From Williamsia serinedens (lineage in GTDB: Bacteria > Actinomycetota > Actinomycetes > Mycobacteriales > Mycobacteriaceae), in NCBI RefSeq assembly GCF_024171725.1, contig NZ_JAMTCG010000006.1, forward strand, positions 186,001 to 250,000: a stretch of 64,000 nt of DNA. The letters run 5' to 3'. Positions within the stretch are counted from its first letter, which is position 1. The number at the start of each line of letters is the position of its first letter. The notes beneath the pieces are model-generated. The model worked only from the letters and a program-made list of their open reading frames with translations, made no database searches and had not been told where the DNA came from. Positions 1 through 64,000 of this stretch are shown here, piece by piece. The position numbers were made by a program, and so were the translations under genes.

Positions 1-543
1 ACTGCCCACCTGCGCCACGATGCCGTCCCAGATGCCGGCCTGCTGAGCCATCTCGATGAACTCGGCGGGCATGTCGCGCATGTACTGGCGCTGCGCCCCG
101 TCGCGGTCCCCGATGTCGAGGCGACGCTCGAACTCGTCGATCCACTCGCGGGTGTCGGCGCCGTCTTTCATGAACGGCGCCTCCCACAGCACGAGCCCGG
201 TCACCGGCAGGCCCGCCCGGGCGGCCTCGATCGCGATCGCGCACCCGGACGAATGACCGCACAGCACAGCCGATCCCCCGGCCGCGTCGATCATCGCGGC
301 GACGGCCGCCAGTTCGCGTTCCAGCGTGATGTCCCCACCGGCGGGGCTCTCGTTGCGACCGAGACGGTCGTACACGATCGACGAGACACCCCGCTGCGCG
401 AGCAGCGTCGCGGTCGCGGTGGTACCCGGGTCGCCCGCACGGTGCGGACCTGCGCCCGCGATGAAGACCACCGCGGGTCCCCCGCTGCCGTGGTGGTCGA
501 AGGCGACGCGGTCACCGAGGGAGGTGATCGCGAACTCGGTCAT
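1..543 (-). CDS. alpha/beta hydrolase (3' end cut off by window edge)
   Basis: The frame opens at an ATG whose complement lies at 541-543 and runs without a stop to base 1, giving 181 residues with the C-terminus outside the window. It reads as an alpha/beta-hydrolase fold. An HGSGGPAVVFIAG stretch near residues 18-30 suits the oxyanion region, YDRLGRNESP matches the family's conserved YDxxGxGxS strand, and GHSSG near residue 95 is the nucleophile elbow with the catalytic serine. The acid and histidine of the triad would lie in the missing part. It starts 27 bp after the end of fgd on the same strand, so the two are probably cotranscribed. Substrate unknown; the family includes esterases, lactonases and haloperoxidase-like enzymes. 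Confidence 0.85.
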   Translation of the reverse strand, partial: MTEFAITSLGDRVAFDHHGSGGPAVVFIAGAGPHRAGDPGTTATATLLAQRGVSSIVYDRLGRNESPAGGDITLERELAAVAAMIDAAGGSAVLCGHSSGCAIAIEAARAGLPVTGLVLWEAPFMKDGADTREWIDEFERRLDIGDRDGAQRQYMRDMPAEFIEMAQQAGIWDGIVAQVGS

Positions 544-570
544 GACCCAGGAAACCATCCCTGCGGCGAC

Positions 571-1596
571 CTAGCCGCTCGTGACGGTCAGCTTCCGCAA
601 CCGCGGCTCGAGGTCCTTCGCGAAGTTGTCGAGGAAACGCTGCTGGTCGTGGCCCGGCGCGTGGAACACCAGGTGGTTCAGGCCCGCGTCGGTGTACTGC
701 TTCACGGCCTCGACTGCCTCGTCGGGATCGGACGCGACGATCCACCGCTTGGCGACCTGCTCGATGGGCAGCTCGTCGGCGAGGCGCTCCATCTCCGTCG
801 AGCTGTTCACGCTGTGCTTCTGCTCCTGCGTCAGCGACAGCGGCGCCCAGAACCGCGTGTTCTCCAGCGCCAGTTCGGGATCGGGGTCGTAGGAGATCTT
901 GATCTCGATCATCCGGTCGATGTCGTCGATCGACCGCTCCGCCTTCTCCGCGCCCTCCTTCACGGCCGGGATGAGCTTCTCGGTGTAGAGCTCCATGCCC
1001 TTGCCCGAGGTGCAGATGAACCCGTCGCCCTGTCGCCCGGCGTACCGCGCGACGACGGGGCCACCGGCGGCGACGTAGACCGGGACGGGCTTCTCCGGGA
1101 TGTCGTACATGTAGGCGCCCTGGGTAGTGTAGTACTCGCCCTCGAAGTCGACCTTCTCGCCGGTCCACAGCTCGCGCATCAGACGGATGGACTCGCGCAG
1201 GCGGGCGAACCGCTCCTTGAACTCCGGCCACTCGCCGGTGAACCCGGTCGCGTACTCGTTCAGCGCCTCGCCGGTCCCGACGCCGAGCATGATCCGGTTC
1301 GGGTACATGCACGCCATCGACGCGAAGGCCTGCGCGATGACGGCGGGGTTGTAGCGGAACGTCGGGGTCATCACCGACGTGCCGATCTGGACGCGCTTCG
1401 TGCGCTCACCGACCGCGGCCATCCAGGCCAGCGAGAACGGGGCGTGACCACCCTCGTGGCGCCAGGGCTGGAAGTGGTCGCTGACGGCGACGGAGTCCAT
1501 GCCCGCCCCCTCGGCAGCGACAGCGATCTCGACCAGTTCCCGCGGGTCGAACTGTTCCGCCGACGCCTTGTATCCGAGCCTGAGTTCCTGAGCCAT
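571..1596 (-). CDS. fgd: F420-dependent glucose-6-phosphate dehydrogenase
   Basis: 341 residues. The enzyme oxidises glucose-6-phosphate to 6-phosphogluconolactone while reducing coenzyme F420, supplying F420H2 to the cell. The start is the ATG beginning [16 protein letters not shown], preceded by a clear AGGTGA ribosome site; upstream in-frame codons give low-complexity sequence. As remembered, the sequence follows mycobacterial Fgd1 closely: [18 protein letters not shown] holds D40, H41 and W45 (Fgd1 D39, H40, W44), [11 protein letters not shown] holds E110 (Fgd1 E109), and the C-terminus keeps [14 protein letters not shown]. It belongs to the luciferase-like TIM-barrel flavin/F420 superfamily. 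It lies 62 bp behind the histidine kinase gene and may share its transcript. A putative F420 partner oxidoreductase is encoded at 16.2 kb. Confidence 0.96.
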
Positions 1597-1658
1597 TGCT
1601 TCACCTCGCCCTTCGACGATCCACCGCCGCGTCCACGACAGCTCCACCGTAGCCCGAC

Positions 1659-2999
1659 CTACGGAGCGAGTGATCCGTCGGGCAGCGGCGCCGCCGGCAG
1701 GTCCAGCCGGAACACCGCGCCCGGCGGGTCCGTCGACACCAGCACCACCTCGCCACCGTGCGACCGTGCCAGTCCCCGCGCCACGGCCAGTCCCAGGCCC
1801 GACCCGCCGGAACGGCGGTCGCGGGAGTCGTCCAGACGCACCATCCGCTCGAACACGCGGTCGCGGTCGGCGGGCGGGATGCCGACGCCGGAGTCGGCGA
1901 CGACGAGGTGCACCCAACCCGGGGAGGCGTCGACGGTCAGCTGCACCCGGCCGCCCGTCGGCGTGGCCTGGCAGGCGTTGTCGACGAGGTTGGCGACGAT
2001 CTGCGCGACCCGAACCGGGTCGGCGAGTGCCGGTGGCGCGGATCCCTGCACCGTCAGGGTCAGCTCCGGGTGCAGCAGGCGCACCCGGTCGGCCTGCTCG
2101 CGCGCGATCGCCCCGATGTCCGTGGGTTGCGGCGACAGGGTGATCCCGCTGTCGATGCGCGCCATCTCGAGCATGTCGTCGACGAGCCGTCCGGCGCGTC
2201 GGGTCTCCTGGATCAGCAGCAGGGTGAGGCGCTCCCGCTCCTCGACGGGGGTGTCGCGGTCGGCCTGCAGCAGCGTCTCGGCGACCGCCTGCACCCCGGT
2301 GATCGGTGTCCGCAGTTCGTGCGCGGCGTCGGCGACGAACTGCCGGACCGCCTGCTGCGCACCGCGTTCGCGCGCCTCGGCACCCTCGAGGGAGTCGAGC
2401 ATGTCGTCGAAGGCCGCCGCGGTGCGGCCGAGTTCGGTGCCCGGGTCACGGGGGCTCAACCGCTCGCCGCGGTGCCCCCGGGCGATCGACCGCGCCAGCG
2501 AGGTCATCGCGTCGAGCGGTGCGAGCGCGAACCGCATCCCGACCCACAGCAGGCCGACGGTGACCACCAGCGCGGCGGCCCCGGCGATCACCATCCCCCA
2601 GAGCAGTCGGGTCTGGACGTCGTCGAGCAGTCGACTGTCCACGGCCAGCACCAGGCGTGCGCCCTGCGCCCACGCCCTCGTCGACCGCAGCTCGATCACC
2701 CGTCGCGCCGCGGAGTCGTCGTCGGGGAGCCGGGAGCCGTAGACGCGACCGTCGGCCAGGATCACCTGCGCTCGGACCGAGCGGTTGTCGACCCGCGACA
2801 GCAGCGCCTGCGGGGTGGCCGCGGTGCGCGCGATCTGCCGCGCATACGAGGCGCGGTCGGTGAGCAACCCGTCGACCGCGCGGTCGGAGGCGGTGGTGAA
2901 CAGCGTGACCCCGATGACGACCATCGCGACGAGGACCACCGCCAGCACGATCGCCGCCAGCGCCGTCACCCGCAGACGCAACGACCCACCCGACCTCAC
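1659..2999 (-). CDS. two-component sensor histidine kinase
   Basis: 446 residues. Two membrane segments (about 9-34 and 133-158) bracket an external sensing region of about 100 residues. A HAMP linker follows (about 159-212), then a HisKA helix with the phosphoacceptor His227 in [12 protein letters not shown]. The ATPase domain shows an N box ([11 protein letters not shown], about 337-347), a G1 box (DSGVGIP) and a G2 box ([11 protein letters not shown], about 399-409). All catalytic boxes look intact. Its first 4 bp overlap the end of the response-regulator gene, so the pair is translationally coupled and cognate. The signal sensed is unknown. The arrangement with a DUF5666-type membrane protein upstream suggests an envelope cue, but this is inference. 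Confidence 0.95.
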
Positions 3000-3712
3000 C
3001 CGGGCTCACCGCCTGCGGTGTCGGCGCTGTCGAGGCGGTACCCCAGGCCGCGTTCGGTGTGCAGCAGTCGCGGCCCGTGGGCCTCGAGCTTGCGGCGCAG
3101 GGTGCTGATGTTGACCTCGACGAGGTTCGGGTCGTAGTGCTCGTACCCCCACACCGCGGTGAGGATCTGCGTCTTGGTGACGACACGTCCGCGACGTCCC
3201 GCGAGGAACACCAGGACCCGGAACTCGGTGGCGGTCAGGGAGATGGGTGTCCCGCCGCGCCGCACCGAGGCCGCCTCGGGGTCGATGACGAGGTCGTCGA
3301 CGAGGATCGTCGACGCCACCCGCCCGCGCCGTCGCAGGACGGCGGTGACGCGGGCGACGAGCTCGGCCATCTCGAACGGCTTGGAGACGTAGTCGTCGGC
3401 GCCCTCGGTCAGCCCGTGCAGCCGGTCGGCGACGGCGTCGCGTGCGGTGACCATGAGGATCCCCGCGTCGCTGCGGCGCCGCACGATCTCGAGCAGGGCG
3501 AACCCGTCGGAACCCGGCAACATCACGTCGAGCAGGACGGCGTCGGGACGGAACTCCCGGAGGTCGTGCTCGAGTCGGGCACCGTCGGGACGGGCCAGCA
3601 CGCTGTGACCCGCGTCGACCATCGCGGTCTCGATCGCGACCCGGATCGGCGTCGAGTCCTCGACCACGAGGACGCGGGCGCCGCCCGGTCCACCTGCACG
3701 GGGCTCGTCCAC
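2996..3712 (-). CDS. OmpR-family response regulator
   Basis: 238 residues from a GTG start. The receiver domain (about 13-125) has the acidic pocket E18/D19, phosphoacceptor D62 in LLDVMLPG, a Thr in MVTARD and K111 in VSKPFE. A winged-helix DNA-binding domain of the Trans_reg_C type fills about 140-230, with LTATEFRVLVFLAGRRGRVV and a recognition-helix region NLVEVNISTLRRKLE. It overlaps the kinase gene by 4 bp and follows the DUF5666-type gene by 38 bp on the same strand. Paired direct repeats of the OmpR-family kind (11-bp period) lie in the divergent promoter region at 4412-4469, making both flanking operons the likely regulon. Confidence 0.95.
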   Translation of the reverse strand: MDEPRAGGPGGARVLVVEDSTPIRVAIETAMVDAGHSVLARPDGARLEHDLREFRPDAVLLDVMLPGSDGFALLEIVRRRSDAGILMVTARDAVADRLHGLTEGADDYVSKPFEMAELVARVTAVLRRRGRVASTILVDDLVIDPEAASVRRGGTPISLTATEFRVLVFLAGRRGRVVTKTQILTAVWGYEHYDPNLVEVNISTLRRKLEAHGPRLLHTERGLGYRLDSADTAGGEPG

Positions 3713-3750
3713 GTGCGCCGATTCTGCCAGCGGCCGACCGGGACGAGGGG

Positions 3751-4377
3751 TCAGCTCGGCGCCGTGGTCGACGCGCCGCCGCTGCTCGGCGCCGTGCGGG
3801 CCACACGCTTGACCACCCGGGTCGCCTCGACCGTCGTGCCGGACCGCGTGCCCGTCGCGACGATGCGGTCACCGACGGCGAAATCCGACGCCTGCGCGGG
3901 CGCCTTCGCGGTTCCGAACTTCGTGTCGGACCCGATGGTCACGGTGAACGGGTCCCCCTGGGTGGTCTGGATGGTCCAGGTCGACCCGTTGATCGCCGTG
4001 ATGGTGCCGGCGACACCGCGGGACTTCCGGGCGTGTTCGCCCTGCTGCGCGTGGGTGCTGTCCGGCGTCTGGGTCTCGGCGACCGTGGTGCGGACCGGCT
4101 GGGCCGTGTCGGTCGACGCCCAGCCGATCAGCCCGCCGACGACGCCGCCAACGACGAGAGCCGCGGCACCGGTCGCCGCGAGGGTGCGGCGCGACACCAG
4201 TCCGTGGCGGGCGGGCGGCGGAGGGGGTCCGTCGACGGGTCCGCCCTGCTGCGGGGGTCCCTGGGGAGGGAATGGCGGAGGCGGCCCGGCGGGCGAGGCG
4301 TAGGGGCGGGTCTCGTCGACAGGCGCCTCGTACGGGGCCCGGTCGGCCGGCTGCTGCGGATCGTGCGGTTCGGTCAT
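3751..4377 (-). CDS. membrane-anchored protein with DUF5666-like domain
   Basis: 208 residues from the ATG whose complement lies at 4375-4377; an in-frame GTG nine bases further upstream is possible. The N-terminal 65 residues are rich in proline and glutamine (PPPPFPPQGPPQQGG) and probably cytoplasmic. One membrane segment (about 70-92, AATGAAALVVGGVVGGLIGW) follows. The external part has a small beta-rich domain with GVAGTITAINGSTWTIQT and VGDRIVATGTRSGTTVEAT, as in DUF5666. It probably heads the transcript of the two-component genes and may be an accessory or target of that system. The external domain's ligand is unknown. No strong ribosome site is visible. Confidence 0.8.
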   Translation of the reverse strand: MTEPHDPQQPADRAPYEAPVDETRPYASPAGPPPPFPPQGPPQQGGPVDGPPPPPARHGLVSRRTLAATGAAALVVGGVVGGLIGWASTDTAQPVRTTVAETQTPDSTHAQQGEHARKSRGVAGTITAINGSTWTIQTTQGDPFTVTIGSDTKFGTAKAPAQASDFAVGDRIVATGTRSGTTVEATRVVKRVARTAPSSGGASTTAPS

Positions 4378-4411
4378 GACGGCCACGGTAGGAACGCGCC
4401 CCGCCGCGCGG

Positions 4412-4469
4412 CTGAAGACCGACTGAGAGTGCGGAAGGCCTGCTCACGGCAGTCTGAAGGACTGCTGAG
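4412..4469. promoter_or_regulatory. paired 11-bp direct repeats, probable response-regulator boxes
   Basis: Two near-identical sites lie in the 145-bp divergent region. CTGAAG at 4412 is followed exactly 11 bp later by CTGAG at 4423. CTGAAG at 4454 is followed 11 bp later by CTGAG at 4465. The two sites are 42 bp (four helical turns) apart. OmpR-family regulators bind direct repeats of this period as tandem dimers. One site lies about 35 bp from the DUF5666-type gene start and the other about 54 bp upstream of the DUF1800 start, so the adjacent response regulator is the obvious candidate. Repeats are seen directly; the binding protein is inferred. Confidence 0.6.
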
Positions 4470-4522
4470 GATCGGCCCACCGGTCTGGAACGCACGGTCC
4501 GGGTGCTCGCAGACTCGACTCC

Positions 4523-5818
4523 GTGATCCCCTCCCCCGACTGGACAGCCGCCGCACGGGTGGTCCGGCGACTCGGGTTCGGTGCGACGGGCGCCGAGGTC
4601 GACGCCGCGGTCGCCCGCGGCATCGCGGCCCATGTCGCCGACGCCCTCGGACCCGGCGACGATCCCGGTGTGGCGGCGACACCCCCACCGTCGTTCCCAC
4701 CGGTCCCGACGACCGCCGACAGGACCACCGCACAGAAGAAGGCCCGCAACACCGAGATCCGTGCACAGGACCAGACGGCGACCACCTGGTGGCTGAAGCG
4801 GATGGTGCTCGCGCAGCGACCCGCCACCGAGAAGCTGACGTTCTGCTGGCACAACCACTTCTCGACGTCGAACGACAAGGTGCACGACGCCGCCGCGATG
4901 ATCGCGCAGAACGAGAAGTTGCGGTCGATGGGACTGGGCACCTTCCGACCCCTCGCCTACGCGATGCTCACCGACGCCGCCATGCTGCGGTGGCTCGACG
5001 GGGGACGCAACGTCGCCGGCTCCCCGAACGAGAACCTCGCTCGGGAGTTCATGGAGCTCTTCGCCCTCGGCCACGGCAACGGGTACACCGAGATCGATGT
5101 CCGCGAGGGTGCTCGCGCACTCACCGGGTGGCGGGTGACGGCGGACCGCCGACCGCAGCTCATCCGCCGCCGGCACGACGCGGGAACCAAGACGGTGCTC
5201 GGAGTGACCGGGAACCTCGACGCGGCGTCGTTCTGCGACGCGGTGCTCGACCACCCGGGTTCCGCCGGGTACGTCGCGACCCGGTGGTGGCAGCAACTGG
5301 CCTCCGCCACACCGCCCTCGAGCGGGACGCTGAACCGTCTCCTCGACGCCTACGGTGCGCGTCGCGACCTGCGTGCCCTCATCACGGCGATCGTGACCGA
5401 CCCCGAGTTCGGCCGTGGCTCCATCGTCACCTCCCCCGTGGAATGGGTGGTCGGGGCGCATCGCGCACTGGCGCCCGAGCCGACCTCCGCCGACCTCGCG
5501 GCGATGAGCACGACCCTGAAGGACCTGGGGCAGTTGCCCTTCCATCCGCCCAGTGTGGGGGGCTGGCCCGCCGGACGTGCGTGGTTGTCGACGGCGGGGA
5601 CACAGACCCGCTGGACCACCGCCATGCGCCTGGCGGCTCATCCGCAGGTGACGACGATCCACGACGCGGCACCGGCCGATCGCGTGGACGCCGCCGCGCA
5701 CCTCCTCGGCGTCGGGTCGTTCACCGACCGCACTGCCCGGGTTCTCGCGCAGCATCGTTCGGACCCGGTGACACTCACCGCCGCGGCACTCAACAGTCCC
5801 GAACACCTCGCCGTCTGA
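4523..5818 (+). CDS. DUF1800 family protein
   Basis: 431 residues from a GTG start. Features typical of DUF1800 are visible: an opening AARVVRRLGFGATGAEVD helix, TFCWHNHFSTSNDKV, NENLAREFMELFALG, and a C-terminal PPSVGGWPAGRAWLSTA. DUF1800 proteins are large helical proteins of unknown biochemical function and are almost always encoded immediately upstream of a DUF1501 protein, as here (29 bp apart). I see no signal peptide, so it may act in the cytoplasm or leave with a partner. A response-regulator site pair lies just upstream. Confidence 0.9.
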   Translation: MIPSPDWTAAARVVRRLGFGATGAEVDAAVARGIAAHVADALGPGDDPGVAATPPPSFPPVPTTADRTTAQKKARNTEIRAQDQTATTWWLKRMVLAQRPATEKLTFCWHNHFSTSNDKVHDAAAMIAQNEKLRSMGLGTFRPLAYAMLTDAAMLRWLDGGRNVAGSPNENLAREFMELFALGHGNGYTEIDVREGARALTGWRVTADRRPQLIRRRHDAGTKTVLGVTGNLDAASFCDAVLDHPGSAGYVATRWWQQLASATPPSSGTLNRLLDAYGARRDLRALITAIVTDPEFGRGSIVTSPVEWVVGAHRALAPEPTSADLAAMSTTLKDLGQLPFHPPSVGGWPAGRAWLSTAGTQTRWTTAMRLAAHPQVTTIHDAAPADRVDAAAHLLGVGSFTDRTARVLAQHRSDPVTLTAAALNSPEHLAV

Positions 5819-5847
5819 GGCAGTCTCATCCACATCGGAGTCACCGC

Positions 5848-7080
5848 ATGAAGTCACCCACCATCGACCGCCGCCGGTTCCTCCTCGGGTCCGGTGTCCT
5901 GGCCGCGCTCGGCGTCGTCGGCGGCGTCACGACCGTCACCTGGGAGGATCTGACCTCGGCCGCCCACGAGCGTCCACGAGCGATCGGCGACGGGGTCGTC
6001 GTGATCGTCACGATGTACGGCGGCAACGACGGCATCAACACCGTGATCCCGTACGCGGACAACGCCTATCACGACAACCGACCCGAGCTCGCCTATGCGC
6101 CGCAGGACGTCCTGCACCTCGACGACCGACTCGGCCTGAACCCGGCGATGACCGGCCTGGCGAAGCAGTGGCAGAACGGGTCGCTCGCGATCGTGCGCGG
6201 CGTCGGCTACCCCGAGCCCGATCACAGCCACTTCCGGTCGATGGACATCTGGCAGACCGCCCGACCGCAGTCGGCGGTGCACACGGGGTGGATCGGCCGC
6301 TGGCTCGACGCGACCGGCGACGACCCCTTGCGGGCGGTGTGCGTCGGGCCCGTCCTGCCGATGCTGGCCATCGGCGAGACGACGACCGCTGCCGCGCTGA
6401 GCACCTCGGGGCAGGGTCTGGCGACGTCGGCGGTCGGCACGCTCACCTCCCTGGGGGCGGATCAGTCCGGCGACTCGCCCGCCGAGGCGATGGTGTGCTC
6501 GTCCTACCGCGCAGAGAAGACGATGACGTCGACGTTCGGGCCTCTGCTGGCGGGCACGCAGAAGCACACGGCATCGGGGACACAGGGCGCGAAAGGCAGA
6601 GGCGGCTCGTCGCTGGCCGATCAGCTCGCCACCGTCGCGACGTGCGTCAAGGCCGGTGTGCCGACGAAGGTCTACTCGGTGAGCATCAGCGGCTTCGACA
6701 CGCACGCGGACGAACGCGAGACGCAGCAGCGACTGCTCGGACAACTCGACTCGGCGCTCTCGGGCTTCCTGACCGAGATGGCCGCCGACCCGCGTGGTCG
6801 CGATGTCGTGGTGATGGCCTACTCGGAATTCGGTCGTCGGGTGAAGGCGAACGCGTCGGAGGGCACCGATCACGGCACCGCGGGCCCGGTACTGGTCGCC
6901 GGCGCGCCCGTCCACGGCGGCTTCTACGGCGACGAACCGAGCCTCACCGACCTGGACGACGGCGACCTCAAGGTCACCACCGACTTCCGCGACGTCTACG
7001 CCGAACTCATCGATAGAGCGCTCGGCGGGGACCCGACCCCGGCGGTCGGGCCCGGACGCAAGCCCATCGGCTTCCTGTGA
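5848..7080 (+). CDS. DUF1501 family Tat-exported protein
   Basis: 410 residues from the ATG beginning MKSPTIDRRRFLLGSG. The N-terminus is a twin-arginine signal (RRRFLLG followed by a hydrophobic run to about residue 33), so it should be exported folded. The body has the DUF1501 signature: VVIVTMYGGNDGINTVIPY near the start, GYPEPDHSHFRSMDIW, SGFDTHADERETQ and MAYSEFGRRVKANASEGTDHGTA. The family belongs to the alkaline phosphatase/sulfatase-like fold, and the conserved D, H and E residues suggest metal binding. Activity and substrate are not established. It forms an operon with the DUF1800 gene. Confidence 0.92.
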   Translation: MKSPTIDRRRFLLGSGVLAALGVVGGVTTVTWEDLTSAAHERPRAIGDGVVVIVTMYGGNDGINTVIPYADNAYHDNRPELAYAPQDVLHLDDRLGLNPAMTGLAKQWQNGSLAIVRGVGYPEPDHSHFRSMDIWQTARPQSAVHTGWIGRWLDATGDDPLRAVCVGPVLPMLAIGETTTAAALSTSGQGLATSAVGTLTSLGADQSGDSPAEAMVCSSYRAEKTMTSTFGPLLAGTQKHTASGTQGAKGRGGSSLADQLATVATCVKAGVPTKVYSVSISGFDTHADERETQQRLLGQLDSALSGFLTEMAADPRGRDVVVMAYSEFGRRVKANASEGTDHGTAGPVLVAGAPVHGGFYGDEPSLTDLDDGDLKVTTDFRDVYAELIDRALGGDPTPAVGPGRKPIGFL

Positions 7081-7089
7081 TCGGTCCGA

Positions 7090-8622
7090 TCAGCGCGGAG
7101 ACGCCGTCCTCGTCACCGTCGACCGGCCGCGCAGCTGCACGGACTCGCCGGGCGACCACCGTTGCGTCTCGTCGGTCCTCGCCGCCTCCAGCGCGTCGGC
7201 GGACGCGATGGCGGGCGGTGAGGTCGTCTTCGCGAGATCGCTGAGCCGTGCCGCCTCGTTGACGGGGTCGCCGATCACCGTGTACTCGAACCTGTTCGCG
7301 GCACCGACGTTTCCCGCCAGGCACGTGCCGAAGGTCACGCCGATCCCCGCCGCGAGTCCCCCGGCGAACGGCATCTGCTCGGCGAGCTCCCGCGCGGTCC
7401 GCAGCGCCGCGGTGGCGGCGTCGTCGTGGGGCAGCGGAGCGCCGAACACGAGCAGCGCGGCGTCGCCCTCGAACTTGTTGACGAACCCGTCGTGCCGGTT
7501 GGCGGTCGTCACGACGCAGTCGAAGAACTCGTTGAGCATCGTGACGATGTCCTCCGGCGACTTCTCCTGGGCCAGCGCGGTCGACCCGACCACGTCGATG
7601 AACAGCACCCCCACCTCGCGGAGCTCACCACCGAGCGTCGGCTCCTCGGCGATCGCCCTGCTGGCGACCGCGTCGCCCACGTGCATGCCGAACAGCTCGC
7701 GGATGTGTTCGCGTTCCCCGAGCGTGGCCACCATCCGGTTGAAGCCCGTCTGGAGTCGGCCCACCTCCGAGCCGTCGTACACGGGCACACGGATCTCGTA
7801 GTCGTTGCCCTCGACGCGGGTCATCGCGGTGATGATCTGGGTGATCGGGTCGGCCACCGACCGGGCGGTGAGCGTCATGCCGCCGGCGCCGACGCACAGG
7901 GAGATCACCGACAGCGCGAAGACGGCACCCGCGATCGAGTCCCCGGGGCGGATGACGACGTCGAGCAGGCTGCCCAGGGCGATCAACCCGGACCCGAGCA
8001 GCGGGACGACGGTCGACAGCGCCCACATCGCGATGAGTCGCGACGTGACGCCGGGGGCGGTGTGCTGACTGGGGACGCCGCGGATCATCACCTCGGCGGT
8101 GAGCGGGCGGAGGGTGCGCTCGGCGACGACGTAGCCCATCGCGCACGTCGCGGTTCCGCCCAGGCCCACGGCCAGCACGATGATGACCAGCAGGCTCGCC
8201 CCGCCACCCGCGATGGCGTTGACCGCCACGAACACGACGAGTCCGACGAGCCAGAGTGTCGCGGTGACCACCACCTGACGCGCGGGGAGGCGGACCACCG
8301 TGTCGTACTCGACCTGGCTCGGGACCCCACCCCGGACGACCCACGGGAACGTCGGTGCGGCCGCGCGGACCCCGAGGGCGAAGCCGATGACCACGGCGAC
8401 CGGCAGGAACGCGCCGAACGTGACGAAGTTCCGGACCGACAGGACGCTGCCCGGGTTGATCGGCAACGGGAGGATGAACCGGATCAGGCCGAACACGATG
8501 AACGCGCCGATGACGTTCGCGGAGACCATCCCCACCGCGTAGAGACGCACGGGTCCGCGCGCGAACACGCGGGCCAGCATCTCGCCGCGGCCGGAGGGCA
8601 TGTCGACAATGGACGTTGTCAC
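7090..8622 (-). CDS. membrane class III adenylate/guanylate cyclase
   Basis: 510 residues from a GTG start. About six membrane segments fill residues 20-260, followed by a HAMP linker (SVADPITQIITAMTRVEG) and a class III cyclase domain (about 335-490). The cyclase domain has LFIDVVGSTALA with the first metal aspartate, NKFEGDAALLVFGAP with the substrate-specifying lysine and second aspartate region, and GDPVNEAARLSDLA with the transition-state Asn and Arg. This is the architecture of mycobacterial Rv1318c-Rv1320c/Rv3645 cyclases. cAMP is the likely product. A second member lies at 53.2 kb. It is convergent with the DUF1501 gene, 9 bp away. Confidence 0.93.
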   Translation of the reverse strand: MTTSIVDMPSGRGEMLARVFARGPVRLYAVGMVSANVIGAFIVFGLIRFILPLPINPGSVLSVRNFVTFGAFLPVAVVIGFALGVRAAAPTFPWVVRGGVPSQVEYDTVVRLPARQVVVTATLWLVGLVVFVAVNAIAGGGASLLVIIVLAVGLGGTATCAMGYVVAERTLRPLTAEVMIRGVPSQHTAPGVTSRLIAMWALSTVVPLLGSGLIALGSLLDVVIRPGDSIAGAVFALSVISLCVGAGGMTLTARSVADPITQIITAMTRVEGNDYEIRVPVYDGSEVGRLQTGFNRMVATLGEREHIRELFGMHVGDAVASRAIAEEPTLGGELREVGVLFIDVVGSTALAQEKSPEDIVTMLNEFFDCVVTTANRHDGFVNKFEGDAALLVFGAPLPHDDAATAALRTARELAEQMPFAGGLAAGIGVTFGTCLAGNVGAANRFEYTVIGDPVNEAARLSDLAKTTSPPAIASADALEAARTDETQRWSPGESVQLRGRSTVTRTASPR

Positions 8623-8677
8623 GAAATCATTGTCGGGGACCGGCCCCGGGAGCGTGACTCCTTCGCGCGAGTCCGGG

Positions 8678-9631
8678 TCACCGACCGACGGCGTCGGACA
8701 GCGTCGTGAGTCTGTCGATCTCGTCGTCGCGCAGGCGCAGCGAGGTCGACGCCAGGAGGCTCGGGAGCTGGTCCAGGCGGCTGACGCTGGCGATCGGCGC
8801 GACGATGCCGGGCCGGGTCAGCAGCCAGGCCAGCGCCACGGTCGCGATGGTCGTCTCGTGGGCGTTCGCGATCTCGTCGAGCGCGGAGATCACCTCGAGC
8901 CCGGCGTCGGAGAAGTAGCCCTCGGTGAGCTTCTCGCGCGGCGTGTCGGCGAGATCCTCCCTGGTCCGGTACTTGCCGGTGAGGAATCCCGACGCCAGCG
9001 CGAAGTACGGGAAGACGCCCAGGTCGTGCTTCTGGGCGAGGTCGCGCAGGGTGGGCTCGTAGGACCTGCGGTGCACGAGGTTGTAGTGCGGCTGCAGCGC
9101 GATCGGGGCGGCGAACCCCTCGCGACTGGCGATGGTCACCCACTCCTCGATCCGCTCCGGGGAGAAGTTCGAGATGCCGACGTGGCGGACCTTGCCCGAC
9201 CGGATCAGCTCGTCGAAGGCCGCGAGCGAGTCGACGAGCGGGGTGTCGTCGTCGGGGCGGTCGTAGTGGGCGTAGTAGAGGTCGATGTGGTCGGTCTGCA
9301 GTCGCTGCAGTGACGCATCGGCCGCAGCCCGGATGGTGTCCGGCGCGAGCCCGAGGAAGTCGGGGTGCTGGCTGACCTTGGTGGCGATGACGACGTCGTC
9401 GCGGTTCCCCCGGGCCGCCAACCACGATCCGATGACCGTCTCGGACTCACCGCCGTGGTTGCCCGGGGCGAAGGCGGAGTACGAGTCGGCGGTGTCGATG
9501 GCGTTGCCGCCGCCCTCGAGGAACGCGTCGAGGACAGCGTGCGACTCCTCCTCGTCGCTGGTCCACCCGAAGGTGTTCGCGCCGAGCATCAGTGGGAAGA
9601 CGTCGAGGTCCGACGAGCCGATCGTTGCCAT
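8678..9631 (-). CDS. aldo/keto reductase
   Basis: 317 residues from the ATG beginning MATIGSSDLDVFPL; an ATG 33 bp upstream is possible but poorly supported by its ribosome site. The NADPH-dependent aldo/keto reductase barrel is recognisable: NAIDTADSYSAF holds the catalytic Asp and Tyr, VIATKV the catalytic Lys, HIDLYYAHYDRPDDDTPL the His-containing strand, and a C-terminal PIASVSRLDQL the cofactor-binding loop. It resembles general-stress AKRs that reduce aldehydes; the real substrate is unknown. It lies 55 bp upstream of the cyclase gene on the same strand and could share its transcript. Confidence 0.92.
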   Translation of the reverse strand: MATIGSSDLDVFPLMLGANTFGWTSDEEESHAVLDAFLEGGGNAIDTADSYSAFAPGNHGGESETVIGSWLAARGNRDDVVIATKVSQHPDFLGLAPDTIRAAADASLQRLQTDHIDLYYAHYDRPDDDTPLVDSLAAFDELIRSGKVRHVGISNFSPERIEEWVTIASREGFAAPIALQPHYNLVHRRSYEPTLRDLAQKHDLGVFPYFALASGFLTGKYRTREDLADTPREKLTEGYFSDAGLEVISALDEIANAHETTIATVALAWLLTRPGIVAPIASVSRLDQLPSLLASTSLRLRDDEIDRLTTLSDAVGR

Positions 9632-9752
9632 GGCGTACAAGAACGTCCCGGTCGACGGGGCCATTCCCGTCGGCGATCGTCGTGTTCACCCGTCGCGAAC
9701 AGCGTCGTCCGGACCAGACTTCATGTCCGCTTGAACGCTTACAGTCGGCTGC

Positions 9753-11660
9753 ATGTCCATGGAGTCGGTCGCCTACAACACGATGTACCGCGGCCTGTCC
9801 GCCAGCCGGAAACCGTCGAAGCTGCCCAAGGGGACGCGACGGTCCACGGTGCGGCGGATCGCGGCCTTCGCGCGGCCGCACCGCCGCAAGATCGCGGTGT
9901 TCCTGGCACTGAGCGTCCTGACCGCCGTCCTCACGGTGGTCACACCGATCCTCGCCGGCCGAGTGGTCAACCAGATCACCGGTCACGGCTCGACGGCCAC
10001 CATCACCTGGCTCGCGCTGGTCATCGCCGGCGTCGCGCTCGCCGAGGCCGGCGTCGGGATCGTCGTACGGTGGCTGTCGGCGTCGATCGGCGAGGGACTC
10101 ATCCTCGACCTGCGGCGCACCGTCTACGACCACGTGCAGAAGATGCCCGTCGCGTTCTTCACCCGCACCCGGACCGGCGCCCTCGTCAGTCGGCTGAACA
10201 ACGACGTCATCGGCGCCCAGCGCGCGTTCTCCGACACCCTCTCCGGCGTCGTGTCGAACATCGTCACGCTGGCGTTGACCCTCACGACGATGCTGCTGAT
10301 CTCCTGGCAGATCACGCTTCTCGCGCTGGTGCTGCTGCCGGTGTTCGTCGTCCCGGCGCGGCTGATGGGCCGTCGGATGGCGGCGCTGTCGCGCCAGGCC
10401 GCCGAGTACAACGCCCAGATGTCGACGCAGATGACCGAACGCTTCTCCGCGCCCGGCGCCACCCTGGTCAAGCTGTACGGCCGGCCCGACGAGGAGTCGC
10501 GACGTTTCTCCGACCGCGCCGCCCAGGTCCGCGACGTCGGCGTCGCGCGCGCGATGTCGCAGTCGTATTTCGTCACGGCGCTGACACTCGTCTCCGCGCT
10601 GGCGCTCGCCCTGGTCTACGGTCTCGGCGGGGTGCTCGCCGTCGACGGTCACCTGAACGCGGGCGCCGTGGTCTCCCTCGCGTTGCTGCTCACCCGGATG
10701 TACGCCCCGCTCACCGCGCTGGCCAACGCGCGCGTCGAGATCATGAGCGCCCTGGTCAGTTTCGAGCGCGTCTTCGAGGTGACCGACCTCGTCCCGCTCA
10801 TCGACGACAAGCCCGATGCGGTCGCGGTCCCCCAGGGCCCGCTGTCGATGCGCTTCGACGGGGTGCGCTTCGCCTACCCGTCGGCGGACAAGGTGTCGCT
10901 GGCATCGCTCGAGGAGGTCGCCGCGCTCGACACACGCGGTGGCGTCGAGGTGTTGCACGACATCTCCTTCGAGGTGCCGGCCGGTGAGATGGTCGCCCTC
11001 GTCGGCAGCTCCGGCGCCGGCAAGTCCACCATCGCGCAGCTCGCGACCCGGCTCTACGACGTCGACGCCGGGGCGGTGCGGGTGAACGACCTCGACGTCC
11101 GCGACGTGACGTCGGCGTCGCTGCACCGCGCAGTCGGTCTGGTGACCCAGGACGGCCACCTCTTCCACGACACGGTCCGCGCCAACCTCATGCTCTCCAA
11201 CCCGACCGCGACGGACGACGAGATCTGGGCGGCCCTTCGACGCGCCCGCCTCGACGAGTTGATCGCGTCGCTGCCCGACGGCCTCGACACCGTCGTCGGC
11301 GAGCGCGGCTACCGCCTGTCCGGCGGCGAGCGTCAACGACTGACCATCGCACGACTGCTCCTCGCGGCGCCGTCGGTCGTGATCCTCGACGAGGCGACGG
11401 CACACCTCGACTCGACGTCGGAAGCCGCTGTGCAGGAGGCGTTGTCCGAAGCTCTTGTCGGACGCACCTCGATCGTCATCGCACACCGCCTGTCGACGGT
11501 CCGCGCCGCCCACCAGATCCTGGTGTTGGAGGCCGGTCGGATCGTGGAGCGTGGGACGCACCTGTCGCTGCTGGCCCGCAACGGCCGCTACGCCGAGCTC
11601 TACCGCACCCAGTTCGCCGACGACCCCGACGCCCCGGCCGTCGCCGCCGCGCAGGTGTGA
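9753..11660 (+). CDS. ABC exporter, fused membrane and ATPase domains
   Basis: 635 residues. An N-terminal six-helix type IV exporter domain spans about 50-330 (VFLALSVLTAVLTVVTPILA, ITLLALVLLPVFVVPARLMG). The nucleotide-binding domain has Walker A GSSGAGKST (about 418), a glutamine loop LVTQDG, the signature LSGGERQR (about 523), Walker B VVILDEATAHLD and switch histidine IAHRLSTV. It is a half-transporter likely to act as a homodimer; no partner gene is nearby. These proteins export lipids, peptides or drugs, and the sequence alone does not say which. Two in-frame ATGs six bases apart are possible starts. The upstream gap also serves the divergent aldo/keto reductase. Confidence 0.94.
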   Translation: MSMESVAYNTMYRGLSASRKPSKLPKGTRRSTVRRIAAFARPHRRKIAVFLALSVLTAVLTVVTPILAGRVVNQITGHGSTATITWLALVIAGVALAEAGVGIVVRWLSASIGEGLILDLRRTVYDHVQKMPVAFFTRTRTGALVSRLNNDVIGAQRAFSDTLSGVVSNIVTLALTLTTMLLISWQITLLALVLLPVFVVPARLMGRRMAALSRQAAEYNAQMSTQMTERFSAPGATLVKLYGRPDEESRRFSDRAAQVRDVGVARAMSQSYFVTALTLVSALALALVYGLGGVLAVDGHLNAGAVVSLALLLTRMYAPLTALANARVEIMSALVSFERVFEVTDLVPLIDDKPDAVAVPQGPLSMRFDGVRFAYPSADKVSLASLEEVAALDTRGGVEVLHDISFEVPAGEMVALVGSSGAGKSTIAQLATRLYDVDAGAVRVNDLDVRDVTSASLHRAVGLVTQDGHLFHDTVRANLMLSNPTATDDEIWAALRRARLDELIASLPDGLDTVVGERGYRLSGGERQRLTIARLLLAAPSVVILDEATAHLDSTSEAAVQEALSEALVGRTSIVIAHRLSTVRAAHQILVLEAGRIVERGTHLSLLARNGRYAELYRTQFADDPDAPAVAAAQV

Positions 11661-11685
11661 CCGGCGGTCAGGCCGGGTAGCCGGT

Positions 11686-11713
11686 CACCTGTCCGCTCCA
11701 CGACAGACAGGTG
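11686..11713 (+). promoter_or_regulatory. 8-bp inverted repeat covering a ribosome binding site
   Basis: CACCTGTC at 11686-11693 and GACAGGTG at 11706-11713 are perfect inverted repeats around a 12-base loop. The right arm contains the AGGTG that serves as the ribosome site for the gene starting at 11718. In RNA the hairpin would hide that site. It could instead be a remnant terminator of the ABC gene that ends at 11660 or an operator. Confidence 0.4.
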
Positions 11714-11717
11714 CCCC

Positions 11718-12440
11718 ATGACCTCCATCGCCCACCGGCCGATCGACGAACTCGGCGGGCCGACGAGTGTCCTCGTCCGCCAGCGCACGGACCACGTCGA
11801 GCTCGACCACCTGATCCGTGCCGCGCACGAGAGTCACGGCGTGGAGCGGCAGAAGACCGTGAACCGGCTGTGCCGGTTGGTGTTCCCGCACGCGTTCGCC
11901 GGGGAATCGGTGCTCTGGCCGGTCATCCGTCGCGTCGTGCCCGACGGCGAGGCGCAGACCCTCGAGATCGAGCGGGAGCACCAGCAGATCAACGAACTGT
12001 TCACCGAGCTCGAGCGCACCGAACCCGACTCGATCGCCTACGACGACCTGTTCGCGCAGATCACCGACCTGCTGCGCCAGGACGTCCGCGACGAGGAGGA
12101 CTCGCTGTTCCCCGAGTTGCGCGACGCCCTCGACGACCGTGACCTGCGTCGGCTCGGATGGGTGTGGCTCGCGGTCCGACGGACGGCGCCGACACGTCCG
12201 CACCCCGTCGTCGCGCGCCGCCCACCGGGCAACGCGCTGGCCGCGCTCCCCCTGACGGTCATCGACCGGTCGCGCGACGGCCTCGACCAGCTCGCCCTGC
12301 GGGCACCGTCGCGTCTGGCGGCGCGGGCGAGCGCCGGTCTGGCGTCACTCGCCGGCGGTATCGAACGCATCGGCGTCCTGCGCGTCGGCGAACGCCCCGA
12401 CACCCACATCACCGACACCCATTCCGCCGACGCGGACTGA
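11718..12440 (+). CDS. hemerythrin-like (HHE domain) protein
   Basis: 240 residues. The first 150 residues form an HHE-type four-helix bundle: ELDHLIRAAHESH, FPHAFAGESVLWPVIRR, EREHQQINELFTEL and VRDEEDSLFPEL supply most of the expected His/Glu/Asp iron ligands. The last motif has Asp-Glu-Glu where many relatives have a histidine, so the iron centre may be incomplete. The C-terminal 90 residues are Arg/Ala-rich and unlike a known domain. Such proteins bind oxygen or NO, or sense iron or redox state. The gene follows the ABC exporter by 57 bp behind a hairpin that overlaps its ribosome site. Confidence 0.85.
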   Translation: MTSIAHRPIDELGGPTSVLVRQRTDHVELDHLIRAAHESHGVERQKTVNRLCRLVFPHAFAGESVLWPVIRRVVPDGEAQTLEIEREHQQINELFTELERTEPDSIAYDDLFAQITDLLRQDVRDEEDSLFPELRDALDDRDLRRLGWVWLAVRRTAPTRPHPVVARRPPGNALAALPLTVIDRSRDGLDQLALRAPSRLAARASAGLASLAGGIERIGVLRVGERPDTHITDTHSADAD

Positions 12441-12458
12441 CCCACCCACCCGTCCACC

Positions 12459-12684
12459 CGCTCGGCCCGACCGACCCGCTCGGCCCCACCGACCCGCTCA
12501 GCCCCGTTCGTTGGGCAGCAGGAACCGCATGTTGGGCAGCAGGAACCGTTTGATGGGCAGGTGGGACGTGCTCCCGGGTCCAGCCGCCCAACCGATCGCT
12601 CCGGGTGCCCAACGAACGGTTCCGGGTGCCCAACGAACGGCTCCGGGTGCCCGACGAACGGTTCCGGGTGCCCGACGGGCGGGC
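12459..12684. repeat. mirror-symmetric array of 21-bp repeats between convergent genes
   Basis: Right half: four tandem 21-bp units start at 12601, 12622, 12643 and 12664, each opening CCGGGTGCCC and most continuing AACGAACGG; a degenerate unit precedes them at about 12580. Left half: three units in inverted orientation start at 12505, 12526 and 12547, the first two holding TTGGGCAGCAGGAACCG. The complement of a left unit (CGGTTCCTGCTGCCCAAC) differs from a right unit (CGGTTCCGGGTGCCCAAC) at two positions. A separate 18-bp tandem repeat (CGCTCGGCCC, then a variable base and ACCGACC) lies at 12459-12505. The array sits between the ends of two convergent genes and could fold into long hairpins. 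Unlike CRISPR there are no unique spacers. Confidence 0.85.
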
Positions 12685-12705
12685 CGTGGACGGTGCCGGG
12701 TCGCG

Positions 12706-14400
12706 TCAGCGGGGGTTGACCAGCAGCAGTTCGACGTTGTGGTCGGCGGCTCCGCCGAGGCGTTTGGCCTCGTATCCGATGTCGTTGTAGGAGAACTCGC
12801 GGTACATCGACGCCAGGCCGGTGATCGAGTGGTCGGCGTAGTCGACCGAGTACGGCGCTGCCGACTCGATCAGCGTGCAGAACAGCGACAGCGTGCCGTC
12901 CTTGTTGTCGCACACCTCGAGGATCCGCGCGTTCTGCGGGAAGTCGATGTGCGACGCGGTGTTGATCTCCCAGAAGCTCTGCGCCGGAGTGGGTCCCACG
13001 TGCGGGGTGATCCTGTTCTCGTGGGTGTGCCCGTTCACCCACGCGACGACGTTCGGGAACCGGTGGAAGAAGTCGACGAGCTGCTTCCCGGTCCGTCGCG
13101 GCTCCAGGGGCCGTTCGGGGTCGGGGATCGGCAGTTCCATGGTGTCGCTGGTGTGGTGACTGAACGCGACGAACAGCGTGTCCCGATTCGTGGTGATCAG
13201 CCGCTGCATCCAGTCGAGCTGACCCTGCCCGATCGACCCATCGGTGAACCCGGCGTGGTTCGTCGTGTCCATCGACAGCCCGACCACGCCGGGCGCGATC
13301 TCGAACGAGTAGTACGTGACCCCCGATTGCGGTGCATCTGCGGCGAATCCGTGTCCGACGGGACCGGGTCCGGTGTAGCGCGGTCGGAAGTGCTCGGCCA
13401 TGTACTGCCGCGGCGTGAACGGCGCGCGGCGGGCGTCGGGGGTGACCTTGCGGATCGGCCCGGACGCGACCTGCGCGGCGAACACCTTCCCGGCCTCGCG
13501 CGGGTCGACGCCGAACACGCGTGCCATGGCGTCGATCTGACGTCGGTCCTGGGGGAGGTCGAGCTTGATGTCGCCGGTGTACAGCGCGTCGATGAACCCG
13601 ATGCCGCTGGGGAGCGTGCCCTCGACACTGTCGTCGTGGTTGCCGAACACGCTGTACCACCGGGTGTTCAGGCCGGGACTCTCGATCGACCGGATGCTCG
13701 ACGAGAGCAGCCCGGGCACCTGCGGGAAACCCTTCTGCTTGTAGATGTCGTCCACCGCGGTCTCCGGCTGCCAGTACAGGGTCGAGCCCCAGACCTGGAC
13801 GCCCTCGTACCGGTTCGGGTCACCGGTCGACGGCTGGAACGTCCCACCCGAGAACACGGTGAGGAACCAGTCGAGCTCGGCGAACTCGTGGTTGTCGGTG
13901 TTGTCGCCGGTGGACACGACCGCGTCGAACCGACGCCCGGTGAACGGCGACGACCCCAGGGCGTTGATGCGCTCGACGAGGGTGATCGCGCCATGCGGGC
14001 CGAGCTTCTCGTGGGGCCGGAACGCCGAGCCGTTCTGCAGGTGGATGAACTCGGCGCGGACCGGGCTCTCGGCGTCGACGATGTGGATGTCGGTGGTCTG
14101 CACGACGGAGGCGAGGCCGACACGGCGGTCGTCGCGACCGGCCTTCGGCGCCGCGAGCTCGGACCGCACGATCAACGGCCATCCCGCCCCGGCGACGAGC
14201 TTCCGGTACTGCTTGGGCCCGGTCGCGGCCGGGACGCCGACGACGTCGAGCGTGGTCCCCGCGATCGACGCCGCCCGCGACACCGCCGGCTCGGCCCAGG
14301 CGAACGGCGACAGCTTCGTGCCCAGGTACGCCGCGGCGGCGCCGATCCCGGTCGCCTTCACGAATGTGCGGCGGTCGAACGTCCTGCGCCTGCGGTCCAT
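12706..14400 (-). CDS. Tat-exported metallophosphoesterase
   Basis: 564 residues from the ATG beginning MDRRRRTFDRRTFVKATG. A twin-arginine motif (DRRTFVK) plus a short hydrophobic run predicts export by Tat. The calcineurin-like fold is shown by TDIHIVDAESP, VVSTGDNTDNHEFAELDW (metal-binding GDxxD variant), YSVFGNHDDS (GNHD), LFVAFSHHTSD and AWVNGHTHENRI (GHxH). It fits the actinobacterial TIGR03767-type metallophosphoesterase family. The location suggests phosphate or phospholipid hydrolysis outside the membrane; the substrate is unknown. It lies 80 bp behind the TetR gene on the same strand but may have its own promoter. Confidence 0.9.
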   Translation of the reverse strand: MDRRRRTFDRRTFVKATGIGAAAAYLGTKLSPFAWAEPAVSRAASIAGTTLDVVGVPAATGPKQYRKLVAGAGWPLIVRSELAAPKAGRDDRRVGLASVVQTTDIHIVDAESPVRAEFIHLQNGSAFRPHEKLGPHGAITLVERINALGSSPFTGRRFDAVVSTGDNTDNHEFAELDWFLTVFSGGTFQPSTGDPNRYEGVQVWGSTLYWQPETAVDDIYKQKGFPQVPGLLSSSIRSIESPGLNTRWYSVFGNHDDSVEGTLPSGIGFIDALYTGDIKLDLPQDRRQIDAMARVFGVDPREAGKVFAAQVASGPIRKVTPDARRAPFTPRQYMAEHFRPRYTGPGPVGHGFAADAPQSGVTYYSFEIAPGVVGLSMDTTNHAGFTDGSIGQGQLDWMQRLITTNRDTLFVAFSHHTSDTMELPIPDPERPLEPRRTGKQLVDFFHRFPNVVAWVNGHTHENRITPHVGPTPAQSFWEINTASHIDFPQNARILEVCDNKDGTLSLFCTLIESAAPYSVDYADHSITGLASMYREFSYNDIGYEAKRLGGAADHNVELLLVNPR

Positions 14401-14480
14401 GGGTGTCCCTCTCGTCTGACGGACACAGCCCCGGTGTGCCCAGGGGGATACTGCCCTACCTCCGGGCCGATCGTCGGCGA

Positions 14481-15050
14481 TCAGCGCACGCGGAGTCCGT
14501 CGAGCAGGACACCGACCATGCGACGGGCGTCGTAGCGGCTGTCCGTGCCGGCGCCGATGCACAGGCTGCCGACCCCGCGCATGACCTCGATGGCGCCGAC
14601 GTCGCCGCGGACGTCACCGGTCGCGACCGCCGCCTGCAGGATCTGGTCGCAGACCGGCACGAGACGGTCCAGGAACCAGGAGTGCAGGCCCTCGAACGCG
14701 GCGTCGTCGGACCGCATCGCCTCGGCGAGTCCGTGTTTGGTGACGAGGAAGTCGACGAACTGGTCGATCCATCGGACGAGTGCCGTGTGCGGCGACGGGC
14801 TGTCGCCCAGCAGCCGCGGACCGGCCTCCACGAGCGCCTCCACCTGATGCCGGTAGACGGCGACGATCAGGTCGGTCCGGGTCGGGAAGTGCCGGTAGAT
14901 GGTTCCGACACCCACGCCCGCCCGGGCCGCGACGTCCCGGACCGGCACGCCGACACCGGACTCGACGAACGCAGCCGCGGCGGCGTCGACGAGAGCGTCG
15001 GCGTTGCGACGCGCATCGGCTCGCTTGCGCGGTGGCGGTTCGCCGGTCAT
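14481..15050 (-). CDS. TetR-family repressor
   Basis: 189 residues from the ATG beginning MTGEPPPRKRADARRN, preceded by GAGAGGACAGGG; a longer frame upstream runs through the operator region and is unlikely. The helix-turn-helix is clear at about 30-70 (VPVRDVAARAGVGVGTIYRHFPTRTDL). The ligand-binding C-terminal part is all helical. It is divergent from the aldo/keto reductase at 15190, and two GGAAC-type palindromes in the gap are the likely operators, so it probably represses itself and the AKR/F420-oxidoreductase pair. Confidence 0.93.
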   Translation of the reverse strand: MTGEPPPRKRADARRNADALVDAAAAAFVESGVGVPVRDVAARAGVGVGTIYRHFPTRTDLIVAVYRHQVEALVEAGPRLLGDSPSPHTALVRWIDQFVDFLVTKHGLAEAMRSDDAAFEGLHSWFLDRLVPVCDQILQAAVATGDVRGDVGAIEVMRGVGSLCIGAGTDSRYDARRMVGVLLDGLRVR

Positions 15051-15077
15051 CCCTGTCCTCTCAGTGAGTCTTGTCAA

Positions 15078-15127
15078 ACGGAACACTGTTCCGTATCGTC
15101 GGTCCCGTGAGCGGAACACCGTTCCGC
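15078..15127. promoter_or_regulatory. two TetR-type palindromic operators
   Basis: Site 1 at 15078-15094 is a perfect 17-bp palindrome, ACGGAACA-C-TGTTCCGT. Site 2 at 15111-15127 is GCGGAAC-ACC-GTTCCGC with perfect 7-bp arms. Their centres are 33 bp apart. They lie in the divergent gap between the TetR gene (start 15050) and the aldo/keto reductase (start 15190). The shared GGAAC-N3-GTTCC core also occurs in front of a different TetR at 50.9 kb. Confidence 0.8.
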
Positions 15128-15189
15128 TTCACGGCCAGGATGCCAGACCCACCGTCTGGAATCCACCACGTCAGGGAGAAGAGACCACC

Positions 15190-16209
15190 ATGCAGTACCG
15201 CACCCTCGGCCGCACCGGCGTCACCGTCAGCACCCTCGCCCTCGGGGCGATGAACTTCGGCGCCATCGGTCGCACCACACAGGACGACGCGACCGCCATC
15301 GTCGACGCGGCACTCGAGGCCGGCATCAACGTCATCGACACCGCCGACATGTACAGCCAGGGCGAGTCCGAGGAGATGGTCGGGCGGGCGATCGCCGGAC
15401 GACGCGACGACATCGTGCTCGCCACGAAGGTGTTCAACCCGATGGGCGACGAGCGCAACCACCGGGGCAGCTCGCGCCGCTGGATCACCACCGAGCTCGA
15501 GAACAGCCTCCGCCGGCTCGGAGTCGACCACGTCGACCTGTACCAGATCCACCGCGCCGACCCGACGACCAGCGACGAGGAGACGCTGTCGGTGCTCACC
15601 GACCTCCGACAGGCCGGCAAGATCCGGTACTTCGGTTCGTCCACCTATCCCGCCCACCGGATCGTGCAGGCGCAGTGGGCGGCCCGCGAGAACCACCTCG
15701 GACGCTTCGTCACCGAGCAACCGCCGTACTCGATCCTGCAGCGTGGCATCGAGTCCCACGTGCTGCCGGTCACCCAGGAGTACGACATGGGGGTGCTCGC
15801 GTGGAGCCCGTTGGCCGGCGGCTTCCTGTCGGGGGCTATCCGCGCCGGTCAGGAGATCACCACCCGCCGATCGACCCTTCTCCCCGACCGCTTCGCCGGC
15901 GACTCCCCCACCACCGTCGCGAAGGTCGACGCCGTCGAGAAGCTGGTCGCCCTCGCCGACGACTCCGGTCTCACCCTGATCCAGCTGGCCCTGGGCTTCG
16001 TCACCGCGCACCCCGGCATCACCAGCGCGATCATCGGACCGCGGACGATCGACCACCTGCGAACCCAGCTCGCGGCAGCCGACACCGTGCTGTCCGCGGA
16101 CGTGCTCGACGCGATCGACGAGATCGTCGCCCCCGGTGTCGATCTCGCGCCCGACGAGAAGTTCGACACCCCGCCGTCGCTGCTCGACGCCTCGCTGCGG
16201 AGGCGCTGA
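15190..16209 (+). CDS. aldo/keto reductase
   Basis: 339 residues, start ATG in MQYRTLGRTGVTVSTLALG, a typical opening for this family. NVIDTADMYSQG has the catalytic Asp and Tyr, VLATKVF the Lys, and DHVDLYQIHRADPTT the His. SAIIGPRTIDHLRTQL near the C-terminus is the NADPH phosphate-binding loop. It belongs to the YajO/Tas-like branch acting on aldehydes or ketones; substrate unknown. It is followed one base later by an F420-type oxidoreductase gene, so the two are cotranscribed, and it faces a TetR gene across two operators. A xenobiotic or aldehyde-inducible reductase unit is a reasonable inference. Confidence 0.94.
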   Translation: MQYRTLGRTGVTVSTLALGAMNFGAIGRTTQDDATAIVDAALEAGINVIDTADMYSQGESEEMVGRAIAGRRDDIVLATKVFNPMGDERNHRGSSRRWITTELENSLRRLGVDHVDLYQIHRADPTTSDEETLSVLTDLRQAGKIRYFGSSTYPAHRIVQAQWAARENHLGRFVTEQPPYSILQRGIESHVLPVTQEYDMGVLAWSPLAGGFLSGAIRAGQEITTRRSTLLPDRFAGDSPTTVAKVDAVEKLVALADDSGLTLIQLALGFVTAHPGITSAIIGPRTIDHLRTQLAAADTVLSADVLDAIDEIVAPGVDLAPDEKFDTPPSLLDASLRRR

Positions 16210-16210
16210 C

Positions 16211-17071
16211 ATGGTCTCGTTCGGCTTCATGACGCCGCCGCAGAACGCGGGGTACGCGGAGATCGCACGGGTGTGGACCGAGGCCGACGCGATCCCGGAG
16301 ATCGAGCACGCCTGGCTGTTCGACCACCTGATGCCGATCGGCGGCGACCTCGACGGTCCGATCTTCGAGGGATGGACGTTGCTCGCGGCGCTCGCCGCGC
16401 AGACACGTCGTCTCCGACTCGGACTGTTGGTCACCAGCAACCGGATCCGCCCGCCGGCCCTGCTGGCGAAGATCGCCACGACCGTCGACGTCGTCTCCGA
16501 CGGGCGGCTGGACTTCGGCATCGGTGTGGGCTCGCGCCCCGGCGTCCCGTGGGCGCGCCGCGAGTACGACGCGTTCGGCCTCCCCTACGTCGAGACGCCG
16601 GAAGCCATCACCGCACTGCGGGAGGGTCTCCCGACGATTCGTCGCATCTGGACCGAGGACACACCGTTCGACGTCGCCGGGGAGGTGGTCCGCGTGACCG
16701 GGGCGTTCCAGAACCCGAAACCCGTGCAGGCACAGGGCCCGCCGATCATGGTGGGCGGGCGGTCGTCGGCGGTGCTACGGATCGCCGCGGAGCACGCCGA
16801 ACTGTGGAACATCCCGGGCGGGGACCTCGACGACGCGATCTCCCGCAGCCGGCTGCTGGACCGGTACTGCATCGAGGCCGACCGCGATCCCGCCGCTGTG
16901 ACGCGGTCCATCCACCTCGGTGTGTCGCTCGATCACCCGGACGACACCCGGACCGCGATCGACGCGGCGATCCACGCAGGGTTCACCCACGTCGTGCTGG
17001 GGCTCGGTGCTCCGTACCGCGAGGGTGTCGCCGAGTGGCTCGCGCAGGAGCTGATCAGACCCTTCCGGTGA
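16211..17071 (+). CDS. LLM-class F420-dependent (or flavin) oxidoreductase
   Basis: 286 residues, ATG one base after the preceding stop codon. The luciferase-like TIM-barrel fold is indicated by HAWLFDHLMPIGGD, RLRLGLLVTSNRIRPPALLAKIA, VVSDGRLDFGIGVGSRP and IMVGGRSSAVLRIAAEHAELWN. Enzymes of this class use F420H2 or reduced flavin to reduce or oxidise diverse organic compounds. With fgd encoded 15 kb away, F420H2 would be available. Close coupling to the aldo/keto reductase suggests they act on the same compound or stress. The cofactor choice cannot be settled from sequence alone. Confidence 0.9.
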   Translation: MVSFGFMTPPQNAGYAEIARVWTEADAIPEIEHAWLFDHLMPIGGDLDGPIFEGWTLLAALAAQTRRLRLGLLVTSNRIRPPALLAKIATTVDVVSDGRLDFGIGVGSRPGVPWARREYDAFGLPYVETPEAITALREGLPTIRRIWTEDTPFDVAGEVVRVTGAFQNPKPVQAQGPPIMVGGRSSAVLRIAAEHAELWNIPGGDLDDAISRSRLLDRYCIEADRDPAAVTRSIHLGVSLDHPDDTRTAIDAAIHAGFTHVVLGLGAPYREGVAEWLAQELIRPFR

Positions 17072-17198
17072 CTGACGCGGTGTCCGTTCATCGATCGAAT
17101 GCGCGCGGATCGACGGGACCACACCGCCGTGGGCGCCTACCGTGCGTGCACCCGGATCGGGACACCCGATCGGCGCATCCCACTCACGAAGGACACCG

Positions 17199-17477
17199 AT
17201 GTCTCCTCGTCTCCGCACCCTCACGTTCGCCGTCGCCGGCGCCGCTGCCGCCCTGGTCGCCGTGGCGCCTGCCGGCGCCGCGCCGTCGACCTTCCCGACG
17301 AACCCCAACGCGTGCGTCGGGGCGAGTTCCACCACGGCCAACGCCCAGCTCCAGGACGCCAGCCCGTCGAAGTTTCGCAGCGACCAGGCCCGGGCCGACG
17401 ACGGTCAGCCCGGTCGCGCGGACAGCGTGGCCGTCATCCCCCAGTGCAAGGCAGCGGGGCTCGACCGCGGGAACTGA
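17199..17477 (+). CDS. small secreted protein of unknown function
   Basis: 92 residues from the ATG in MSPRLRTLTFAVAG, with GAAGGA as ribosome site. A Sec signal peptide ends near APAGAAPS (cleavage about residue 28), leaving roughly 64 mature residues. The mature part has only two cysteines (C39 and C83), which could form one disulphide, and is rich in Asp, Ala and Ser. I recognise no domain. A perfect hairpin-like repeat, GATCGGG-ACA-CCCGATC, lies 28-44 bp upstream of the start (17155-17171) and could be an operator. Convergent with the next gene. Confidence 0.75.
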   Translation: MSPRLRTLTFAVAGAAAALVAVAPAGAAPSTFPTNPNACVGASSTTANAQLQDASPSKFRSDQARADDGQPGRADSVAVIPQCKAAGLDRGN

Positions 17478-17501
17478 GCCGTGTCGGGGCGGCGGCCGTG
17501 A

Positions 17502-17846
17502 TCAGCGGTCGTCGTCCCCGCGGGCCTCGGACACCAGCGTCGCGGCCTGGACCAGGCTGAGGCCCTTGTCCGCGCGGCGCAGGGTCCGGATCTGCGCGAC
17601 CTCGCCGTGGATGGGTTCGATCACGGCGCGCACCTCGTCGATCGTCCAGTCGCGCGGCTTCGGGGTCGGCTTGAGGCGGACCACCACCACACCCAGATTC
17701 GCGACGATGACCACCGCACCGATGACAACCCATCCCCAGCGGCGGTCGTCCCACCAGCCGCCCATGAGGTAGCCGACACACCCGATCAGCACCACGGAGC
17801 CGATCAGGGTGAGGCTGTTCGCGAGGGTCTTCATCCCCTTCTCCAT
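17502..17846 (-). CDS. small membrane protein of unknown function
   Basis: 114 residues from the ATG in MEKGMKTLANSLTLIG. Two hydrophobic segments (about 8-27 and 36-54, GWVVIGAVVIVANLGVVVV) are followed by a soluble, charged C-terminal tail (IDEVRAVIEPIHGEVAQIRT) that looks helical and may be cytoplasmic. I recognise no family. It is convergent with the small secreted protein and divergent from the secreted protein at 18020, so it is probably a single-gene transcript. Confidence 0.75.
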   Translation of the reverse strand: MEKGMKTLANSLTLIGSVVLIGCVGYLMGGWWDDRRWGWVVIGAVVIVANLGVVVVRLKPTPKPRDWTIDEVRAVIEPIHGEVAQIRTLRRADKGLSLVQAATLVSEARGDDDR

Positions 17847-18019
17847 GGGCGCCACCCTAGCGACACCGTCCACGGCAACCCCCTCATGCCCGATCACGCC
17901 GAAAAGCGGATCTTTCCGACAATGCCTCACGCCGAGTCATTTAGTGCCCCTAACATACGGACACCCTCCTTGCGGTGGCCGACCCGGCGCCGCGGTCCGT
18001 CGAGAAAGGTCCCCACTCC

Positions 18020-19096
18020 ATGACATCGTCGACTCGTGTGCTGGGTGCAGTGATCGCATGCGCCCTGGCCGTCGGGCTCACCACCGCGCTCGGATCGGCA
18101 GCGCACGCCGCGCCCGCCGATCCCGCGGTCCCCCACAAGAAGCTCGCGTTGCGGGACGGGACGCTCGACATCCGGCGCGGACACGCCGCGCGTTCCGCAC
18201 CGCAGGCGACCACAGCGACCGTGCCGTCGTACACGACGACGAACGTGGACGCGACCACGAAGAAGTCGTACACAGCACACTTCGTCGGCGCCGCCCCGTC
18301 GGCGAACACGACCTCGACGGTCACCGTGAACATCGTCCCGCTGAACTTCAGCTTGGCGAACTCGAACGGCACCACGACCGCCGTCGACGCGACTGCAGCC
18401 GCGAAGTCCGTCGCCGCCAGCCCGATGTTCACGAACGCCACGACGAAACCCGCCGGCGAGACCACGCAGTACCTCGACGCCTACGTCCGGGCGAACGCGA
18501 ACAAGGTCGGGTCCGCCTACCACCTTCTCCTCAACCCCGTGGTGAGTTCACCTGTCTCCGTGTCGGTCCCGTCCGGTCAGTGGAAGCAGGTGGGTGGTGA
18601 GTACGGTGTGCTCGACACGACCATCGAGAACGCGGTGACCTCGAACGGCGTCTCCGGTCGCTACCCCGCGACGCAGCTCACGATGTTCGTCGCCCCCGAC
18701 GTCTACGGCGACGACGGTTCCTTCACCGGCAGTGGGTTCGGCGGGTACCACGACCAGAGCGGCAACTACACGTTCGGCTACAGCGACGTCGAGGGCGGGA
18801 ACACCAACCTGCAGGCCTTCTCGCACGAGATATCGGAGTGGGCGATGGACCCGTTCGTCGGCAGCAGCCAGATCAACCAGGTGCCCGGCGCCTCGGTGTC
18901 GGGGTACGGATGCCTGACGAACCTCGAGGTGGGTGACCCGGTCTACACGTCGACCTTCACCCAGACCGTCGGGGCGACCACGTGGACGCTCGAGGACGAG
19001 GTCTACGTGCCGTGGTTCTTCCACACCTCGCCGTCGACGTCGTACGGGAAGAAGTACTCCCTGCTGGGGATCTCCTCGCCCGCGGCGGCCTGCTGA
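18020..19096 (+). CDS. secreted protein with HExxE motif, EXORDIUM-like
   Basis: 358 residues from the ATG in MTSSTRVLGAVIACALAVG, with AGAAAGG as ribosome site. A Sec signal peptide ends at AAHA-AP (about residue 30). The mature protein is rich in Thr, Ser, Asn and Gly. AFSHEISEWAMDP near residues 266-278 (H269, E270, E273) resembles the HELAExxTNP segment of plant EXORDIUM (phosphate-induced 1) proteins and their bacterial relatives, where a zincin-like role has been suspected. The run of Tyr/Gly (GFGGYHDQSGNYTFGYSD) just before it is also in keeping with that group. Activity is unproven; a metalloprotease is possible. It ends 18 bp from a convergent acyl-CoA dehydrogenase gene. Confidence 0.75.
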   Translation: MTSSTRVLGAVIACALAVGLTTALGSAAHAAPADPAVPHKKLALRDGTLDIRRGHAARSAPQATTATVPSYTTTNVDATTKKSYTAHFVGAAPSANTTSTVTVNIVPLNFSLANSNGTTTAVDATAAAKSVAASPMFTNATTKPAGETTQYLDAYVRANANKVGSAYHLLLNPVVSSPVSVSVPSGQWKQVGGEYGVLDTTIENAVTSNGVSGRYPATQLTMFVAPDVYGDDGSFTGSGFGGYHDQSGNYTFGYSDVEGGNTNLQAFSHEISEWAMDPFVGSSQINQVPGASVSGYGCLTNLEVGDPVYTSTFTQTVGATTWTLEDEVYVPWFFHTSPSTSYGKKYSLLGISSPAAAC

Positions 19097-19114
19097 TCCC
19101 TGTCACCGGGCGCG

Positions 19115-20299
19115 TCAGCGGAACGCGTCGCGCCCGGTGAGGGCCTTGCCCACGGTGAGCTGGTGCATCTCGCTGGTGCCCTCGTAGGTCAGCACCGACT
19201 CGAGGTTGTTGATGTGGCGGATCACCGGGTACTCCAGCGTGATGCCGTTGGCGCCGAGGATGGTTCGGCACTGTCGCGCGATCTCGATGGACTCGCGGAC
19301 GTTGTTCAGCTTGCCGGTGCTGATCTGCTCCGGCCGGATCTCGCCGCGGTCCTTGATGCGACCGAGGTGGACGGCCAACAGTTGGCCCTTGCCCAGTTCC
19401 AGCGCCATGTCGGCGAGCTTCGCCTGCGTCAGCTGGTAGCCCGACAGCGGCTTGTCGAAGACCTCGCGGTCGGCGGCATAAGAGATCGCGGTCTCCAGGC
19501 AGTCGCGTGCGGCGCCCAGCGAGCCGAAGACGATGCCGAACCGGGCCTCGTTCAGACAGCTGAGCGGGCCCTTGAGACCGGTCACACCCGGGAGCATCGC
19601 CGACGCCGGCAGCCGGACGTCTTCGAGCACCAGCTCGGAGGTGACCGACGCACGCAGCGACAGCTTGCGGGTGATCTCCGGGGCGCTGAATCCCGGTGTG
19701 TCCGTGGGAACGACGAAGCCACGGATGCCGCGCGGGCCCTCCTCGAGGTCCGTGCGAGCCCACACCACGGCCACATCGGCGACGGAGCCGTTGGTGATCC
19801 ACATCTTCGAGCCGTTGAGCACCCAGTCGTCGCCGTCGCGCTTGGCGTTGGTGCGCATGCCACCCGGGTTCGACCCGTAGTCGGCCTCGGTCAGACCGAA
19901 GCACCCGATGGCCTGACCGGCCGACATCTTCGGCAGCCACTCGTCCTTCTGCTCGTCGCTGCCGAAGGCGTGGATCGCGAACATCGCCAGCGAGCCCTGG
20001 ACGGACACGAAGCTGCGCAGACCGGAGTCGACGGCCTCGAGTTCCTGGCACGCGAGGCCGTAGGTCGTGGCCGACATCCCCGCGCAGCCGTAGCCGGTGA
20101 GGTGCATGCCGAAGAGACCCAGTTCGCCGAGTTCCCCGGCCAGCTCACGCACGGGAAGGTGGGCCTTCTCGAACCACTCGCCGACGTGCGGGCGGAGCTT
20201 CTCGTCGCCGAAGCGGCGCACGGTGTCGCGGATCTCCCGCTCGTCGGCGTCGAGGATGTCGTCGAACGCGAACAGCTCACCGATCGTCTGAGCGGACAT
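19115..20299 (-). CDS. acyl-CoA dehydrogenase, glutaryl-CoA dehydrogenase-like
   Basis: 394 residues. Hallmarks of the flavin acyl-CoA dehydrogenase fold: CFGLTEADYGSNPGGMRT and WVLNGSKMWITNG for the flavin and substrate site, LGAARDCLETAISYAADREVF in the middle, and the C-terminal LTYEGTSEMHQL, where the Glu in YEGT is the catalytic base position. This E-G-T setting and the overall pattern are closest to glutaryl-CoA dehydrogenase (lysine/tryptophan degradation), though other short-chain substrates are possible. An AGGGAG ribosome site lies upstream of the ATG. No electron-transfer or lysine-degradation genes are adjacent. Confidence 0.9.
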   Translation of the reverse strand: MSAQTIGELFAFDDILDADEREIRDTVRRFGDEKLRPHVGEWFEKAHLPVRELAGELGELGLFGMHLTGYGCAGMSATTYGLACQELEAVDSGLRSFVSVQGSLAMFAIHAFGSDEQKDEWLPKMSAGQAIGCFGLTEADYGSNPGGMRTNAKRDGDDWVLNGSKMWITNGSVADVAVVWARTDLEEGPRGIRGFVVPTDTPGFSAPEITRKLSLRASVTSELVLEDVRLPASAMLPGVTGLKGPLSCLNEARFGIVFGSLGAARDCLETAISYAADREVFDKPLSGYQLTQAKLADMALELGKGQLLAVHLGRIKDRGEIRPEQISTGKLNNVRESIEIARQCRTILGANGITLEYPVIRHINNLESVLTYEGTSEMHQLTVGKALTGRDAFR

Positions 20300-20358
20300 C
20301 AGCGGTCACTCCCTCTCGTGGTCATCTCGACCCACACTAACCCCGGCACAATGGGCTG

Positions 20359-20523
20359 ATGGCCGACCGCGAATCCAAGGTGTGCGAGGTGTGCGGGCGA
20401 CCGTTCACGAACCGGAAGCGGTGGAACTCCCGCGGGCAGTGGGACGAGGTCCGCTACTGCTCGCAGGCCTGCCGGCGCGCCGCCCGCCGACGGCGACGAA
20501 GCGGAGACCGTCCCGCGTCCTGA
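20359..20523 (+). CDS. DUF2256 zinc-ribbon-like small protein
   Basis: 54 residues. The ATG at 20359 opens MADRESKVCEVCGRPF and the frame stops at 20521-20523. Four cysteines in a CxxC...CxxxC pattern (C9, C12, C34, C38) with GRPFTNRKRW between them match the DUF2256 family, a small presumed zinc-binding protein often found beside cryptochrome/photolyase genes; none is visible here. The basic tail (RRAARRRRRSG) could bind nucleic acid. It starts 59 bp from the divergent acyl-CoA dehydrogenase and ends 4 bp from the convergent cholesterol oxidase gene. Confidence 0.85.
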   Translation: MADRESKVCEVCGRPFTNRKRWNSRGQWDEVRYCSQACRRAARRRRRSGDRPAS

Positions 20524-20527
20524 CGGG

Positions 20528-22135
20528 TCAGAAGACCGTCCCGACGTCGGACGGGATGATCTGGTCGATTGCCCACTCGGCGATCGCCGCGATGGTCATG
20601 GACGGGTTGCACGCGGCGGTGTTGCCCGGCATCAGAGCACCGTCCAGGACGTAGAGTCCACGGTGCCCGTTGACGCGTCCCTGCAGGTCACACACGACGT
20701 CCATCGGTGCGCCGCCGAGCGGGTGCCACGTCGACGGGTAGGGGACGAACGTGTCGAACAGGACCGACGACGGCCCGGCGATCCGCTTCGTCAGCGGGGT
20801 GATGCGGGTGTCCTGCAGGACGTGGTCACCGTTGCGCGGCCAGCGCAGCACCGCCTGGTCCTGGGCGCGGTCCCACACGAACTTCCCACGGGCGTCGCTG
20901 ACGCCGTAGCCGACCATCATCGTCGTCCGCGGGTCGGTCCCGAGGGTCGGGATCGACGCCTGGATGACGGTCGCGGCCCTGCGGGGGTCCCCGTCCCAGT
21001 CGAGGCTGCCGAACACGACCGGCCCGCCCTGACCCTGCGCGCCCATCGCGTCGGCGAAGTCGGTCCAGGTGTAGATGCGGTCGCCGTTGCTGCCCCACCC
21101 GGTGCCGAGGCCCGCAGGCAGGTCCGGGACGGTGTCGTGCGCCTGCGCGCGCATCAGCAACTTGGTGGTGTTCATCGTCCCGGCGGCCATCACCAGTGCA
21201 CGCGTCGTCATCTCGACGGTCTCGAGGGCCTGACCCGACGACGAGATGCGGTTCGCACGGACGGTCCAGCGGCCGTCCTTCTCGCGGATCACGTCGGTGA
21301 CCTCGTGCTGCAGGCGGAGGTCGAGCTTCCCGGTGGCCTCGGCCTGCTTGATGTAGGTGACGTCGACGCTGTGCTTGCCGCCGTTGTTGACCCCGATCGC
21401 ACCCATGCCGTTGGTGTACGAGGGCCTCATCTCGCCCCGCAGCTCGGCCAGCGCGTAGCTCCAGTCGATGGGCATCGGGATCTTCGACACCGGCAACCCG
21501 GCCTTGATGCAGTGGTCGCGGAAGACGCGGGGCGCCAGGTACTGCGGCGAGTCGATCAGCGCGTCGGGTGCGGTCTCGATCCGCAACATCGACGCGACGC
21601 GCGGGTAGTACGTCCGCGCCAGCACCTCGTAGTCGAGGCGCGACGGGAACTGCGTGTAGAACACCGACTCCTTCGGCTGCAGCGTCATCCCCTGGTAGAC
21701 CAGCGATCCGCCACCGAGCCCGGCCGCGCAGAGCGCCGACATGTTCTCGCCCGCGACCGCCTCGATGAGACCGACGTACGGGTCGACCACGAGAGGCCGG
21801 CCGAAGAGCGTCGGCGCCGAGCGGTACCAGAGCATCCGCTTGTCGGGGTCGGTCGGCGTCGCGAAGGTGTTCGCGTTCGGTCCGGTTGCCCACCGTCGCC
21901 CGCGCTCGAGCATCGTCACGGGGACCCCCGCCTGGGTGAGGCGCAGCGCTGTGACACCGCCACCGAACCCGGACCCGATCACGACGACCCGGTGCTCCTC
22001 GCGACGGACGGGGATGCGTCCCGGGCGCGGAGCCGTCGGCTCGGCAACCGCCCTGCCCGCGACGCCCGCGACGGCGACGGCACCTGCGGCGGCGCCGACC
22101 CCCGCCATGAACGTCCTGCGCCCGAATGCACCCAC
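20528..22135 (-). CDS. cholesterol oxidase, GMC family, Tat-exported
   Basis: 535 residues from a GTG start, opening with a twin-arginine signal (GRRTFMAGVG). The FAD-binding Rossmann motif is VVIGSGFGGGVTALRL (about 50-65) with LERG. The sequence parallels class I cholesterol oxidases of Streptomyces and Rhodococcus: LGGGSLVYQGM, NNGGKHSVDVTYI, AGTMNTTKLLMRA, and the active-site pair HPLGG (His447 equivalent) and NPSMT (Asn485 equivalent). It oxidises and isomerises cholesterol to cholest-4-en-3-one outside the membrane with O2. The same strand carries a TetR gene and a lipase upstream, which would suit release of sterol from its esters. A promoter and CRP-like site lie directly upstream. 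Confidence 0.93.
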   Translation of the reverse strand: MGAFGRRTFMAGVGAAAGAVAVAGVAGRAVAEPTAPRPGRIPVRREEHRVVVIGSGFGGGVTALRLTQAGVPVTMLERGRRWATGPNANTFATPTDPDKRMLWYRSAPTLFGRPLVVDPYVGLIEAVAGENMSALCAAGLGGGSLVYQGMTLQPKESVFYTQFPSRLDYEVLARTYYPRVASMLRIETAPDALIDSPQYLAPRVFRDHCIKAGLPVSKIPMPIDWSYALAELRGEMRPSYTNGMGAIGVNNGGKHSVDVTYIKQAEATGKLDLRLQHEVTDVIREKDGRWTVRANRISSSGQALETVEMTTRALVMAAGTMNTTKLLMRAQAHDTVPDLPAGLGTGWGSNGDRIYTWTDFADAMGAQGQGGPVVFGSLDWDGDPRRAATVIQASIPTLGTDPRTTMMVGYGVSDARGKFVWDRAQDQAVLRWPRNGDHVLQDTRITPLTKRIAGPSSVLFDTFVPYPSTWHPLGGAPMDVVCDLQGRVNGHRGLYVLDGALMPGNTAACNPSMTIAAIAEWAIDQIIPSDVGTVF

Positions 22136-22154
22136 CGTCGACCCCCGTCTCGTC

Positions 22155-22204
22155 CGTGACCTGTGTCACGCGAGAAACTAGACAGTGGTGGCCACGAGTG
22201 TCAA
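22155..22204 (-). promoter_or_regulatory. cholesterol oxidase promoter with CRP-like palindrome
   Basis: Read on the minus strand, TTGACA (complement of 22199-22204) is followed after 18 bp by TAGTTT (22175-22180), a good -35/-10 pair. Just downstream is the perfect palindrome CGTGAC-CTGT-GTCACG (22155-22170), which contains GTGA-N6-TCAC, the core recognised by CRP/GlxR-type cAMP receptors. Its place at about the start of transcription would suit repression. The -35 box overlaps the last codons of the TetR gene. Confidence 0.6.
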
Positions 22205-22764
22205 TTTCGTTGAGACGTGCCCCAGAGGGACATCGCCGGCCCTATCCACCGCATCAGGAACGCCGCGAGGTCGTCGTCGGCCCGGTCCGGGCTCTCGAAG
22301 AAGACCGCGAAGAGCCCCGCCGCGAGAGCGATGTCGACGATGTCGTCCCATCGGTCCGACAACTCCGGATGACGGAGAGCCATGGGCGCCAACATCTCTC
22401 GCGCGACCGGGCGGGCGCGGTCGACCATTCCCGCGTCCAGGAGCGGGTTCTGACCGGACGACCCCTGCAGAACAGCGAGGACCGGATGCGCATGGACGAC
22501 GGCCCGCCCCCGGACGATGACGGCGACCAGTTCACCGGCAGGGCCGGGGTGTGTCGGGTGCACATCGCGCATCTCGTCGAACACGGTGCGCACCAGGTCG
22601 GCGACGGCGTCGGAGATGAGCTGCTCTCGGGTGCCGAAGATGGAGTAGACGGTCTGCCGTGACACGTCGGCCGCACCCGCGACCGCGACGATCGACGCGG
22701 CGTCGAACCCGCCCGACCCGATCAGTTCGAGGGTGGCGTCGATGATCTTCTGCCGCGACCGCAC
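22201..22764 (-). CDS. TetR-family regulator
   Basis: 187 residues from a GTG start (MRSRQKIIDATLELIG). The helix-turn-helix occupies about 10-52 (IVAVAGAADVSRQTVYSIFGTREQL); the C-terminal half is helical and hydrophobic, as for a ligand-binding domain. It lies between the lipase gene (39 bp upstream) and the cholesterol oxidase (65 bp downstream), all on the minus strand. Control of sterol or lipid-ester use is likely by position, not by sequence. It is not related closely to KstR as far as can be seen. Confidence 0.9.
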   Translation of the reverse strand: MRSRQKIIDATLELIGSGGFDAASIVAVAGAADVSRQTVYSIFGTREQLISDAVADLVRTVFDEMRDVHPTHPGPAGELVAVIVRGRAVVHAHPVLAVLQGSSGQNPLLDAGMVDRARPVAREMLAPMALRHPELSDRWDDIVDIALAAGLFAVFFESPDRADDDLAAFLMRWIGPAMSLWGTSQRN

Positions 22765-22803
22765 CCCAGCATGATCCCATCGGCGGTGTCGACCGGGGGC
22801 GTG

Positions 22804-23781
22804 TCAGCCCGCGTGGCCCCGCGCCGCGTCGAACTCGGCGGCCTTCGCCGAGCGCATCGCCTCCTCGATGAAGCCGCCGGCGATGGCGATCGCCTCCAAC
22901 GACTCGGGGTGCCGCCCGTTCAGGACGGGGAACGCGTGGACCTGCCACCGGAACCGATGACACACGGCGATGCCGCCCGCGGCCTCGATCCGCTCCACCA
23001 GTTCGATGATGTCGGCCTCGAGCATCTCGTCGGCCGCGCTGATGATGAGGGTCGGCGCCAGGTGCTCGGTGGGGAGGTCGAGGATGCGACGTGTGCCGCG
23101 CAGCGCGATCGGTCCTCGGTCGAACAGCTTCGCCAGCACCGCCATCTTCGACTTCGGGAGGTAGGCGTCGCTGCGGCTGCTGCGGTCGGGGTTCGACGCG
23201 AGGTCGAGGTCGAGCAGCGGCGAGAAGCCGACGAACGCATCCGGCGCCGGCAGCCCGTCGGCGACGGCGAGTTCGGACACCTTGGGGGCCAGGAACCCGC
23301 CGGCGGAGTCACCGGCGACGACCACGTGGCGGTAGCCGCGCTCCAGGATCAGTTCGCGATAGGCCATGTAGGCGTCGTTGACCGACGTGCCGACCCCCGC
23401 CTCCGGCAGCTGCCGATACGCGAGCGAGAAGACCGGGAGCGACGTCGTCCGCGACAGGCGGGACGCGACCGATCGGTGCGTCGCCAACCCGCAGACGATG
23501 AACGCGCCACCGTGCAGGTACAGGATCGCGGTGTCGCTGTCCCGCCGACTCGGTCCGGACGGGACGATGTACTCGGCCGGACGGCCGGCGAGCTCGATCT
23601 CCTCCCCCACCACGCCCTTCGGCTTGGGTGCGAGCGCCAGGGGCGCGTCCGCGAGGTACAGGAACCGCATCGTCTGCGTGGTGAGCGGGAAGTACTTCAG
23701 CAGGGGCCGGATGAACAGACGCGTGCCGAACCACAGGGCGTACGAACCGCGGCTCGGGTTGTCATGGGTGATCACCGGCAT
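22804..23781 (-). CDS. HSL-type alpha/beta hydrolase (lipase/esterase)
   Basis: 325 residues. The hormone-sensitive-lipase group is identified by the oxyanion motif LYLHGGAF and the nucleophile motif GDSAGG; an Asp in ISAADEMLEAD and a His in WQVHAFPVL complete the triad. There is no signal peptide, although a hydrophobic N-terminal stretch may touch the membrane. It resembles mycobacterial Lip-family esterases. Position at the head of a minus-strand unit with TetR and cholesterol oxidase suggests steryl or acyl-ester hydrolysis. Confidence 0.9.
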   Translation of the reverse strand: MPVITHDNPSRGSYALWFGTRLFIRPLLKYFPLTTQTMRFLYLADAPLALAPKPKGVVGEEIELAGRPAEYIVPSGPSRRDSDTAILYLHGGAFIVCGLATHRSVASRLSRTTSLPVFSLAYRQLPEAGVGTSVNDAYMAYRELILERGYRHVVVAGDSAGGFLAPKVSELAVADGLPAPDAFVGFSPLLDLDLASNPDRSSRSDAYLPKSKMAVLAKLFDRGPIALRGTRRILDLPTEHLAPTLIISAADEMLEADIIELVERIEAAGGIAVCHRFRWQVHAFPVLNGRHPESLEAIAIAGGFIEEAMRSAKAAEFDAARGHAG

Positions 23782-24141
23782 GGAGTCCTCCTCCGGTGTC
23801 TCGCGGTCACCCGCGGACGCAGAGGAGTCGCGTCGGGCGCCGTCTTCTCGGCGATGCCCGCGCTCGACGGCGCCGACACCCTCGCCGGCAGTGCCTGTCG
23901 AGCTCGAGACCCCTGCCGGTACTCACCTCGCAGTGTGCCCCGATGTGGTCGCCGCTACACACGTTTTGTGACGAGTCAGGGTGTCGCGTCCCCTGGTTGT
24001 GCACATCACCTGAGGCGGGCCGGGTGGCCCGGACCCGCGGACCGGCGCGCCCTCGTCGGCGCGTCCGGCGACCTGATGGGAAACTTCTCGACGGCGCGTA
24101 CCCGCCCGAGCGCCTCGGGCCGAGCAGCGGAAAGGACCCCG
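23782..24141. other. 360-bp divergent gap, no supported gene
   Basis: This gap separates the lipase start (minus) from the synthetase start (plus). It is less GC-rich around 23930-23980 (CTACACACGTTTTGTGACGAG), where promoters for one or both genes probably lie. I could not fix -35/-10 pairs with confidence. An open frame on the plus strand crosses it but shows no family features; an in-frame ATG at 24076 would extend the synthetase by 22 residues. Confidence 0.6.
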
Positions 24142-27100
24142 GTGGACGTCACCGCCACACCGTCGCGACACCCGGCACCGTCGGAGCCCGGTCCTCCCGC
24201 ACCACCGCAGTTCCTGGCCTCGGCGTCGGCACCGGCGCCGCGGACACTGATCGACGTCCTGCGCGAGACGGCGCAGGCGCATCCGCAGGCCGCCGCGGTC
24301 GACGACGGTGAGGCCGTCCTGAGCTACGCCGAACTCCTCGAGGCGGTCGAGGAGGGCGCGTCGTGGATGGCGGCGCAGGGCATCACCCGCGGCGACCGCA
24401 TCGGCATCCGCATGCCGTCGGGGTCGCGGTCGCTGTACCTGTCGATCCTGTCGACGCTCGCCGCGGGCGCCGCCTACGTGCCCGTCGACGTCGACGACCC
24501 CGACGAGCGCGCCGATCTGGTGTTCGGCGAGGCCGGTGTCGCGGCCGTCGTCGACGCGAACGGCCTGCACCGGTCACAGTCGGTGCGCGACCGCGTGGTC
24601 CCGGCGGACGTCGCCACCTCCGACCTGGCGCCCACCCCCGCCGACGACGCCTGGGTCATCTTCACCTCGGGATCGACCGGGACACCGAAAGGTGTTGCGG
24701 TCACCCATCGCAACGCGGCCGCCTTCGTCGACGCCGAGGCACGGATGTTCCTCCGCGACGACCCCATCGGCCCCGGCGACCGTGTGCTCGCCGGCCTGTC
24801 GGTGGCGTTCGACGCGTCGTGCGAGGAGATGTGGTTGGCCTGGCGCCACGGCGCGTGTCTCGTGCCCGCACCGCGCTCGCTGGTCCGCAGCGGCATGGAC
24901 CTCGGACCGTGGCTCGTCGCCCGCGACATCACCGTCGTCTCCACCGTCCCGACGCTGGCAGCGCTGTGGCCGGCCGAGGCCCTCGAGGCCGTGCGGCTGC
25001 TCATCTTCGGCGGCGAGGCGTGCCCACCCGAGCTCGGTGAGCGCCTGGCCGTGCCCGGCCGCGAGGTGTGGAACACCTACGGCCCCACCGAGGCGACGGT
25101 CGTCGCGTGCGCGGCGCCGTTGACCGGGCGGGGACCGGTGCGCATCGGGCTGCCCCTCGACGGGTGGGACCTCGCCGTGGTCGATCCCTCCGGCCGGCCC
25201 GTCGCCGAGGGCGAGACCGGGGAGCTGGTCATAGGTGGTGTCGGTCTCGCGCGCTACCTCGACCCGGCCAAGGACGCCGAGAAGTACTCGCCCATGCCGA
25301 CGCTGGGGTGGGATCGCGCGTACCGCAGCGGCGACCTCGTCCGACTGGAGCCCGAGGGGCTGGTGTTCGCCGGGCGTGCCGACGACCAGGTCAAGGTGGG
25401 TGGTCGCCGGATCGAACTCGGCGAGATCGACAACGCGCTGCAGCACCTGCCGGGTGTCGGCGGCGCGGCCGCCGCGGTCCGGAAGACCGCCGCCGGGAAC
25501 TCGCTCCTCGTGGGTTACCTGGTCTCCACCGACCCCGACTTCGACGTAGACGCCGCGCACGATCTACTCGTCGAGCAGCTCCCCGCGGCCATGGTCCCCC
25601 GACTCGCCCTTGTCGACGAGTTGCCCACCCGCACGTCGGGCAAGGTCGACCGGGCGGCACTTCCCTGGCCCCTCCCGGGACCGGCCGGCGGCGACGGCGA
25701 CGACGACCTCACCGCGACCGAGCGGTGGGTCGCCGACCGCTGGACCGCTGTGCTGGGTGTGACGATCGCCGCCGCCGACGTCGACTTCTTCGCCGAGGGT
25801 GGCGGCTCGCTGGCCGCGGCCCAGCTCGTCACCGCGCTGCGGGAGCGCTACCCGGAGGTCACCGTCGCCGACCTCTACGACCACCCCCGTCTCGGGGCGC
25901 TCGCCGAGATGCTCGACGACACGAGCCCGCAGACGAGCGCGGTCGAGGCCCGCGACGTCACCCCGACGCCGAGGCGAGCGGGGATCGCGCAGATCCTGCT
26001 GTCGGTGCCGCTGACCACCCTCACCGGTCTGCAGTGGGCGACGTGGCTGGGCGTCGCGAACAACGTGGCCGCCCAGCTCACCGACGTCCCGTGGCTGATC
26101 TCGGTGAACTGGTGGGTGCTGCTGGTCGCGTTCGTCGTGTTCATCACGCCGGTCGGCCGGATGGCCATCGCGGTGGCGGGGTGTCGCCTGCTGCTCGCCG
26201 GCGTGCGGCCCGGTCGGCATCCGCGCGGCGGCGGGGTGCACCTGCGCCTGTGGGTGGCCGAGCGGCTCACCGAGGCCAGCGGCGCCGCCAACCTCGCCGG
26301 TGCCCCCTGGATGATCTACTTCGCCCGCGCGCTCGGCGCGGAGATCGGCCACGGCGTCGACCTGCACACCCTCCCGCCGGTCACCGGGATGCTCACGCTC
26401 GGCGACGGCTCGTCCGTCGAACCCGAGGTCGACCTCGCGGGCTGGTGGATCGACGGGGACGTCGTGCACATCGGGGACATCGAGATCGGCGAACGCGCCA
26501 CCGTCGGTGCGCGGTCGACACTGCTGCCCGGCGCGCGCGTCGGCCGCGACGCCGTCGTCGACCCCGGGTCCGCCGTGATCGGCAAGGTGAAGGCGCGCCA
26601 GCGGTGGGCGGGGTCGCCCGCGGTCAAGATCGGCAAGGCGACCACGCACTGGCCCACCGAGCGGCCACCGCGTCGGAGCTGGTGGGTCCCCGTGTACGGC
26701 CTGTCGTCGGTGGTCCTGGCCGGGGTGCCGCTGGTGGCGTTGGCCGCCGGGCTGGGGGTCATCGCGAGCTGGGCGATCCACGCCGACCGGCTCCGCGACG
26801 TCGCCCTGCGTGCACTGATCCTGCTGCCGGCGGCCACCGTCGTCAGCCTCCTGGTGTTCGCGGCGATCACCGCACTCGGTGTGCGGGCGCTGTCGATCGG
26901 TCTGCGGCAGGGGTACCACCCGGTGCGGTCGCGGATCGGGTGGCAGGTCTGGGCCACCGAACGCCTCATGGACTCCGCGCGCACCTACCTGTTCCCGCTC
27001 TATGCGAGCCTGCTCACGCCGGTCTGGTTCCGACTGCTCGGCGCCGACATCGGCAAGGGCACCGAGATCAGCACGGCACTGGTCATCCCGAAGTTCACCT

Positions 27101-28065
27101 CGGTCGGCGACGGCGCGTTCCTCGCCGACGACACGATGGTCGCCTCCTACGAGCTCGGCGGCGGCTGGGTGCACATCGACGAGGCGCGGATCGGCAAGCG
27201 CGCCTTCCTCGGCAACTCCGGGATGACCGGCCCGGGGCGCAAGGTCCCGAAGAACAGCCTCGTCGCGGTGCTGTCGGCGACGCCCGACAAGGCGAAGTCC
27301 GGGACGAGTTGGCTCGGCAGCCCGCCCGTGCGGCTGCGCCGCGCCGTCGCCGACACCGACAGCTCGCGCACCTTCGACCCGCCGCGGCGACTGAAGGTGG
27401 CGCGCGCCGCCGTCGAGACCCTGCGCCTGATCCCCGTGATGATCAGCTTCGGGCTCGGACTCTTCGTCCTGATCGGCCTGCAGTACATCGCGTCGCAGTC
27501 GGCGTTCTGGGTGGCCGGTCTCGTCAGCGGACTGGTGCTGCTGGTCGCCGGCGCCTCGGCCTGCTGCATCGCCGCGGCCGCCAAATGGGCGGTCGTCGGG
27601 CGCATCTCGGCGGGTGAACACCCGCTGTGGAGTTCGTTCGTGTGGCGCAACGAGCTGTCGGACGCGTTCGTCGAGACCGTCGCGGCCCCGTGGTTCGCCA
27701 ACGCCGCGACCGGCACGCCGATCCTGAACCTGTGGCTGCGCATGCTCGGCGCGACGATCGGTCGGGGCGTCTGGTGCGAGACCTACTGGCTGCCCGAGGC
27801 CGACCTCGTGACGCTCGGCGACGGCGCCACCGTCCAGCGCGGCTGCGTCGTGCAGACACACCTCTTCCACGACCGCGTGATGGCGATGGACTCCGTCACC
27901 GTGGCGGCCGGGGCGACGCTCGGCCCGCACTGCGTCGCACTCCCGGCCTCGGGGCTCGGCGAGTCGGCCACCGTGGGTCCGGCGTCGTTGGTGATGCGCG
28001 GTGACGTCGTGCCGGCGCACACCCGATGGCAGGGCAATCCCATCGCGCCCTGGTCGGGGCGGTGA
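24142..28065 (+). CDS. Pls-type membrane nonribosomal peptide synthetase
   Basis: 1307 residues from GTG 24142, chosen for its GGAAAGGA ribosome site; ATG 24076 is possible. Adenylation domain about 40-505: FTSGSTGTPKG (about 171), FDASCEEMW (about 224), YGPTEATV (about 313), SGKVDR (about 499). Carrier domain about 515-590 with FFAEGGGSLAA as pantetheine site. No condensation or thioesterase domain follows. Instead there are three membrane helix pairs (about 615-690, 847-923, 1093-1153) alternating with three soluble domains with left-handed beta-helix, acyltransferase-like repeats. This is the layout of epsilon-poly-lysine synthetase Pls. Aligned to PheA, the ten specificity residues read D-A-E-S-I-G-T-V-V-K, close to a lysine code remembered from BacB (DAESIGSVCK). 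A homopolymer of lysine or another basic amino acid is inferred. Confidence 0.85.
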   Translation: MDVTATPSRHPAPSEPGPPAPPQFLASASAPAPRTLIDVLRETAQAHPQAAAVDDGEAVLSYAELLEAVEEGASWMAAQGITRGDRIGIRMPSGSRSLYLSILSTLAAGAAYVPVDVDDPDERADLVFGEAGVAAVVDANGLHRSQSVRDRVVPADVATSDLAPTPADDAWVIFTSGSTGTPKGVAVTHRNAAAFVDAEARMFLRDDPIGPGDRVLAGLSVAFDASCEEMWLAWRHGACLVPAPRSLVRSGMDLGPWLVARDITVVSTVPTLAALWPAEALEAVRLLIFGGEACPPELGERLAVPGREVWNTYGPTEATVVACAAPLTGRGPVRIGLPLDGWDLAVVDPSGRPVAEGETGELVIGGVGLARYLDPAKDAEKYSPMPTLGWDRAYRSGDLVRLEPEGLVFAGRADDQVKVGGRRIELGEIDNALQHLPGVGGAAAAVRKTAAGNSLLVGYLVSTDPDFDVDAAHDLLVEQLPAAMVPRLALVDELPTRTSGKVDRAALPWPLPGPAGGDGDDDLTATERWVADRWTAVLGVTIAAADVDFFAEGGGSLAAAQLVTALRERYPEVTVADLYDHPRLGALAEMLDDTSPQTSAVEARDVTPTPRRAGIAQILLSVPLTTLTGLQWATWLGVANNVAAQLTDVPWLISVNWWVLLVAFVVFITPVGRMAIAVAGCRLLLAGVRPGRHPRGGGVHLRLWVAERLTEASGAANLAGAPWMIYFARALGAEIGHGVDLHTLPPVTGMLTLGDGSSVEPEVDLAGWWIDGDVVHIGDIEIGERATVGARSTLLPGARVGRDAVVDPGSAVIGKVKARQRWAGSPAVKIGKATTHWPTERPPRRSWWVPVYGLSSVVLAGVPLVALAAGLGVIASWAIHADRLRDVALRALILLPAATVVSLLVFAAITALGVRALSIGLRQGYHPVRSRIGWQVWATERLMDSARTYLFPLYASLLTPVWFRLLGADIGKGTEISTALVIPKFTSVGDGAFLADDTMVASYELGGGWVHIDEARIGKRAFLGNSGMTGPGRKVPKNSLVAVLSATPDKAKSGTSWLGSPPVRLRRAVADTDSSRTFDPPRRLKVARAAVETLRLIPVMISFGLGLFVLIGLQYIASQSAFWVAGLVSGLVLLVAGASACCIAAAAKWAVVGRISAGEHPLWSSFVWRNELSDAFVETVAAPWFANAATGTPILNLWLRMLGATIGRGVWCETYWLPEADLVTLGDGATVQRGCVVQTHLFHDRVMAMDSVTVAAGATLGPHCVALPASGLGESATVGPASLVMRGDVVPAHTRWQGNPIAPWSGR

Positions 28066-28080
28066 CGCGGCGGCACAGAC

Positions 28081-28146
28081 GAGATCTGCCCCGAGAAGCG
28101 ACCCCGCGGCTCATCGCCGTCGGGAGTGCCTCACGGGGCAGATCTC
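28081..28146. repeat. 13-bp perfect inverted repeat between convergent genes
   Basis: GAGATCTGCCCCG (28081-28093) and CGGGGCAGATCTC (28134-28146) are perfect inverted copies around a 40-base loop. It lies between the ends of the synthetase gene (28065) and the DoxX gene (28159). A bidirectional terminator is possible, although no T-run follows either arm. Confidence 0.7.
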
Positions 28147-28158
28147 AGCGGGTGCGGT

Positions 28159-28575
28159 CTAGGTGCGCGCGCGGCGGCGGTTGAGCAGGTATCCGTCGAC
28201 ACCGGTCCGGCCGGTGTTCACCAGGCCGACCGCGACGAGGGCGGCGATGAGGGCGAGCGGGAACTCGTAGCCACCGTCGCTGTTCCAGAAGCCCTTGTCG
28301 GCGTGGACGGTGATGATCGCGCCGGCCATGTCGACGATGAGCAGGATCGAGACGAGCGGGACCAGCACGCCGACGATGAGCAGGATGCCGCCGACGAACT
28401 CGACCCACGTGGCGTAGTGCGCGCTGAACTCGGGGAACGGCACGTCCATGGCCCGGAATCCCTTCTCGGTGGCCGAGATCCCGTTGGTGTGCAGCTTCTG
28501 CCACCCGTGCATGATGAAGATGATCCCGAGGATCACGCGGGCGACCAGTGACGTGAGACTCCGTGACGAATCCAT
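28159..28575 (-). CDS. DoxX family membrane protein
   Basis: 138 residues with four predicted membrane helices: LVARVILGIIFIMHGWQKL near the N-terminus (the HGWQK motif is typical of DoxX), VGGILLIVGVLVPLVSILLI in the middle, and LIAALVAVGLVNTG near the end. DoxX proteins are small quinone-related membrane proteins. In mycobacteria a relative works with superoxide dismutase and a thiosulfate-linked protein, but none of those genes is adjacent here. The role is therefore open. It is convergent with the synthetase gene and divergent from the M1 peptidase. Confidence 0.88.
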   Translation of the reverse strand: MDSSRSLTSLVARVILGIIFIMHGWQKLHTNGISATEKGFRAMDVPFPEFSAHYATWVEFVGGILLIVGVLVPLVSILLIVDMAGAIITVHADKGFWNSDGGYEFPLALIAALVAVGLVNTGRTGVDGYLLNRRRART

Positions 28576-28793
28576 GGGGCGGGTGTCCTCTCGGGGTGGT
28601 GTGCCGGTGTCCGGTTGGTCGGACTCGACCCGCCGGGGACGCTACCGTGCGGTCGCGACGAAGGGAAGCCTAACCGGTCCGCGGTCCGTTTACGCGCCAG
28701 GGCCGACGCCGACGACCCCGCCCGTCCCGCGAGCCTCACTACCGCCGGGTAACGTCGTGCACCACAGCAGCGCGGCCGGCGAGCGGAGGATCG

Positions 28794-30161
28794 GTGCCGG
28801 GCAAGTCCCACAAGCATGGTTCGGCCACGACCGGCGGGCCCCTTCTCGGTGACCCCACCGACGGCATCGACCCCTACCTGCCCGGCAACGGCAACCTCGG
28901 TTACCGCGTCAGCCGCTACGAGCTGGACCTCGAGTACAAGGTCGCCAGCAACCGACTGTCCGGCACGGCGACGCTGACCGCGACGGCCATCGCGCACGTC
29001 GGCCGGTTCACGGTCGACCTGGCGAGCCACCTGTCGGTGTCGAAGGTGAGCGTCAACGGGTCCCGCCCGTCGCGGTACACGCACCGGTCGGGGAAGCTGT
29101 CGATCACCCCGGCGCACGCACTGCCGCCGGGTGCGGCCATGACCGTCGAGATCAAGTACGGCGGGTCGCCCCGGCCCATCCGCGGGCCGTGGGGCGAGGT
29201 CGGCTTCGAGGAACTGACCGAGGGTGCGCTCTGTGCGAACCAGCCCAACGGCGCAGCGTCGTGGTTCCCCTGCGACGACCACCCGGCGTCGAAGGCGTCG
29301 TACCAGATCGCGATCACCACCGAGTCGCCGTACACGGCCGTCGCGAACGGCACGCTCGTCCGCAAGCGCACCAAGGCCGCGATGACGACCTGGGTGTACG
29401 AGCAGGTGGAGCCGATGGCCACCTACCTCGCGACCGTCTCGATCGGGCCATACGAGAAGAAGTCGTTGGCGCGCAAGCCCGTACCGATCTGCGCGGTGCT
29501 CCCGTCGCGACTCACCGACACGTTCGCGCACGACTTCGGTCGCCAGCGCGAGATGATGACCGCGTTCTGCGACATGTTCGGGCCCTACCCCTTCCCCGAG
29601 TACACCGTCGTGGTCACCGACGACAACCTCGAGATCCCGATCGAGGCGCAGGGGATGTCGACGTTCGGCGCCAACCACTGCGACGGTCGCCGCGGGTCGG
29701 AGCGACTGGTCGCCCACGAACTCGCCCACCAGTGGTTCGGCAACTCCCTGACCCTCACCCGCTGGCGCGACATCTGGCTGCACGAGGGGTTCGCCTGCTA
29801 CAGCGAGTGGTTGTGGGCTGAACGGGCCGGCGACGACACCGCCGACGCGCTGGCGAGGTCACACCACAAGCGGCTCGCGTCGCAGCGCCAGGACCTGCTG
29901 CTGTCCGATCCCGGCGCCGAGAAGATGTTCGACGACCGCGTCTACAAGCGTGGCGCACTGACGCTGCACGCGCTGCGGCTGACCATCGGCGACGACGCGT
30001 TCTTCGACCTGCTGCGCGACTGGACGCACGAGTACCGGTACAGCTCGGTCACCACCGACGACTTCGTCGGGGTGGCGGCCCGCCACACGGACCTGTCGCT
30101 GACGGAGTTGTGGGACGCCTGGCTGCACTCGACGCCGCTGCCGGATCTTCCCGACGCCTGA
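28794..30161 (+). CDS. M1-family metallopeptidase
   Basis: 455 residues from a GTG with GGAGGA as ribosome site. The M1 zinc site is intact: HELAHQWFGN and, 18 residues on, WLHEGFACYSEW supplying the third ligand Glu. The GAMEN-type exopeptidase loop appears as EAQGMSTFG, that is AQGMS replacing GAMEN. At about 455 residues it holds the N-terminal beta domain and catalytic domain but not the long C-terminal helical domain of pepN. No signal peptide is seen; the N-terminus is hydrophilic. Aminopeptidase activity on peptides is expected, specificity unknown. Confidence 0.92.
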   Translation: MPGKSHKHGSATTGGPLLGDPTDGIDPYLPGNGNLGYRVSRYELDLEYKVASNRLSGTATLTATAIAHVGRFTVDLASHLSVSKVSVNGSRPSRYTHRSGKLSITPAHALPPGAAMTVEIKYGGSPRPIRGPWGEVGFEELTEGALCANQPNGAASWFPCDDHPASKASYQIAITTESPYTAVANGTLVRKRTKAAMTTWVYEQVEPMATYLATVSIGPYEKKSLARKPVPICAVLPSRLTDTFAHDFGRQREMMTAFCDMFGPYPFPEYTVVVTDDNLEIPIEAQGMSTFGANHCDGRRGSERLVAHELAHQWFGNSLTLTRWRDIWLHEGFACYSEWLWAERAGDDTADALARSHHKRLASQRQDLLLSDPGAEKMFDDRVYKRGALTLHALRLTIGDDAFFDLLRDWTHEYRYSSVTTDDFVGVAARHTDLSLTELWDAWLHSTPLPDLPDA

Positions 30162-30174
30162 CGGGTCACCGGCC

Positions 30175-30352
30175 GCCGAGCGTGCCACAACCGGTCGCCC
30201 AGCGTGCGGTAGATCCCGTCGGCCGTGCAGAAAAGACACGCCGAGCGTGCAGTCGTTCCGCTACGGCGGATCGAGTGCACACTCGGCGGTGATTTTCTGC
30301 CCGCTCGGCGGAATCTACTGCACGCTCGGCGCGCGATGTCGGCACGGTCGGC
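30175..30352. repeat. mirror-symmetric array of 22-bp repeats between convergent genes
   Basis: An 11-bp motif GCCGAGCGTGC (and variants) starts at 30175, 30197, 30218 and 30240. The complement orientation GCACGCTCGGC (and variants) starts at 30277, 30299, 30320 and 30342. Steps within each half are 21 or 22 bp, and the halves mirror about position 30263. Four copies face each way between the ends of the M1 peptidase gene (30161) and the DUF5709 gene (30371). The design matches the array at 12.5 kb but the motif differs. It could form stacked hairpins or act as a protein-binding array or bidirectional terminator. Confidence 0.85.
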
Positions 30353-30370
30353 GGGGTCACCCCCGCGAGG

Positions 30371-30865
30371 TCAGGACAGCTGGTCGGACGGGAGGGTGTG
30401 CACCGCAGCCTCTTCCGCAGATGCCGCACCTGCGTCGATCCCGGCGTCGGAGGCGACCTCCTGGTGCGTGGTGTGGTCCACCCCGCCGTCGGGTCCGACG
30501 AGTCGGCCCGAGCGGTCGTCGCCGGTCTCCGGGTCGTACTCCTCGATCTCGTCGATGTCCTCGGTGATGTCGTCGTCGTTCTCCGGCACCCGCGGCGTCG
30601 TGTCCTCGTGGAACGCGACCTCGGTGGCGGGATCCGGCTCCTCCTCGGCGAGGTGCTGGTCCAGCGACTCGCCCTCGCGCTGCTCCTCGGCGGTCAACCC
30701 GTACCGCGTCGCCGGGCTCGGCTTCTCCGGCGGGGAGATCCCCTCGTCGAGGATGTCGTCGACACCCCGGTCGTCGAGGGTGTCCTCGGGTTGCAGCTGG
30801 TCGTCGGGGTCGTAGTTGTAGTCCCCGTCGGATCCCTCGGAGATGCTCTCGACGTCGTCCTTCAT
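30371..30865 (-). CDS. DUF5709 family acidic protein
   Basis: 164 residues from the ATG in MKDDVESISEGSDGD, with AGGGTGG upstream; a GTG 21 bp earlier is possible. It is strongly acidic, with the DUF5709 signature YNYDPDDQLQPEDTL, DRGVDDILDEGISPPEKP and GLTAEEQREGESLDQHLAEE. It appears soluble and probably largely disordered. Function unknown; the family is confined to actinobacteria. It lies 42 bp behind rmlC on the same strand and may be cotranscribed. Confidence 0.85.
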   Translation of the reverse strand: MKDDVESISEGSDGDYNYDPDDQLQPEDTLDDRGVDDILDEGISPPEKPSPATRYGLTAEEQREGESLDQHLAEEEPDPATEVAFHEDTTPRVPENDDDITEDIDEIEEYDPETGDDRSGRLVGPDGGVDHTTHQEVASDAGIDAGAASAEEAAVHTLPSDQLS

Positions 30866-30907
30866 GTCGTCCACCCTGCCACGCACGACGCGGGCCGGGC
30901 CAGCAGC

Positions 30908-31528
30908 TCAGTCGACCGCGATGCTTCGCAAGAATTCCGTGACCGACTCGGCGGTCGGTAACGATCCGGACTCGCGCGCCTGCGACAGCGTCGGGGCCGC
31001 GGTGTCCTTCTCCGACAGGCGGAACTCGAGGGCCGACCCGTCGCGGGCCGTCGTGGGCCAGGTGATCCCGACCTCGGGGTCGAGCGGGTGGATCCCGTGT
31101 TCGCCGCTCGGGTTGTAGCCGGTGGAGCAGAGGTAGGTCACGGTGCTGTCGTCCTCGAGGGCGCAGAACGCGTGCCCCAACCCCTCGGAGAGGAAGATCG
31201 CCCGCCGGTCGGTGTCGTCGAGGAGAACCGAGTCCCATTGCCCGAACGTCGGCGATCCGACGCGGATGTCCACGACGACGTCGAGCACGGCCCCGCGTGG
31301 GCACACGACGTACTTCGCCTGACCCGGAGGCACATCGGCGAAGTGCACACCCCGCAGCGTCCCCGCCGCGGACACCGACAGGTTGACCTGGGCGAGGTCG
31401 AGTCGTCGCCCGGTCGCCTGCTGCAGTGCGTCGGCCTTGAAGGCCTCGAGGAAGACACCGCGCGGATCACCGAACTGGCGCGGGGTGACCTCCCAGGCAC
31501 CGTCGATCGACAGCGGGCGGATCTCCAC
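30908..31528 (-). CDS. rmlC: dTDP-4-dehydrorhamnose 3,5-epimerase
   Basis: 206 residues from a GTG, 3 bp after rmlA. A cupin fold with FGDPRGVFLEAFKAD at the front, LRGVHFADVPPGQAKYV carrying the catalytic His and substrate Arg/Lys positions, FLSEGLGHAFCALEDD, and TGYNPSGEHGIHPLDPEVGI near the end with the conserved Tyr. It converts dTDP-4-keto-6-deoxyglucose to the rhamno form in dTDP-rhamnose synthesis. In mycolata rhamnose joins arabinogalactan to peptidoglycan, so this is envelope metabolism. No rmlD is visible in the window. Confidence 0.95.
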   Translation of the reverse strand: MEIRPLSIDGAWEVTPRQFGDPRGVFLEAFKADALQQATGRRLDLAQVNLSVSAAGTLRGVHFADVPPGQAKYVVCPRGAVLDVVVDIRVGSPTFGQWDSVLLDDTDRRAIFLSEGLGHAFCALEDDSTVTYLCSTGYNPSGEHGIHPLDPEVGITWPTTARDGSALEFRLSEKDTAAPTLSQARESGSLPTAESVTEFLRSIAVD

Positions 31529-31531
31529 GCC

Positions 31532-34118
<2,587 letters not shown>

Positions 34119-34149
34119 GGGGCCACGATACCGACCGGAAGTCAATTCT

Positions 34150-34194
34150 TGAGTATCCACTCAGAATGTGCGATGTTTCCTGAGCACGTACTCA
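34150..34194. promoter_or_regulatory. two TetR-type palindromic operators
   Basis: TGAGT-ATCC-ACTCA (34150-34163) and TGAG-CACGTA-CTCA (34181-34194) are inverted repeats with centres 31 bp apart, within the 90-bp divergent gap. The second ends 14 bp before the exporter's ATG. Two sites at about three helical turns match the arrangement at the other two TetR units in the window. Confidence 0.75.
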
Positions 34195-34208
34195 GACCTG
34201 GAGGCTCC

Positions 34209-35756
34209 ATGGCCCGGAAGTGGCTCACCCTGACCGCCGTGTGCACAGGGGTGTTCATGCTCCTGCTCGACGTCACGATCGTGAACGTGGCGCTCCCCGA
34301 CATCCAGTCCGACCTCGACTCGAACCTGTCGGACCTGCAGTGGGTCGTCGACGCCTACGCGCTGTCGCTGGCGGCCCTGCTGCTCACGTCGGGGACCATC
34401 GCCGACATCGTCGGCCGACGTCTCGTGTTCGCGACCGGGATCGTGGTGTTCACCGTCGGGTCGCTCGCCTGCGGTCTGGCCCCGAACATCCTGACGCTCA
34501 TCGTGGCCCGGCTCGCCCAGGGCGTCGGCGGCGCGATCATGTTCGCCACCGCCCTGGCCCTGCTCGCGCAGGCGTTCCCGCCCCGCGAACGCGGCACCGC
34601 GTTCGGCGTCTTCGGCGCGGTCACCGGTGTCTCGGTGGCCGTGGGTCCGGTACTCGGCGGCGTGCTCACCACCGGCCTGTCCTGGCACTGGATCTTCTTC
34701 GTCAACATCCCCGTCGGCGTGGTCGCTCTCGTCATCACCCTCGTCGGCGTGGACGAGTCGAAGGCGCCCGGCACACATGGCATCGACTGGCTCGGATGTG
34801 TGACCTTCAGCGCCGCACTGGCTTTCCTGGTCTTCGGACTGATCCGCAGCCACGCCGACGGCTGGGGCTCGCTCCAGGTCGCCGGATCCCTCGCCGCCGC
34901 CGCGGTGCTGCTGGTCGTGTTCGCCGTGGTGGAGCGGATGGTCACCGAACCGATGGTCGACGCCTCCCTGTTCCGGGTGCCGACCTTCACCGGCGGACTC
35001 ATCGCGGCGTGGGGCATCTCGGCGGCCATGTTCTCCCTGCTGACGTACATCGTCATCTACCTGCAGGGGACGATGGGCTACTCCGCGCTGCAGGCGGGGC
35101 TCTACTTCCTGCCGTTCTCCGGCCTGGTGTTCGTCTCGGCGGCGGTCGCCGGTCGACTCTCCGACAAGGTCCCCGCCCGGTGGCTCATCACTCCAGGCTT
35201 CCTGCTGGTGGCCGTCGGCCTCCTCCTCATGCGGGGCACGGACCCGACGGGCGGCTGGACGCAGTTCATCCCCGGGTTCGTCGTCGCCGGCATCGGCACG
35301 GGACTGATCAACGTGCCGCTCGCGTCGACCGCGGTCGGCGTCGTCGAGCAGGCGCGCGCCGGCATGGCGTCGGGGATGAACTCGACGTTCCGGCAGATCG
35401 GCATCGCGACCGGGGTCGCGCTTCTCGGCAGCCTGCTCGCCTCACGGATCAGTTCCGACGTCCAGCAGAACCTCGCCGGGACACCGCTGGCCGCGCGGGG
35501 ACGGGACATCGGCGACGCGGTCGCGAACGGTGCCGCCGGACAGGTGATCGCGGCGGTGCCCCCGCCGTTGCGCGAGCTCGTCGCCGACCGCGCCGGTCGC
35601 GGATACGCCGACGCCCTCGACCTCATCCTGCTCGTCGCGACGTGCATAGCGGTGGCGGCGGCGCTGTGTTCGGCGCTGCTCATCCGGTCGAAGGACTTCC
35701 ATGCGGCCCGCGTCGAGGCGGACAGCGACGCGGGGCTCGCCACCGCCGACTCCTGA
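34209..35756 (+). CDS. MFS drug exporter, DHA2 family (14 helices)
   Basis: 515 residues, ATG with TGGAGG ribosome site. About 14 membrane helices. The first helix has LLLDVTIVNVALPDIQSDL (motif D1, typical of DHA2 proton antiporters), the 2-3 loop GTIADIVGRRLVFATG (motif A), and helix 5 GAVTGVSVAVGPVLGGVL (motif C, antiporter). Relatives in actinobacteria include EmrB-, LfrA- and Stp-type pumps. It exports lipophilic drugs or metabolites; the substrate cannot be named. It is paired with the divergent TetR. Confidence 0.94.
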   Translation: MARKWLTLTAVCTGVFMLLLDVTIVNVALPDIQSDLDSNLSDLQWVVDAYALSLAALLLTSGTIADIVGRRLVFATGIVVFTVGSLACGLAPNILTLIVARLAQGVGGAIMFATALALLAQAFPPRERGTAFGVFGAVTGVSVAVGPVLGGVLTTGLSWHWIFFVNIPVGVVALVITLVGVDESKAPGTHGIDWLGCVTFSAALAFLVFGLIRSHADGWGSLQVAGSLAAAAVLLVVFAVVERMVTEPMVDASLFRVPTFTGGLIAAWGISAAMFSLLTYIVIYLQGTMGYSALQAGLYFLPFSGLVFVSAAVAGRLSDKVPARWLITPGFLLVAVGLLLMRGTDPTGGWTQFIPGFVVAGIGTGLINVPLASTAVGVVEQARAGMASGMNSTFRQIGIATGVALLGSLLASRISSDVQQNLAGTPLAARGRDIGDAVANGAAGQVIAAVPPPLRELVADRAGRGYADALDLILLVATCIAVAAALCSALLIRSKDFHAARVEADSDAGLATADS

Positions 35757-35826
35757 GACCGGCCCGCACCGGGCGATCTCCGCGAAACGCCTCCTTCGGG
35801 CGCCGTGACCGGGCAATACTGAGACC

Positions 35827-37674
35827 ATGACAACGTCGGTTGGTGTGGTTTTGGCGGCACCGGGGTCCGAAGGCGGCGGCGCGGCGCTCGATCAGGTCTT
35901 CGGTATGAGCGCGGCCGCCGCCGTCGTCTCGTTGGCCCTGCTGTGGATCGGCTGGCGCCACCGCACCCGCAGGATCACGTGGCTCTCCCGGCTCGGCGCC
36001 TGGGCCGGACGGATCGTCAACCGTCCCGGGTGGGCGGCGCTGCCCGTCGGCATGTTCATCTCGACGATCGTCTGCGCCCTGTTCGGTTTCCTCTGGGACG
36101 TCAGCCTGCACGTCGGCAAGGGCCGCGACGCCGGGCCCCTGGCGAACCCGGCCCACTACTTCATCCTCGTGGGCCTGTTCTTCCTCTTCATCGCGGGGAT
36201 GCTGTCGATCTTCCTGCCGTACGAGCGGCCCGGACGTGCGGCCATCCGCATCACCCGCCGGTGGTACGCGCCCGTCGGTGGCGTGCTGCTCGCCGGATGC
36301 GGGCTCTACGCACTCATCGGGTTCCCGCTCGACGACATCTGGCACCGCATCTTCGGTCAGGACGTCACCCTGTGGGGGCCCACGCACCTCATGCTCATCG
36401 GTGGCGCGGGCATGTCGTTGATGGCGCTGCTGCTCCTCGAGCGCGAGGGGCGATCGGCGATGGGCGACGCCGCCCCGAAGGACTCCCGCGGGGTGTGGCT
36501 GATGCGCTGCACCGCGTTCGGCGGACTCGTCATCGGTCTGTCGGTGTTCCAGATCGAGTACGACTTCGGCGTCGAGCAGTTCCGACTGGTGTTGCAGCCG
36601 ATGATGATCGCGGGCGCCGCGGCGTTCGCTCTCGTCGCCGCCCGCATCACCCTCGGGCCGGGTGCCGCGCTGATCGCCGCTGTCTCGGCCGCTCTCATCC
36701 GTGGCGCCGTGGCGCTCGTCGTGGGCCCCGGGCTGGGCGCACCGATCAACTTCTTCGCCCTGTACGTCGGCCCGGCCCTGGTCGTCGAACTCATCGCGCT
36801 GACACCCCTGATCCGACGCCCGGTCCTCTTCGGCGCTGTCGCGGGGCTGGGCATCGGCACCGTCGGCCTCTGGCTGGAGTCGTTCTGGATCGACGGCGTC
36901 TACCACTACCCGTGGCCTCGCAGCATGTGGGGCGAGGCGCTCGCCATGGCCGTCCCCGTCGCCGTCGGCATGGGTGTGTGCGGCGCCCTGATGGGCATCG
37001 TCCTCACCGGGAACCGTCTGCCACGGCCGAAGCTCGCCGGCGTCGCGGTGGCGGTCACCGTCCTGATCATCGGCGGTGCCGTCGCGAACGGCCTGCGCGT
37101 CGACGTCCCCGCCGACGCCCGCGCGTCGATGACCCTGACGCCGGCGGCGTCGGTGGACGGCGAGACCCGCGCCACGGCCGTCGTCGCCATCTCCCCCACC
37201 GACCTCGTCTCCGACGACCCCGAGTGGGTGACGATCCTGTCCTGGCAGGGCGGCCTCGACAAGTCCCGCGGGCTGCTCATCGACCCGCTCGAGAAGATCG
37301 GACCCGGGCTCTACCGGTCGACGCAGTCGTTCCCGACGTCCGGCTCGTGGAAGACCCTGCTGCGCGTCCAGGACGGGACGACGATGACCGCCGTGCCGAT
37401 CTACCTGCCGGCCGATCCCGGCATCGGCGCGCAGGAGGTGACGGCCGACCCCCAGATGACCCGACCGTTCGTCAAGGAGATCACGATCCTCCAGCGCGAG
37501 AGGACGTTCGACTACCCCAGCTGGCTGTACGGCGCCGCGTCCCTGGTGGTGCTGGTGTGCTCGATCATCCTCATCACGGCGCTGGCGTGGGGCGCCGCGC
37601 GGATCAACCGCGCCGACGCCGCGGGGGTCCGCGCCCGGGACACCGAGCCCGAGCCGGTCGAGCCGCGCACGTGA
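35827..37674 (+). CDS. large polytopic membrane protein of unknown function
   Basis: 615 residues. About ten hydrophobic helices fill residues 25-430 (LPVGMFISTIVCALFGFLWD, AHYFILVGLFFLFIAGMLSI, LWGPTHLMLIGGAGMSLMAL and others). A soluble external domain follows at about 440-560 (ADARASMTLTPAAS, FPTSGSWKTLLRVQDG), then one last helix (about 568-592) and an acidic tail. Conserved-looking His and Trp residues occur within helices (HVGKG, GPTHLM, YHYPWPRS). I do not recognise the family. The stop codon overlaps the next start (GTGA), so the three genes from here to 39187 are translationally coupled and probably form one complex. Confidence 0.8.
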   Translation: MTTSVGVVLAAPGSEGGGAALDQVFGMSAAAAVVSLALLWIGWRHRTRRITWLSRLGAWAGRIVNRPGWAALPVGMFISTIVCALFGFLWDVSLHVGKGRDAGPLANPAHYFILVGLFFLFIAGMLSIFLPYERPGRAAIRITRRWYAPVGGVLLAGCGLYALIGFPLDDIWHRIFGQDVTLWGPTHLMLIGGAGMSLMALLLLEREGRSAMGDAAPKDSRGVWLMRCTAFGGLVIGLSVFQIEYDFGVEQFRLVLQPMMIAGAAAFALVAARITLGPGAALIAAVSAALIRGAVALVVGPGLGAPINFFALYVGPALVVELIALTPLIRRPVLFGAVAGLGIGTVGLWLESFWIDGVYHYPWPRSMWGEALAMAVPVAVGMGVCGALMGIVLTGNRLPRPKLAGVAVAVTVLIIGGAVANGLRVDVPADARASMTLTPAASVDGETRATAVVAISPTDLVSDDPEWVTILSWQGGLDKSRGLLIDPLEKIGPGLYRSTQSFPTSGSWKTLLRVQDGTTMTAVPIYLPADPGIGAQEVTADPQMTRPFVKEITILQRERTFDYPSWLYGAASLVVLVCSIILITALAWGAARINRADAAGVRARDTEPEPVEPRT

Positions 37675-37871
37675 TCCTCGCGACGCACTCGCTGCTGCTG
37701 GCACTGCCCGCGTTCGTCCCGGCCGTGTTGCTGGTGGGGGTCATCGTGACCGTCGCCGTGCGGGACCGCCGGCGTGGCGACGACGACGGCGAGGAACTGC
37801 CGCTCGAGGACTGGGGCGGTGGTCGCGACACGCTGTCCGACGCCGATCCCGACCTCGACGACCGACGATGA
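37671..37871 (+). CDS. single-helix small membrane protein
   Basis: 66 residues from a GTG that overlaps the preceding stop codon by 4 bp. One membrane helix (about 6-29, LLLALPAFVPAVLLVGVIVT) is followed by a basic stretch (RDRRRG) and a very acidic tail (DDDGEELPLEDWGGG). The last 4 bp overlap the next gene's ATG. It may be an assembly or accessory subunit for the flanking polytopic proteins. No family recognised. Confidence 0.75.
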   Translation: MILATHSLLLALPAFVPAVLLVGVIVTVAVRDRRRGDDDGEELPLEDWGGGRDTLSDADPDLDDRR

Positions 37872-39187
37872 GCGACACCACCGTCGTAGCGCATGGGCTG
37901 GGCGCGGAGTACCTCCCTCTGCCCTACACCTACGCGTTGATCGGCGGGGCGTGGGCGCTCACCGCGTCGTTCGCGATCGTGGCGTTCGCATGGAGGACAC
38001 CCAAGCTCGACCCCTCCCGGGGCGGGATCGCGCTGCCGCGGTGGGTGACCCGCGCGGTCGACAACCGCGGGGTGCGGCGGACGGTCGCACTCCTCGCCCT
38101 GGTGGTCACCGTCTGGGTGGGCGTGGCCGCGGTCGCCGGACCCGACGACGCCGAGTCGAACCCGCTGCCGGGGGTGTTCTACGTCCTGCTGTGGGTGGGC
38201 GTCGTCGTCCTGTCGGTACTCGTCGGGCCCGTGTGGCGCGTTCTCTCGCCGCTGCGGACCCTCACCGCGCGGGCCCGGCGACGAGCCCCACGCTCCTACC
38301 CCGCCGCCTGGGGCCACCGGCCCGCCGCCCTGGGGTTGTTCACGTTCGTGTGGCTGGAACTCGCATCCCCTGACCCGGACTCCGTTCTGGCCGTGCGCAT
38401 CTGGCTCGCGGCGTACGTCGGGGTGCTGCTGCTCGGTTGGTGGTTCGTCGGCGATCGCTGGTTCGCCCGCGCCGACCCGTTCGAGACCTACAGCCTCGTG
38501 GCGTCACGCCTGGCTCCGTTCCGCCGGGACCCCGACACCCGCCGGGTCGTGTTGGGGAACCCGCTCGCCCACCTGACGACACTCCCGCGCCGGCCGGGGA
38601 TGGTGACCGTGATGGCGGTGCTGTTGGGGTCGACGGCATTCGACAGTTTCTCGTCGTTCCCCCTGTGGCGCCGATGGATCGACGACCTCGGGGAGGGATC
38701 GGCCGGCGCGACGCTGGTGTCCACGGCCGCGCTGCTCGTCTTCATCGGCGTGGTCGCGGGGACGTTCTGGGTCGCGACCCGTGCGACCGGGGGCGTGACG
38801 CGGGCGCAGCGTGCCGAGTTGCCCGGGCGGATGGCGCACACCCTGATCCCGATCGTGGTGGGGTACATCCTCGCCCACTATCTGAACTACATCGTCGAGC
38901 GCAGTCAGGCTGTGATCGCGCAGCTCGGCGATCCGCTCGGCCGCGGGTGGAACGTGCTGTGGCTGAGTGACATCCACCCCGAGTACGTCCTGACGGAGCA
39001 CCCGACGGTGTCATCGACGCTGAAACTGGTGTTCGTGGTCGGCGGCCATATCGCCGCGGTGGTCAGCGCCCACGACGCGTCTCTACGCCTGCTGCCCCGT
39101 CGACATCGTCTGACGGGGCAGCAGGCGCTGATGCTCACGATGGTGGCCTACACGTTCCTGGGGCTGTATCTCCTGTTCGGCGGTTGA
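37868..39187 (+). CDS. polytopic membrane protein of unknown function
   Basis: 439 residues, ATG overlapping the previous TGA. About nine membrane helices (YALIGGAWALTASFAIVAFAW at the front, LMLTMVAYTFLGLYLLFGG at the end). Motifs such as ESNPLPGVFYVLLWVG, GDRWFARADPFETYS and HYLNYIVERSQAVIAQLGDP look conserved. Similar actinobacterial proteins have, as I remember, been labelled fenitrothion hydrolase, but that label is weakly founded and I would not transfer it. Third gene of the coupled operon; it ends 7 bp from the convergent NDH-2 remnant. Confidence 0.8.
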   Translation: MSDTTVVAHGLGAEYLPLPYTYALIGGAWALTASFAIVAFAWRTPKLDPSRGGIALPRWVTRAVDNRGVRRTVALLALVVTVWVGVAAVAGPDDAESNPLPGVFYVLLWVGVVVLSVLVGPVWRVLSPLRTLTARARRRAPRSYPAAWGHRPAALGLFTFVWLELASPDPDSVLAVRIWLAAYVGVLLLGWWFVGDRWFARADPFETYSLVASRLAPFRRDPDTRRVVLGNPLAHLTTLPRRPGMVTVMAVLLGSTAFDSFSSFPLWRRWIDDLGEGSAGATLVSTAALLVFIGVVAGTFWVATRATGGVTRAQRAELPGRMAHTLIPIVVGYILAHYLNYIVERSQAVIAQLGDPLGRGWNVLWLSDIHPEYVLTEHPTVSSTLKLVFVVGGHIAAVVSAHDASLRLLPRRHRLTGQQALMLTMVAYTFLGLYLLFGG

Positions 39188-39194
39188 CCGGGCG

Positions 39195-40456
39195 TCAGCT
39201 CGCGGTGCGCGCGAGTTCTCGATCGTCGGATCGCTCGGCGGCGTCCATGCCGGGCCGGCGATTCGCGCCGTACGCACCGATCCACCGCCCGACGGCGTCG
39301 ACGCGGTTGCCGACACCCGACAGGTAGTAGAGGTGCACCGCCAGCCACGCGCCCCACGCCGGGAGGCCCGTCAGGCCGACGTTGACCGGCGTCTGCAGCA
39401 CGGCCTTGCCGCGACCGATGATCGACATGCTGCCCTTGTCGAAGTACCGGAACGAGGTGCCCGGCCCGATCTTGCGGGTGATGGTGTCCGCCGCGTGCCG
39501 GCCCTCCTGCATGGCCACCGGGCTCTGTCCGGGGTAGCCGTTCAGCGTGGTCATGTCGCCGATGGCATAGATGTCCGCGTACCCACCGACGGTCAGGTCG
39601 GGGTTGACCTCCAGACGCCCGGCGCGGTCGGTGCTGCACCCGGTCGCGTCGGCGAGGACCTGGGCGAACGGCGACGCCGCGACACCCGCGGCCCAGATCA
39701 CCGTGTCCGCGGTGATGCGACGGGTCGCCGAGCCCTTCTCGATGTCGACCGTGACCACACCGTCGTCGATGTCGGTCACGAGCGACTTCAGCACCCGTCG
39801 ACACCGGCCTTCTCGAGCGAGTGTCGCGCGTACCGACTCAGGCGACCGCCGTACGCGGGCAACACGTCGTCGACACCCTCGACGAGGGTGATGGTGACGT
39901 CAGCACGCTGGTGACGCTTGGCGAGCCCCGCGATCTCCCCGGCGAGTTCCACGCCGGTGGCCCCGGCTCCGACGATGACGTAGTTCGAGGCGGCGCGGTC
40001 GTCGGGTCGGGCGAAGTTGCGGACGAGCTGCTCGCGGAGCCGGACCGCGTCGTCGCGTGTCTTCAGCGCGAACGTGCGGTGCGCGTACTCGTCGCGACCG
40101 AAGTACGACTGCGAGGCGCCCGTCGCGGCGATCAGTGACGAGTAGCCGACCTGCCGCTCCCCGTCCTCGGACCGGTAGGTGACGCAATGCGCGTCCGGGT
40201 CGACGGCGGTGACGCGGCCCTCCACGACGGTGATGCGGTCGGAGAGGACGTCACTCGCCGCGGGCGAGATGGTGTCGGCGTCGAGGACACCGGTGGCGAC
40301 CTGGTACAGCAGCGGTTGGAAGAGGTACTGCGCCGCGGCCGAGATGACGAGCACGGACTTGTCCGAGCGCGCGAGCCGTCGGGCGGCGGCGACACCTCCG
40401 AATCCCGATCCCACCACGATCACGTCGTACTGCGGTGTGCTCACCTGTGGGCTCAT
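39195..40456 (-). pseudogene. ndh: type II NADH dehydrogenase with a frameshift
   Basis: Two frames on the minus strand together make one NDH-2. The first (from the ATG at 40456, ribosome site AGAGGAG) has the FAD motif VIVVGSGFGGVAAARRL and the NADH motif YVIVGAGATGVELAGEIAG, then ends as HSLEKAGVDGC and stop at 39788. The second continues at once in another frame with LKSLVTDIDDGVVTVDIE, then TVIWAAGVAASPFA, YAIGDMTT, AMQEGRHAA and the C-terminal LTGLPAWGAWLAVHLYYL membrane-contact region. Inserting one base in the GGG at about 39793 restores a frame of roughly 420 residues. Either a one-base deletion has disabled the gene or the base was missed in sequencing; both halves look otherwise intact. 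Confidence 0.85.
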
Positions 40457-40550
40457 CTCGGGGCTCCTCTCGCATCCGATGAACTGTTTCGTCATCGACA
40501 ACGTCCATCGTCGGCACGGTTACTCCCCACCACCAGCGCATTCTCGCGAT

Positions 40551-40566
40551 GACATCTATCGATGTC
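40551..40566. promoter_or_regulatory. LysR-type palindrome in the ndh/lysR divergent gap
   Basis: GACATC-TATC-GATGTC is a perfect 6-bp inverted repeat in the 135-bp gap between ndh and the LysR gene, 26 bp upstream of the LysR start. Its AT-containing centre and the nearby CGATCAATCG suit a LysR recognition site, probably for autoregulation. Confidence 0.5.
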
Positions 40567-40591
40567 TTCGATCAATCGCTAGTCTCGACCC

Positions 40592-41479
40592 GTGGAGCTC
40601 CGCCAACTCACCGCGTTCGTGACCGTGTGCGGTGACCTGAGCTTCTCGCGCGCGGCCGAGCGCCTGTACATGTCGCAGTCGGCGGTCAGCCATCAGGTCG
40701 CCCGTCTCGAACGCGATCTCGGGGTGACGTTGTTCGAGCGCTCCACCCGCTCGGTCGCCGTCACCGAGCCGGGGCGACGCCTGCTCCCGGTCGCCGAACA
40801 GATCCTGGAGCTGGCCGATCGCGCCCGGGCGGTCGTGCGGGAGCGCGCGTCGCGGATCCGCCTGGCCGCGAACATGTCGTTCGCCGAACGCGCGCTCGCG
40901 GCCATCGCCGCGGTGCGCGAGGAGAAGTCCGACGTCGAGATCGAGTTCGTCCTCAAGGACTTCACCCAACGTGTCGACGCGGTGGTGTCCGGGGACGTCG
41001 ACGTCGCGCTCATCCGGGGCGAGCTGGTCGACGACCGCGTGACGGTCCACCGCCTGTGGGTGGAGGACCTCGTCGTGGCCGTCGCGCGCCGACATCCGTT
41101 GGCCGGTCGCGACAGCGTCGACCTGTCCGAGCTCGCCCAGTTCCCGCTCCTGCTCCCCCCACGACGGCAACAGATCCTGTTGCACGGCATCGTCGACGCG
41201 GCCTTCGGTGACGCGGGGTTGTCGCCGCGCCTCGGCGACCCGGTCGCGGCCGATCACACGGCCACACTCGATCTGGTGAACCGCCCCGACGCGTGGACGG
41301 TCCTCTATGACGAGCCCCACGCCCAGGCCATCGCCCGCCTGCGGGAGAGCAGCGGCCGACTCCGGGTACCGGTGTGCGCGATCGTGCGGGGCCGGCCCGG
41401 TGACCGCAGGCCCGCCCCGGAGGAACCGGTGGTGGAGGATCTGCTGGAGGCGTTGCGCCGCTACGGGAACCGACGGTGA
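40592..41479 (+). CDS. LysR-family transcription regulator
   Basis: 295 residues from a GTG (MELRQLTAFVTVCGDLSF). The winged helix-turn-helix is clear (FSRAAERLYMSQSAVSHQVARLE, then LGVTLFERSTRSVAVTEPG). The effector-binding domain follows from about residue 90 (IRLAANMSFAERALAA). It is divergent from the NDH-2 gene and overlaps the following acetyltransferase gene by 4 bp. Its ligand is unknown. Control of ndh, of the acetyltransferase, or of both is a positional inference. Confidence 0.93.
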   Translation: MELRQLTAFVTVCGDLSFSRAAERLYMSQSAVSHQVARLERDLGVTLFERSTRSVAVTEPGRRLLPVAEQILELADRARAVVRERASRIRLAANMSFAERALAAIAAVREEKSDVEIEFVLKDFTQRVDAVVSGDVDVALIRGELVDDRVTVHRLWVEDLVVAVARRHPLAGRDSVDLSELAQFPLLLPPRRQQILLHGIVDAAFGDAGLSPRLGDPVAADHTATLDLVNRPDAWTVLYDEPHAQAIARLRESSGRLRVPVCAIVRGRPGDRRPAPEEPVVEDLLEALRRYGNRR

Positions 41480-42054
41480 CGCTCGACTGGCCGCGGCACA
41501 TCCCGACGCTGACCGACGGCGTCGTGTGGTTGCGCCCGCTGGAGCCCTCCGACGTCGACGCGGTGTACACGTGTGCGTCCGACCCTGCGTCGCAACGCTT
41601 CACGACCGTCCCGAGTCCGTACCTCCGGAGCGACGCCGTCGAGTTCGTCGACCGCGCCTCGGCGCAGGTGTGGCCGGGCTTCGAGGTGGCGATCACCGGC
41701 GACGACGACGCGCTGGTGGGCACGTGCGGTCTGCGCATCCGCGACGAGGACTCCGACGTCGTCGCGATCGGCTACATGGTGTCGCCGTCCGCGCGGGGGC
41801 GCGGGATCGCCACCCGGGCAACGCGTCTGCTGATCGACCACGCCTGGTCGCTGGGCGCCCATCGCGTCGCGCTCGACGCGTTCGCCACGAACACCGCGTC
41901 CCGGCGCGTCGCCGAACGGTGCGGGATGACGCAGGAGGGCGTGCTACGGGAGGCACACCTGGGCAACGGCGGGATCCGCCACGACGTGGTGCTCTACGGT
42001 CTGCTGCGATCCGATCCCGACGTGTCCCCCAGCGACGGCGGCGGCGTCCGGTAG
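41476..42054 (+). CDS. GNAT acetyltransferase, RimJ/RimL-like
   Basis: 192 residues from a GTG that overlaps the LysR stop region by 4 bp. The GNAT fold has VVWLRPLEPSDVDAVYT at the front, IGYMVSPSARGRGIATRAT (the acetyl-CoA pyrophosphate loop, RGRGIA), and VALDAFATNTASRRVAERCGM, which is typical of the RimJ/RimL branch that acetylates N-termini or small amines. The last 20 codons overlap the convergent CoA-transferase gene by 61 bp, so the two mRNAs are antisense at their ends. Substrate unknown. Confidence 0.9.
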   Translation: MTLDWPRHIPTLTDGVVWLRPLEPSDVDAVYTCASDPASQRFTTVPSPYLRSDAVEFVDRASAQVWPGFEVAITGDDDALVGTCGLRIRDEDSDVVAIGYMVSPSARGRGIATRATRLLIDHAWSLGAHRVALDAFATNTASRRVAERCGMTQEGVLREAHLGNGGIRHDVVLYGLLRSDPDVSPSDGGGVR

Positions 42055-43136
42055 GTCGCGGGCGTCCGCGACATGCCGATCGGGTTGCGGACGGTCGGCG
42101 TCGCGCCGTCGGGGAGGTCCACGGTCGGCTCGATGTCGACGGTCCTGGCGAAGGCGACCGCCTCGGCCATGTCGTTGATCGGCCCGGCCGGCACGCCCGC
42201 CGCGGTCAGGGCGTCGAACCAGTGGTCGGCACCGTGCTCGGCCAGCGCGGGCAGGAGCAGGTCGACGAGGGCCTCGTGGTGGGCGACGCGATCGCTGTTG
42301 GTGCGGAACCGGTCATCGTCGGCGAGGTCGGGGACAGCGAGCGTCTCCACGAGTCGCCGGAACTGGGTGTCGTTGCCGACCGCCAGGGCGAGCGGCCGAT
42401 CGGCCGTCGGCAGCACCTCGTACGGGACGATGCTGGGATGCCGGCTGCCCATCGCCGACGGCACCACGCCGGCGGCGAGGTGGGCCGTCGTCTGGTTCGA
42501 CATCGACGCCAGCGCGACGGAGAAGAGGTCGAGGTCGATGCGCTGACCCTCCCCGGTCCGGTCTCGGTGCCGCAGGGCCGCGAGGATCCCGGCCATGGCG
42601 TGCACCCCCGTCAGTACGTCGACCACGGCGACACCCACCTTGACGGGCGGGCCGTCGGGTTCCCCGGTGATGCTCATCAACCCGCTCATCGCCTGGATCA
42701 GCAGGTCGTACCCCGGGATCGCGGCACCGGCGTCCCGACCGAAACCCGTGATGGCGCAGTAGATCAGATCAGGCTTGAGTGCGACGAGGTCGTCGTAGCC
42801 GAGCCCGAGTCGCTCCATCGTCCCGGACCGGAAGTTCTCGATCACGACATCGGCCCGCGCGACGATCTCGCGGGCGGCGTCGCGTCCGGCGTCCGTCGAC
42901 AGGTCGAGGGCGACGGAGGACTTGTTGCGGTTCACCGACGCGAAGTAGGTGGCCATCAGCGCACCGCGGTGGTCGTCGACGTACGGCGGACCCCACGAGC
43001 GGGTGTCGTCGCCCGTGCCCGGGCGCTCGATCTTCACCACCTCGGCGCCGAGGTCGGCCATCAGCATCGTCGCGTACGGGCCGGCCAGCACCCGACTGAA
43101 GTCGGCCACCACGATCCTGTCGAGCGCACCCGCCAT
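41994..43136 (-). CDS. CaiB/BaiF-type CoA transferase
   Basis: 380 residues from the ATG in MAGALDRIVVADFSRVLAGP. Family III CoA-transferase features: LGAEVVKIERPGTGDDTR, NRNKSSVALDLST, IENFRSGTMERLGLGYDDL and GYDLLIQAMSGLMSITG, whose Asp matches the residue that forms the acyl-enzyme in formyl-CoA transferase. The group includes formyl-CoA and succinyl-CoA transferases and alpha-methylacyl-CoA racemase; the acyl group here cannot be fixed. In this setting a role in fatty-acid or aromatic breakdown is plausible. Its end overlaps the acetyltransferase gene on the other strand. Confidence 0.93.
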   Translation of the reverse strand: MAGALDRIVVADFSRVLAGPYATMLMADLGAEVVKIERPGTGDDTRSWGPPYVDDHRGALMATYFASVNRNKSSVALDLSTDAGRDAAREIVARADVVIENFRSGTMERLGLGYDDLVALKPDLIYCAITGFGRDAGAAIPGYDLLIQAMSGLMSITGEPDGPPVKVGVAVVDVLTGVHAMAGILAALRHRDRTGEGQRIDLDLFSVALASMSNQTTAHLAAGVVPSAMGSRHPSIVPYEVLPTADRPLALAVGNDTQFRRLVETLAVPDLADDDRFRTNSDRVAHHEALVDLLLPALAEHGADHWFDALTAAGVPAGPINDMAEAVAFARTVDIEPTVDLPDGATPTVRNPIGMSRTPATYRTPPPSLGDTSGSDRSRP

Positions 43137-43232
43137 CGGCCTCTCCTGCCTCCCGAGCCCGACGCGACGTCGCCGAGGTGCTCTGCGCCTACCGTAGGTG
43201 GACGTCGTCACGTCCCGAGAAACGAGGACCCC

Positions 43233-43745
43233 GTGATCGCCCGCACCCGTCGCCTGTCCGTCAGCCCCCTGCGCCCCACCGATGTCGAGGAACTCGTCGA
43301 CATGGTCACGCTGCCTGAGCTCCACCGCATGACCGGCGGCGCACCGGCCGACCGCGACGAGGCGCGGGGCCGCGTCGAGCGATGGCTCGCCGGGTCGCCG
43401 AAACCCGGGATCACCTGGATCAACCACGTCGCCCGCCTCGAGGAGACCGGCGATCTCGTCGGCCACTGCCAGGGGACCATCGTGCCCCGTCGGGGCACGA
43501 TCGCGACCGACTGCACGCTCGGGTACAGCGTCCACCCGGACCACCAGGGCCACGGCATCGCGCACGAGATGATGCGTGCGTTCGTCGGGCTCGTCGTCGA
43601 GACCGATCGACCACATCAGTTCCTCGCGCACATCGCGCCCGGGCACACGGCCTCCGAACACGTCGTCGCAGCACTGGGACTGACGGCGACGGATCACCTC
43701 GACCGCGCGGGCGAACGGATCTGGGCGTCGGCCGAGAGGGTGTGA
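43233..43745 (+). CDS. GNAT-family N-acetyltransferase
   Basis: 170 residues from a GTG with AACGAGGA as ribosome site. It opens IARTRRLSVSPLRPTDVEEL and has the acetyl-CoA site LGYSVHPDHQGHGIAHEMM, where HQGHG stands for the usual RGxG loop, then EHVVAALGLTATDHL. It looks like a small-molecule or protein N-terminal acetyltransferase of the RimL group. The gene is divergent from the CoA transferase and is followed after 39 bp by the exporter gene, whose operator lies in that gap, so it is probably transcribed alone. Confidence 0.88.
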   Translation: MIARTRRLSVSPLRPTDVEELVDMVTLPELHRMTGGAPADRDEARGRVERWLAGSPKPGITWINHVARLEETGDLVGHCQGTIVPRRGTIATDCTLGYSVHPDHQGHGIAHEMMRAFVGLVVETDRPHQFLAHIAPGHTASEHVVAALGLTATDHLDRAGERIWASAERV

Positions 43746-43763
43746 CCCGATCCAGGTTGCACG

Positions 43764-43785
43764 ACAAACACTTGTGGTTTCACAA
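43764..43785. promoter_or_regulatory. overlapping palindromes, probable MarR operator
   Basis: ACAA-ACAC-TTGT (43764-43775) overlaps TTGTG-GTTT-CACAA (43772-43785). The second reaches the first base of the exporter's upstream ATG. TTGTG/CACAA half-sites of this spacing suit a MarR dimer, and a MarR gene is the second gene of this operon (45256). Binding here would block its own transcription. Confidence 0.55.
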
Positions 43786-45254
43786 TGGTTGCCATGGGTC
43801 AAGAACTCGACGCGCGTCGCAAGACGATCATCCTGGCGACCTGCTGCCTGAGCCTGCTGATCGTCTCGATGGACGTGACCATCCTCAACGTCGCGCTGCC
43901 GGACATCCGTCGCGACCTCGGCGCCTCCGTGTCGGGGCTGCAGTGGGTGATCGACATCTACACCCTGACCGTCGCCAGCCTGCTGCTGCTCTCGGGCGCC
44001 ACGGCCGACCGGTTCGGCCGTCGCCGCGTCTTCCAGATCGGCCTGACCGTCTTCGCCGTGGGATCGCTGCTCTGCAGCCTCTCGACCAGCGTCGACATGC
44101 TGATCGGCGCACGGTTCCTGCAGGCCATCGGCGGGTCGATGCTCAACCCGGTGGCCATGTCCATCATCACGCAGGTGTTCACGGGCAAGCAGGAACGCGC
44201 GAAGGCCGTCGGCGTCTGGGGTGCCGTGGTGGGGATCTCGATGGCGCTGGGCCCGATCGTCGGCGGCGTCCTCATCGACACCCTGCGCTGGCAGTCGGTG
44301 TTCTGGATCAACCTGCCGATCTGTGCCGCGGCGATCGTCCTCTCGGCGATCTACGTCCCCGAGTCGAAGTCGGCGACCGTCCGTCGCCTCGACCCGGTCG
44401 GTCAGGTCCTCGGCATCGTCTTCATGGCGACGATCGTCTCGGGCCTCATCGAGGGGCCGAACATGGGCTGGGACGACCCCCGGACCGTCGCGCTGTTCGG
44501 CGTCGGGGTCGCGGGTCTCGTGGCGTTCGTCGCCTGGGAGCTGCGACACCACTCCCCGTTCATCGACGTGCGGTTCTTCCGCAGCGTGCCGTTCTCGACG
44601 GCGACCGTGGTCGGGATCATGGCGTTCGCCTCCTACGGCGCGTTCCTCTTCCTCATGTCGAGTTACCTCCAGAACGTGCGTGGACTCTCGGCCATCCACG
44701 CCGGTCTCATGTACCTGCCCATCGCCGTGGCCACGCTGGCGTTCTCGCCGCTCTCGGGCCGCCTCGTCGGCCGCCACGGCACCCGTCCGTCGCTGATGTG
44801 CGCGGGTGTGTTGTTGACGGTCGGGTCGGCGCTGCTCACCCTCTTCACGCCGACGACACCGCTCTGGCAGGTGCTCGCGACGTTCTTCCTGTTCGGCATG
44901 GGCTTCGGCCTGGTCAACGCACCGATCACCACGTCGGCGGTGAGCGGCATGCCGCGCGAGCGGGCGGGCGCCGCGTCGGCGGTGGCCTCCACGAGTCGTC
45001 AGCTCGGCACGAGCCTCGGCGTCGCCATCAGCGGCTCGGTCGCCGGGTCGGCGATCGCCGCGACCGGCACCACCTTCACCGACGCCATCGCGCCGCTGTG
45101 GTGGATCACCGCCGGGTTCGCCGTCGCGATCCTCGCGCTCGGCGTCGTCAGCACCACCGCGTGGGCGCACCGGACCACCGATCGGATCGCGTTCCTGTTC
45201 GGCGACGAGGAGGAGGAACCCGACCCCGCCGCGCGGGTGCCGGTGAGGGTCTGA
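43785..45254 (+). CDS. MFS drug exporter, DHA2 family
   Basis: 489 residues; a second in-frame ATG at 43794 is an equally good start because the first lies inside the operator. It has about 14 helices. Motifs: IVSMDVTILNVALPDIRRDL (D1), GATADRFGRRRVFQIG (A) and GAVVGISMALGPIVGGVL (C, antiporter). The C-terminal tail is acidic (GDEEEEPDPA). It is of the same class as the pump at 34.2 kb but clearly distinct in sequence. A MarR gene begins one base after its stop, so pump and regulator form one operon. Confidence 0.94.
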   Translation: MVAMGQELDARRKTIILATCCLSLLIVSMDVTILNVALPDIRRDLGASVSGLQWVIDIYTLTVASLLLLSGATADRFGRRRVFQIGLTVFAVGSLLCSLSTSVDMLIGARFLQAIGGSMLNPVAMSIITQVFTGKQERAKAVGVWGAVVGISMALGPIVGGVLIDTLRWQSVFWINLPICAAAIVLSAIYVPESKSATVRRLDPVGQVLGIVFMATIVSGLIEGPNMGWDDPRTVALFGVGVAGLVAFVAWELRHHSPFIDVRFFRSVPFSTATVVGIMAFASYGAFLFLMSSYLQNVRGLSAIHAGLMYLPIAVATLAFSPLSGRLVGRHGTRPSLMCAGVLLTVGSALLTLFTPTTPLWQVLATFFLFGMGFGLVNAPITTSAVSGMPRERAGAASAVASTSRQLGTSLGVAISGSVAGSAIAATGTTFTDAIAPLWWITAGFAVAILALGVVSTTAWAHRTTDRIAFLFGDEEEEPDPAARVPVRV

Positions 45255-45255
45255 C

Positions 45256-45723
45256 ATGCGATCTCCGTCGAGCACCCGAGACGCCGACGCCGCACCGACG
45301 ACACCGGCCGACGAGGCGTGGCAGCGCATGGCGCACTTCGTCATCGACAACCGGGGGACCTGGAAGCGCGCGGTCACCGAGCGGACCGGTCTGGCCTTCA
45401 ACCAGATCCGGCTGCTGCGGCGCATCGCGGCCCGGCCACGCTCCCTGTCCGAACTCGCCGACGCCGTGGGGATCGACGCCCCGGCGGCGTCGGTCGCGGT
45501 GACCCAACTCGAGCGCGACGGTCTCGTCGTGCGCGACGTCGATCCCGCCAACCGTCGGCGCAAGATCGTCTCCGTCACCGACGACGGTCGACGCGCCCTC
45601 GAGGCGGCGATGTCGACCCCGGACCCCGCGCCGGCGGCGTTCGACGCCCTCACCGACGAGGACGTCGACACGCTGCGGCGCATCTTCCGACGACTCGACG
45701 GCGCCCCGGCCCCCGACCTCTGA
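45256..45723 (+). CDS. MarR-family regulator
   Basis: 155 residues, start one base after the exporter's stop. The winged helix is well marked: FNQIRLLRRIAARPRSLSELADAVGIDAPAAS as the helix-turn-helix and RDGLVVRDVDPANRRRKIVSVTDDGRRAL as the wing. It should repress the operon it belongs to by way of the palindromes at 43764-43785. The inducing ligand is unknown; phenolic compounds are common in the family. Confidence 0.92.
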   Translation: MRSPSSTRDADAAPTTPADEAWQRMAHFVIDNRGTWKRAVTERTGLAFNQIRLLRRIAARPRSLSELADAVGIDAPAASVAVTQLERDGLVVRDVDPANRRRKIVSVTDDGRRALEAAMSTPDPAPAAFDALTDEDVDTLRRIFRRLDGAPAPDL

Positions 45724-45733
45724 GCCGACCCGG

Positions 45734-46786
45734 TCAGTCGCCCGGTCGCGCCGCCGCCCGCACCCGCTCCGCCTCGCGCACGGCGCGGACGTTCGACGTC
45801 CCCTCGCGCGAACCCGCCAGTTTGGCGGCTATGTGGTCGCGCACGGTGATCGGCTCGTAGGCGGCGGCGTCGTCGAAGCCGGGAAGGGTACCGATCACCG
45901 CGTCGGGGTTGCCATCGTGGAAGAACGCCGCGGATCGACGACGCCTGACGGTGCCGTCGACGATGGGCGGCTTCACGCGGTGCAGCGTGGACATCCAGCG
46001 GTCGCCCGTGAGACGCGCCGTGAGGTCGCCGAGGTTCACCAGCAGCGCCCCCTCGACCGGCGTGACGTCGTGCCATCGGTGGTCGGAACCCAGGACCTGC
46101 AGGCCCGGGACCTGATCGGCCCACAGCACGGTGACGATGCCGAAGTCGGTGTGCTCGCCCATGCCGGTCAGCTCCCCGTCGAGGGTGAGCTCGCCCTCCG
46201 GCATCGCGTAGTTGTTCATGCGCAGCACGTCGATGGAGTGGTCGGTGATCGACGGGAAGAACTCCTCGGACACACCCAACGCCGCGGCGAAGACAGCGGT
46301 GAGCGTCCGCGCCACGCGCGCGGCCTCGTCGAAGTACGTCTGCACCTGTGACCGGAAGCCCTCGACCTCGGGCCACACGTTCAGTCCGTAATCGGACTCG
46401 GAGAGCGCCGGATCCGGGAACGACCGGGCCTCGACACCCACGTTGTAGGCCTCGAAGAAGTCGTTCATGCCCGACGCCGACGCGACGCCCAGGCTCAGCG
46501 ACAGCGACTCACTCTTCGGGGGGCTGTAGCCGCGGTTCGCGCCGGCCACCCGCCAGGTCCGCTTGACCTCGAGCGGCAGACCGAACAGCGTGTCCATGGC
46601 GTCGGCCAGACCATGCGTCACCGTGTCCGGGATGCCGTGGCCCCGGATCTGCATGAACCCGACGCGACGGCATGCGTCGTCGACCGCCGCCACGACGGCG
46701 TCTAGTCGTGTGGGATCGTCGCCGCGGACGACGGCGCCGATGTCGATGACGGGGACGTCGAAGTCGACGTCGCGGGAGTCGTCCAT
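45734..46786 (-). CDS. isopenicillin N synthase-like Fe(II)/2-oxoglutarate oxygenase
   Basis: 350 residues from the ATG in MDDSRDVDFDVPVID, with GAGGAT upstream. The double-stranded beta-helix fold has the iron triad H212 and D214 (GEHTDFGIVTVLW) and H269 (STLHRVKPP), plus the co-substrate R/S pair in RRRRSAAFFHDGN. The N-terminal DIOX_N half shows GFMQIRGHGIPDTV. It follows the plant/fungal-like dioxygenase group found in many bacteria, whose substrates are mostly unknown. No beta-lactam genes are nearby, so antibiotic synthesis is not implied. It is transcribed away from the MarR at 46.9 kb with a 113-bp gap. Confidence 0.9.
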   Translation of the reverse strand: MDDSRDVDFDVPVIDIGAVVRGDDPTRLDAVVAAVDDACRRVGFMQIRGHGIPDTVTHGLADAMDTLFGLPLEVKRTWRVAGANRGYSPPKSESLSLSLGVASASGMNDFFEAYNVGVEARSFPDPALSESDYGLNVWPEVEGFRSQVQTYFDEAARVARTLTAVFAAALGVSEEFFPSITDHSIDVLRMNNYAMPEGELTLDGELTGMGEHTDFGIVTVLWADQVPGLQVLGSDHRWHDVTPVEGALLVNLGDLTARLTGDRWMSTLHRVKPPIVDGTVRRRRSAAFFHDGNPDAVIGTLPGFDDAAAYEPITVRDHIAAKLAGSREGTSNVRAVREAERVRAAARPGD

Positions 46787-46899
46787 GTCAGATCCTCGCC
46801 GACCGCGCGCCCTCGCAGTTCGCCGACGCCGCGGTCCGAGTGTGCGCGCACAACGGCCCGACCGCATCTCGGACGCCGGCCACTTGGTTGCGGCGGCAA

Positions 46900-47379
46900 T
46901 CAGTCGCGGGACGCGCCGACCGTGCCCTCGACCAGGTGATCGCGCACCTCGCCGAACACCTGACCCATCCGTTCGACGTCGCGCGGCGACAGGCAGTCGA
47001 AGAGGTGGTCACGTACGGCTGCCACATGACCCGGGCTGGTCTCGACCAGTTTGCGACGTCCCGCGTCGGTCAGTTCGGCGAGCTGCCCGCGACGATCGTC
47101 GGGACAGGGCCGACGTGTCACCCAGCCGAGCGCCACCAGACGGTTGATCGCCCTGGTCACACCGCTGCGCGACGCCATGGTCGCGTCGGCCAGCGACGAC
47201 ATCCGCATCCGTCGGTCCGGGGCCTCGTCCAGCGTCACCAGCAGTTCGTAGTCGGTGAGCGACATGCCGGCGTCCCCCTGCAGCTGCTGGTCGAGCCGTT
47301 GCATCAGCACGCGGGTGGCCTCGAGGTACGCGCGCCACGCGCGCTGCTCCCCCGCCGACAACCACCGCACCTCGTCCAT
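46900..47379 (-). CDS. MarR-family regulator
   Basis: 159 residues from the ATG in MDEVRWLSAGEQRAWR, a common opening in actinobacterial MarR proteins. LADATMASRSGVTRAINRL is the recognition helix-turn-helix and RRPCPDDRRGQLAELTDAG the wing, with a single cysteine in the wing loop that could respond to oxidants or quinones. It is divergent from the WrbA-type quinone reductase, across a gap with an AACTAGTT palindrome, and probably controls it. Confidence 0.92.
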   Translation of the reverse strand: MDEVRWLSAGEQRAWRAYLEATRVLMQRLDQQLQGDAGMSLTDYELLVTLDEAPDRRMRMSSLADATMASRSGVTRAINRLVALGWVTRRPCPDDRRGQLAELTDAGRRKLVETSPGHVAAVRDHLFDCLSPRDVERMGQVFGEVRDHLVEGTVGASRD

Positions 47380-47397
47380 GACGTCCAGTCTAGGAAG

Positions 47398-47431
47398 AAC
47401 TAGTTGACAGCGCAATCATCTCCGGTAGCGT
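47398..47431 (+). promoter_or_regulatory. wrbA promoter with MarR-type palindrome
   Basis: AACTAGTT (47398-47405) is a perfect palindrome overlapping TTGACA (47404-47409). TAGCGT follows after 16 bp at 47426-47431 and would serve as the -10 box. This places the presumed operator on the -35 box, a common arrangement for MarR repression. The gap separates the MarR gene (47379) and the reductase (47476). Confidence 0.5.
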
Positions 47432-47475
47432 GAGACACGACAGAGTTCGACGTTCGAGGAGAGACGAGGACACCC

Positions 47476-48075
47476 ATGACGAAGCTCGCGATCATCTACT
47501 ACTCGGCGACCGGCCACGGCACCACGATGGCGAACAAGCTGGAGGAGGCCGCGAAGGCCGCGGGTGCGGAGGTGCGCGTCCGCCACATCGCCGAGACCAC
47601 CGACCCGTCGGTGTTCGCGGAGAACCCGGCGTGGACCGCGAACTACGAGGCCACCAAGGACCTGCCCGCCGCGACCGGCGAGGACATCGAGTGGGCCGAC
47701 GGCGTCATCCTCGGTTCGCCCACCCGGTTCGGCAACACCGCCGCGCCGTTCCAGGCGTTCATCGACACCCTCGGCGGACTCTGGGCGCAGGGGAAGCTGG
47801 CCAACAAGGCGTACGCCGCGTTCACCTCCAGCCAGACCCTCCACGGCGGCCAGGAGGCCACCCTGTTGGCGCTGTACACCACGCTCATGCACTGGGGCGG
47901 CATCATCGTCGCCCCCGGGTACACCGACGGCCTGAAGTTCGCCGACGGCAACCCCTACGGCGTCGGCCACGTGACCGGTCCAAACAACACCGAGGAGCTG
48001 GCGCCGGAGACCGTCGCCGCGCTCGAGCACCTGGCCCAGCGCGTCGTCACCTTCGCCGGCAAGCTGGCACAGTAG
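47476..48075 (+). CDS. wrbA: NAD(P)H:quinone oxidoreductase, WrbA type
   Basis: 199 residues. A flavodoxin fold: IIYYSATGHGTTMANKL binds FMN phosphate, and SPTRFGNTAAPFQAFIDTLGG, AFTSSQTLHGGQEATLLALY and APGYTDGLKFADGNPYG are diagnostic of WrbA/NQO-IV enzymes. They reduce quinones by two electrons, avoiding semiquinone radicals. It starts 97 bp from a divergent MarR gene and precedes a pirin gene, which fits a unit for quinone or electrophile stress. Confidence 0.94.
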   Translation: MTKLAIIYYSATGHGTTMANKLEEAAKAAGAEVRVRHIAETTDPSVFAENPAWTANYEATKDLPAATGEDIEWADGVILGSPTRFGNTAAPFQAFIDTLGGLWAQGKLANKAYAAFTSSQTLHGGQEATLLALYTTLMHWGGIIVAPGYTDGLKFADGNPYGVGHVTGPNNTEELAPETVAALEHLAQRVVTFAGKLAQ

Positions 48076-48142
48076 GACCCACCATCGCGGCGGGCGTCCC
48101 GACCCCGGGACGCCCGCCGTGTCGTCTCCCAGCGAGGTTCGC

Positions 48143-48922
48143 ATGACTGCACCTGCACCCGTCGTCGACGTCCGTCGCGCGGCCGACCGCTTCTCCACGC
48201 GGATCGGGTGGCTCGACTCCCACCACTCGTTCTCGTTCTCGTCCCACTACGACCCGGACAACACCCACCACGGTCTGTTGCTGGTCAACAACGACGACAT
48301 CGTCACGCCCGGACAGGGTTTCGACACCCACCCGCACCGGGACATGGAGATCGTCACCTGGGTCCTGCAGGGGTCACTGGTCCACCAGGACTCGATGGGC
48401 CACTCCGGCGTCATCTATCCCGGTCTCGCACAGCGGATGAGCGCCGGGACCGGCATCCTGCACTCGGAGAAGAACGACTCGTGGCGTCTGGGCACCGCCG
48501 CCGGCGACCACGCGTCGGTGCACTCCGACCCCGTGCACTTCATCCAGATGTGGGTCGTGCCCGACGAGTCGGGGATCACCCCCGGCTACGAGCAGCTCGA
48601 GATCGACGACGAGCTGCTCTCGGGCGGCCTGGTGACCGTCGCGTCGGGCATGCCCGAGCACGTCGACCACTCCGCCATCCGCATCCGCAACAAGTTCGCG
48701 GCGATGCACGTCGCCCGGCTGCAGCCCGGCGCCGCGCCGGTCACCCTGCCCGACAGTCCGCTCGGCCACGTCTTCGTCGCACGCGGCGAGGCCGACATGG
48801 AGGGTGTCGGTCCGCTGCACGAGGGAGATGCCGTGCGGCTCACCGGATCCGGCGGCCGGCGTCTCTCCAGCGCGACGGGCGCCGAGGTCATCGTGTGGGA
48901 GATGCACGCGACCATCGGCTGA
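48143..48922 (+). CDS. pirin-like cupin protein
   Basis: 259 residues from the ATG in MTAPAPVVDVRRAADRF, preceded by GCGAGG; a frame 24 bp longer is less likely. Pirin features: FSFSSHYDPDNTHHGLLLVNN, FDTHPHRDMEIVTWVLQGSL with the metal-binding His residues, AGTGILHSEKN completing the site, and HFIQMWVVPDESG. Bacterial pirins can act as quercetinase or bind partner enzymes. It lies 67 bp behind wrbA and could share its transcript. It ends 5 bp from the convergent deacetylase. Confidence 0.9.
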   Translation: MTAPAPVVDVRRAADRFSTRIGWLDSHHSFSFSSHYDPDNTHHGLLLVNNDDIVTPGQGFDTHPHRDMEIVTWVLQGSLVHQDSMGHSGVIYPGLAQRMSAGTGILHSEKNDSWRLGTAAGDHASVHSDPVHFIQMWVVPDESGITPGYEQLEIDDELLSGGLVTVASGMPEHVDHSAIRIRNKFAAMHVARLQPGAAPVTLPDSPLGHVFVARGEADMEGVGPLHEGDAVRLTGSGGRRLSSATGAEVIVWEMHATIG

Positions 48923-48927
48923 TCCGA

Positions 48928-49701
48928 CTACAGCGGCAGGTGGTCGGCCACCGGCCGCGTCTGCAGGTCGGCGTGGCGGAACGACTCGAGCCCCATCACG
49001 GTGCGCAGCAGCTCGATCGGCATCTCGAGGAACGGTCCGAAGTCGCCGACCTGCGTCGCGTGGGCGACCATCGCGGCGCGCTTGGCGTCGATCGCCGCGG
49101 TCACGTCGATCTCGACGGTGATCTCCGACGCCGGCACCCCGAACGACTCGATGTCGAGTCCGGGGTCCTCCTCGGTCCAGCGGGGGTTCGCCTTCATCAT
49201 CTCGCGGAACCGGTCGCGGTTCGCGACACTCTCGAAACGGTGTGGCGTGTCTGCCATCTCGGCCGCCGCGCGACCGACGTGGTGCACGGCGACGTGGTCG
49301 GGGTGTCCGTAACCACCGTTGCTGTCGTAGAAGGTGACGACGTGGGCCGATTCCTCGACGAGGATGTCCGCGAGCCGGCGCGCGGGTTCGTCGACCGGCA
49401 GGTTCGAGAACGCAGCCGGGTTGTCGTTGTCGGCGGTTCCCGCCATCCCGGAGTCGGCGTAGTCGAGCATCACGAGCCGGTGCACGCCGAGCGCCTCGGC
49501 CGACGCCTCGAGTTCCTTCCGGCGCCGGGACAGCAACGACTCCCCGGGCGCCAGGAGTCCGTCGGGCACCTCGCCGACGGCCCCGTCGGTCGCCGTCACC
49601 AGCACGACGCGATGTCCTGCGTCGGCGGCGAGGCGGATGGTCCCGCCGGTGGAGAACACCTCGTCGTCGGGATGGGCGTGGAAGCACACGAGAACGCTCA
49701 C
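48928..49701 (-). CDS. PIG-L (LmbE) family deacetylase
   Basis: 257 residues from a GTG. The zinc site is visible as FHAHPDDE near residue 8 and YGHPDHVAVH near residue 130. The family removes acetyl groups from N-acetylglucosamine compounds; members in this order include MshB (mycothiol) and Mca (mycothiol conjugates). The DSGMAGTADN and NGGYGHPDH segments recall both, but the protein is shorter than MshB, so a related deacetylase or detoxifying amidase is as likely. It lies 29 bp behind the flavin monooxygenase on the same strand and is probably cotranscribed. Confidence 0.88.
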   Translation of the reverse strand: MSVLVCFHAHPDDEVFSTGGTIRLAADAGHRVVLVTATDGAVGEVPDGLLAPGESLLSRRRKELEASAEALGVHRLVMLDYADSGMAGTADNDNPAAFSNLPVDEPARRLADILVEESAHVVTFYDSNGGYGHPDHVAVHHVGRAAAEMADTPHRFESVANRDRFREMMKANPRWTEEDPGLDIESFGVPASEITVEIDVTAAIDAKRAAMVAHATQVGDFGPFLEMPIELLRTVMGLESFRHADLQTRPVADHLPL

Positions 49702-49730
49702 CGGGCAAGCGTAATCAGCACGCCCGACCG

Positions 49731-50864
49731 TCACCCAGCGGCCGTCGCCCGGCCGAGGAACGCCGCGAGTCCATACGGCGCGGAGTCCCCGATGCAGAGG
49801 TCCAGGATCTCCCGGGCGTCGCGGCCGGCGTCGGCCGTCCGGGCGAACATCGCGGTCTCGTACTCGGCGAGTGCGGCCTCGCCGTCCTCGGGATGCGCGG
49901 CGATCGCGAGGGCGAGCTGGGCGCCGTCGAACATCGCCAGGTTGGCACCGTCGCCCGCGGGAGGCGCGAGATGCGCCGCGTCCCCGACAAGGGTGACGCC
50001 CGGGACACGATCCCACCGGACCCCCTCCGGCAACTGGTGGATCCGCCGGACGACTGGCGCGGTGTCCGTGTCGGTCACGAGGGCGAGGAGTTCCGGGGCC
50101 CACCCGGCGAACTCCTCGGCAACCCGGCCGAGGACGTCGTCGGAGGCCTCGAGCGCGTCGACCCAGTCCGAGGGTCGTCGTAGCTGCACGTAGGCGTGCA
50201 GGACGCCGCCGGACTCGCGATGGGTGGAGATGCCCTCACCGGGTGCCATGGCGAACATCCCACCGCCGCCCGCGAGAGCCGCCGTGGCCCGATGTCGCTC
50301 GTCGACGTCGTGCAGGTAGGTCTCGACGAACGTGACCCCCGTGTACTCCGGCGACGCGTCGGTGAGCAGCGATCGCACGCGAGACCAGGCGCCGTCGGCG
50401 CCGACGAGAAGGTCGGTCTCCACCGTCGAGCCGTCGGCGAAGCGGACCTCATGGCGACCGTCGCCGCGAGTGCTCACCGACGCCACTTTCCTGCCCCATC
50501 GCACCGTCTCGGCGGGGAGGGAATCGAGGAGCAGTCGTCGCAGATCGCCGCGCAGCACCTCGGGTCGGCCGCTCGCGACGTCGTCCGCGTCGGCGGGGTC
50601 GTCGACGAGGACGGTCGCGGCGCTGTCGAGAACTCGGGTGGCCTGCCCGCCTGCGTGGATGATCGCCCGGAACCCGTCGGTCAGACCGGCCGCCGCGAGC
50701 GCGACCTGACCGTCCTCCTCGTGGATGTCGAGCTGACCACCCTGGGTCCGGCTCTCGGGCGACGGCTCGGCCTCGTAGACCGTCGCCGCGTTGCCGTGGA
50801 CGTGCAGGACGCGCGCGAGGGTCAGCCCGCCGAGCCCCGCCCCGATGATCGTGATGGTGTCCAT
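49731..50864 (-). CDS. FAD-dependent monooxygenase (class A, TetX-like)
   Basis: 377 residues from the ATG in MDTITIIGAGLGGLTLARVL, with AGGAGG as ribosome site. The dinucleotide-binding motif GAGLGGLTLA, the LRGDLRRLLLDSL segment and the second FAD motif TLVGDAAHLAPPAGDGANLA are all present. This is the PHBH-like group that hydroxylates aromatic or polycyclic compounds; TetX-type enzymes are close in pattern. Flanked by a divergent TetR and two operators, it is likely induced by its substrate or a related toxin. It does not carry a membrane or signal segment. Confidence 0.92.
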   Translation of the reverse strand: MDTITIIGAGLGGLTLARVLHVHGNAATVYEAEPSPESRTQGGQLDIHEEDGQVALAAAGLTDGFRAIIHAGGQATRVLDSAATVLVDDPADADDVASGRPEVLRGDLRRLLLDSLPAETVRWGRKVASVSTRGDGRHEVRFADGSTVETDLLVGADGAWSRVRSLLTDASPEYTGVTFVETYLHDVDERHRATAALAGGGGMFAMAPGEGISTHRESGGVLHAYVQLRRPSDWVDALEASDDVLGRVAEEFAGWAPELLALVTDTDTAPVVRRIHQLPEGVRWDRVPGVTLVGDAAHLAPPAGDGANLAMFDGAQLALAIAAHPEDGEAALAEYETAMFARTADAGRDAREILDLCIGDSAPYGLAAFLGRATAAG

Positions 50865-50885
50865 GTCCGCCTCCTGCCGCCGCGC

Positions 50886-50932
50886 CTGGAACAGCGTTCC
50901 AGTGTCGGCGTCGAGTTTGGAACGGCGTTCCA
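50886..50932. promoter_or_regulatory. two TetR-type palindromic operators
   Basis: CTGGAAC-AGC-GTTCCAG (50886-50902, perfect 7-bp arms) and TGGAAC-GGC-GTTCCA (50918-50932) lie in the divergent gap, with centres 31 bp apart. The core GGAAC-N3-GTTCC is the same as at 15078-15127. The second site ends just before the ATG at 50936, which argues for the downstream ATG at 50951 as the TetR start, or for tight autorepression. Confidence 0.8.
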
Positions 50933-50950
50933 GAAATGTCAAGATGGGCC

Positions 50951-51640
50951 ATGCCACCACGGGGACGCCGCACGGAATCGCTGTCGAAGGACGCGATCGT
51001 GGCCGCGGCGACGGAGATCCTCGACGCCGACGGAGAGACCGCGCTGACGTTCCGCGCCCTCGCGTCACGCCTGGACACGGGTGCCGGCGCGATCTACTGG
51101 CACGTCGCGAACAAGGACGAGCTCCTGGCCGCGGCGACGGCCGACGCGGTCGATCGGACACTGGCCGGCGTCGACGACACCGACGACCCGCGAGAGGCGT
51201 TGCGTCTCATCGCCGGACGCGTCTTCGACACGGTGGACGAGCACCCGTGGGTGGCGACCCACCTCTCCCGCGGACTGGGTCAGCCGGGCATGGTCGCGGT
51301 GCTCGACGCCATCGGCCGTCAGGTCGACGCTCTGGGCGTGGCGCCGGACCGGTTGTTCGACACGGCGACGGCACTGCTCAGTTATGTCCTCGGCGGGGCA
51401 GCCCAGAACGCTGCGAACGCGCGGCGTCACGCGCAGACCGGGGAGGTGCCGTCGCGCACCGCTGCCCTCGGCCAGGAGGCGGACCGGTGGGCGGCCTTCG
51501 ACGACGAGCGCTACCCGTTCGTCCGGGCGATGGCGTCGTCACTCCGTGACCACGACGACCGTGAGCAATTCCTCGCGGGGGTCGACCTCATCCTCGCGGG
51601 GATCGACGCCCAGGATGGGCCGGCAGTCGGCCGTGGCTGA
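50951..51640 (+). CDS. TetR-family repressor (TetR_C type)
   Basis: 229 residues from the ATG in MPPRGRRTESLSKDAIV; an in-frame ATG at 50936 would add five residues. The helix-turn-helix is at about 33-60 (LTFRALASRLDTGAGAIYWHVANKDEL), of the YWHV type found in TetR proper. The C-terminal domain (VDEHPWVATHLSRGLGQPGM) is the kind that binds drugs such as tetracyclines. It is divergent from the TetX-like monooxygenase and should control it by way of the GGAAC palindromes. Confidence 0.93.
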   Translation: MPPRGRRTESLSKDAIVAAATEILDADGETALTFRALASRLDTGAGAIYWHVANKDELLAAATADAVDRTLAGVDDTDDPREALRLIAGRVFDTVDEHPWVATHLSRGLGQPGMVAVLDAIGRQVDALGVAPDRLFDTATALLSYVLGGAAQNAANARRHAQTGEVPSRTAALGQEADRWAAFDDERYPFVRAMASSLRDHDDREQFLAGVDLILAGIDAQDGPAVGRG

Positions 51641-51660
51641 CGGTCAGGACCGAGTGGATG

Positions 51661-51736
51661 TGGAGCCGCCTGCGAGAATCGAACTCGCGACCTTTTCATT
51701 ACGAGTGAAGCGCTCTACCGACTGAGCTAAGGCGGC
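51661..51736 (-). tRNA. tRNA-Thr (anticodon CGT)
   Basis: Read on the minus strand from 51736, a full cloverleaf is seen: acceptor GCCGCCT pairing with AGGCGGC, D arm GCTC/GAGC, anticodon loop CTCGTAA (anticodon CGT, codon ACG), T arm GCGAG-TTCGATT-CTCGC, and an encoded 3' CCA after discriminator T. The first anticodon-stem pair is a C-A mismatch. M. tuberculosis has its CGT threonine tRNA (thrV) in the same place beside the holB homologue. Confidence 0.97.
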
Positions 51737-51810
51737 GTGCCGCCCGGAGGCAGCGCCGACCAGTGTATCGACCGTCGCGCACCCCGACCAAACCGCGTCG
51801 GGGCGCCAGG

Positions 51811-53070
51811 TCAGCGACGCAGAGCGGTCGCGATCGAGGCGACCATCGCGTCGACCGCGAACTTCGGCTTCACGTTCTGGTCGAGCACCTCGCGGCACTC
51901 GAGCACCGCCTCGACGCACCGCAGCAGCCGCTCGGGTGGCGCGTAGGCGGCCATGCGGTGGGTCTGGTCGGCCATGTCGGGATGCATCGCGGCGACGGGT
52001 GCGCCGTAGGCCGCGACGACCGCGTCGCGGAAAAGCGCGGCGAGGTCGACCAGGGCGCGGTCGAGGACGTCGCGCTGCAGACGCGTCCGTCGCGACTTCT
52101 GCTGCCGTTCCAGGTCTTTCAGCACACCGGCCGAGCCGCGGAGCGCACCCGCCGATCCCTTGCCGGTTCCGCCGGCGCCCAGCGCGGTCCTCAACTCCTC
52201 GGTCTCCGCCTCGTCCATCTCCGCGCTGATCGACTTCGCGACCGACTCGGCGGTGCGCACCAGGTTCTCGGCGTCGCCGTACACCGTCGACTCCCGGGTC
52301 GCGGCGCGGGCGAGCCCGAGGGCCTGGGTGCGCTGGCTGCGTGCCTGGTCGTCGGTGGCGAGCCGTCGGGCCCGCCCGACGTGGCCCCCGCACACCGACG
52401 CCGCCCAACGCGCGGTCTCGGCGTCGACGCCGTCGGCGGTCAACACGTCGGCGATGGCGGACACCGACGGCATGGTCAGCGGGATGTGGCGGCAGCGGGA
52501 CCGCAGGGTCACCGAGATGTCCTCGGGGTCGACGCTCGGCGCGCAGAGCAGGATCACCGTGCGCGACGGCGGCTCCTCGACGACCTTCAGCAGGGCGTTG
52601 GCCGCCTGCTCGGTGAGGCGGTCGGCGTCCTCGATGAGCACGACCTGCCACCGCCCGGTCGCGGGGCGTCGTGCTGCGATCTGCACCGTCTCCCGGATCA
52701 GCTTCACCGAGATGCTCAGACCGTCGGGGACGATCCGGCGGACGTCGGCGTGGGTCCCGCTCATCACGGTGGAACAGGCGTGGCAGTGGCCGCAGCCGAC
52801 GACGTCGGGGTCCTCGCACTGCAGCGCGGCAGCGAAACACTGCGCGGCGACGGACCGGCCGCTCCCGGGCGGACCGGTGAACAACCACGCGTGCGTCATC
52901 GAGCTTCGGACGGGCACCGTCCCCGCACCCGAGTCGTCGGAGAACATCGAGACCGCGCCGTCCTCGGCGAGCGCGATGTCCGACGACACCGCGCGGGCCG
53001 ACCGCGCGGCGGCGGCGAGCTCGTCGACGACGTGCTGCTGCCCGACGAGGCGGTCGAACACCGATGTCAC
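51811..53070 (-). CDS. holB: DNA polymerase III subunit delta'
   Basis: 419 residues from a GTG (TSVFDRLVGQQHVVDEL). A clamp-loader AAA+ domain: FTGPPGSGRSVAAQ is a P-loop in which Arg replaces the usual Lys, as expected for a delta' subunit that need not hydrolyse ATP; CGHCHAC supplies part of a zinc module; DADRLTEQAANALLKVVEEPP is the Walker B/sensor region. It works in the replisome clamp loader. It is the homologue of M. tuberculosis Rv3644c and lies between the threonine tRNA and the divergent cyclase, as there. Confidence 0.94.
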   Translation of the reverse strand: MTSVFDRLVGQQHVVDELAAAARSARAVSSDIALAEDGAVSMFSDDSGAGTVPVRSSMTHAWLFTGPPGSGRSVAAQCFAAALQCEDPDVVGCGHCHACSTVMSGTHADVRRIVPDGLSISVKLIRETVQIAARRPATGRWQVVLIEDADRLTEQAANALLKVVEEPPSRTVILLCAPSVDPEDISVTLRSRCRHIPLTMPSVSAIADVLTADGVDAETARWAASVCGGHVGRARRLATDDQARSQRTQALGLARAATRESTVYGDAENLVRTAESVAKSISAEMDEAETEELRTALGAGGTGKGSAGALRGSAGVLKDLERQQKSRRTRLQRDVLDRALVDLAALFRDAVVAAYGAPVAAMHPDMADQTHRMAAYAPPERLLRCVEAVLECREVLDQNVKPKFAVDAMVASIATALRR

Positions 53071-53170
53071 GCGGGCCAGCCTAGCCGCGCCCACCGACGG
53101 GCCACACCGTCCTCGCGCGGGTGCGACCAACACCGGTGGAGGCCACGCGTGGGCGGCTACCGTTACATGC

Positions 53171-54880
53171 GTGGTCGAACGTCAGTCGCGTGCGCGCAGG
53201 GTGATCCACCTGCTGCGCTGGCTGGCGCACACCCCGTGGCCGATCCTCGCGCTCGACCTGCTCCGGGCGAACATCATCGGCGCCCTGTTCACGTTCGCCT
53301 TCCTCCGGTTCGGGATGCCGTACGAGTACACGGTCCGGCTCGACGAGATCAACGGCTACAACCAGGCCGTCTTCGTCGGCTACCTCGTCGCGGCCGCGTT
53401 CGTGGGTGGGTACCTCAGCATCCTGCTGACCCTGCCCGTCCTGGTCTGGCACCGCCGGCGCAGCCGCCTCGACAACGACTTCGCGCGACGACGGGCTCTG
53501 CGTCTCCCCGTGCTGCTCACGCTGGTCAACCTCGCGTTGTGGGCGGTCGGCGGGGTGCTGTTCGCCCTGCTCAACGTGCAGGCCTCGGGGTCGACCGCGC
53601 TCGTGGTGTGGATCGCCTCGTCGATCGGCGGGTTCGTCTCGTGCGTGCTCGGCTACATGCAGGCGGAGAAGGTGTTGCGTCCCATCACCGTCTCGGCCAT
53701 GGCCAACGACCCGTCGAGCACGCCGATAGCACCCAGCGTCACCGGGCGCATCGTCCTGTTCTGGTGCATCAGCGTCGTCGCCCCGCTGCTGTTCGTGGTG
53801 CTCCTGGTGATCGGCCAGCAGACGGGTGTCATCACCACCGACGCGGCCGGACTGCAACGCCCGCTGCTGTGGCTGGTCGTCGCGACCGTCCTGTTCGGCC
53901 TGATCGGGCTCATCCGGCTCGTCGGTGCCATCGCCGACCCGATCAAGGAACTGCGTGAGGCACAGCGCGCGGTCAGCGCGGGTGACCTCGACGCGTCGGT
54001 CCGCATCTACGACGGCAGCGACATAGGTCTGTTGCAGGCCGGTTTCAACGACATGGTCTCCGACCTGCGGGAGCGACAGGAACTGCGGAACCTTTTCGGC
54101 CGCTACGTCGGTGAGGACGTCGCGCGCCGTGCCATCGAGACCGGCACGGAGCTGGGCGGCGAGGAGCGCTACGTCGGCGTCCTCTTCGTCGACATCGTCG
54201 GGTCGACGCGACTGGCCGTCACCCGACCGCCCCGCGAGGTGGTCGACCTGCTGAACGAGTTCTTCCGCGTGGTCGTCGAGACCGTCGGACGCCACGGCGG
54301 CTTCATCAACAAGTTCCAGGGCGACGCCGCCCTGGCGATCTTCGGTGCGCCGCTGGACCTCGCCGACTTCGCCGGACAGGCGCTGGCCGCCGCCCGGGAA
54401 CTGCGCATCGAACTCGAACGCACCCTGGGCGAGACGGACGTGGGCATCGGCGTCTCCGCCGGCAAGGCCATCGCCGGGCACATCGGGTCCGAGAAGCGGT
54501 TGGAGTACACCGTCATCGGCGATCCCGTGAACGAGGCCGCCCGTCTCACCGAGTTGGCCAAGGACGAGGCGGCTCGTGTCCTCGCCTCGGCCCGGGCCAT
54601 CTACCTGGCCTCCGACGCCGAGGCCGAGTGCTGGGACATCGGCGAGAGCGTCGAACTCCGCGGGCGCGGCATCGAGACCCGTCTGGCGCGACCGAAGTTC
54701 GCCCTCGTCGTCGATGACGACGAGGACACCGACGACGACACCGACGGCGTGGTCGACAGTGCCGTCGGCGCGTCCCTCACCCGCGGGCCGACGGGCACGC
54801 GCACCGGCTCCGGTACGGGCGACCTGACCGGCGAGGCGGAGGACGAGGACGACGACGAGGAAGCCCGCTCGCGGCGATGA
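53171..54880 (+). CDS. membrane adenylate cyclase, Rv3645-like
   Basis: 569 residues from GTG 53171; GTG 53201 is another candidate. Six membrane segments (WPILALDLLRANIIGALFTF, GYLVAAAFVGGYLSILLTL and four more up to about residue 255) precede a HAMP region (AIADPIKELREAQRAV). The class III cyclase domain (about 335-510) has LFVDIVGSTRLAV with a metal Asp, NKFQGDAALAIFGAP with the substrate Lys and Asp, and GDPVNEAARLTEL with Asn and Arg. The C-terminal 60 residues are very acidic. In M. tuberculosis Rv3645 makes cAMP and is linked to fatty-acid tolerance. Its position between holB and topA is conserved. Confidence 0.93.
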   Translation: MVERQSRARRVIHLLRWLAHTPWPILALDLLRANIIGALFTFAFLRFGMPYEYTVRLDEINGYNQAVFVGYLVAAAFVGGYLSILLTLPVLVWHRRRSRLDNDFARRRALRLPVLLTLVNLALWAVGGVLFALLNVQASGSTALVVWIASSIGGFVSCVLGYMQAEKVLRPITVSAMANDPSSTPIAPSVTGRIVLFWCISVVAPLLFVVLLVIGQQTGVITTDAAGLQRPLLWLVVATVLFGLIGLIRLVGAIADPIKELREAQRAVSAGDLDASVRIYDGSDIGLLQAGFNDMVSDLRERQELRNLFGRYVGEDVARRAIETGTELGGEERYVGVLFVDIVGSTRLAVTRPPREVVDLLNEFFRVVVETVGRHGGFINKFQGDAALAIFGAPLDLADFAGQALAAARELRIELERTLGETDVGIGVSAGKAIAGHIGSEKRLEYTVIGDPVNEAARLTELAKDEAARVLASARAIYLASDAEAECWDIGESVELRGRGIETRLARPKFALVVDDDEDTDDDTDGVVDSAVGASLTRGPTGTRTGSGTGDLTGEAEDEDDDEEARSRR

Positions 54881-54904
54881 CGCCGAGGTGTGCGCGTTCG
54901 TCCC

Positions 54905-55786
54905 TCAGTCCCCGTTGATCCGTCCGGCCCCGGCGCGCTTCGCGCGGTAGAGGAGGGCGTCGGCGCGGTCGAAGCAGTCCGACACGGTCTCGTCGTCACG
55001 CAGGGTGGTGTGACCCGCGCAGAAGGTCTGCCCATCGGGCACGACGGCCGCCAGGCGCATCAGGACGTCCGCGGCCGCGGTCGCGTCGGCGTGGGGCAGT
55101 GCGATCGCGAACTCCTCACCGCCCCACCGCGCGACCACGCCGGGTGGCTCCACGGTGGCGACGGCCCCGTGTGCGAACTCGACGAGGAGCCGGTCGCCGG
55201 CGTTGTGGCCGTGGGTGTCGTTGTACGCCTTGAACCGGTCGAGGTCGACGACGGCCAGCGACAGGGTGCCCACCCGGACCGGTGCGGCCTCGAACTGCGT
55301 CAGCCGGTTCTCCCAGCCGCGGCGGTTCAGCAGACCGGTGAGCGGATCGGTCCAGGCTGCCGCGACCAGGCTCTCCTCGGCGCGCCGACGCTCGGTGGTG
55401 TCGTGGATGACGGCCATCGTCCAGGCGCGCCCGTCCGGACCTGTCACGGGGCTGGCCGACACCCACCCCCACCGGACGGTGCCGTCCGGGTGCACGTAGC
55501 GCTTCTCCTCGCGGTGGGAGTGTCCCCGCTGTGCAGCGGCGGCCAACTTCACCTCCATCGCGTGGTGGGCCGCGATGTCGTCGGGATGGGTGAACTCCCG
55601 CGACGACCGCCCCGCGATCATCGACCACGGGCGGCCGACCATGGTGCAGTACGCGGCGTTCGCCGCGGTCAACAGCCCCTGCTCGTCGGCGAGTGCCATC
55701 GGCACGGTGCTCGCCTCGAACATGGCGCGGAACCACCCGTCGTCGAACGACGCACTGGTCCCCGCCCGGTTCCCGTCATCCCCCAC
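54905..55786 (-). CDS. PAS-GGDEF diguanylate cyclase
   Basis: 293 residues from a GTG (GDDGNRAGTSASFDDGWF) that lies 35 bp after topA. A PAS/PAC sensor covers about 15-130 (MFEASTVPMALADEQGLL to VIHDTTERRRAEE). The GGDEF domain covers about 135-290 (DPLTGLLNRRGWENRL, DLDRFKAYNDTHGHNAGD) with an active-type GGEEF motif, so synthesis of c-di-GMP is likely. The RxxD inhibitory site is missing (TVEP instead). It is convergent with the cAMP cyclase gene, 24 bp away. The Rv3645-topA interval has no such gene in M. tuberculosis as far as I recall, so this is an insertion relative to it. Confidence 0.88.
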   Translation of the reverse strand: MGDDGNRAGTSASFDDGWFRAMFEASTVPMALADEQGLLTAANAAYCTMVGRPWSMIAGRSSREFTHPDDIAAHHAMEVKLAAAAQRGHSHREEKRYVHPDGTVRWGWVSASPVTGPDGRAWTMAVIHDTTERRRAEESLVAAAWTDPLTGLLNRRGWENRLTQFEAAPVRVGTLSLAVVDLDRFKAYNDTHGHNAGDRLLVEFAHGAVATVEPPGVVARWGGEEFAIALPHADATAAADVLMRLAAVVPDGQTFCAGHTTLRDDETVSDCFDRADALLYRAKRAGAGRINGD

Positions 55787-55820
55787 GGATGCCCCCCACC
55801 CCGACTGCGGCGTCTGCTCG

Positions 55821-58800
55821 TCAGCCGGTCGACCCCGCGCCGCCGGTCTTCTTCGCCGCGGTCTTCTTCGCGGCGGTCTTCTTCGCGGCCGACTTCTTGG
55901 CGGTGGTCTTCTTCGCGGCCGACTTCTTCGCGGCGGTCGTCGTCGTCGCGGACTTCTTCGCCGTGGTCTTCTTGGCGGCGGCCTTCTTCGCGCGCTTGGG
56001 CGCGGGCCCGCGCGCACGACGATCGGCCAACAGCTCCATCGCCCGCTCGGGGGTGATGGTGGCGACGTCGTCGTCCTTGCGGAGGCTCGCGTTGGTCTCA
56101 CCGTCGGTGACGTACGGACCGAAACGGCCGTCCTTGATCACCATCGGCTTCTCGCTGACGCTGTCGTTCCCGAGCTCACGCAACGGCGGCGCGGCGGCCT
56201 GCCGCCCCCGACGCTTGGGCTCGGAGTAGATCTTCAGCGCCTCCTCGAGGGTGATCTCGAAGATCTGTGACTCCGTCGTGAGCGACCGGGAGTCGGTTCC
56301 CTTCTTCAGGTACGGCCCATACCGGCCGTTCTGCGCGGTGATCTCCTCACCCGACTCGGGATCGGTGCCGACGACCCGCGGCAGCGACAGCAGCTTGAGG
56401 GCGTCGTCGAGGGTCACCGACGCGATGTCCATCGACTTGAAGAGCGAGCCGGTGCGCGGCTTGGGCCCGGCCTTCTTGGCCGCGGTCTTCTTGGCCGCCT
56501 TCTTCGCGGGAGCCGCCTGGGTGGCAACGGCTCTCGTCGCGGTCGCGGTGCCACCGCACGACGCCACGGCGGGCTCCCCGCCGTCGAGGGGCGTCGGCGC
56601 GGACGGGCCACCACCGATGTCCGAACCGTCGCCGTCGTCCGAACTGTCGTCGTCGCCGTCGGGATCCGGCAGGATCTCGGTGACGTAAGGCCCGAAACGG
56701 CCTTCCTTGGCGACGATCTCGTGGCCGGTCGCCGGGTCGACACCGAGCGTGCGACCCTCCTGCGGGGTGCTGAAGAGCTTCTCCGCGACCTCGAGCGTCA
56801 GCTCGTCGGGCGTCATGTCGTCGGGGAGGTTGGCGCGCTGCAGGTCCGGCTCGGCGTCGGGTGCGGCGACGTTGCGCTCGAGGTACGGCCCGAACCGGCC
56901 GACGCGCACATGGATCGGCCGACCCTGCTCGTCGTCGAACAGCTTGATGGAGTTGATCTCCCGGGCGTCGATCTCCTCGAGGTTGACGCCGACGAGCTTC
57001 TTCAGCCCGCCGTCCTCGGCGATCTCCGCGTCCGCGTGCGACCCGGACGTCGACCCGCCGAAGTAGAAGCGCGACAACCAGTCCGTGCGGTTCTCCGACC
57101 CCGACGCGATCTGGTCCAGGTCGTCCTCGAGCGAGGCGGTGAAGTCGTAGTCGACGAGACGACGGAAGTAGGCCTCGAGCAGGCCCACGACGGCGAACGC
57201 GATCCACGACGGGACCAGAGCGCTGCCCTTCTTGTGGACGTACCCGCGGTCCTGGATGGTGCCGATGATCGACGCGTAGGTCGACGGGCGGCCGATGCCG
57301 AGTTCCTCGAGCACCTTCACCAGCGACGCCTCGGTGTAGCGGGCGGGCGGGTTGGTCGTGTGTCCCTCCGCCTGCAGGTCGGTGCTGGTGAGGTGCTGGC
57401 CCTCGGTGAGGGTCGGGAGGCGGACCTCGTCGTTGTCGGCCTGGCCGCCGGCCTGCTCGTCGACGGTCTCGACGTAGGCGGAGAGGAAGCCGGGGAAGGT
57501 GATCGTCCGGCCCGACGCGGCGAACGTCGCCCGCTCACCGGTGGTGGCGGTGCCGCTGATCCGCAGGCTCATCGTGGTGCCGCGCGCGTCGGCCATCTGC
57601 GACGCGACGGTGCGCTGCCAGATCAGCTCGTAGAGGCGGAACTCGTCGGACTGCAGGGCCGACGCCACCTGACCCGGCGTGCGGAACGACTCGCCAGCGG
57701 GACGGATGGCCTCGTGGGCCTCCTGGGCGTTCTTGACCTTGCGGGTGTACTGCCGCGGCGAGGGGTGCACGTAGTCGGCGCCGTAGAGCTCACGCGCCTG
57801 GTCGCGGGCGGCGGTGATGGCCGACTCCGACAGCGTCGTGGAGTCGGTACGCATGTAGGTGATGTAGCCGTTCTCGTACAGCCGCTGCGCCACACGCATG
57901 GTCCGGTCGGAGGTGAACCGCAGCTTGCGCCCGGCCTCCTGCTGCAACGTCGAGGTCATGAACGGCGCGTAGGGGCGCCGGGTGTACGGCTTCTCCTCGA
58001 CGGAGGTGACGGTCATGTCCGCGCCCTGCAGACCCTCGGCCAGTGCGCGGGCGCGGGACTCGTCGAGGACGACGACACCGTCGGACTTCTTCACCCGGCC
58101 GGTCGCGTCGAAGTCGCGGCCGCTGGCGACGCGGGCGTCGTCGACGGAGACGAGTTTCGCGCCGAACGTCCGCGGGGTCACCTCGGCACCGGCGTCGAGC
58201 GTGGCGGCGATGTCCCAGTAGCCGGCGGAGACGAACGCCATCCGCTCGCGCTCCCGCTCGACGATGATGCGCGTGGCCACCGACTGCACGCGGCCCGCCG
58301 ACAGCTTCGGCATGACCTTTTTCCACAGGACCGGCGACACCTCGTAGCCGTAGAGGCGGTCGAGGATGCGGCGGGTCTCCTGCGCGTCGACGAGGTCGGT
58401 GTCGAGGTCGCGGGGGTTGGCGGCGGCGGCCTGGATGGCCGACTGGGTGATCTCGTGGAACACCATGCGTCGGACCGGGACGCTGGGGCGCAACGTCTCC
58501 AGCAGGTGCCACGCGATGGCCTCGCCCTCGCGGTCACCGTCGGTGGCGAGGTAGAGCTCGTCGACACCCTTGAGGAGCTGTTTGAGTTCGCTGACCGTCG
58601 ACTTCTTGTCCGGGGACACCACGTAGAGCGGCTCGAAGTCCTCGTCGACGTTGACCCCGAGGCGGGCCCAGGGCTGTCCCTTGTACTTGGCGGGGACGTC
58701 CGCGGCGCCGCGCGGGAGGTCGCGGATGTGGCCGCGGGAGGACTCGACGACATAGTTCGACCCGAGGTAGCCCGCGATCTTGCGCGCCTTCGTCGGTGAC

Positions 58801-58862
58801 TCGACGATCACCAGACGACGCACGTCGCCCCGTGACGGGGACGTGGTGTCGCTGTCTGCCAC
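55821..58862 (-). CDS. topA: DNA topoisomerase I
   Basis: 1013 residues from a GTG. The toprim domain begins RRLVIVESPTKARKIAGYLG, with DGDREGEAIAWHL for metal binding. The catalytic Tyr is in the YITYMRTDSTTLSE segment. No zinc ribbons follow; instead there are several repeats of the RFGPYV type (GRFGPYVTDGETNAS, GRYGPYLKKGTD) and a long lysine/alanine tail (KKSAAKKTTAKKSA), both typical of mycobacterial TopA. It relaxes negative supercoils and is essential. The PAS-GGDEF gene follows on the same strand. Confidence 0.97.
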   Translation of the reverse strand: MADSDTTSPSRGDVRRLVIVESPTKARKIAGYLGSNYVVESSRGHIRDLPRGAADVPAKYKGQPWARLGVNVDEDFEPLYVVSPDKKSTVSELKQLLKGVDELYLATDGDREGEAIAWHLLETLRPSVPVRRMVFHEITQSAIQAAAANPRDLDTDLVDAQETRRILDRLYGYEVSPVLWKKVMPKLSAGRVQSVATRIIVERERERMAFVSAGYWDIAATLDAGAEVTPRTFGAKLVSVDDARVASGRDFDATGRVKKSDGVVVLDESRARALAEGLQGADMTVTSVEEKPYTRRPYAPFMTSTLQQEAGRKLRFTSDRTMRVAQRLYENGYITYMRTDSTTLSESAITAARDQARELYGADYVHPSPRQYTRKVKNAQEAHEAIRPAGESFRTPGQVASALQSDEFRLYELIWQRTVASQMADARGTTMSLRISGTATTGERATFAASGRTITFPGFLSAYVETVDEQAGGQADNDEVRLPTLTEGQHLTSTDLQAEGHTTNPPARYTEASLVKVLEELGIGRPSTYASIIGTIQDRGYVHKKGSALVPSWIAFAVVGLLEAYFRRLVDYDFTASLEDDLDQIASGSENRTDWLSRFYFGGSTSGSHADAEIAEDGGLKKLVGVNLEEIDAREINSIKLFDDEQGRPIHVRVGRFGPYLERNVAAPDAEPDLQRANLPDDMTPDELTLEVAEKLFSTPQEGRTLGVDPATGHEIVAKEGRFGPYVTEILPDPDGDDDSSDDGDGSDIGGGPSAPTPLDGGEPAVASCGGTATATRAVATQAAPAKKAAKKTAAKKAGPKPRTGSLFKSMDIASVTLDDALKLLSLPRVVGTDPESGEEITAQNGRYGPYLKKGTDSRSLTTESQIFEITLEEALKIYSEPKRRGRQAAAPPLRELGNDSVSEKPMVIKDGRFGPYVTDGETNASLRKDDDVATITPERAMELLADRRARGPAPKRAKKAAAKKTTAKKSATTTTAAKKSAAKKTTAKKSAAKKTAAKKTAAKKTGGAGSTG

Positions 58863-59079
58863 GGTGTCTTCCCGCGCCTTTCCTCATATATGTGTCGGCA
58901 CGCTGCCGACCGCGGCGCCGGTTGCTGACCGGCGCACTTCTGGCCTGTTCTACCCCATACCCGACTCATTTGGCACAACGCCGGACGGGTCCCGATCGTT
59001 TCCGGCGCCACCGACACCCGGCGGGTCGCCGCCCACGACCATCCACAAAGCGCAGGTCAGGGCCGTCCGTGTGGTCCGC

Positions 59080-59658
59080 TCAGACGGTCGGCCACGCGGC
59101 GAACGCGGCGGGGTGGTCCGGCGGGGCCCCGATGCTCTCCACGAGGCGGCTCAACCGCCGGCGACCGGCGATGCGCAGGCCCGGGCTGGCGCCGCGCGTG
59201 CCGACGAGCGTGGGGGCGATGCCCGCCCGCATCAGAGCGGTCGCGAGCGGCGCGTGGGTCTCGGGGGCGTGCGGGTCGAGGCCGAGGGTGTAGCGGCCCT
59301 CGTCCGGCCGGCCCGCGGCGATGGTCCACAGCCGCAGCGCCCGCGGCGACGGGACCCATCCCGCCGGCATCGTCTTCACCGCACCCGTGATCCAGGCCCG
59401 TGTGAGCGACTCGAGCGCCTTGCTGGTCTCGGTGCGCGCCATGGAGGAGCCCTCGTCGGAGACCGCGGTCGACGCGCGGGCGCCACTGCGCTCGATCTCG
59501 TCGACGAGCGCCTCCGCGCGCCACGGTGCCGCCACGACGATCGACACCCGGCTCCCCGCGGGCGTGTGGCTCGACTGTCCCTGCGCCGCAAACAATCCCG
59601 CGAGGTCGGCGAGCGAGGGCTCGTCGGTCTCGGCGGAGAAGAAGGACAGCTGACCCAC
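59080..59658 (-). CDS. conserved actinobacterial protein, Rv3647c-like
   Basis: 192 residues from the GTG in GQLSFFSAETDEPS; a frame extending upstream is low complexity. It is the gene that sits between topA and cspA in mycobacteria (Rv3647c) and has a similar length as I remember. Visible segments include SRVSIVVAAPWRAEALVDEI, ALESLTRAWITGAVKTMPAG and RYTLGLDPHAPETHAPLATA. No catalytic motif is recognised. The constant position next to topA suggests a DNA-related or housekeeping role, which remains a guess. Confidence 0.8.
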   Translation of the reverse strand: MGQLSFFSAETDEPSLADLAGLFAAQGQSSHTPAGSRVSIVVAAPWRAEALVDEIERSGARASTAVSDEGSSMARTETSKALESLTRAWITGAVKTMPAGWVPSPRALRLWTIAAGRPDEGRYTLGLDPHAPETHAPLATALMRAGIAPTLVGTRGASPGLRIAGRRRLSRLVESIGAPPDHPAAFAAWPTV

Positions 59659-59824
59659 GGGTGGGACACTACCCCGGCGCCGTGGGCCCGACCTGCACGG
59701 ACGTCGCCGTGACGTGGCCCGGACAGACGTCGCCCCCGACACCGCACGGGTGCCGGGGGCGACGACGAAGAGTCACGGTCGCAGTACCGCGGGACCGGTG
59801 GTCACCGCCAGGACCGAGAGACCC

Positions 59825-60028
59825 TCAGAGTCCGCGGACGCCGGTGGCCTGCGGACCCTTGGTGCCCTGACCGACCTCGAACTCCACGCGCTGGTTCTCC
59901 TCGAGGGTGCGGAATCCCGACCCCTGGATCTCCGAGTAGTGGACGAACACGTCGTCGGAGCCCTCATCGGGTGCGATGAAGCCGAAGCCCTTCTCCGCGT
60001 TGAACCACTTCACAGTCCCCTGTGCCAT
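59825..60028 (-). CDS. cspA: cold-shock protein
   Basis: 67 residues, start ATG in [17 protein letters not shown]. The two RNA-binding motifs are KGFGFI and VFVHYSEI, as in all CspA-type single-domain OB-fold proteins. It binds single-stranded RNA or DNA and acts as an RNA chaperone. It is divergent from the SftH helicase gene, across 306 bp, and the orthologue of M. tuberculosis Rv3648c. A long 5' untranslated region is likely because promoter-like sequences are far upstream. Confidence 0.97.
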
Positions 60029-60334
60029 GTACTGCTGTCCTCACTGCTCACAGATTGCGGCGTGACGTGCATCGCGCCGGGTCCGTTCCGACCGCCATAC
60101 CTACTCCGCGACGTTTGCGGACCAGCCGCGCACTAACCTTTGGGTACCACGTCCGCAACACGTTCCCGAGGGAGCACGACGTCGTCGGACCGACCCCCGG
60201 GAGCTGCGACCGGGGACAGTCAATCACGAAGGAACCGATCCCGTCAGTCAGGAAGTCGCTCTGAGCGCAACACTGTCACATTTCAACTGGTCGACACCTG
60301 CCGGTCATGGTGTCCGACAACGCCGTCGCGCCTG
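60029..60334. other. 306-bp divergent gap between cspA and sftH
   Basis: No supported gene. On the minus strand a weak pair TTGCGG-N17-TAGTGC (about 60131-60159) lies roughly 110 bp upstream of the cspA start. A long cspA leader would be usual for cold-shock mRNAs. The plus strand near 60240-60330 has less GC-rich sequence that probably carries the helicase promoter. Neither promoter is certain. Confidence 0.45.
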
Positions 60335-62659
60335 ATGACCCTCCCCGACACCTACGGCGGAGGCCTGCTGCGGCGCAGCCTGGCCGGCGTCGACGAGTCC
60401 TTGTCACCTGTCACATACACGACCGTGATCAGTTCGCAGACAGCACAGTTCGCCCCCTGGCCGGAGTGGGCGGATCCAGCCGTCGTGGAGGCGTTCCGCG
60501 AGCGCGGCGTCTCGCGGCCGTGGACCCATCAGATGACGGCAGCCGACCACGCCCATGCGGGACGACATGTCGTCGTGGCCACCGGGACCGCGTCCGGCAA
60601 GTCGGTGGCCTATCAGTTGCCGGTGCTCACCGACCTCGTCGCCGACCCCCGCGCCACGGCTCTGTACATCTCTCCGACAAAGGCGTTGGGTGCCGACCAG
60701 ATCCGTTCGGTGAGCGCATTGATCGCCGGCCGTCCCGAATTCGCCCACATCGCACCGTGTTCCTACGACGGTGACACCGAACCCGATGTGCGGCAATGGG
60801 CCCGCGAGCACTCGCGGTGGCTGTTCACCAACCCCGACATGCTCCACCTCGGTTTCCTGGGGTCACCCGGGCGCTGGCGTCACTTCTTCCGGCACCTGCG
60901 CTACGTGGTCGTCGACGAATGCCACCACTACCGCGGCGTTTTCGGCGCGCACACGGCGCTCGTCGTGCAGCGGGCGCTGCGCATGGCGCGGCTGTACGGG
61001 GCACAGCCGACGGTCGTGGCCGCCAGCGCGACGGCGGGTGATCCCCGGGGCGCGTTGAGCAGGCTCATCGGTGACGACTGCGTCGCGGTCACCACCGACG
61101 GCTCGCCGCACGGGGAGCGCACCGTCGCGTTGTGGGAACCGGGCTTCACACCCGGGGTGACCGGCGAGAACGGGGCCCCCGTCCGACGGTCGGCGGGCGC
61201 CGACGCCGCCCGCATCCTCGCCGACCTGGTGGTCGAGGGCGCCCGCACGCTGTGTTTCGTCCGCAGCCGTCGCGGGGCCGAGATCGCCGCCCTGAGCGCG
61301 CGGCACCTGCTCGCCTCGGCCGATCCCGAACTCGCCGATCGTGTCGCGGCCTACCGGGCGGGTTACCTGGCCGACGACCGTCGCGCGCTGGAGGCCGCAC
61401 TGTCCGACGGGACCCTGCTCGGCGTCGCGACGACCAACGCCCTCGAACTCGGCGTCGACATCGCCGGTCTCGACGCTGTCGTGGTCGCCGGCTACCCCGG
61501 GACGGTCGCGTCGTTCTGGCAGCAGGCGGGTCGGGCCGGCCGCCGCGGGGAGGGCTCGCTCGTCGTCATGGTGGCCCGCGACGACCCGCTCGACACCTAC
61601 CTGGTGCACCACCCCGAGGCGTTGCTGGGCCGCCCGGTGGAGGCCGGCGTGTTCGACCCCGCCAACCCCTACGTGCTGGGTCCCCACATGCTCTGCGCGG
61701 CGACCGAGGCCCCGCTCACCGAGGACGACGTCGCGCGCTTCGGCGCCGACGCCGTCGTCGCCGACCTGACCGGGCGCGGACTGCTCCGCCGACGGGCGGC
61801 GGGCTGGTACCCGGCTGCCGGACTCGAACCGCACGCCGACGTCGACATCCGCGGTGGCATCGGCGGTCAGGTGATGATCGTCGACACGACGACGTCACAG
61901 TTGCTCGGCACGGTCGACACCGGCCGGGCGATGTCGACCGTCCACGCCGGTGCGGTGCACCTGCACCAGGGACGGACGTTCGTCGTCGACGAGCTGGACC
62001 TCGAGGAGGGGTTGGCGCTGTGTCACCCCGAGGAGCCCGACTGGACGACGTCGGCGCGGGAGACCACGTCGACCGACGTCACCGCCGTGCTGGAGTCGTT
62101 CGACGCCGGGGCGCTACGGGTCGCGTTCGTCGAGGTCGACGTGACCCATCAGGTCGTCGGCTACATGCGGACCCTCGTCTCCGGGGAGGTGCTCGACGTC
62201 GTCGAACTCGACATGCCGCCGCAGACCCTGCACACCCGATCGGTGATGTACACGCTCACGCCGGAGTCCCTCGAGGGCGTCGGTGTCGAGGCGGCCCGGT
62301 TCCCCGGCGCCCTGCACGCCGCCGAGCACGCCGCGATCGGGCTGCTGCCCCTCATAGCGACCTGCGACCGATGGGACATCGGCGGCCTGTCGACGAACCT
62401 GCACCCCGACACCGGGTTGCCGACCGTCTTCGTCTACGACGGCTACCCGGGCGGGGCGGGGTTCGGTGAGCGGGGTTTCCGTGCCTTCCGGACCTGGATC
62501 CGCGCCACCCTCGACGCGGTGACGGCCTGTCGCTGCGAGTCGGGATGTCCGTCGTGCGTGCAGTCACCGAAGTGCGGCAACGGCAACGACCCCCTCGACA
62601 AGGCCGGGGCGATCAGCGTGTTGCGTCTCGTCCTCGACCTCGCGGGCCCCGGCGACTGA
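60335..62659 (+). CDS. SftH-type superfamily 2 DNA helicase (MrfA/DUF1998 group)
   Basis: 774 residues from the ATG in MTLPDTYGGGLLRRSL. Helicase motifs: a Q-like PWTHQMTAAD, Walker A ATGTASGKS (about 85), a DECHH motif II (about 195), AASATAGDP motif III, VATTNALELGVDIAGLD motif V and QQAGRAGRRGEGS motif VI. Near the C-terminus a four-cysteine cluster CRCESGCPSCVQSPKCG belongs to the DUF1998 module. M. smegmatis SftH is a 3'-5' DNA translocase of this clade, and B. subtilis MrfA repairs mitomycin adducts, so DNA repair is likely. It is the Rv3649 orthologue by position. Confidence 0.94.
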   Translation: MTLPDTYGGGLLRRSLAGVDESLSPVTYTTVISSQTAQFAPWPEWADPAVVEAFRERGVSRPWTHQMTAADHAHAGRHVVVATGTASGKSVAYQLPVLTDLVADPRATALYISPTKALGADQIRSVSALIAGRPEFAHIAPCSYDGDTEPDVRQWAREHSRWLFTNPDMLHLGFLGSPGRWRHFFRHLRYVVVDECHHYRGVFGAHTALVVQRALRMARLYGAQPTVVAASATAGDPRGALSRLIGDDCVAVTTDGSPHGERTVALWEPGFTPGVTGENGAPVRRSAGADAARILADLVVEGARTLCFVRSRRGAEIAALSARHLLASADPELADRVAAYRAGYLADDRRALEAALSDGTLLGVATTNALELGVDIAGLDAVVVAGYPGTVASFWQQAGRAGRRGEGSLVVMVARDDPLDTYLVHHPEALLGRPVEAGVFDPANPYVLGPHMLCAATEAPLTEDDVARFGADAVVADLTGRGLLRRRAAGWYPAAGLEPHADVDIRGGIGGQVMIVDTTTSQLLGTVDTGRAMSTVHAGAVHLHQGRTFVVDELDLEEGLALCHPEEPDWTTSARETTSTDVTAVLESFDAGALRVAFVEVDVTHQVVGYMRTLVSGEVLDVVELDMPPQTLHTRSVMYTLTPESLEGVGVEAARFPGALHAAEHAAIGLLPLIATCDRWDIGGLSTNLHPDTGLPTVFVYDGYPGGAGFGERGFRAFRTWIRATLDAVTACRCESGCPSCVQSPKCGNGNDPLDKAGAISVLRLVLDLAGPGD

Positions 62660-62672
62660 TTCGCCGGGCGTC

Positions 62673-63038
62673 TCACCCGGTGTCCTCCGTCGGGCCGGCC
62701 CGCGCCCGGGCGTGGGCGTCGCGGGAACCGAACGGTCCCAGCGCGATCGGGACGGTGGTGCGCACCGACACCTCCGACCCGTCCACCGTGCAGTCGGTGA
62801 CGCGGACCGCGTTGGCCGTGCCGATCTCCCGCGCGGCGCCGCAGGGATCGGGCTCGGCGAGCAGGGCCCGACCAGCCGCCGCCAACGCAGCGAGATCGGC
62901 GCCGTTCTGGGCGCGGTGACGGGCGGCGGTGGCCGCGCCGAGGTACACGATCAGCACGATGACACCCACGAGCGCGGCCACCACGAACGCGCCGAGGACG
63001 GTGACCGAGCCGCGATCGCCGTCGACGAGACGCCTCAC
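62673..63038 (-). CDS. Tad-type pseudopilin-like protein, Rv3654c-like
   Basis: 121 residues from a GTG overlapping the TadE-like gene's stop by 4 bp. A short N-terminus (RRLVDGDRGSVTVLGAF) leads into one membrane helix (about 15-36, VVAALVGVIVLIVYLGAA) followed by RHRAQNGADLAALAAAG, a pattern typical of TadG/Rv3654c-like proteins (helicase/secretion neighbourhood Flp-Tad). The outer part has two Cys (PDPCGAAR and VTDCTVDG). It ends 13 bp from the convergent helicase gene. Confidence 0.85.
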   Translation of the reverse strand: MRRLVDGDRGSVTVLGAFVVAALVGVIVLIVYLGAATAARHRAQNGADLAALAAAGRALLAEPDPCGAAREIGTANAVRVTDCTVDGSEVSVRTTVPIALGPFGSRDAHARARAGPTEDTG

Positions 63039-63412
63039 CCGGCGCCCGCCGGCTCGCGCACCGCGACCGCGGTCGCGCCCAGGTTCACACCGGGCAGCAA
63101 CGGCGACCGCGCGTGGACGCGGGCGGTGACCCGATCGGCGTCGACGGCCAGTCCGACGTCGGCGCCATTCGGCGCCACCGACCGCCCGGCGTCGAGTGCT
63201 CGCGGGTCGTCGGCCGCCGCGAGCCGCGCCACCTCCCGCGCGGCGTCGATGCATCGGACGTGCGTCGCGGTCGCGGTCACCACGCCGACGCCGAGGACCA
63301 CCACGGCCACGATCGCGGCGATCGCGAACGCCGCCTCGACGGTCACCATCCCCCGGTCGTCACGTATCGCCACGACGAGAGACCGTCGTCCCCGTCCTCC
63401 TCGACCCACCAT
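63035..63412 (-). CDS. TadE-like pseudopilin, Rv3655c-like
   Basis: 125 residues from the ATG in MVGRGGRGRRSLVVAI; an internal ATG at the GMVTVEAAFA segment is possible. The TadE signature is DRGMVTVEAAFAIAAIVAVV, in which the Glu follows the prepilin-type cleavage region. One membrane helix is followed by a small extracytoplasmic domain (CIDAAREVARLAAADD). It is translationally coupled to the next gene. In mycobacteria the tadA/B/C-like and Flp-like genes lie directly upstream; here a GGDEF gene does. Confidence 0.87.
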   Translation of the reverse strand: MVGRGGRGRRSLVVAIRDDRGMVTVEAAFAIAAIVAVVVLGVGVVTATATHVRCIDAAREVARLAAADDPRALDAGRSVAPNGADVGLAVDADRVTARVHARSPLLPGVNLGATAVAVREPAGAG

Positions 63413-63459
63413 GTCCGTTGGACGCAGCGGTCGGCGATCCGGTTCCGCTCGTCCCGGCG

Positions 63460-64000
63460 TCAGTCGCCGACGACGGTGGTCATCGCCCGACCGCCTCCGC
63501 GCTGCTTCGCCTCGTACATCAGCGTGTCCGCGGTCCGCAGCGCCGGGAGCACCACGCCGAGGCCGGAGCCGGCGACGGTCGGCGCCGGGATGATCGCGGC
63601 GCCGACGCTGATCGTGCACCCGATCGAGCGGTCGTCTCCGACCACGTGCGGCACGGTGTCGATGCGGCGCCGCAACTCGTCGGGCACACCCGCCAGATAG
63701 ACGGTGAACTCCTCGCCGCCCGTCCGGGCCAGCACACCGTCACCGACCGCCGTGGACAGCGTGCCGGCGATGCGCCGGAGCGTGCGGTCGCCCTCGTCGT
63801 GGCCGTGGTTGTCGTTGATCCGCTTGAAGTCGTCGACGTCGACGACGAGCACCGCGACGGCGTGCCCCGCCGCCGCGGCGGTCGACCACAGGGGTTCCAC
63901 CGACACGTCGGCCCCGCGTCGGTTCAGCAGGCCGGTCAGGGGATCGCGGATCGCCTGGCGGGAGTCCGCGGACAGCGTCGACCACGCGAAATGCGCCACC
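63460..64000 (-). CDS. GGDEF-domain protein (5' end cut off by window edge)
   Basis: At least 180 codons are visible; the frame stays open to the right edge, and a GTG near 63999 is unlikely to be the true start. The GGDEF domain has RDPLTGLLNRRGADV, VLVVDVDDFKRINDNHGHDE, an active-type GGEEF motif and ALRTADTLMYEAKQRGGGR. No RxxD inhibitory site precedes GGEEF. An input domain may lie outside the window. It is 47 bp upstream of the TadE-like gene on the same strand, so pilus-type genes may be read from its transcript. Confidence 0.88.
   Translation of the reverse strand, partial: VAHFAWSTLSADSRQAIRDPLTGLLNRRGADVSVEPLWSTAAAAGHAVAVLVVDVDDFKRINDNHGHDEGDRTLRRIAGTLSTAVGDGVLARTGGEEFTVYLAGVPDELRRRIDTVPHVVGDDRSIGCTISVGAAIIPAPTVAGSGLGVVLPALRTADTLMYEAKQRGGGRAMTTVVGD

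What the first reader, a model, noticed from the sequence alone, without database searches (positions are those of the whole stretch)
24142..28065. Pls-type membrane peptide synthetase with a lysine-like specificity code
The protein has one adenylation and one carrier domain, then three membrane helix pairs alternating with three beta-helix acyltransferase-like domains, and no condensation or thioesterase domain. This is the layout of epsilon-poly-L-lysine synthetase. Aligning core regions by eye to PheA gives specificity residues D-A-E-S-I-G-T-V-V-K, close to the BacB lysine code I remember. A mycolic-acid actinobacterium could therefore make an isopeptide homopolymer of lysine or a related basic amino acid, with a possible envelope or antimicrobial role. 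No polymer-degrading gene is adjacent.
Basis: partly seen in the sequence, partly recalled or inferred. Interest (0 to 1): 0.82.

Follow-up and report, generated by a model that had tools for sequence, protein, structure and literature searches.

The report
Polylysine synthetase with partner peptidase

Summary
The reading of the protein holds. Window 24142-28065 (+) encodes a 1307-aa Pls/PosA-family synthetase: adenylation domain, carrier domain, then three membrane-helix pairs alternating with three left-handed beta-helix domains. Its specificity code, DAESIGTVVK, is identical to that of the solved epsilon-poly-lysine synthase adenylation domain 7WEW, at 66% identity. It falls in a DAESIGTVV clade, apart from members with other codes.

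One statement is wrong. A co-oriented M1-family metallopeptidase gene lies at 28794-30161, separated from pls only by a small DoxX gene on the other strand. It is the counterpart, by position and homology, of the gene behind pls in Streptomyces (pldII, which degrades the polymer). Of 59 other order genomes with a strong family match, 59 carry it, 58 within 2.3 kb behind pls.

Functional Pls in a mycolic-acid bacterium is already published (Corynebacterium variabile, PMC8117764), so this is a new member of a known kind. One point may be new: seven Streptomyces partner peptidases carry an export signal, while this one and 81 of the other 82 score clearly without one.

The parts
24142..28065 (+). 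pls: epsilon-poly-L-lysine synthetase, 1307 aa (Pls/PosA family)
   Evidence: TIGR02353 763.8 bits, cut-off 423.1; single match in own genome; best solved relative 7wew, E 1.5e-194
24235..25665 (+). adenylation domain (residues about 32-508), lysine-type pocket
   Evidence: PF00501 and TIGR01733; 327 of 492 residues identical to 7WEW
24811..25104 (+). span holding nine of the ten specificity positions (residues 224-321): D224 A225 E228 S267 I288 G290 T312 V320 V321; tenth is K501
   Evidence: alignment to 7WEW, code identical; 77 of 98 residues identical over this span
25723..25914 (+). carrier (PCP) domain, attachment Ser556 in GGGSL
   Evidence: PF00550; Ser in 117 of 117 aligned loci
25972..26193 (+). 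membrane helix pair 1 (residues 611-684)
   Evidence: AlphaFold2 model helices; only the second helix passes the hydropathy threshold
26338..26637 (+). beta-helix domain C1 (residues about 733-832)
   Evidence: structural matches to hexapeptide acetyltransferases, Z up to 15.2; PF00132
26683..26895 (+). membrane helix pair 2 (residues 848-918)
27043..27336 (+). beta-helix domain C2 (residues about 968-1065)
27385..27594 (+). membrane helix pair 3 (residues 1082-1151)
27748..28050 (+). beta-helix domain C3 (residues about 1203-1303), with H1240 and D1244 kept across the family
   Evidence: H1240 and D1244 in at least 99% of 105 loci and at least 90% of 17 paralogues with other codes
28794..30161 (+). 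pldII-like M1-family metallopeptidase, 455 aa, HELAH zinc motif present, no export signal found
   Evidence: PF01433 104.9 bits, PF17900 50.3 bits; linkage; motif and N-terminus
28159..28575 (-). DoxX-family membrane protein gene between pls and the peptidase gene (not thought to be part of the pathway)
   Evidence: PF07681; a homologue lies between the two genes in 6 of 7 other genomes of the genus, and none was found in the stretches of 13 genomes outside it

Best explanation
The gene encodes an epsilon-poly-L-lysine synthetase of the Pls family, and the M1 peptidase gene behind it encodes its pldII-type degrading partner. [quoted passage not shown] albulus Pls in PMC9205021, inferred here). 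H1240 and D1244 in the third beta-helix domain are my candidates for its catalytic residues (inference from conservation). The peptidase most likely limits or recycles the cationic polymer. Since no export signal was found, it probably does so inside the cell, unlike the PldII of Streptomyces albulus, which is reported outside the membrane.
For: Family score far above cut-off. Code identical to the solved Pls adenylation domain. DAESIGTVV at the first nine positions in 8 of 8 loci of the genus (window included), 29 of 29 best order loci and 79 of 80 named loci, while of 20 further family loci of the order 17 carry DFE- or DGES-type codes, two carry DAESIGTVV and one has no adenylation domain. 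Tree of 93 rows: 76 DAES rows split from 17 DFE/DGES rows, SH-aLRT 100; the 76 include Streptomyces sp. MspMP-M5 (L058), 92% identical to 7WEW. Carrier Ser and A10 Lys in 117 of 117 loci. The C-terminal model has the architecture published for PosA (PMC10522769, section 13 read). Peptidase linkage: 19 of 20 sampled genomes; 69 of 80 named loci, of the 11 others three having no downstream DNA and one 619 bases; 58 of 59 other order genomes with a strong family match. In the family, 24 of 24 other genomes with a match have the peptidase, and the five listed without a match lack it at E 1e-60. In L058 the two genes overlap by GTGA, as the 4-base overlap reported for S. albulus pls-pldII (PMC4361855, passages read). 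Purifying selection.
Against: No product is shown. C. variabile made no detectable polymer in its own host or in C. glutamicum, only in S. coelicolor (PMC8117764). A specificity code does not prove substrate. In this genus the peptidase gene is no longer next to pls because of the DoxX gene, and seven named loci (four Kitasatospora, two Streptomyces, one Kocuria) have pls with downstream DNA but no M1 match; G088 has it on another contig. The activity of the M1 homologues outside Streptomyces is untested. S. albulus pldII itself was not fetched: that it is an M1 peptidase is inferred from position and overlap in L058, and PMC9223678 (passages read) models it with two zinc ions, which I recall as unusual for M1. 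The own genome holds two further M1 genes elsewhere.
Confidence: 0.87

Rival explanations
1. The enzyme makes an isopeptide polymer of another basic amino acid (ornithine, diaminobutyrate, beta-lysine).
For: Relatives with other codes make such polymers (PMC10522769, parts of Results and the Discussion read); the order holds such paralogues.
Against: Position 2 is Ala, which goes with lysine, where PosA has Met and the diaminopropionate/diaminobutyrate types have Phe (PMC10522769); code identical to 7WEW; the tree separates the code groups.
Confidence: 0.06
2. The enzyme is a polylysine synthetase, but its polymer is chiefly an internal or envelope-bound cation that is turned over in the cytoplasm, not a secreted antibiotic.
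For: Present in 8 of 8 genomes of the genus, so more like a core gene than a strain-specific antibiotic; 82 of 89 pls-linked peptidases, the window's included, fall below my export-signal threshold (one of them, L078, borderline).
Against: No direct evidence on where the polymer goes; the export test is a simple hydropathy scan; signal-less proteins can be exported by other routes; C. variabile Pls gave polymer in S. coelicolor culture extracts (PMC8117764).
Confidence: 0.2
3. The gene is silent or decaying and makes nothing.
For: Native C. variabile gave no detectable polymer and no detectable Pls protein (PMC8117764).
Against: Intact frame, key residues kept, dN/dS 0.070-0.169 within the genus.
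Confidence: 0.04

Closest known systems
Pls, epsilon-poly-L-lysine synthetase of Streptomyces albulus (7WEW: adenylation domain of an epsilon-poly-L-lysine synthase)
   Same: Domain order, identical ten-residue code, 66% identity over the adenylation domain; M1-type peptidase gene downstream, as in the close relative L058
   Different: Whole protein 54% identical to L058; DoxX gene between synthetase and peptidase; peptidase without the twin-arginine-like start seen in L058
Pls of Corynebacterium variabile (PMC8117764)
   Same: Coryneform (mycolic-acid, by general knowledge) actinobacterium, same family, pocket reported identical or highly similar to confirmed Pls, peptidase gene in the operon
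   Different: Sequence not fetched here, so not compared directly; product shown only by heterologous expression
Nocardia Pls homologues such as nfa3790 (PMC4035055)
   Same: Same module organisation; the seven Nocardia loci fetched here are 69-71% identical to the window protein, with the same code
   Different: Predicted only; nfa3790 itself was not fetched
PosA, delta-poly-L-ornithine synthetase of Acinetobacter baumannii (PMC10522769)
   Same: Same architecture, Asp and Glu at code positions 1 and 3
   Different: Published code DMEHNGTVSK, ornithine substrate; sequence not fetched in full

Membership tests
Pls/PosA family (TIGR02353) | C-terminal terminal-domain model over cut-off | tested here: met
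   763.8 bits against 423.1
Pls/PosA family (TIGR02353) | one adenylation and one carrier domain, no condensation or thioesterase domain | tested here: met
   six Pfam matches, none of them condensation or thioesterase; NCBIfam best 25 of 100
Pls/PosA family (TIGR02353) | six membrane helices in three pairs, three beta-helix domains | tested here: met
   model of residues 597-1307, pLDDT 89.8; hydropathy alone gave five helices
epsilon-poly-L-lysine synthetase (Pls) | lysine-type specificity code | tested here: met
   DAESIGTVVK in window and 7WEW
epsilon-poly-L-lysine synthetase (Pls) | placement with confirmed Pls rather than with synthetases of other polymers | tested here: met
   76-row group, SH-aLRT 100, quick method with long-branch warnings; confirmed Pls represented by a proxy, L058, 92% identical to 7WEW; the other polymers' confirmed enzymes were not in the tree, only loci with their type of code
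epsilon-poly-L-lysine synthetase (Pls) | activates L-lysine and makes epsilon-linked polymer | not testable with these tools
   needs assay and mass spectrometry
pls-pldII pair | peptidase gene downstream of pls | tested here: met
   M1 gene 728 bases downstream, co-oriented
pls-pldII pair | directly adjacent or overlapping genes | tested here: not met
   DoxX gene lies between in the window and in 6 of 7 other genomes of the genus
pls-pldII pair | peptidase exported to the outside of the membrane | tested here: inconclusive
   no hydrophobic N-terminus, best 12-residue hydropathy 0.07, but this is a simple hydropathy test

The most novel reading that the evidence does not exclude
Outside the S. 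albulus-type streptomycetes, and in this genus as a core trait, Pls works as half of an intracellular make-and-break pair: the polymer is trimmed or recycled by a co-inherited cytoplasmic M1 peptidase, so epsilon-poly-lysine there would be a regulated internal or envelope polymer and not mainly a secreted antibiotic.
Probability: 0.2. Interest if true: 0.5.

Novelty: new member of a known kind. Interest (0 to 1): 0.22.

Why it matters
It adds a clear Pls in a genus where all eight genomes searched carry the family and corrects the missing-partner claim. If the unexported peptidase really is cytoplasmic, the question of what epsilon-poly-lysine does for actinobacteria besides poisoning rivals becomes testable with simple knock-outs and fractionation. 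The conserved H1240 and D1244 give a concrete target for the unsolved condensation chemistry of the family.

Tried and rejected
Rejected: a degenerate exopeptidase motif in the M1 partner. A first by-eye alignment suggested that the GAMEN glutamate (motif recalled) was lost; the census of the region shows a glutamate followed by A-Q or N-Q in most members, which aligns better with that glutamate kept, so nothing is claimed. Rejected: the 1764-aa frame starting at 22771 as the true gene. Tried without use: a spacing check against PosA residue numbers, which did not fit because loop lengths differ; a Shine-Dalgarno pattern scan, 9 matches where shuffles gave 22; PDB sequence search of the C-terminal part, best E 0.0013; Rhodococcus inhibitor paper PMC6310278, no polylysine mentioned. 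The tenth code column was off by one and was corrected. The VIA rows cover mainly model residues 117-239, so the helix pairs and the second and third beta-helices were barely tested against known structures. Searches (listings seen) showed me no paper on a missing export signal of pls-linked peptidases outside Streptomyces; most subscription papers are not held, so this says little.

The tree used 37 of 80 named loci; the structure alignment used 40 of 74 usable relatives; dN/dS used five of the seven other genomes of the genus.
Full report
The observation. The frame 24142-28065 on the plus strand encodes 1307 residues. A GTG start with an AAAGGA stretch a few bases upstream fits. NCBIfam gives Pls/PosA family non-ribosomal peptide synthetase, 763.8 bits against a cut-off of 423.1, over residues 616-1301, and an adenylation domain over 61-443. 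Pfam gives six matches, among them AMP-binding, PP-binding and one hexapeptide repeat, and no condensation or thioesterase family. The own genome holds one match to the family.

Architecture. A model of residues 597-1307 from 41 sequences reached pLDDT 89.8 and pTM 0.89 and shows three helix pairs alternating with three runs of short strands. Foldseek and VIA-align match hexapeptide acetyltransferases such as serine acetyltransferase (best Z 15.2, 94 residues at 1.7 A, on the first beta-helix). This agrees with the published AlphaFold and RoseTTAFold models of PosA, where three beta-helices pack into one domain above the membrane helices (PMC10522769, section 13 read). A plain hydropathy scan found five of six helices.

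Specificity. The best solved relative is 7wew, epsilon-poly-L-lysine synthase. Aligned to it, 327 of 492 residues are identical and the ten code residues are the same, DAESIGTVVK; over residues 224-321, 77 of 98 are identical. The placing of the ten positions by PheA numbering is recalled, not computed on PheA. PMC10522769 (parts 2 and 3 of Results, section 13 and Discussion read) reports that the second position tracks chain length: Phe for the diaminopropionate and diaminobutyrate types, Met for ornithine, Ala for lysine. The window has Ala. In all, 8 of 8 loci of the genus (window included), 29 of 29 best loci of the order and 79 of 80 named loci have DAESIGTVV; among 20 further family loci of the order, 16 are DFE-type, one DGESVSVVN, two DAESIGTVV, and one has no adenylation domain.

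Phylogeny. In a 93-row tree, 76 DAES rows split from 17 DFE or DGES rows, SH-aLRT 100. The method was the quick one and the tool warned of long branches. The window groups with the seven other genomes of its genus (99), among rows of Rhodococcus, Nocardia and Mycobacterium. Streptomyces sp. MspMP-M5 (L058), 92% identical to 7WEW over the adenylation domain, is in the same 76-row group and stands in for the characterised enzyme. Confirmed enzymes for other polymers were not in the tree.

The missed partner. The gene at 28794-30161 (+) is an M1 metallopeptidase (PF01433 104.9 bits, PF17900 50.3 bits), with HELAH at 308-312 and a glutamate at 331; its nearest solved relative is a Deinococcus-type zinc metalloprotease entry, 6a8z, E 3.3e-53 (the source organism is recalled). 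A DoxX gene on the minus strand, 28159-28575, is the only gene that I recognise between it and pls. In 20 sampled genomes the peptidase follows pls in 19; the exception, G088, has it on another contig. A DoxX homologue lies between in 6 of the 7 other genomes of the genus, and none was found in the stretches of the 13 outside it, which suggests a later insertion. Among 80 named loci, 69 have the peptidase behind pls; of the 11 without, three have no downstream DNA and one 619 bases, and seven (four Kitasatospora, two Streptomyces, one Kocuria) lack it in the stretch held. Across the order, 59 of 60 typed peptidase matches lie downstream of a strong family match on the same strand, within 2.3 kb; all 59 other genomes with such a match have the peptidase, 58 of them there; none of the typed matches is in a genome without one. 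In the family, five genomes without a family match (G050, G059, G109, G116, G194) also lack the peptidase at 1e-60, and 24 of 24 others have both. The own genome has two further M1 genes elsewhere.

Link to pldII. In S. albulus, pldII overlaps pls by 4 bases and encodes the main degrading enzyme (PMC4361855, passages read), an aminopeptidase outside the membrane (PMC9223678, passages read). L058 shows the same kind of overlap, GTGA, and its downstream gene is the M1 homologue. I did not fetch S. albulus pldII itself, and the two zinc ions modelled in PMC9223678 do not fit M1 well as I recall that family.

Export. I scored the N-termini of 89 pls-linked peptidases (69 named, 19 unnamed, the window), trying every in-frame start up to 75 codons upstream of the core. 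Seven, all Streptomyces, have a twin-arginine-like hydrophobic start (hydropathy 1.62-1.88); one more Streptomyces is borderline (L078, 1.47). The other 81 score at most 1.3; the window scores 0.07. This is a simple test with a threshold of my own, not a trained predictor. It suggests that in this genus and its relatives the peptidase works in the cytoplasm.

Function. S. [quoted passage not shown] The elements for this are present: carrier Ser556 and A10 Lys501 in 117 of 117 loci. In the C-terminal module nine charged or polar residues are kept in at least 99% of 105 loci and at least 90% of 17 paralogues with other codes: R702, R964, D996, N1025, E1171, R1200, E1219, H1240 and D1244. I single out H1240 and D1244 because hexapeptide acyltransferases use a histidine (recalled). 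dN/dS is 0.070-0.169 for pls and 0.110-0.292 for the peptidase against five other genomes of the genus; outside the genus pls gave 0.205 and 0.355 and the peptidase 0.508.

What is known. [quoted passage not shown] PMC4035055 (one passage read) predicts Pls in Nocardia. The finding is therefore a new member of a known kind. The apparently unexported partner peptidase is the point that I would follow.

Noticed in passing
28159-28575 (-): DoxX-family gene between pls and its peptidase in 6 of 7 other genomes of the genus and in none of 13 sampled outside it.
   Followed up: partly
L058, L059, L061, L062, L063, L065, L066: Streptomyces pls-linked M1 peptidases have a twin-arginine-like start, unlike nearly all other pls-linked ones scored.
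   Followed up: partly
L140 (G118:C1:4442600-4449200): A paralogue with code DGESVSVVN, close to the DGESISVVNK reported for an epsilon-poly-beta-lysine synthetase (PMC10522769); the same genome has five family matches.
   Followed up: no
12706-14562 (-): TIGR03767-family metallophosphoesterase, 701.9 bits.
   Followed up: no
30908-33505: dTDP-sugar genes: RmlC-like and RmlA-like on the minus strand, divergent from an RmlB-like dehydratase, next to the pls locus and found in all 7 other genomes of the genus.
   Followed up: no
17975-19096 (+), 35827-37674 (+), 37868-39187 (+): One probably secreted and two probably membrane proteins (judged by eye) with no NCBIfam match at E 0.001.
   Followed up: no
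9831-9920 (+) and 51661-51736 (-): tRNA-Ala (cgc) and tRNA-Thr (cgt) genes.
   Followed up: no
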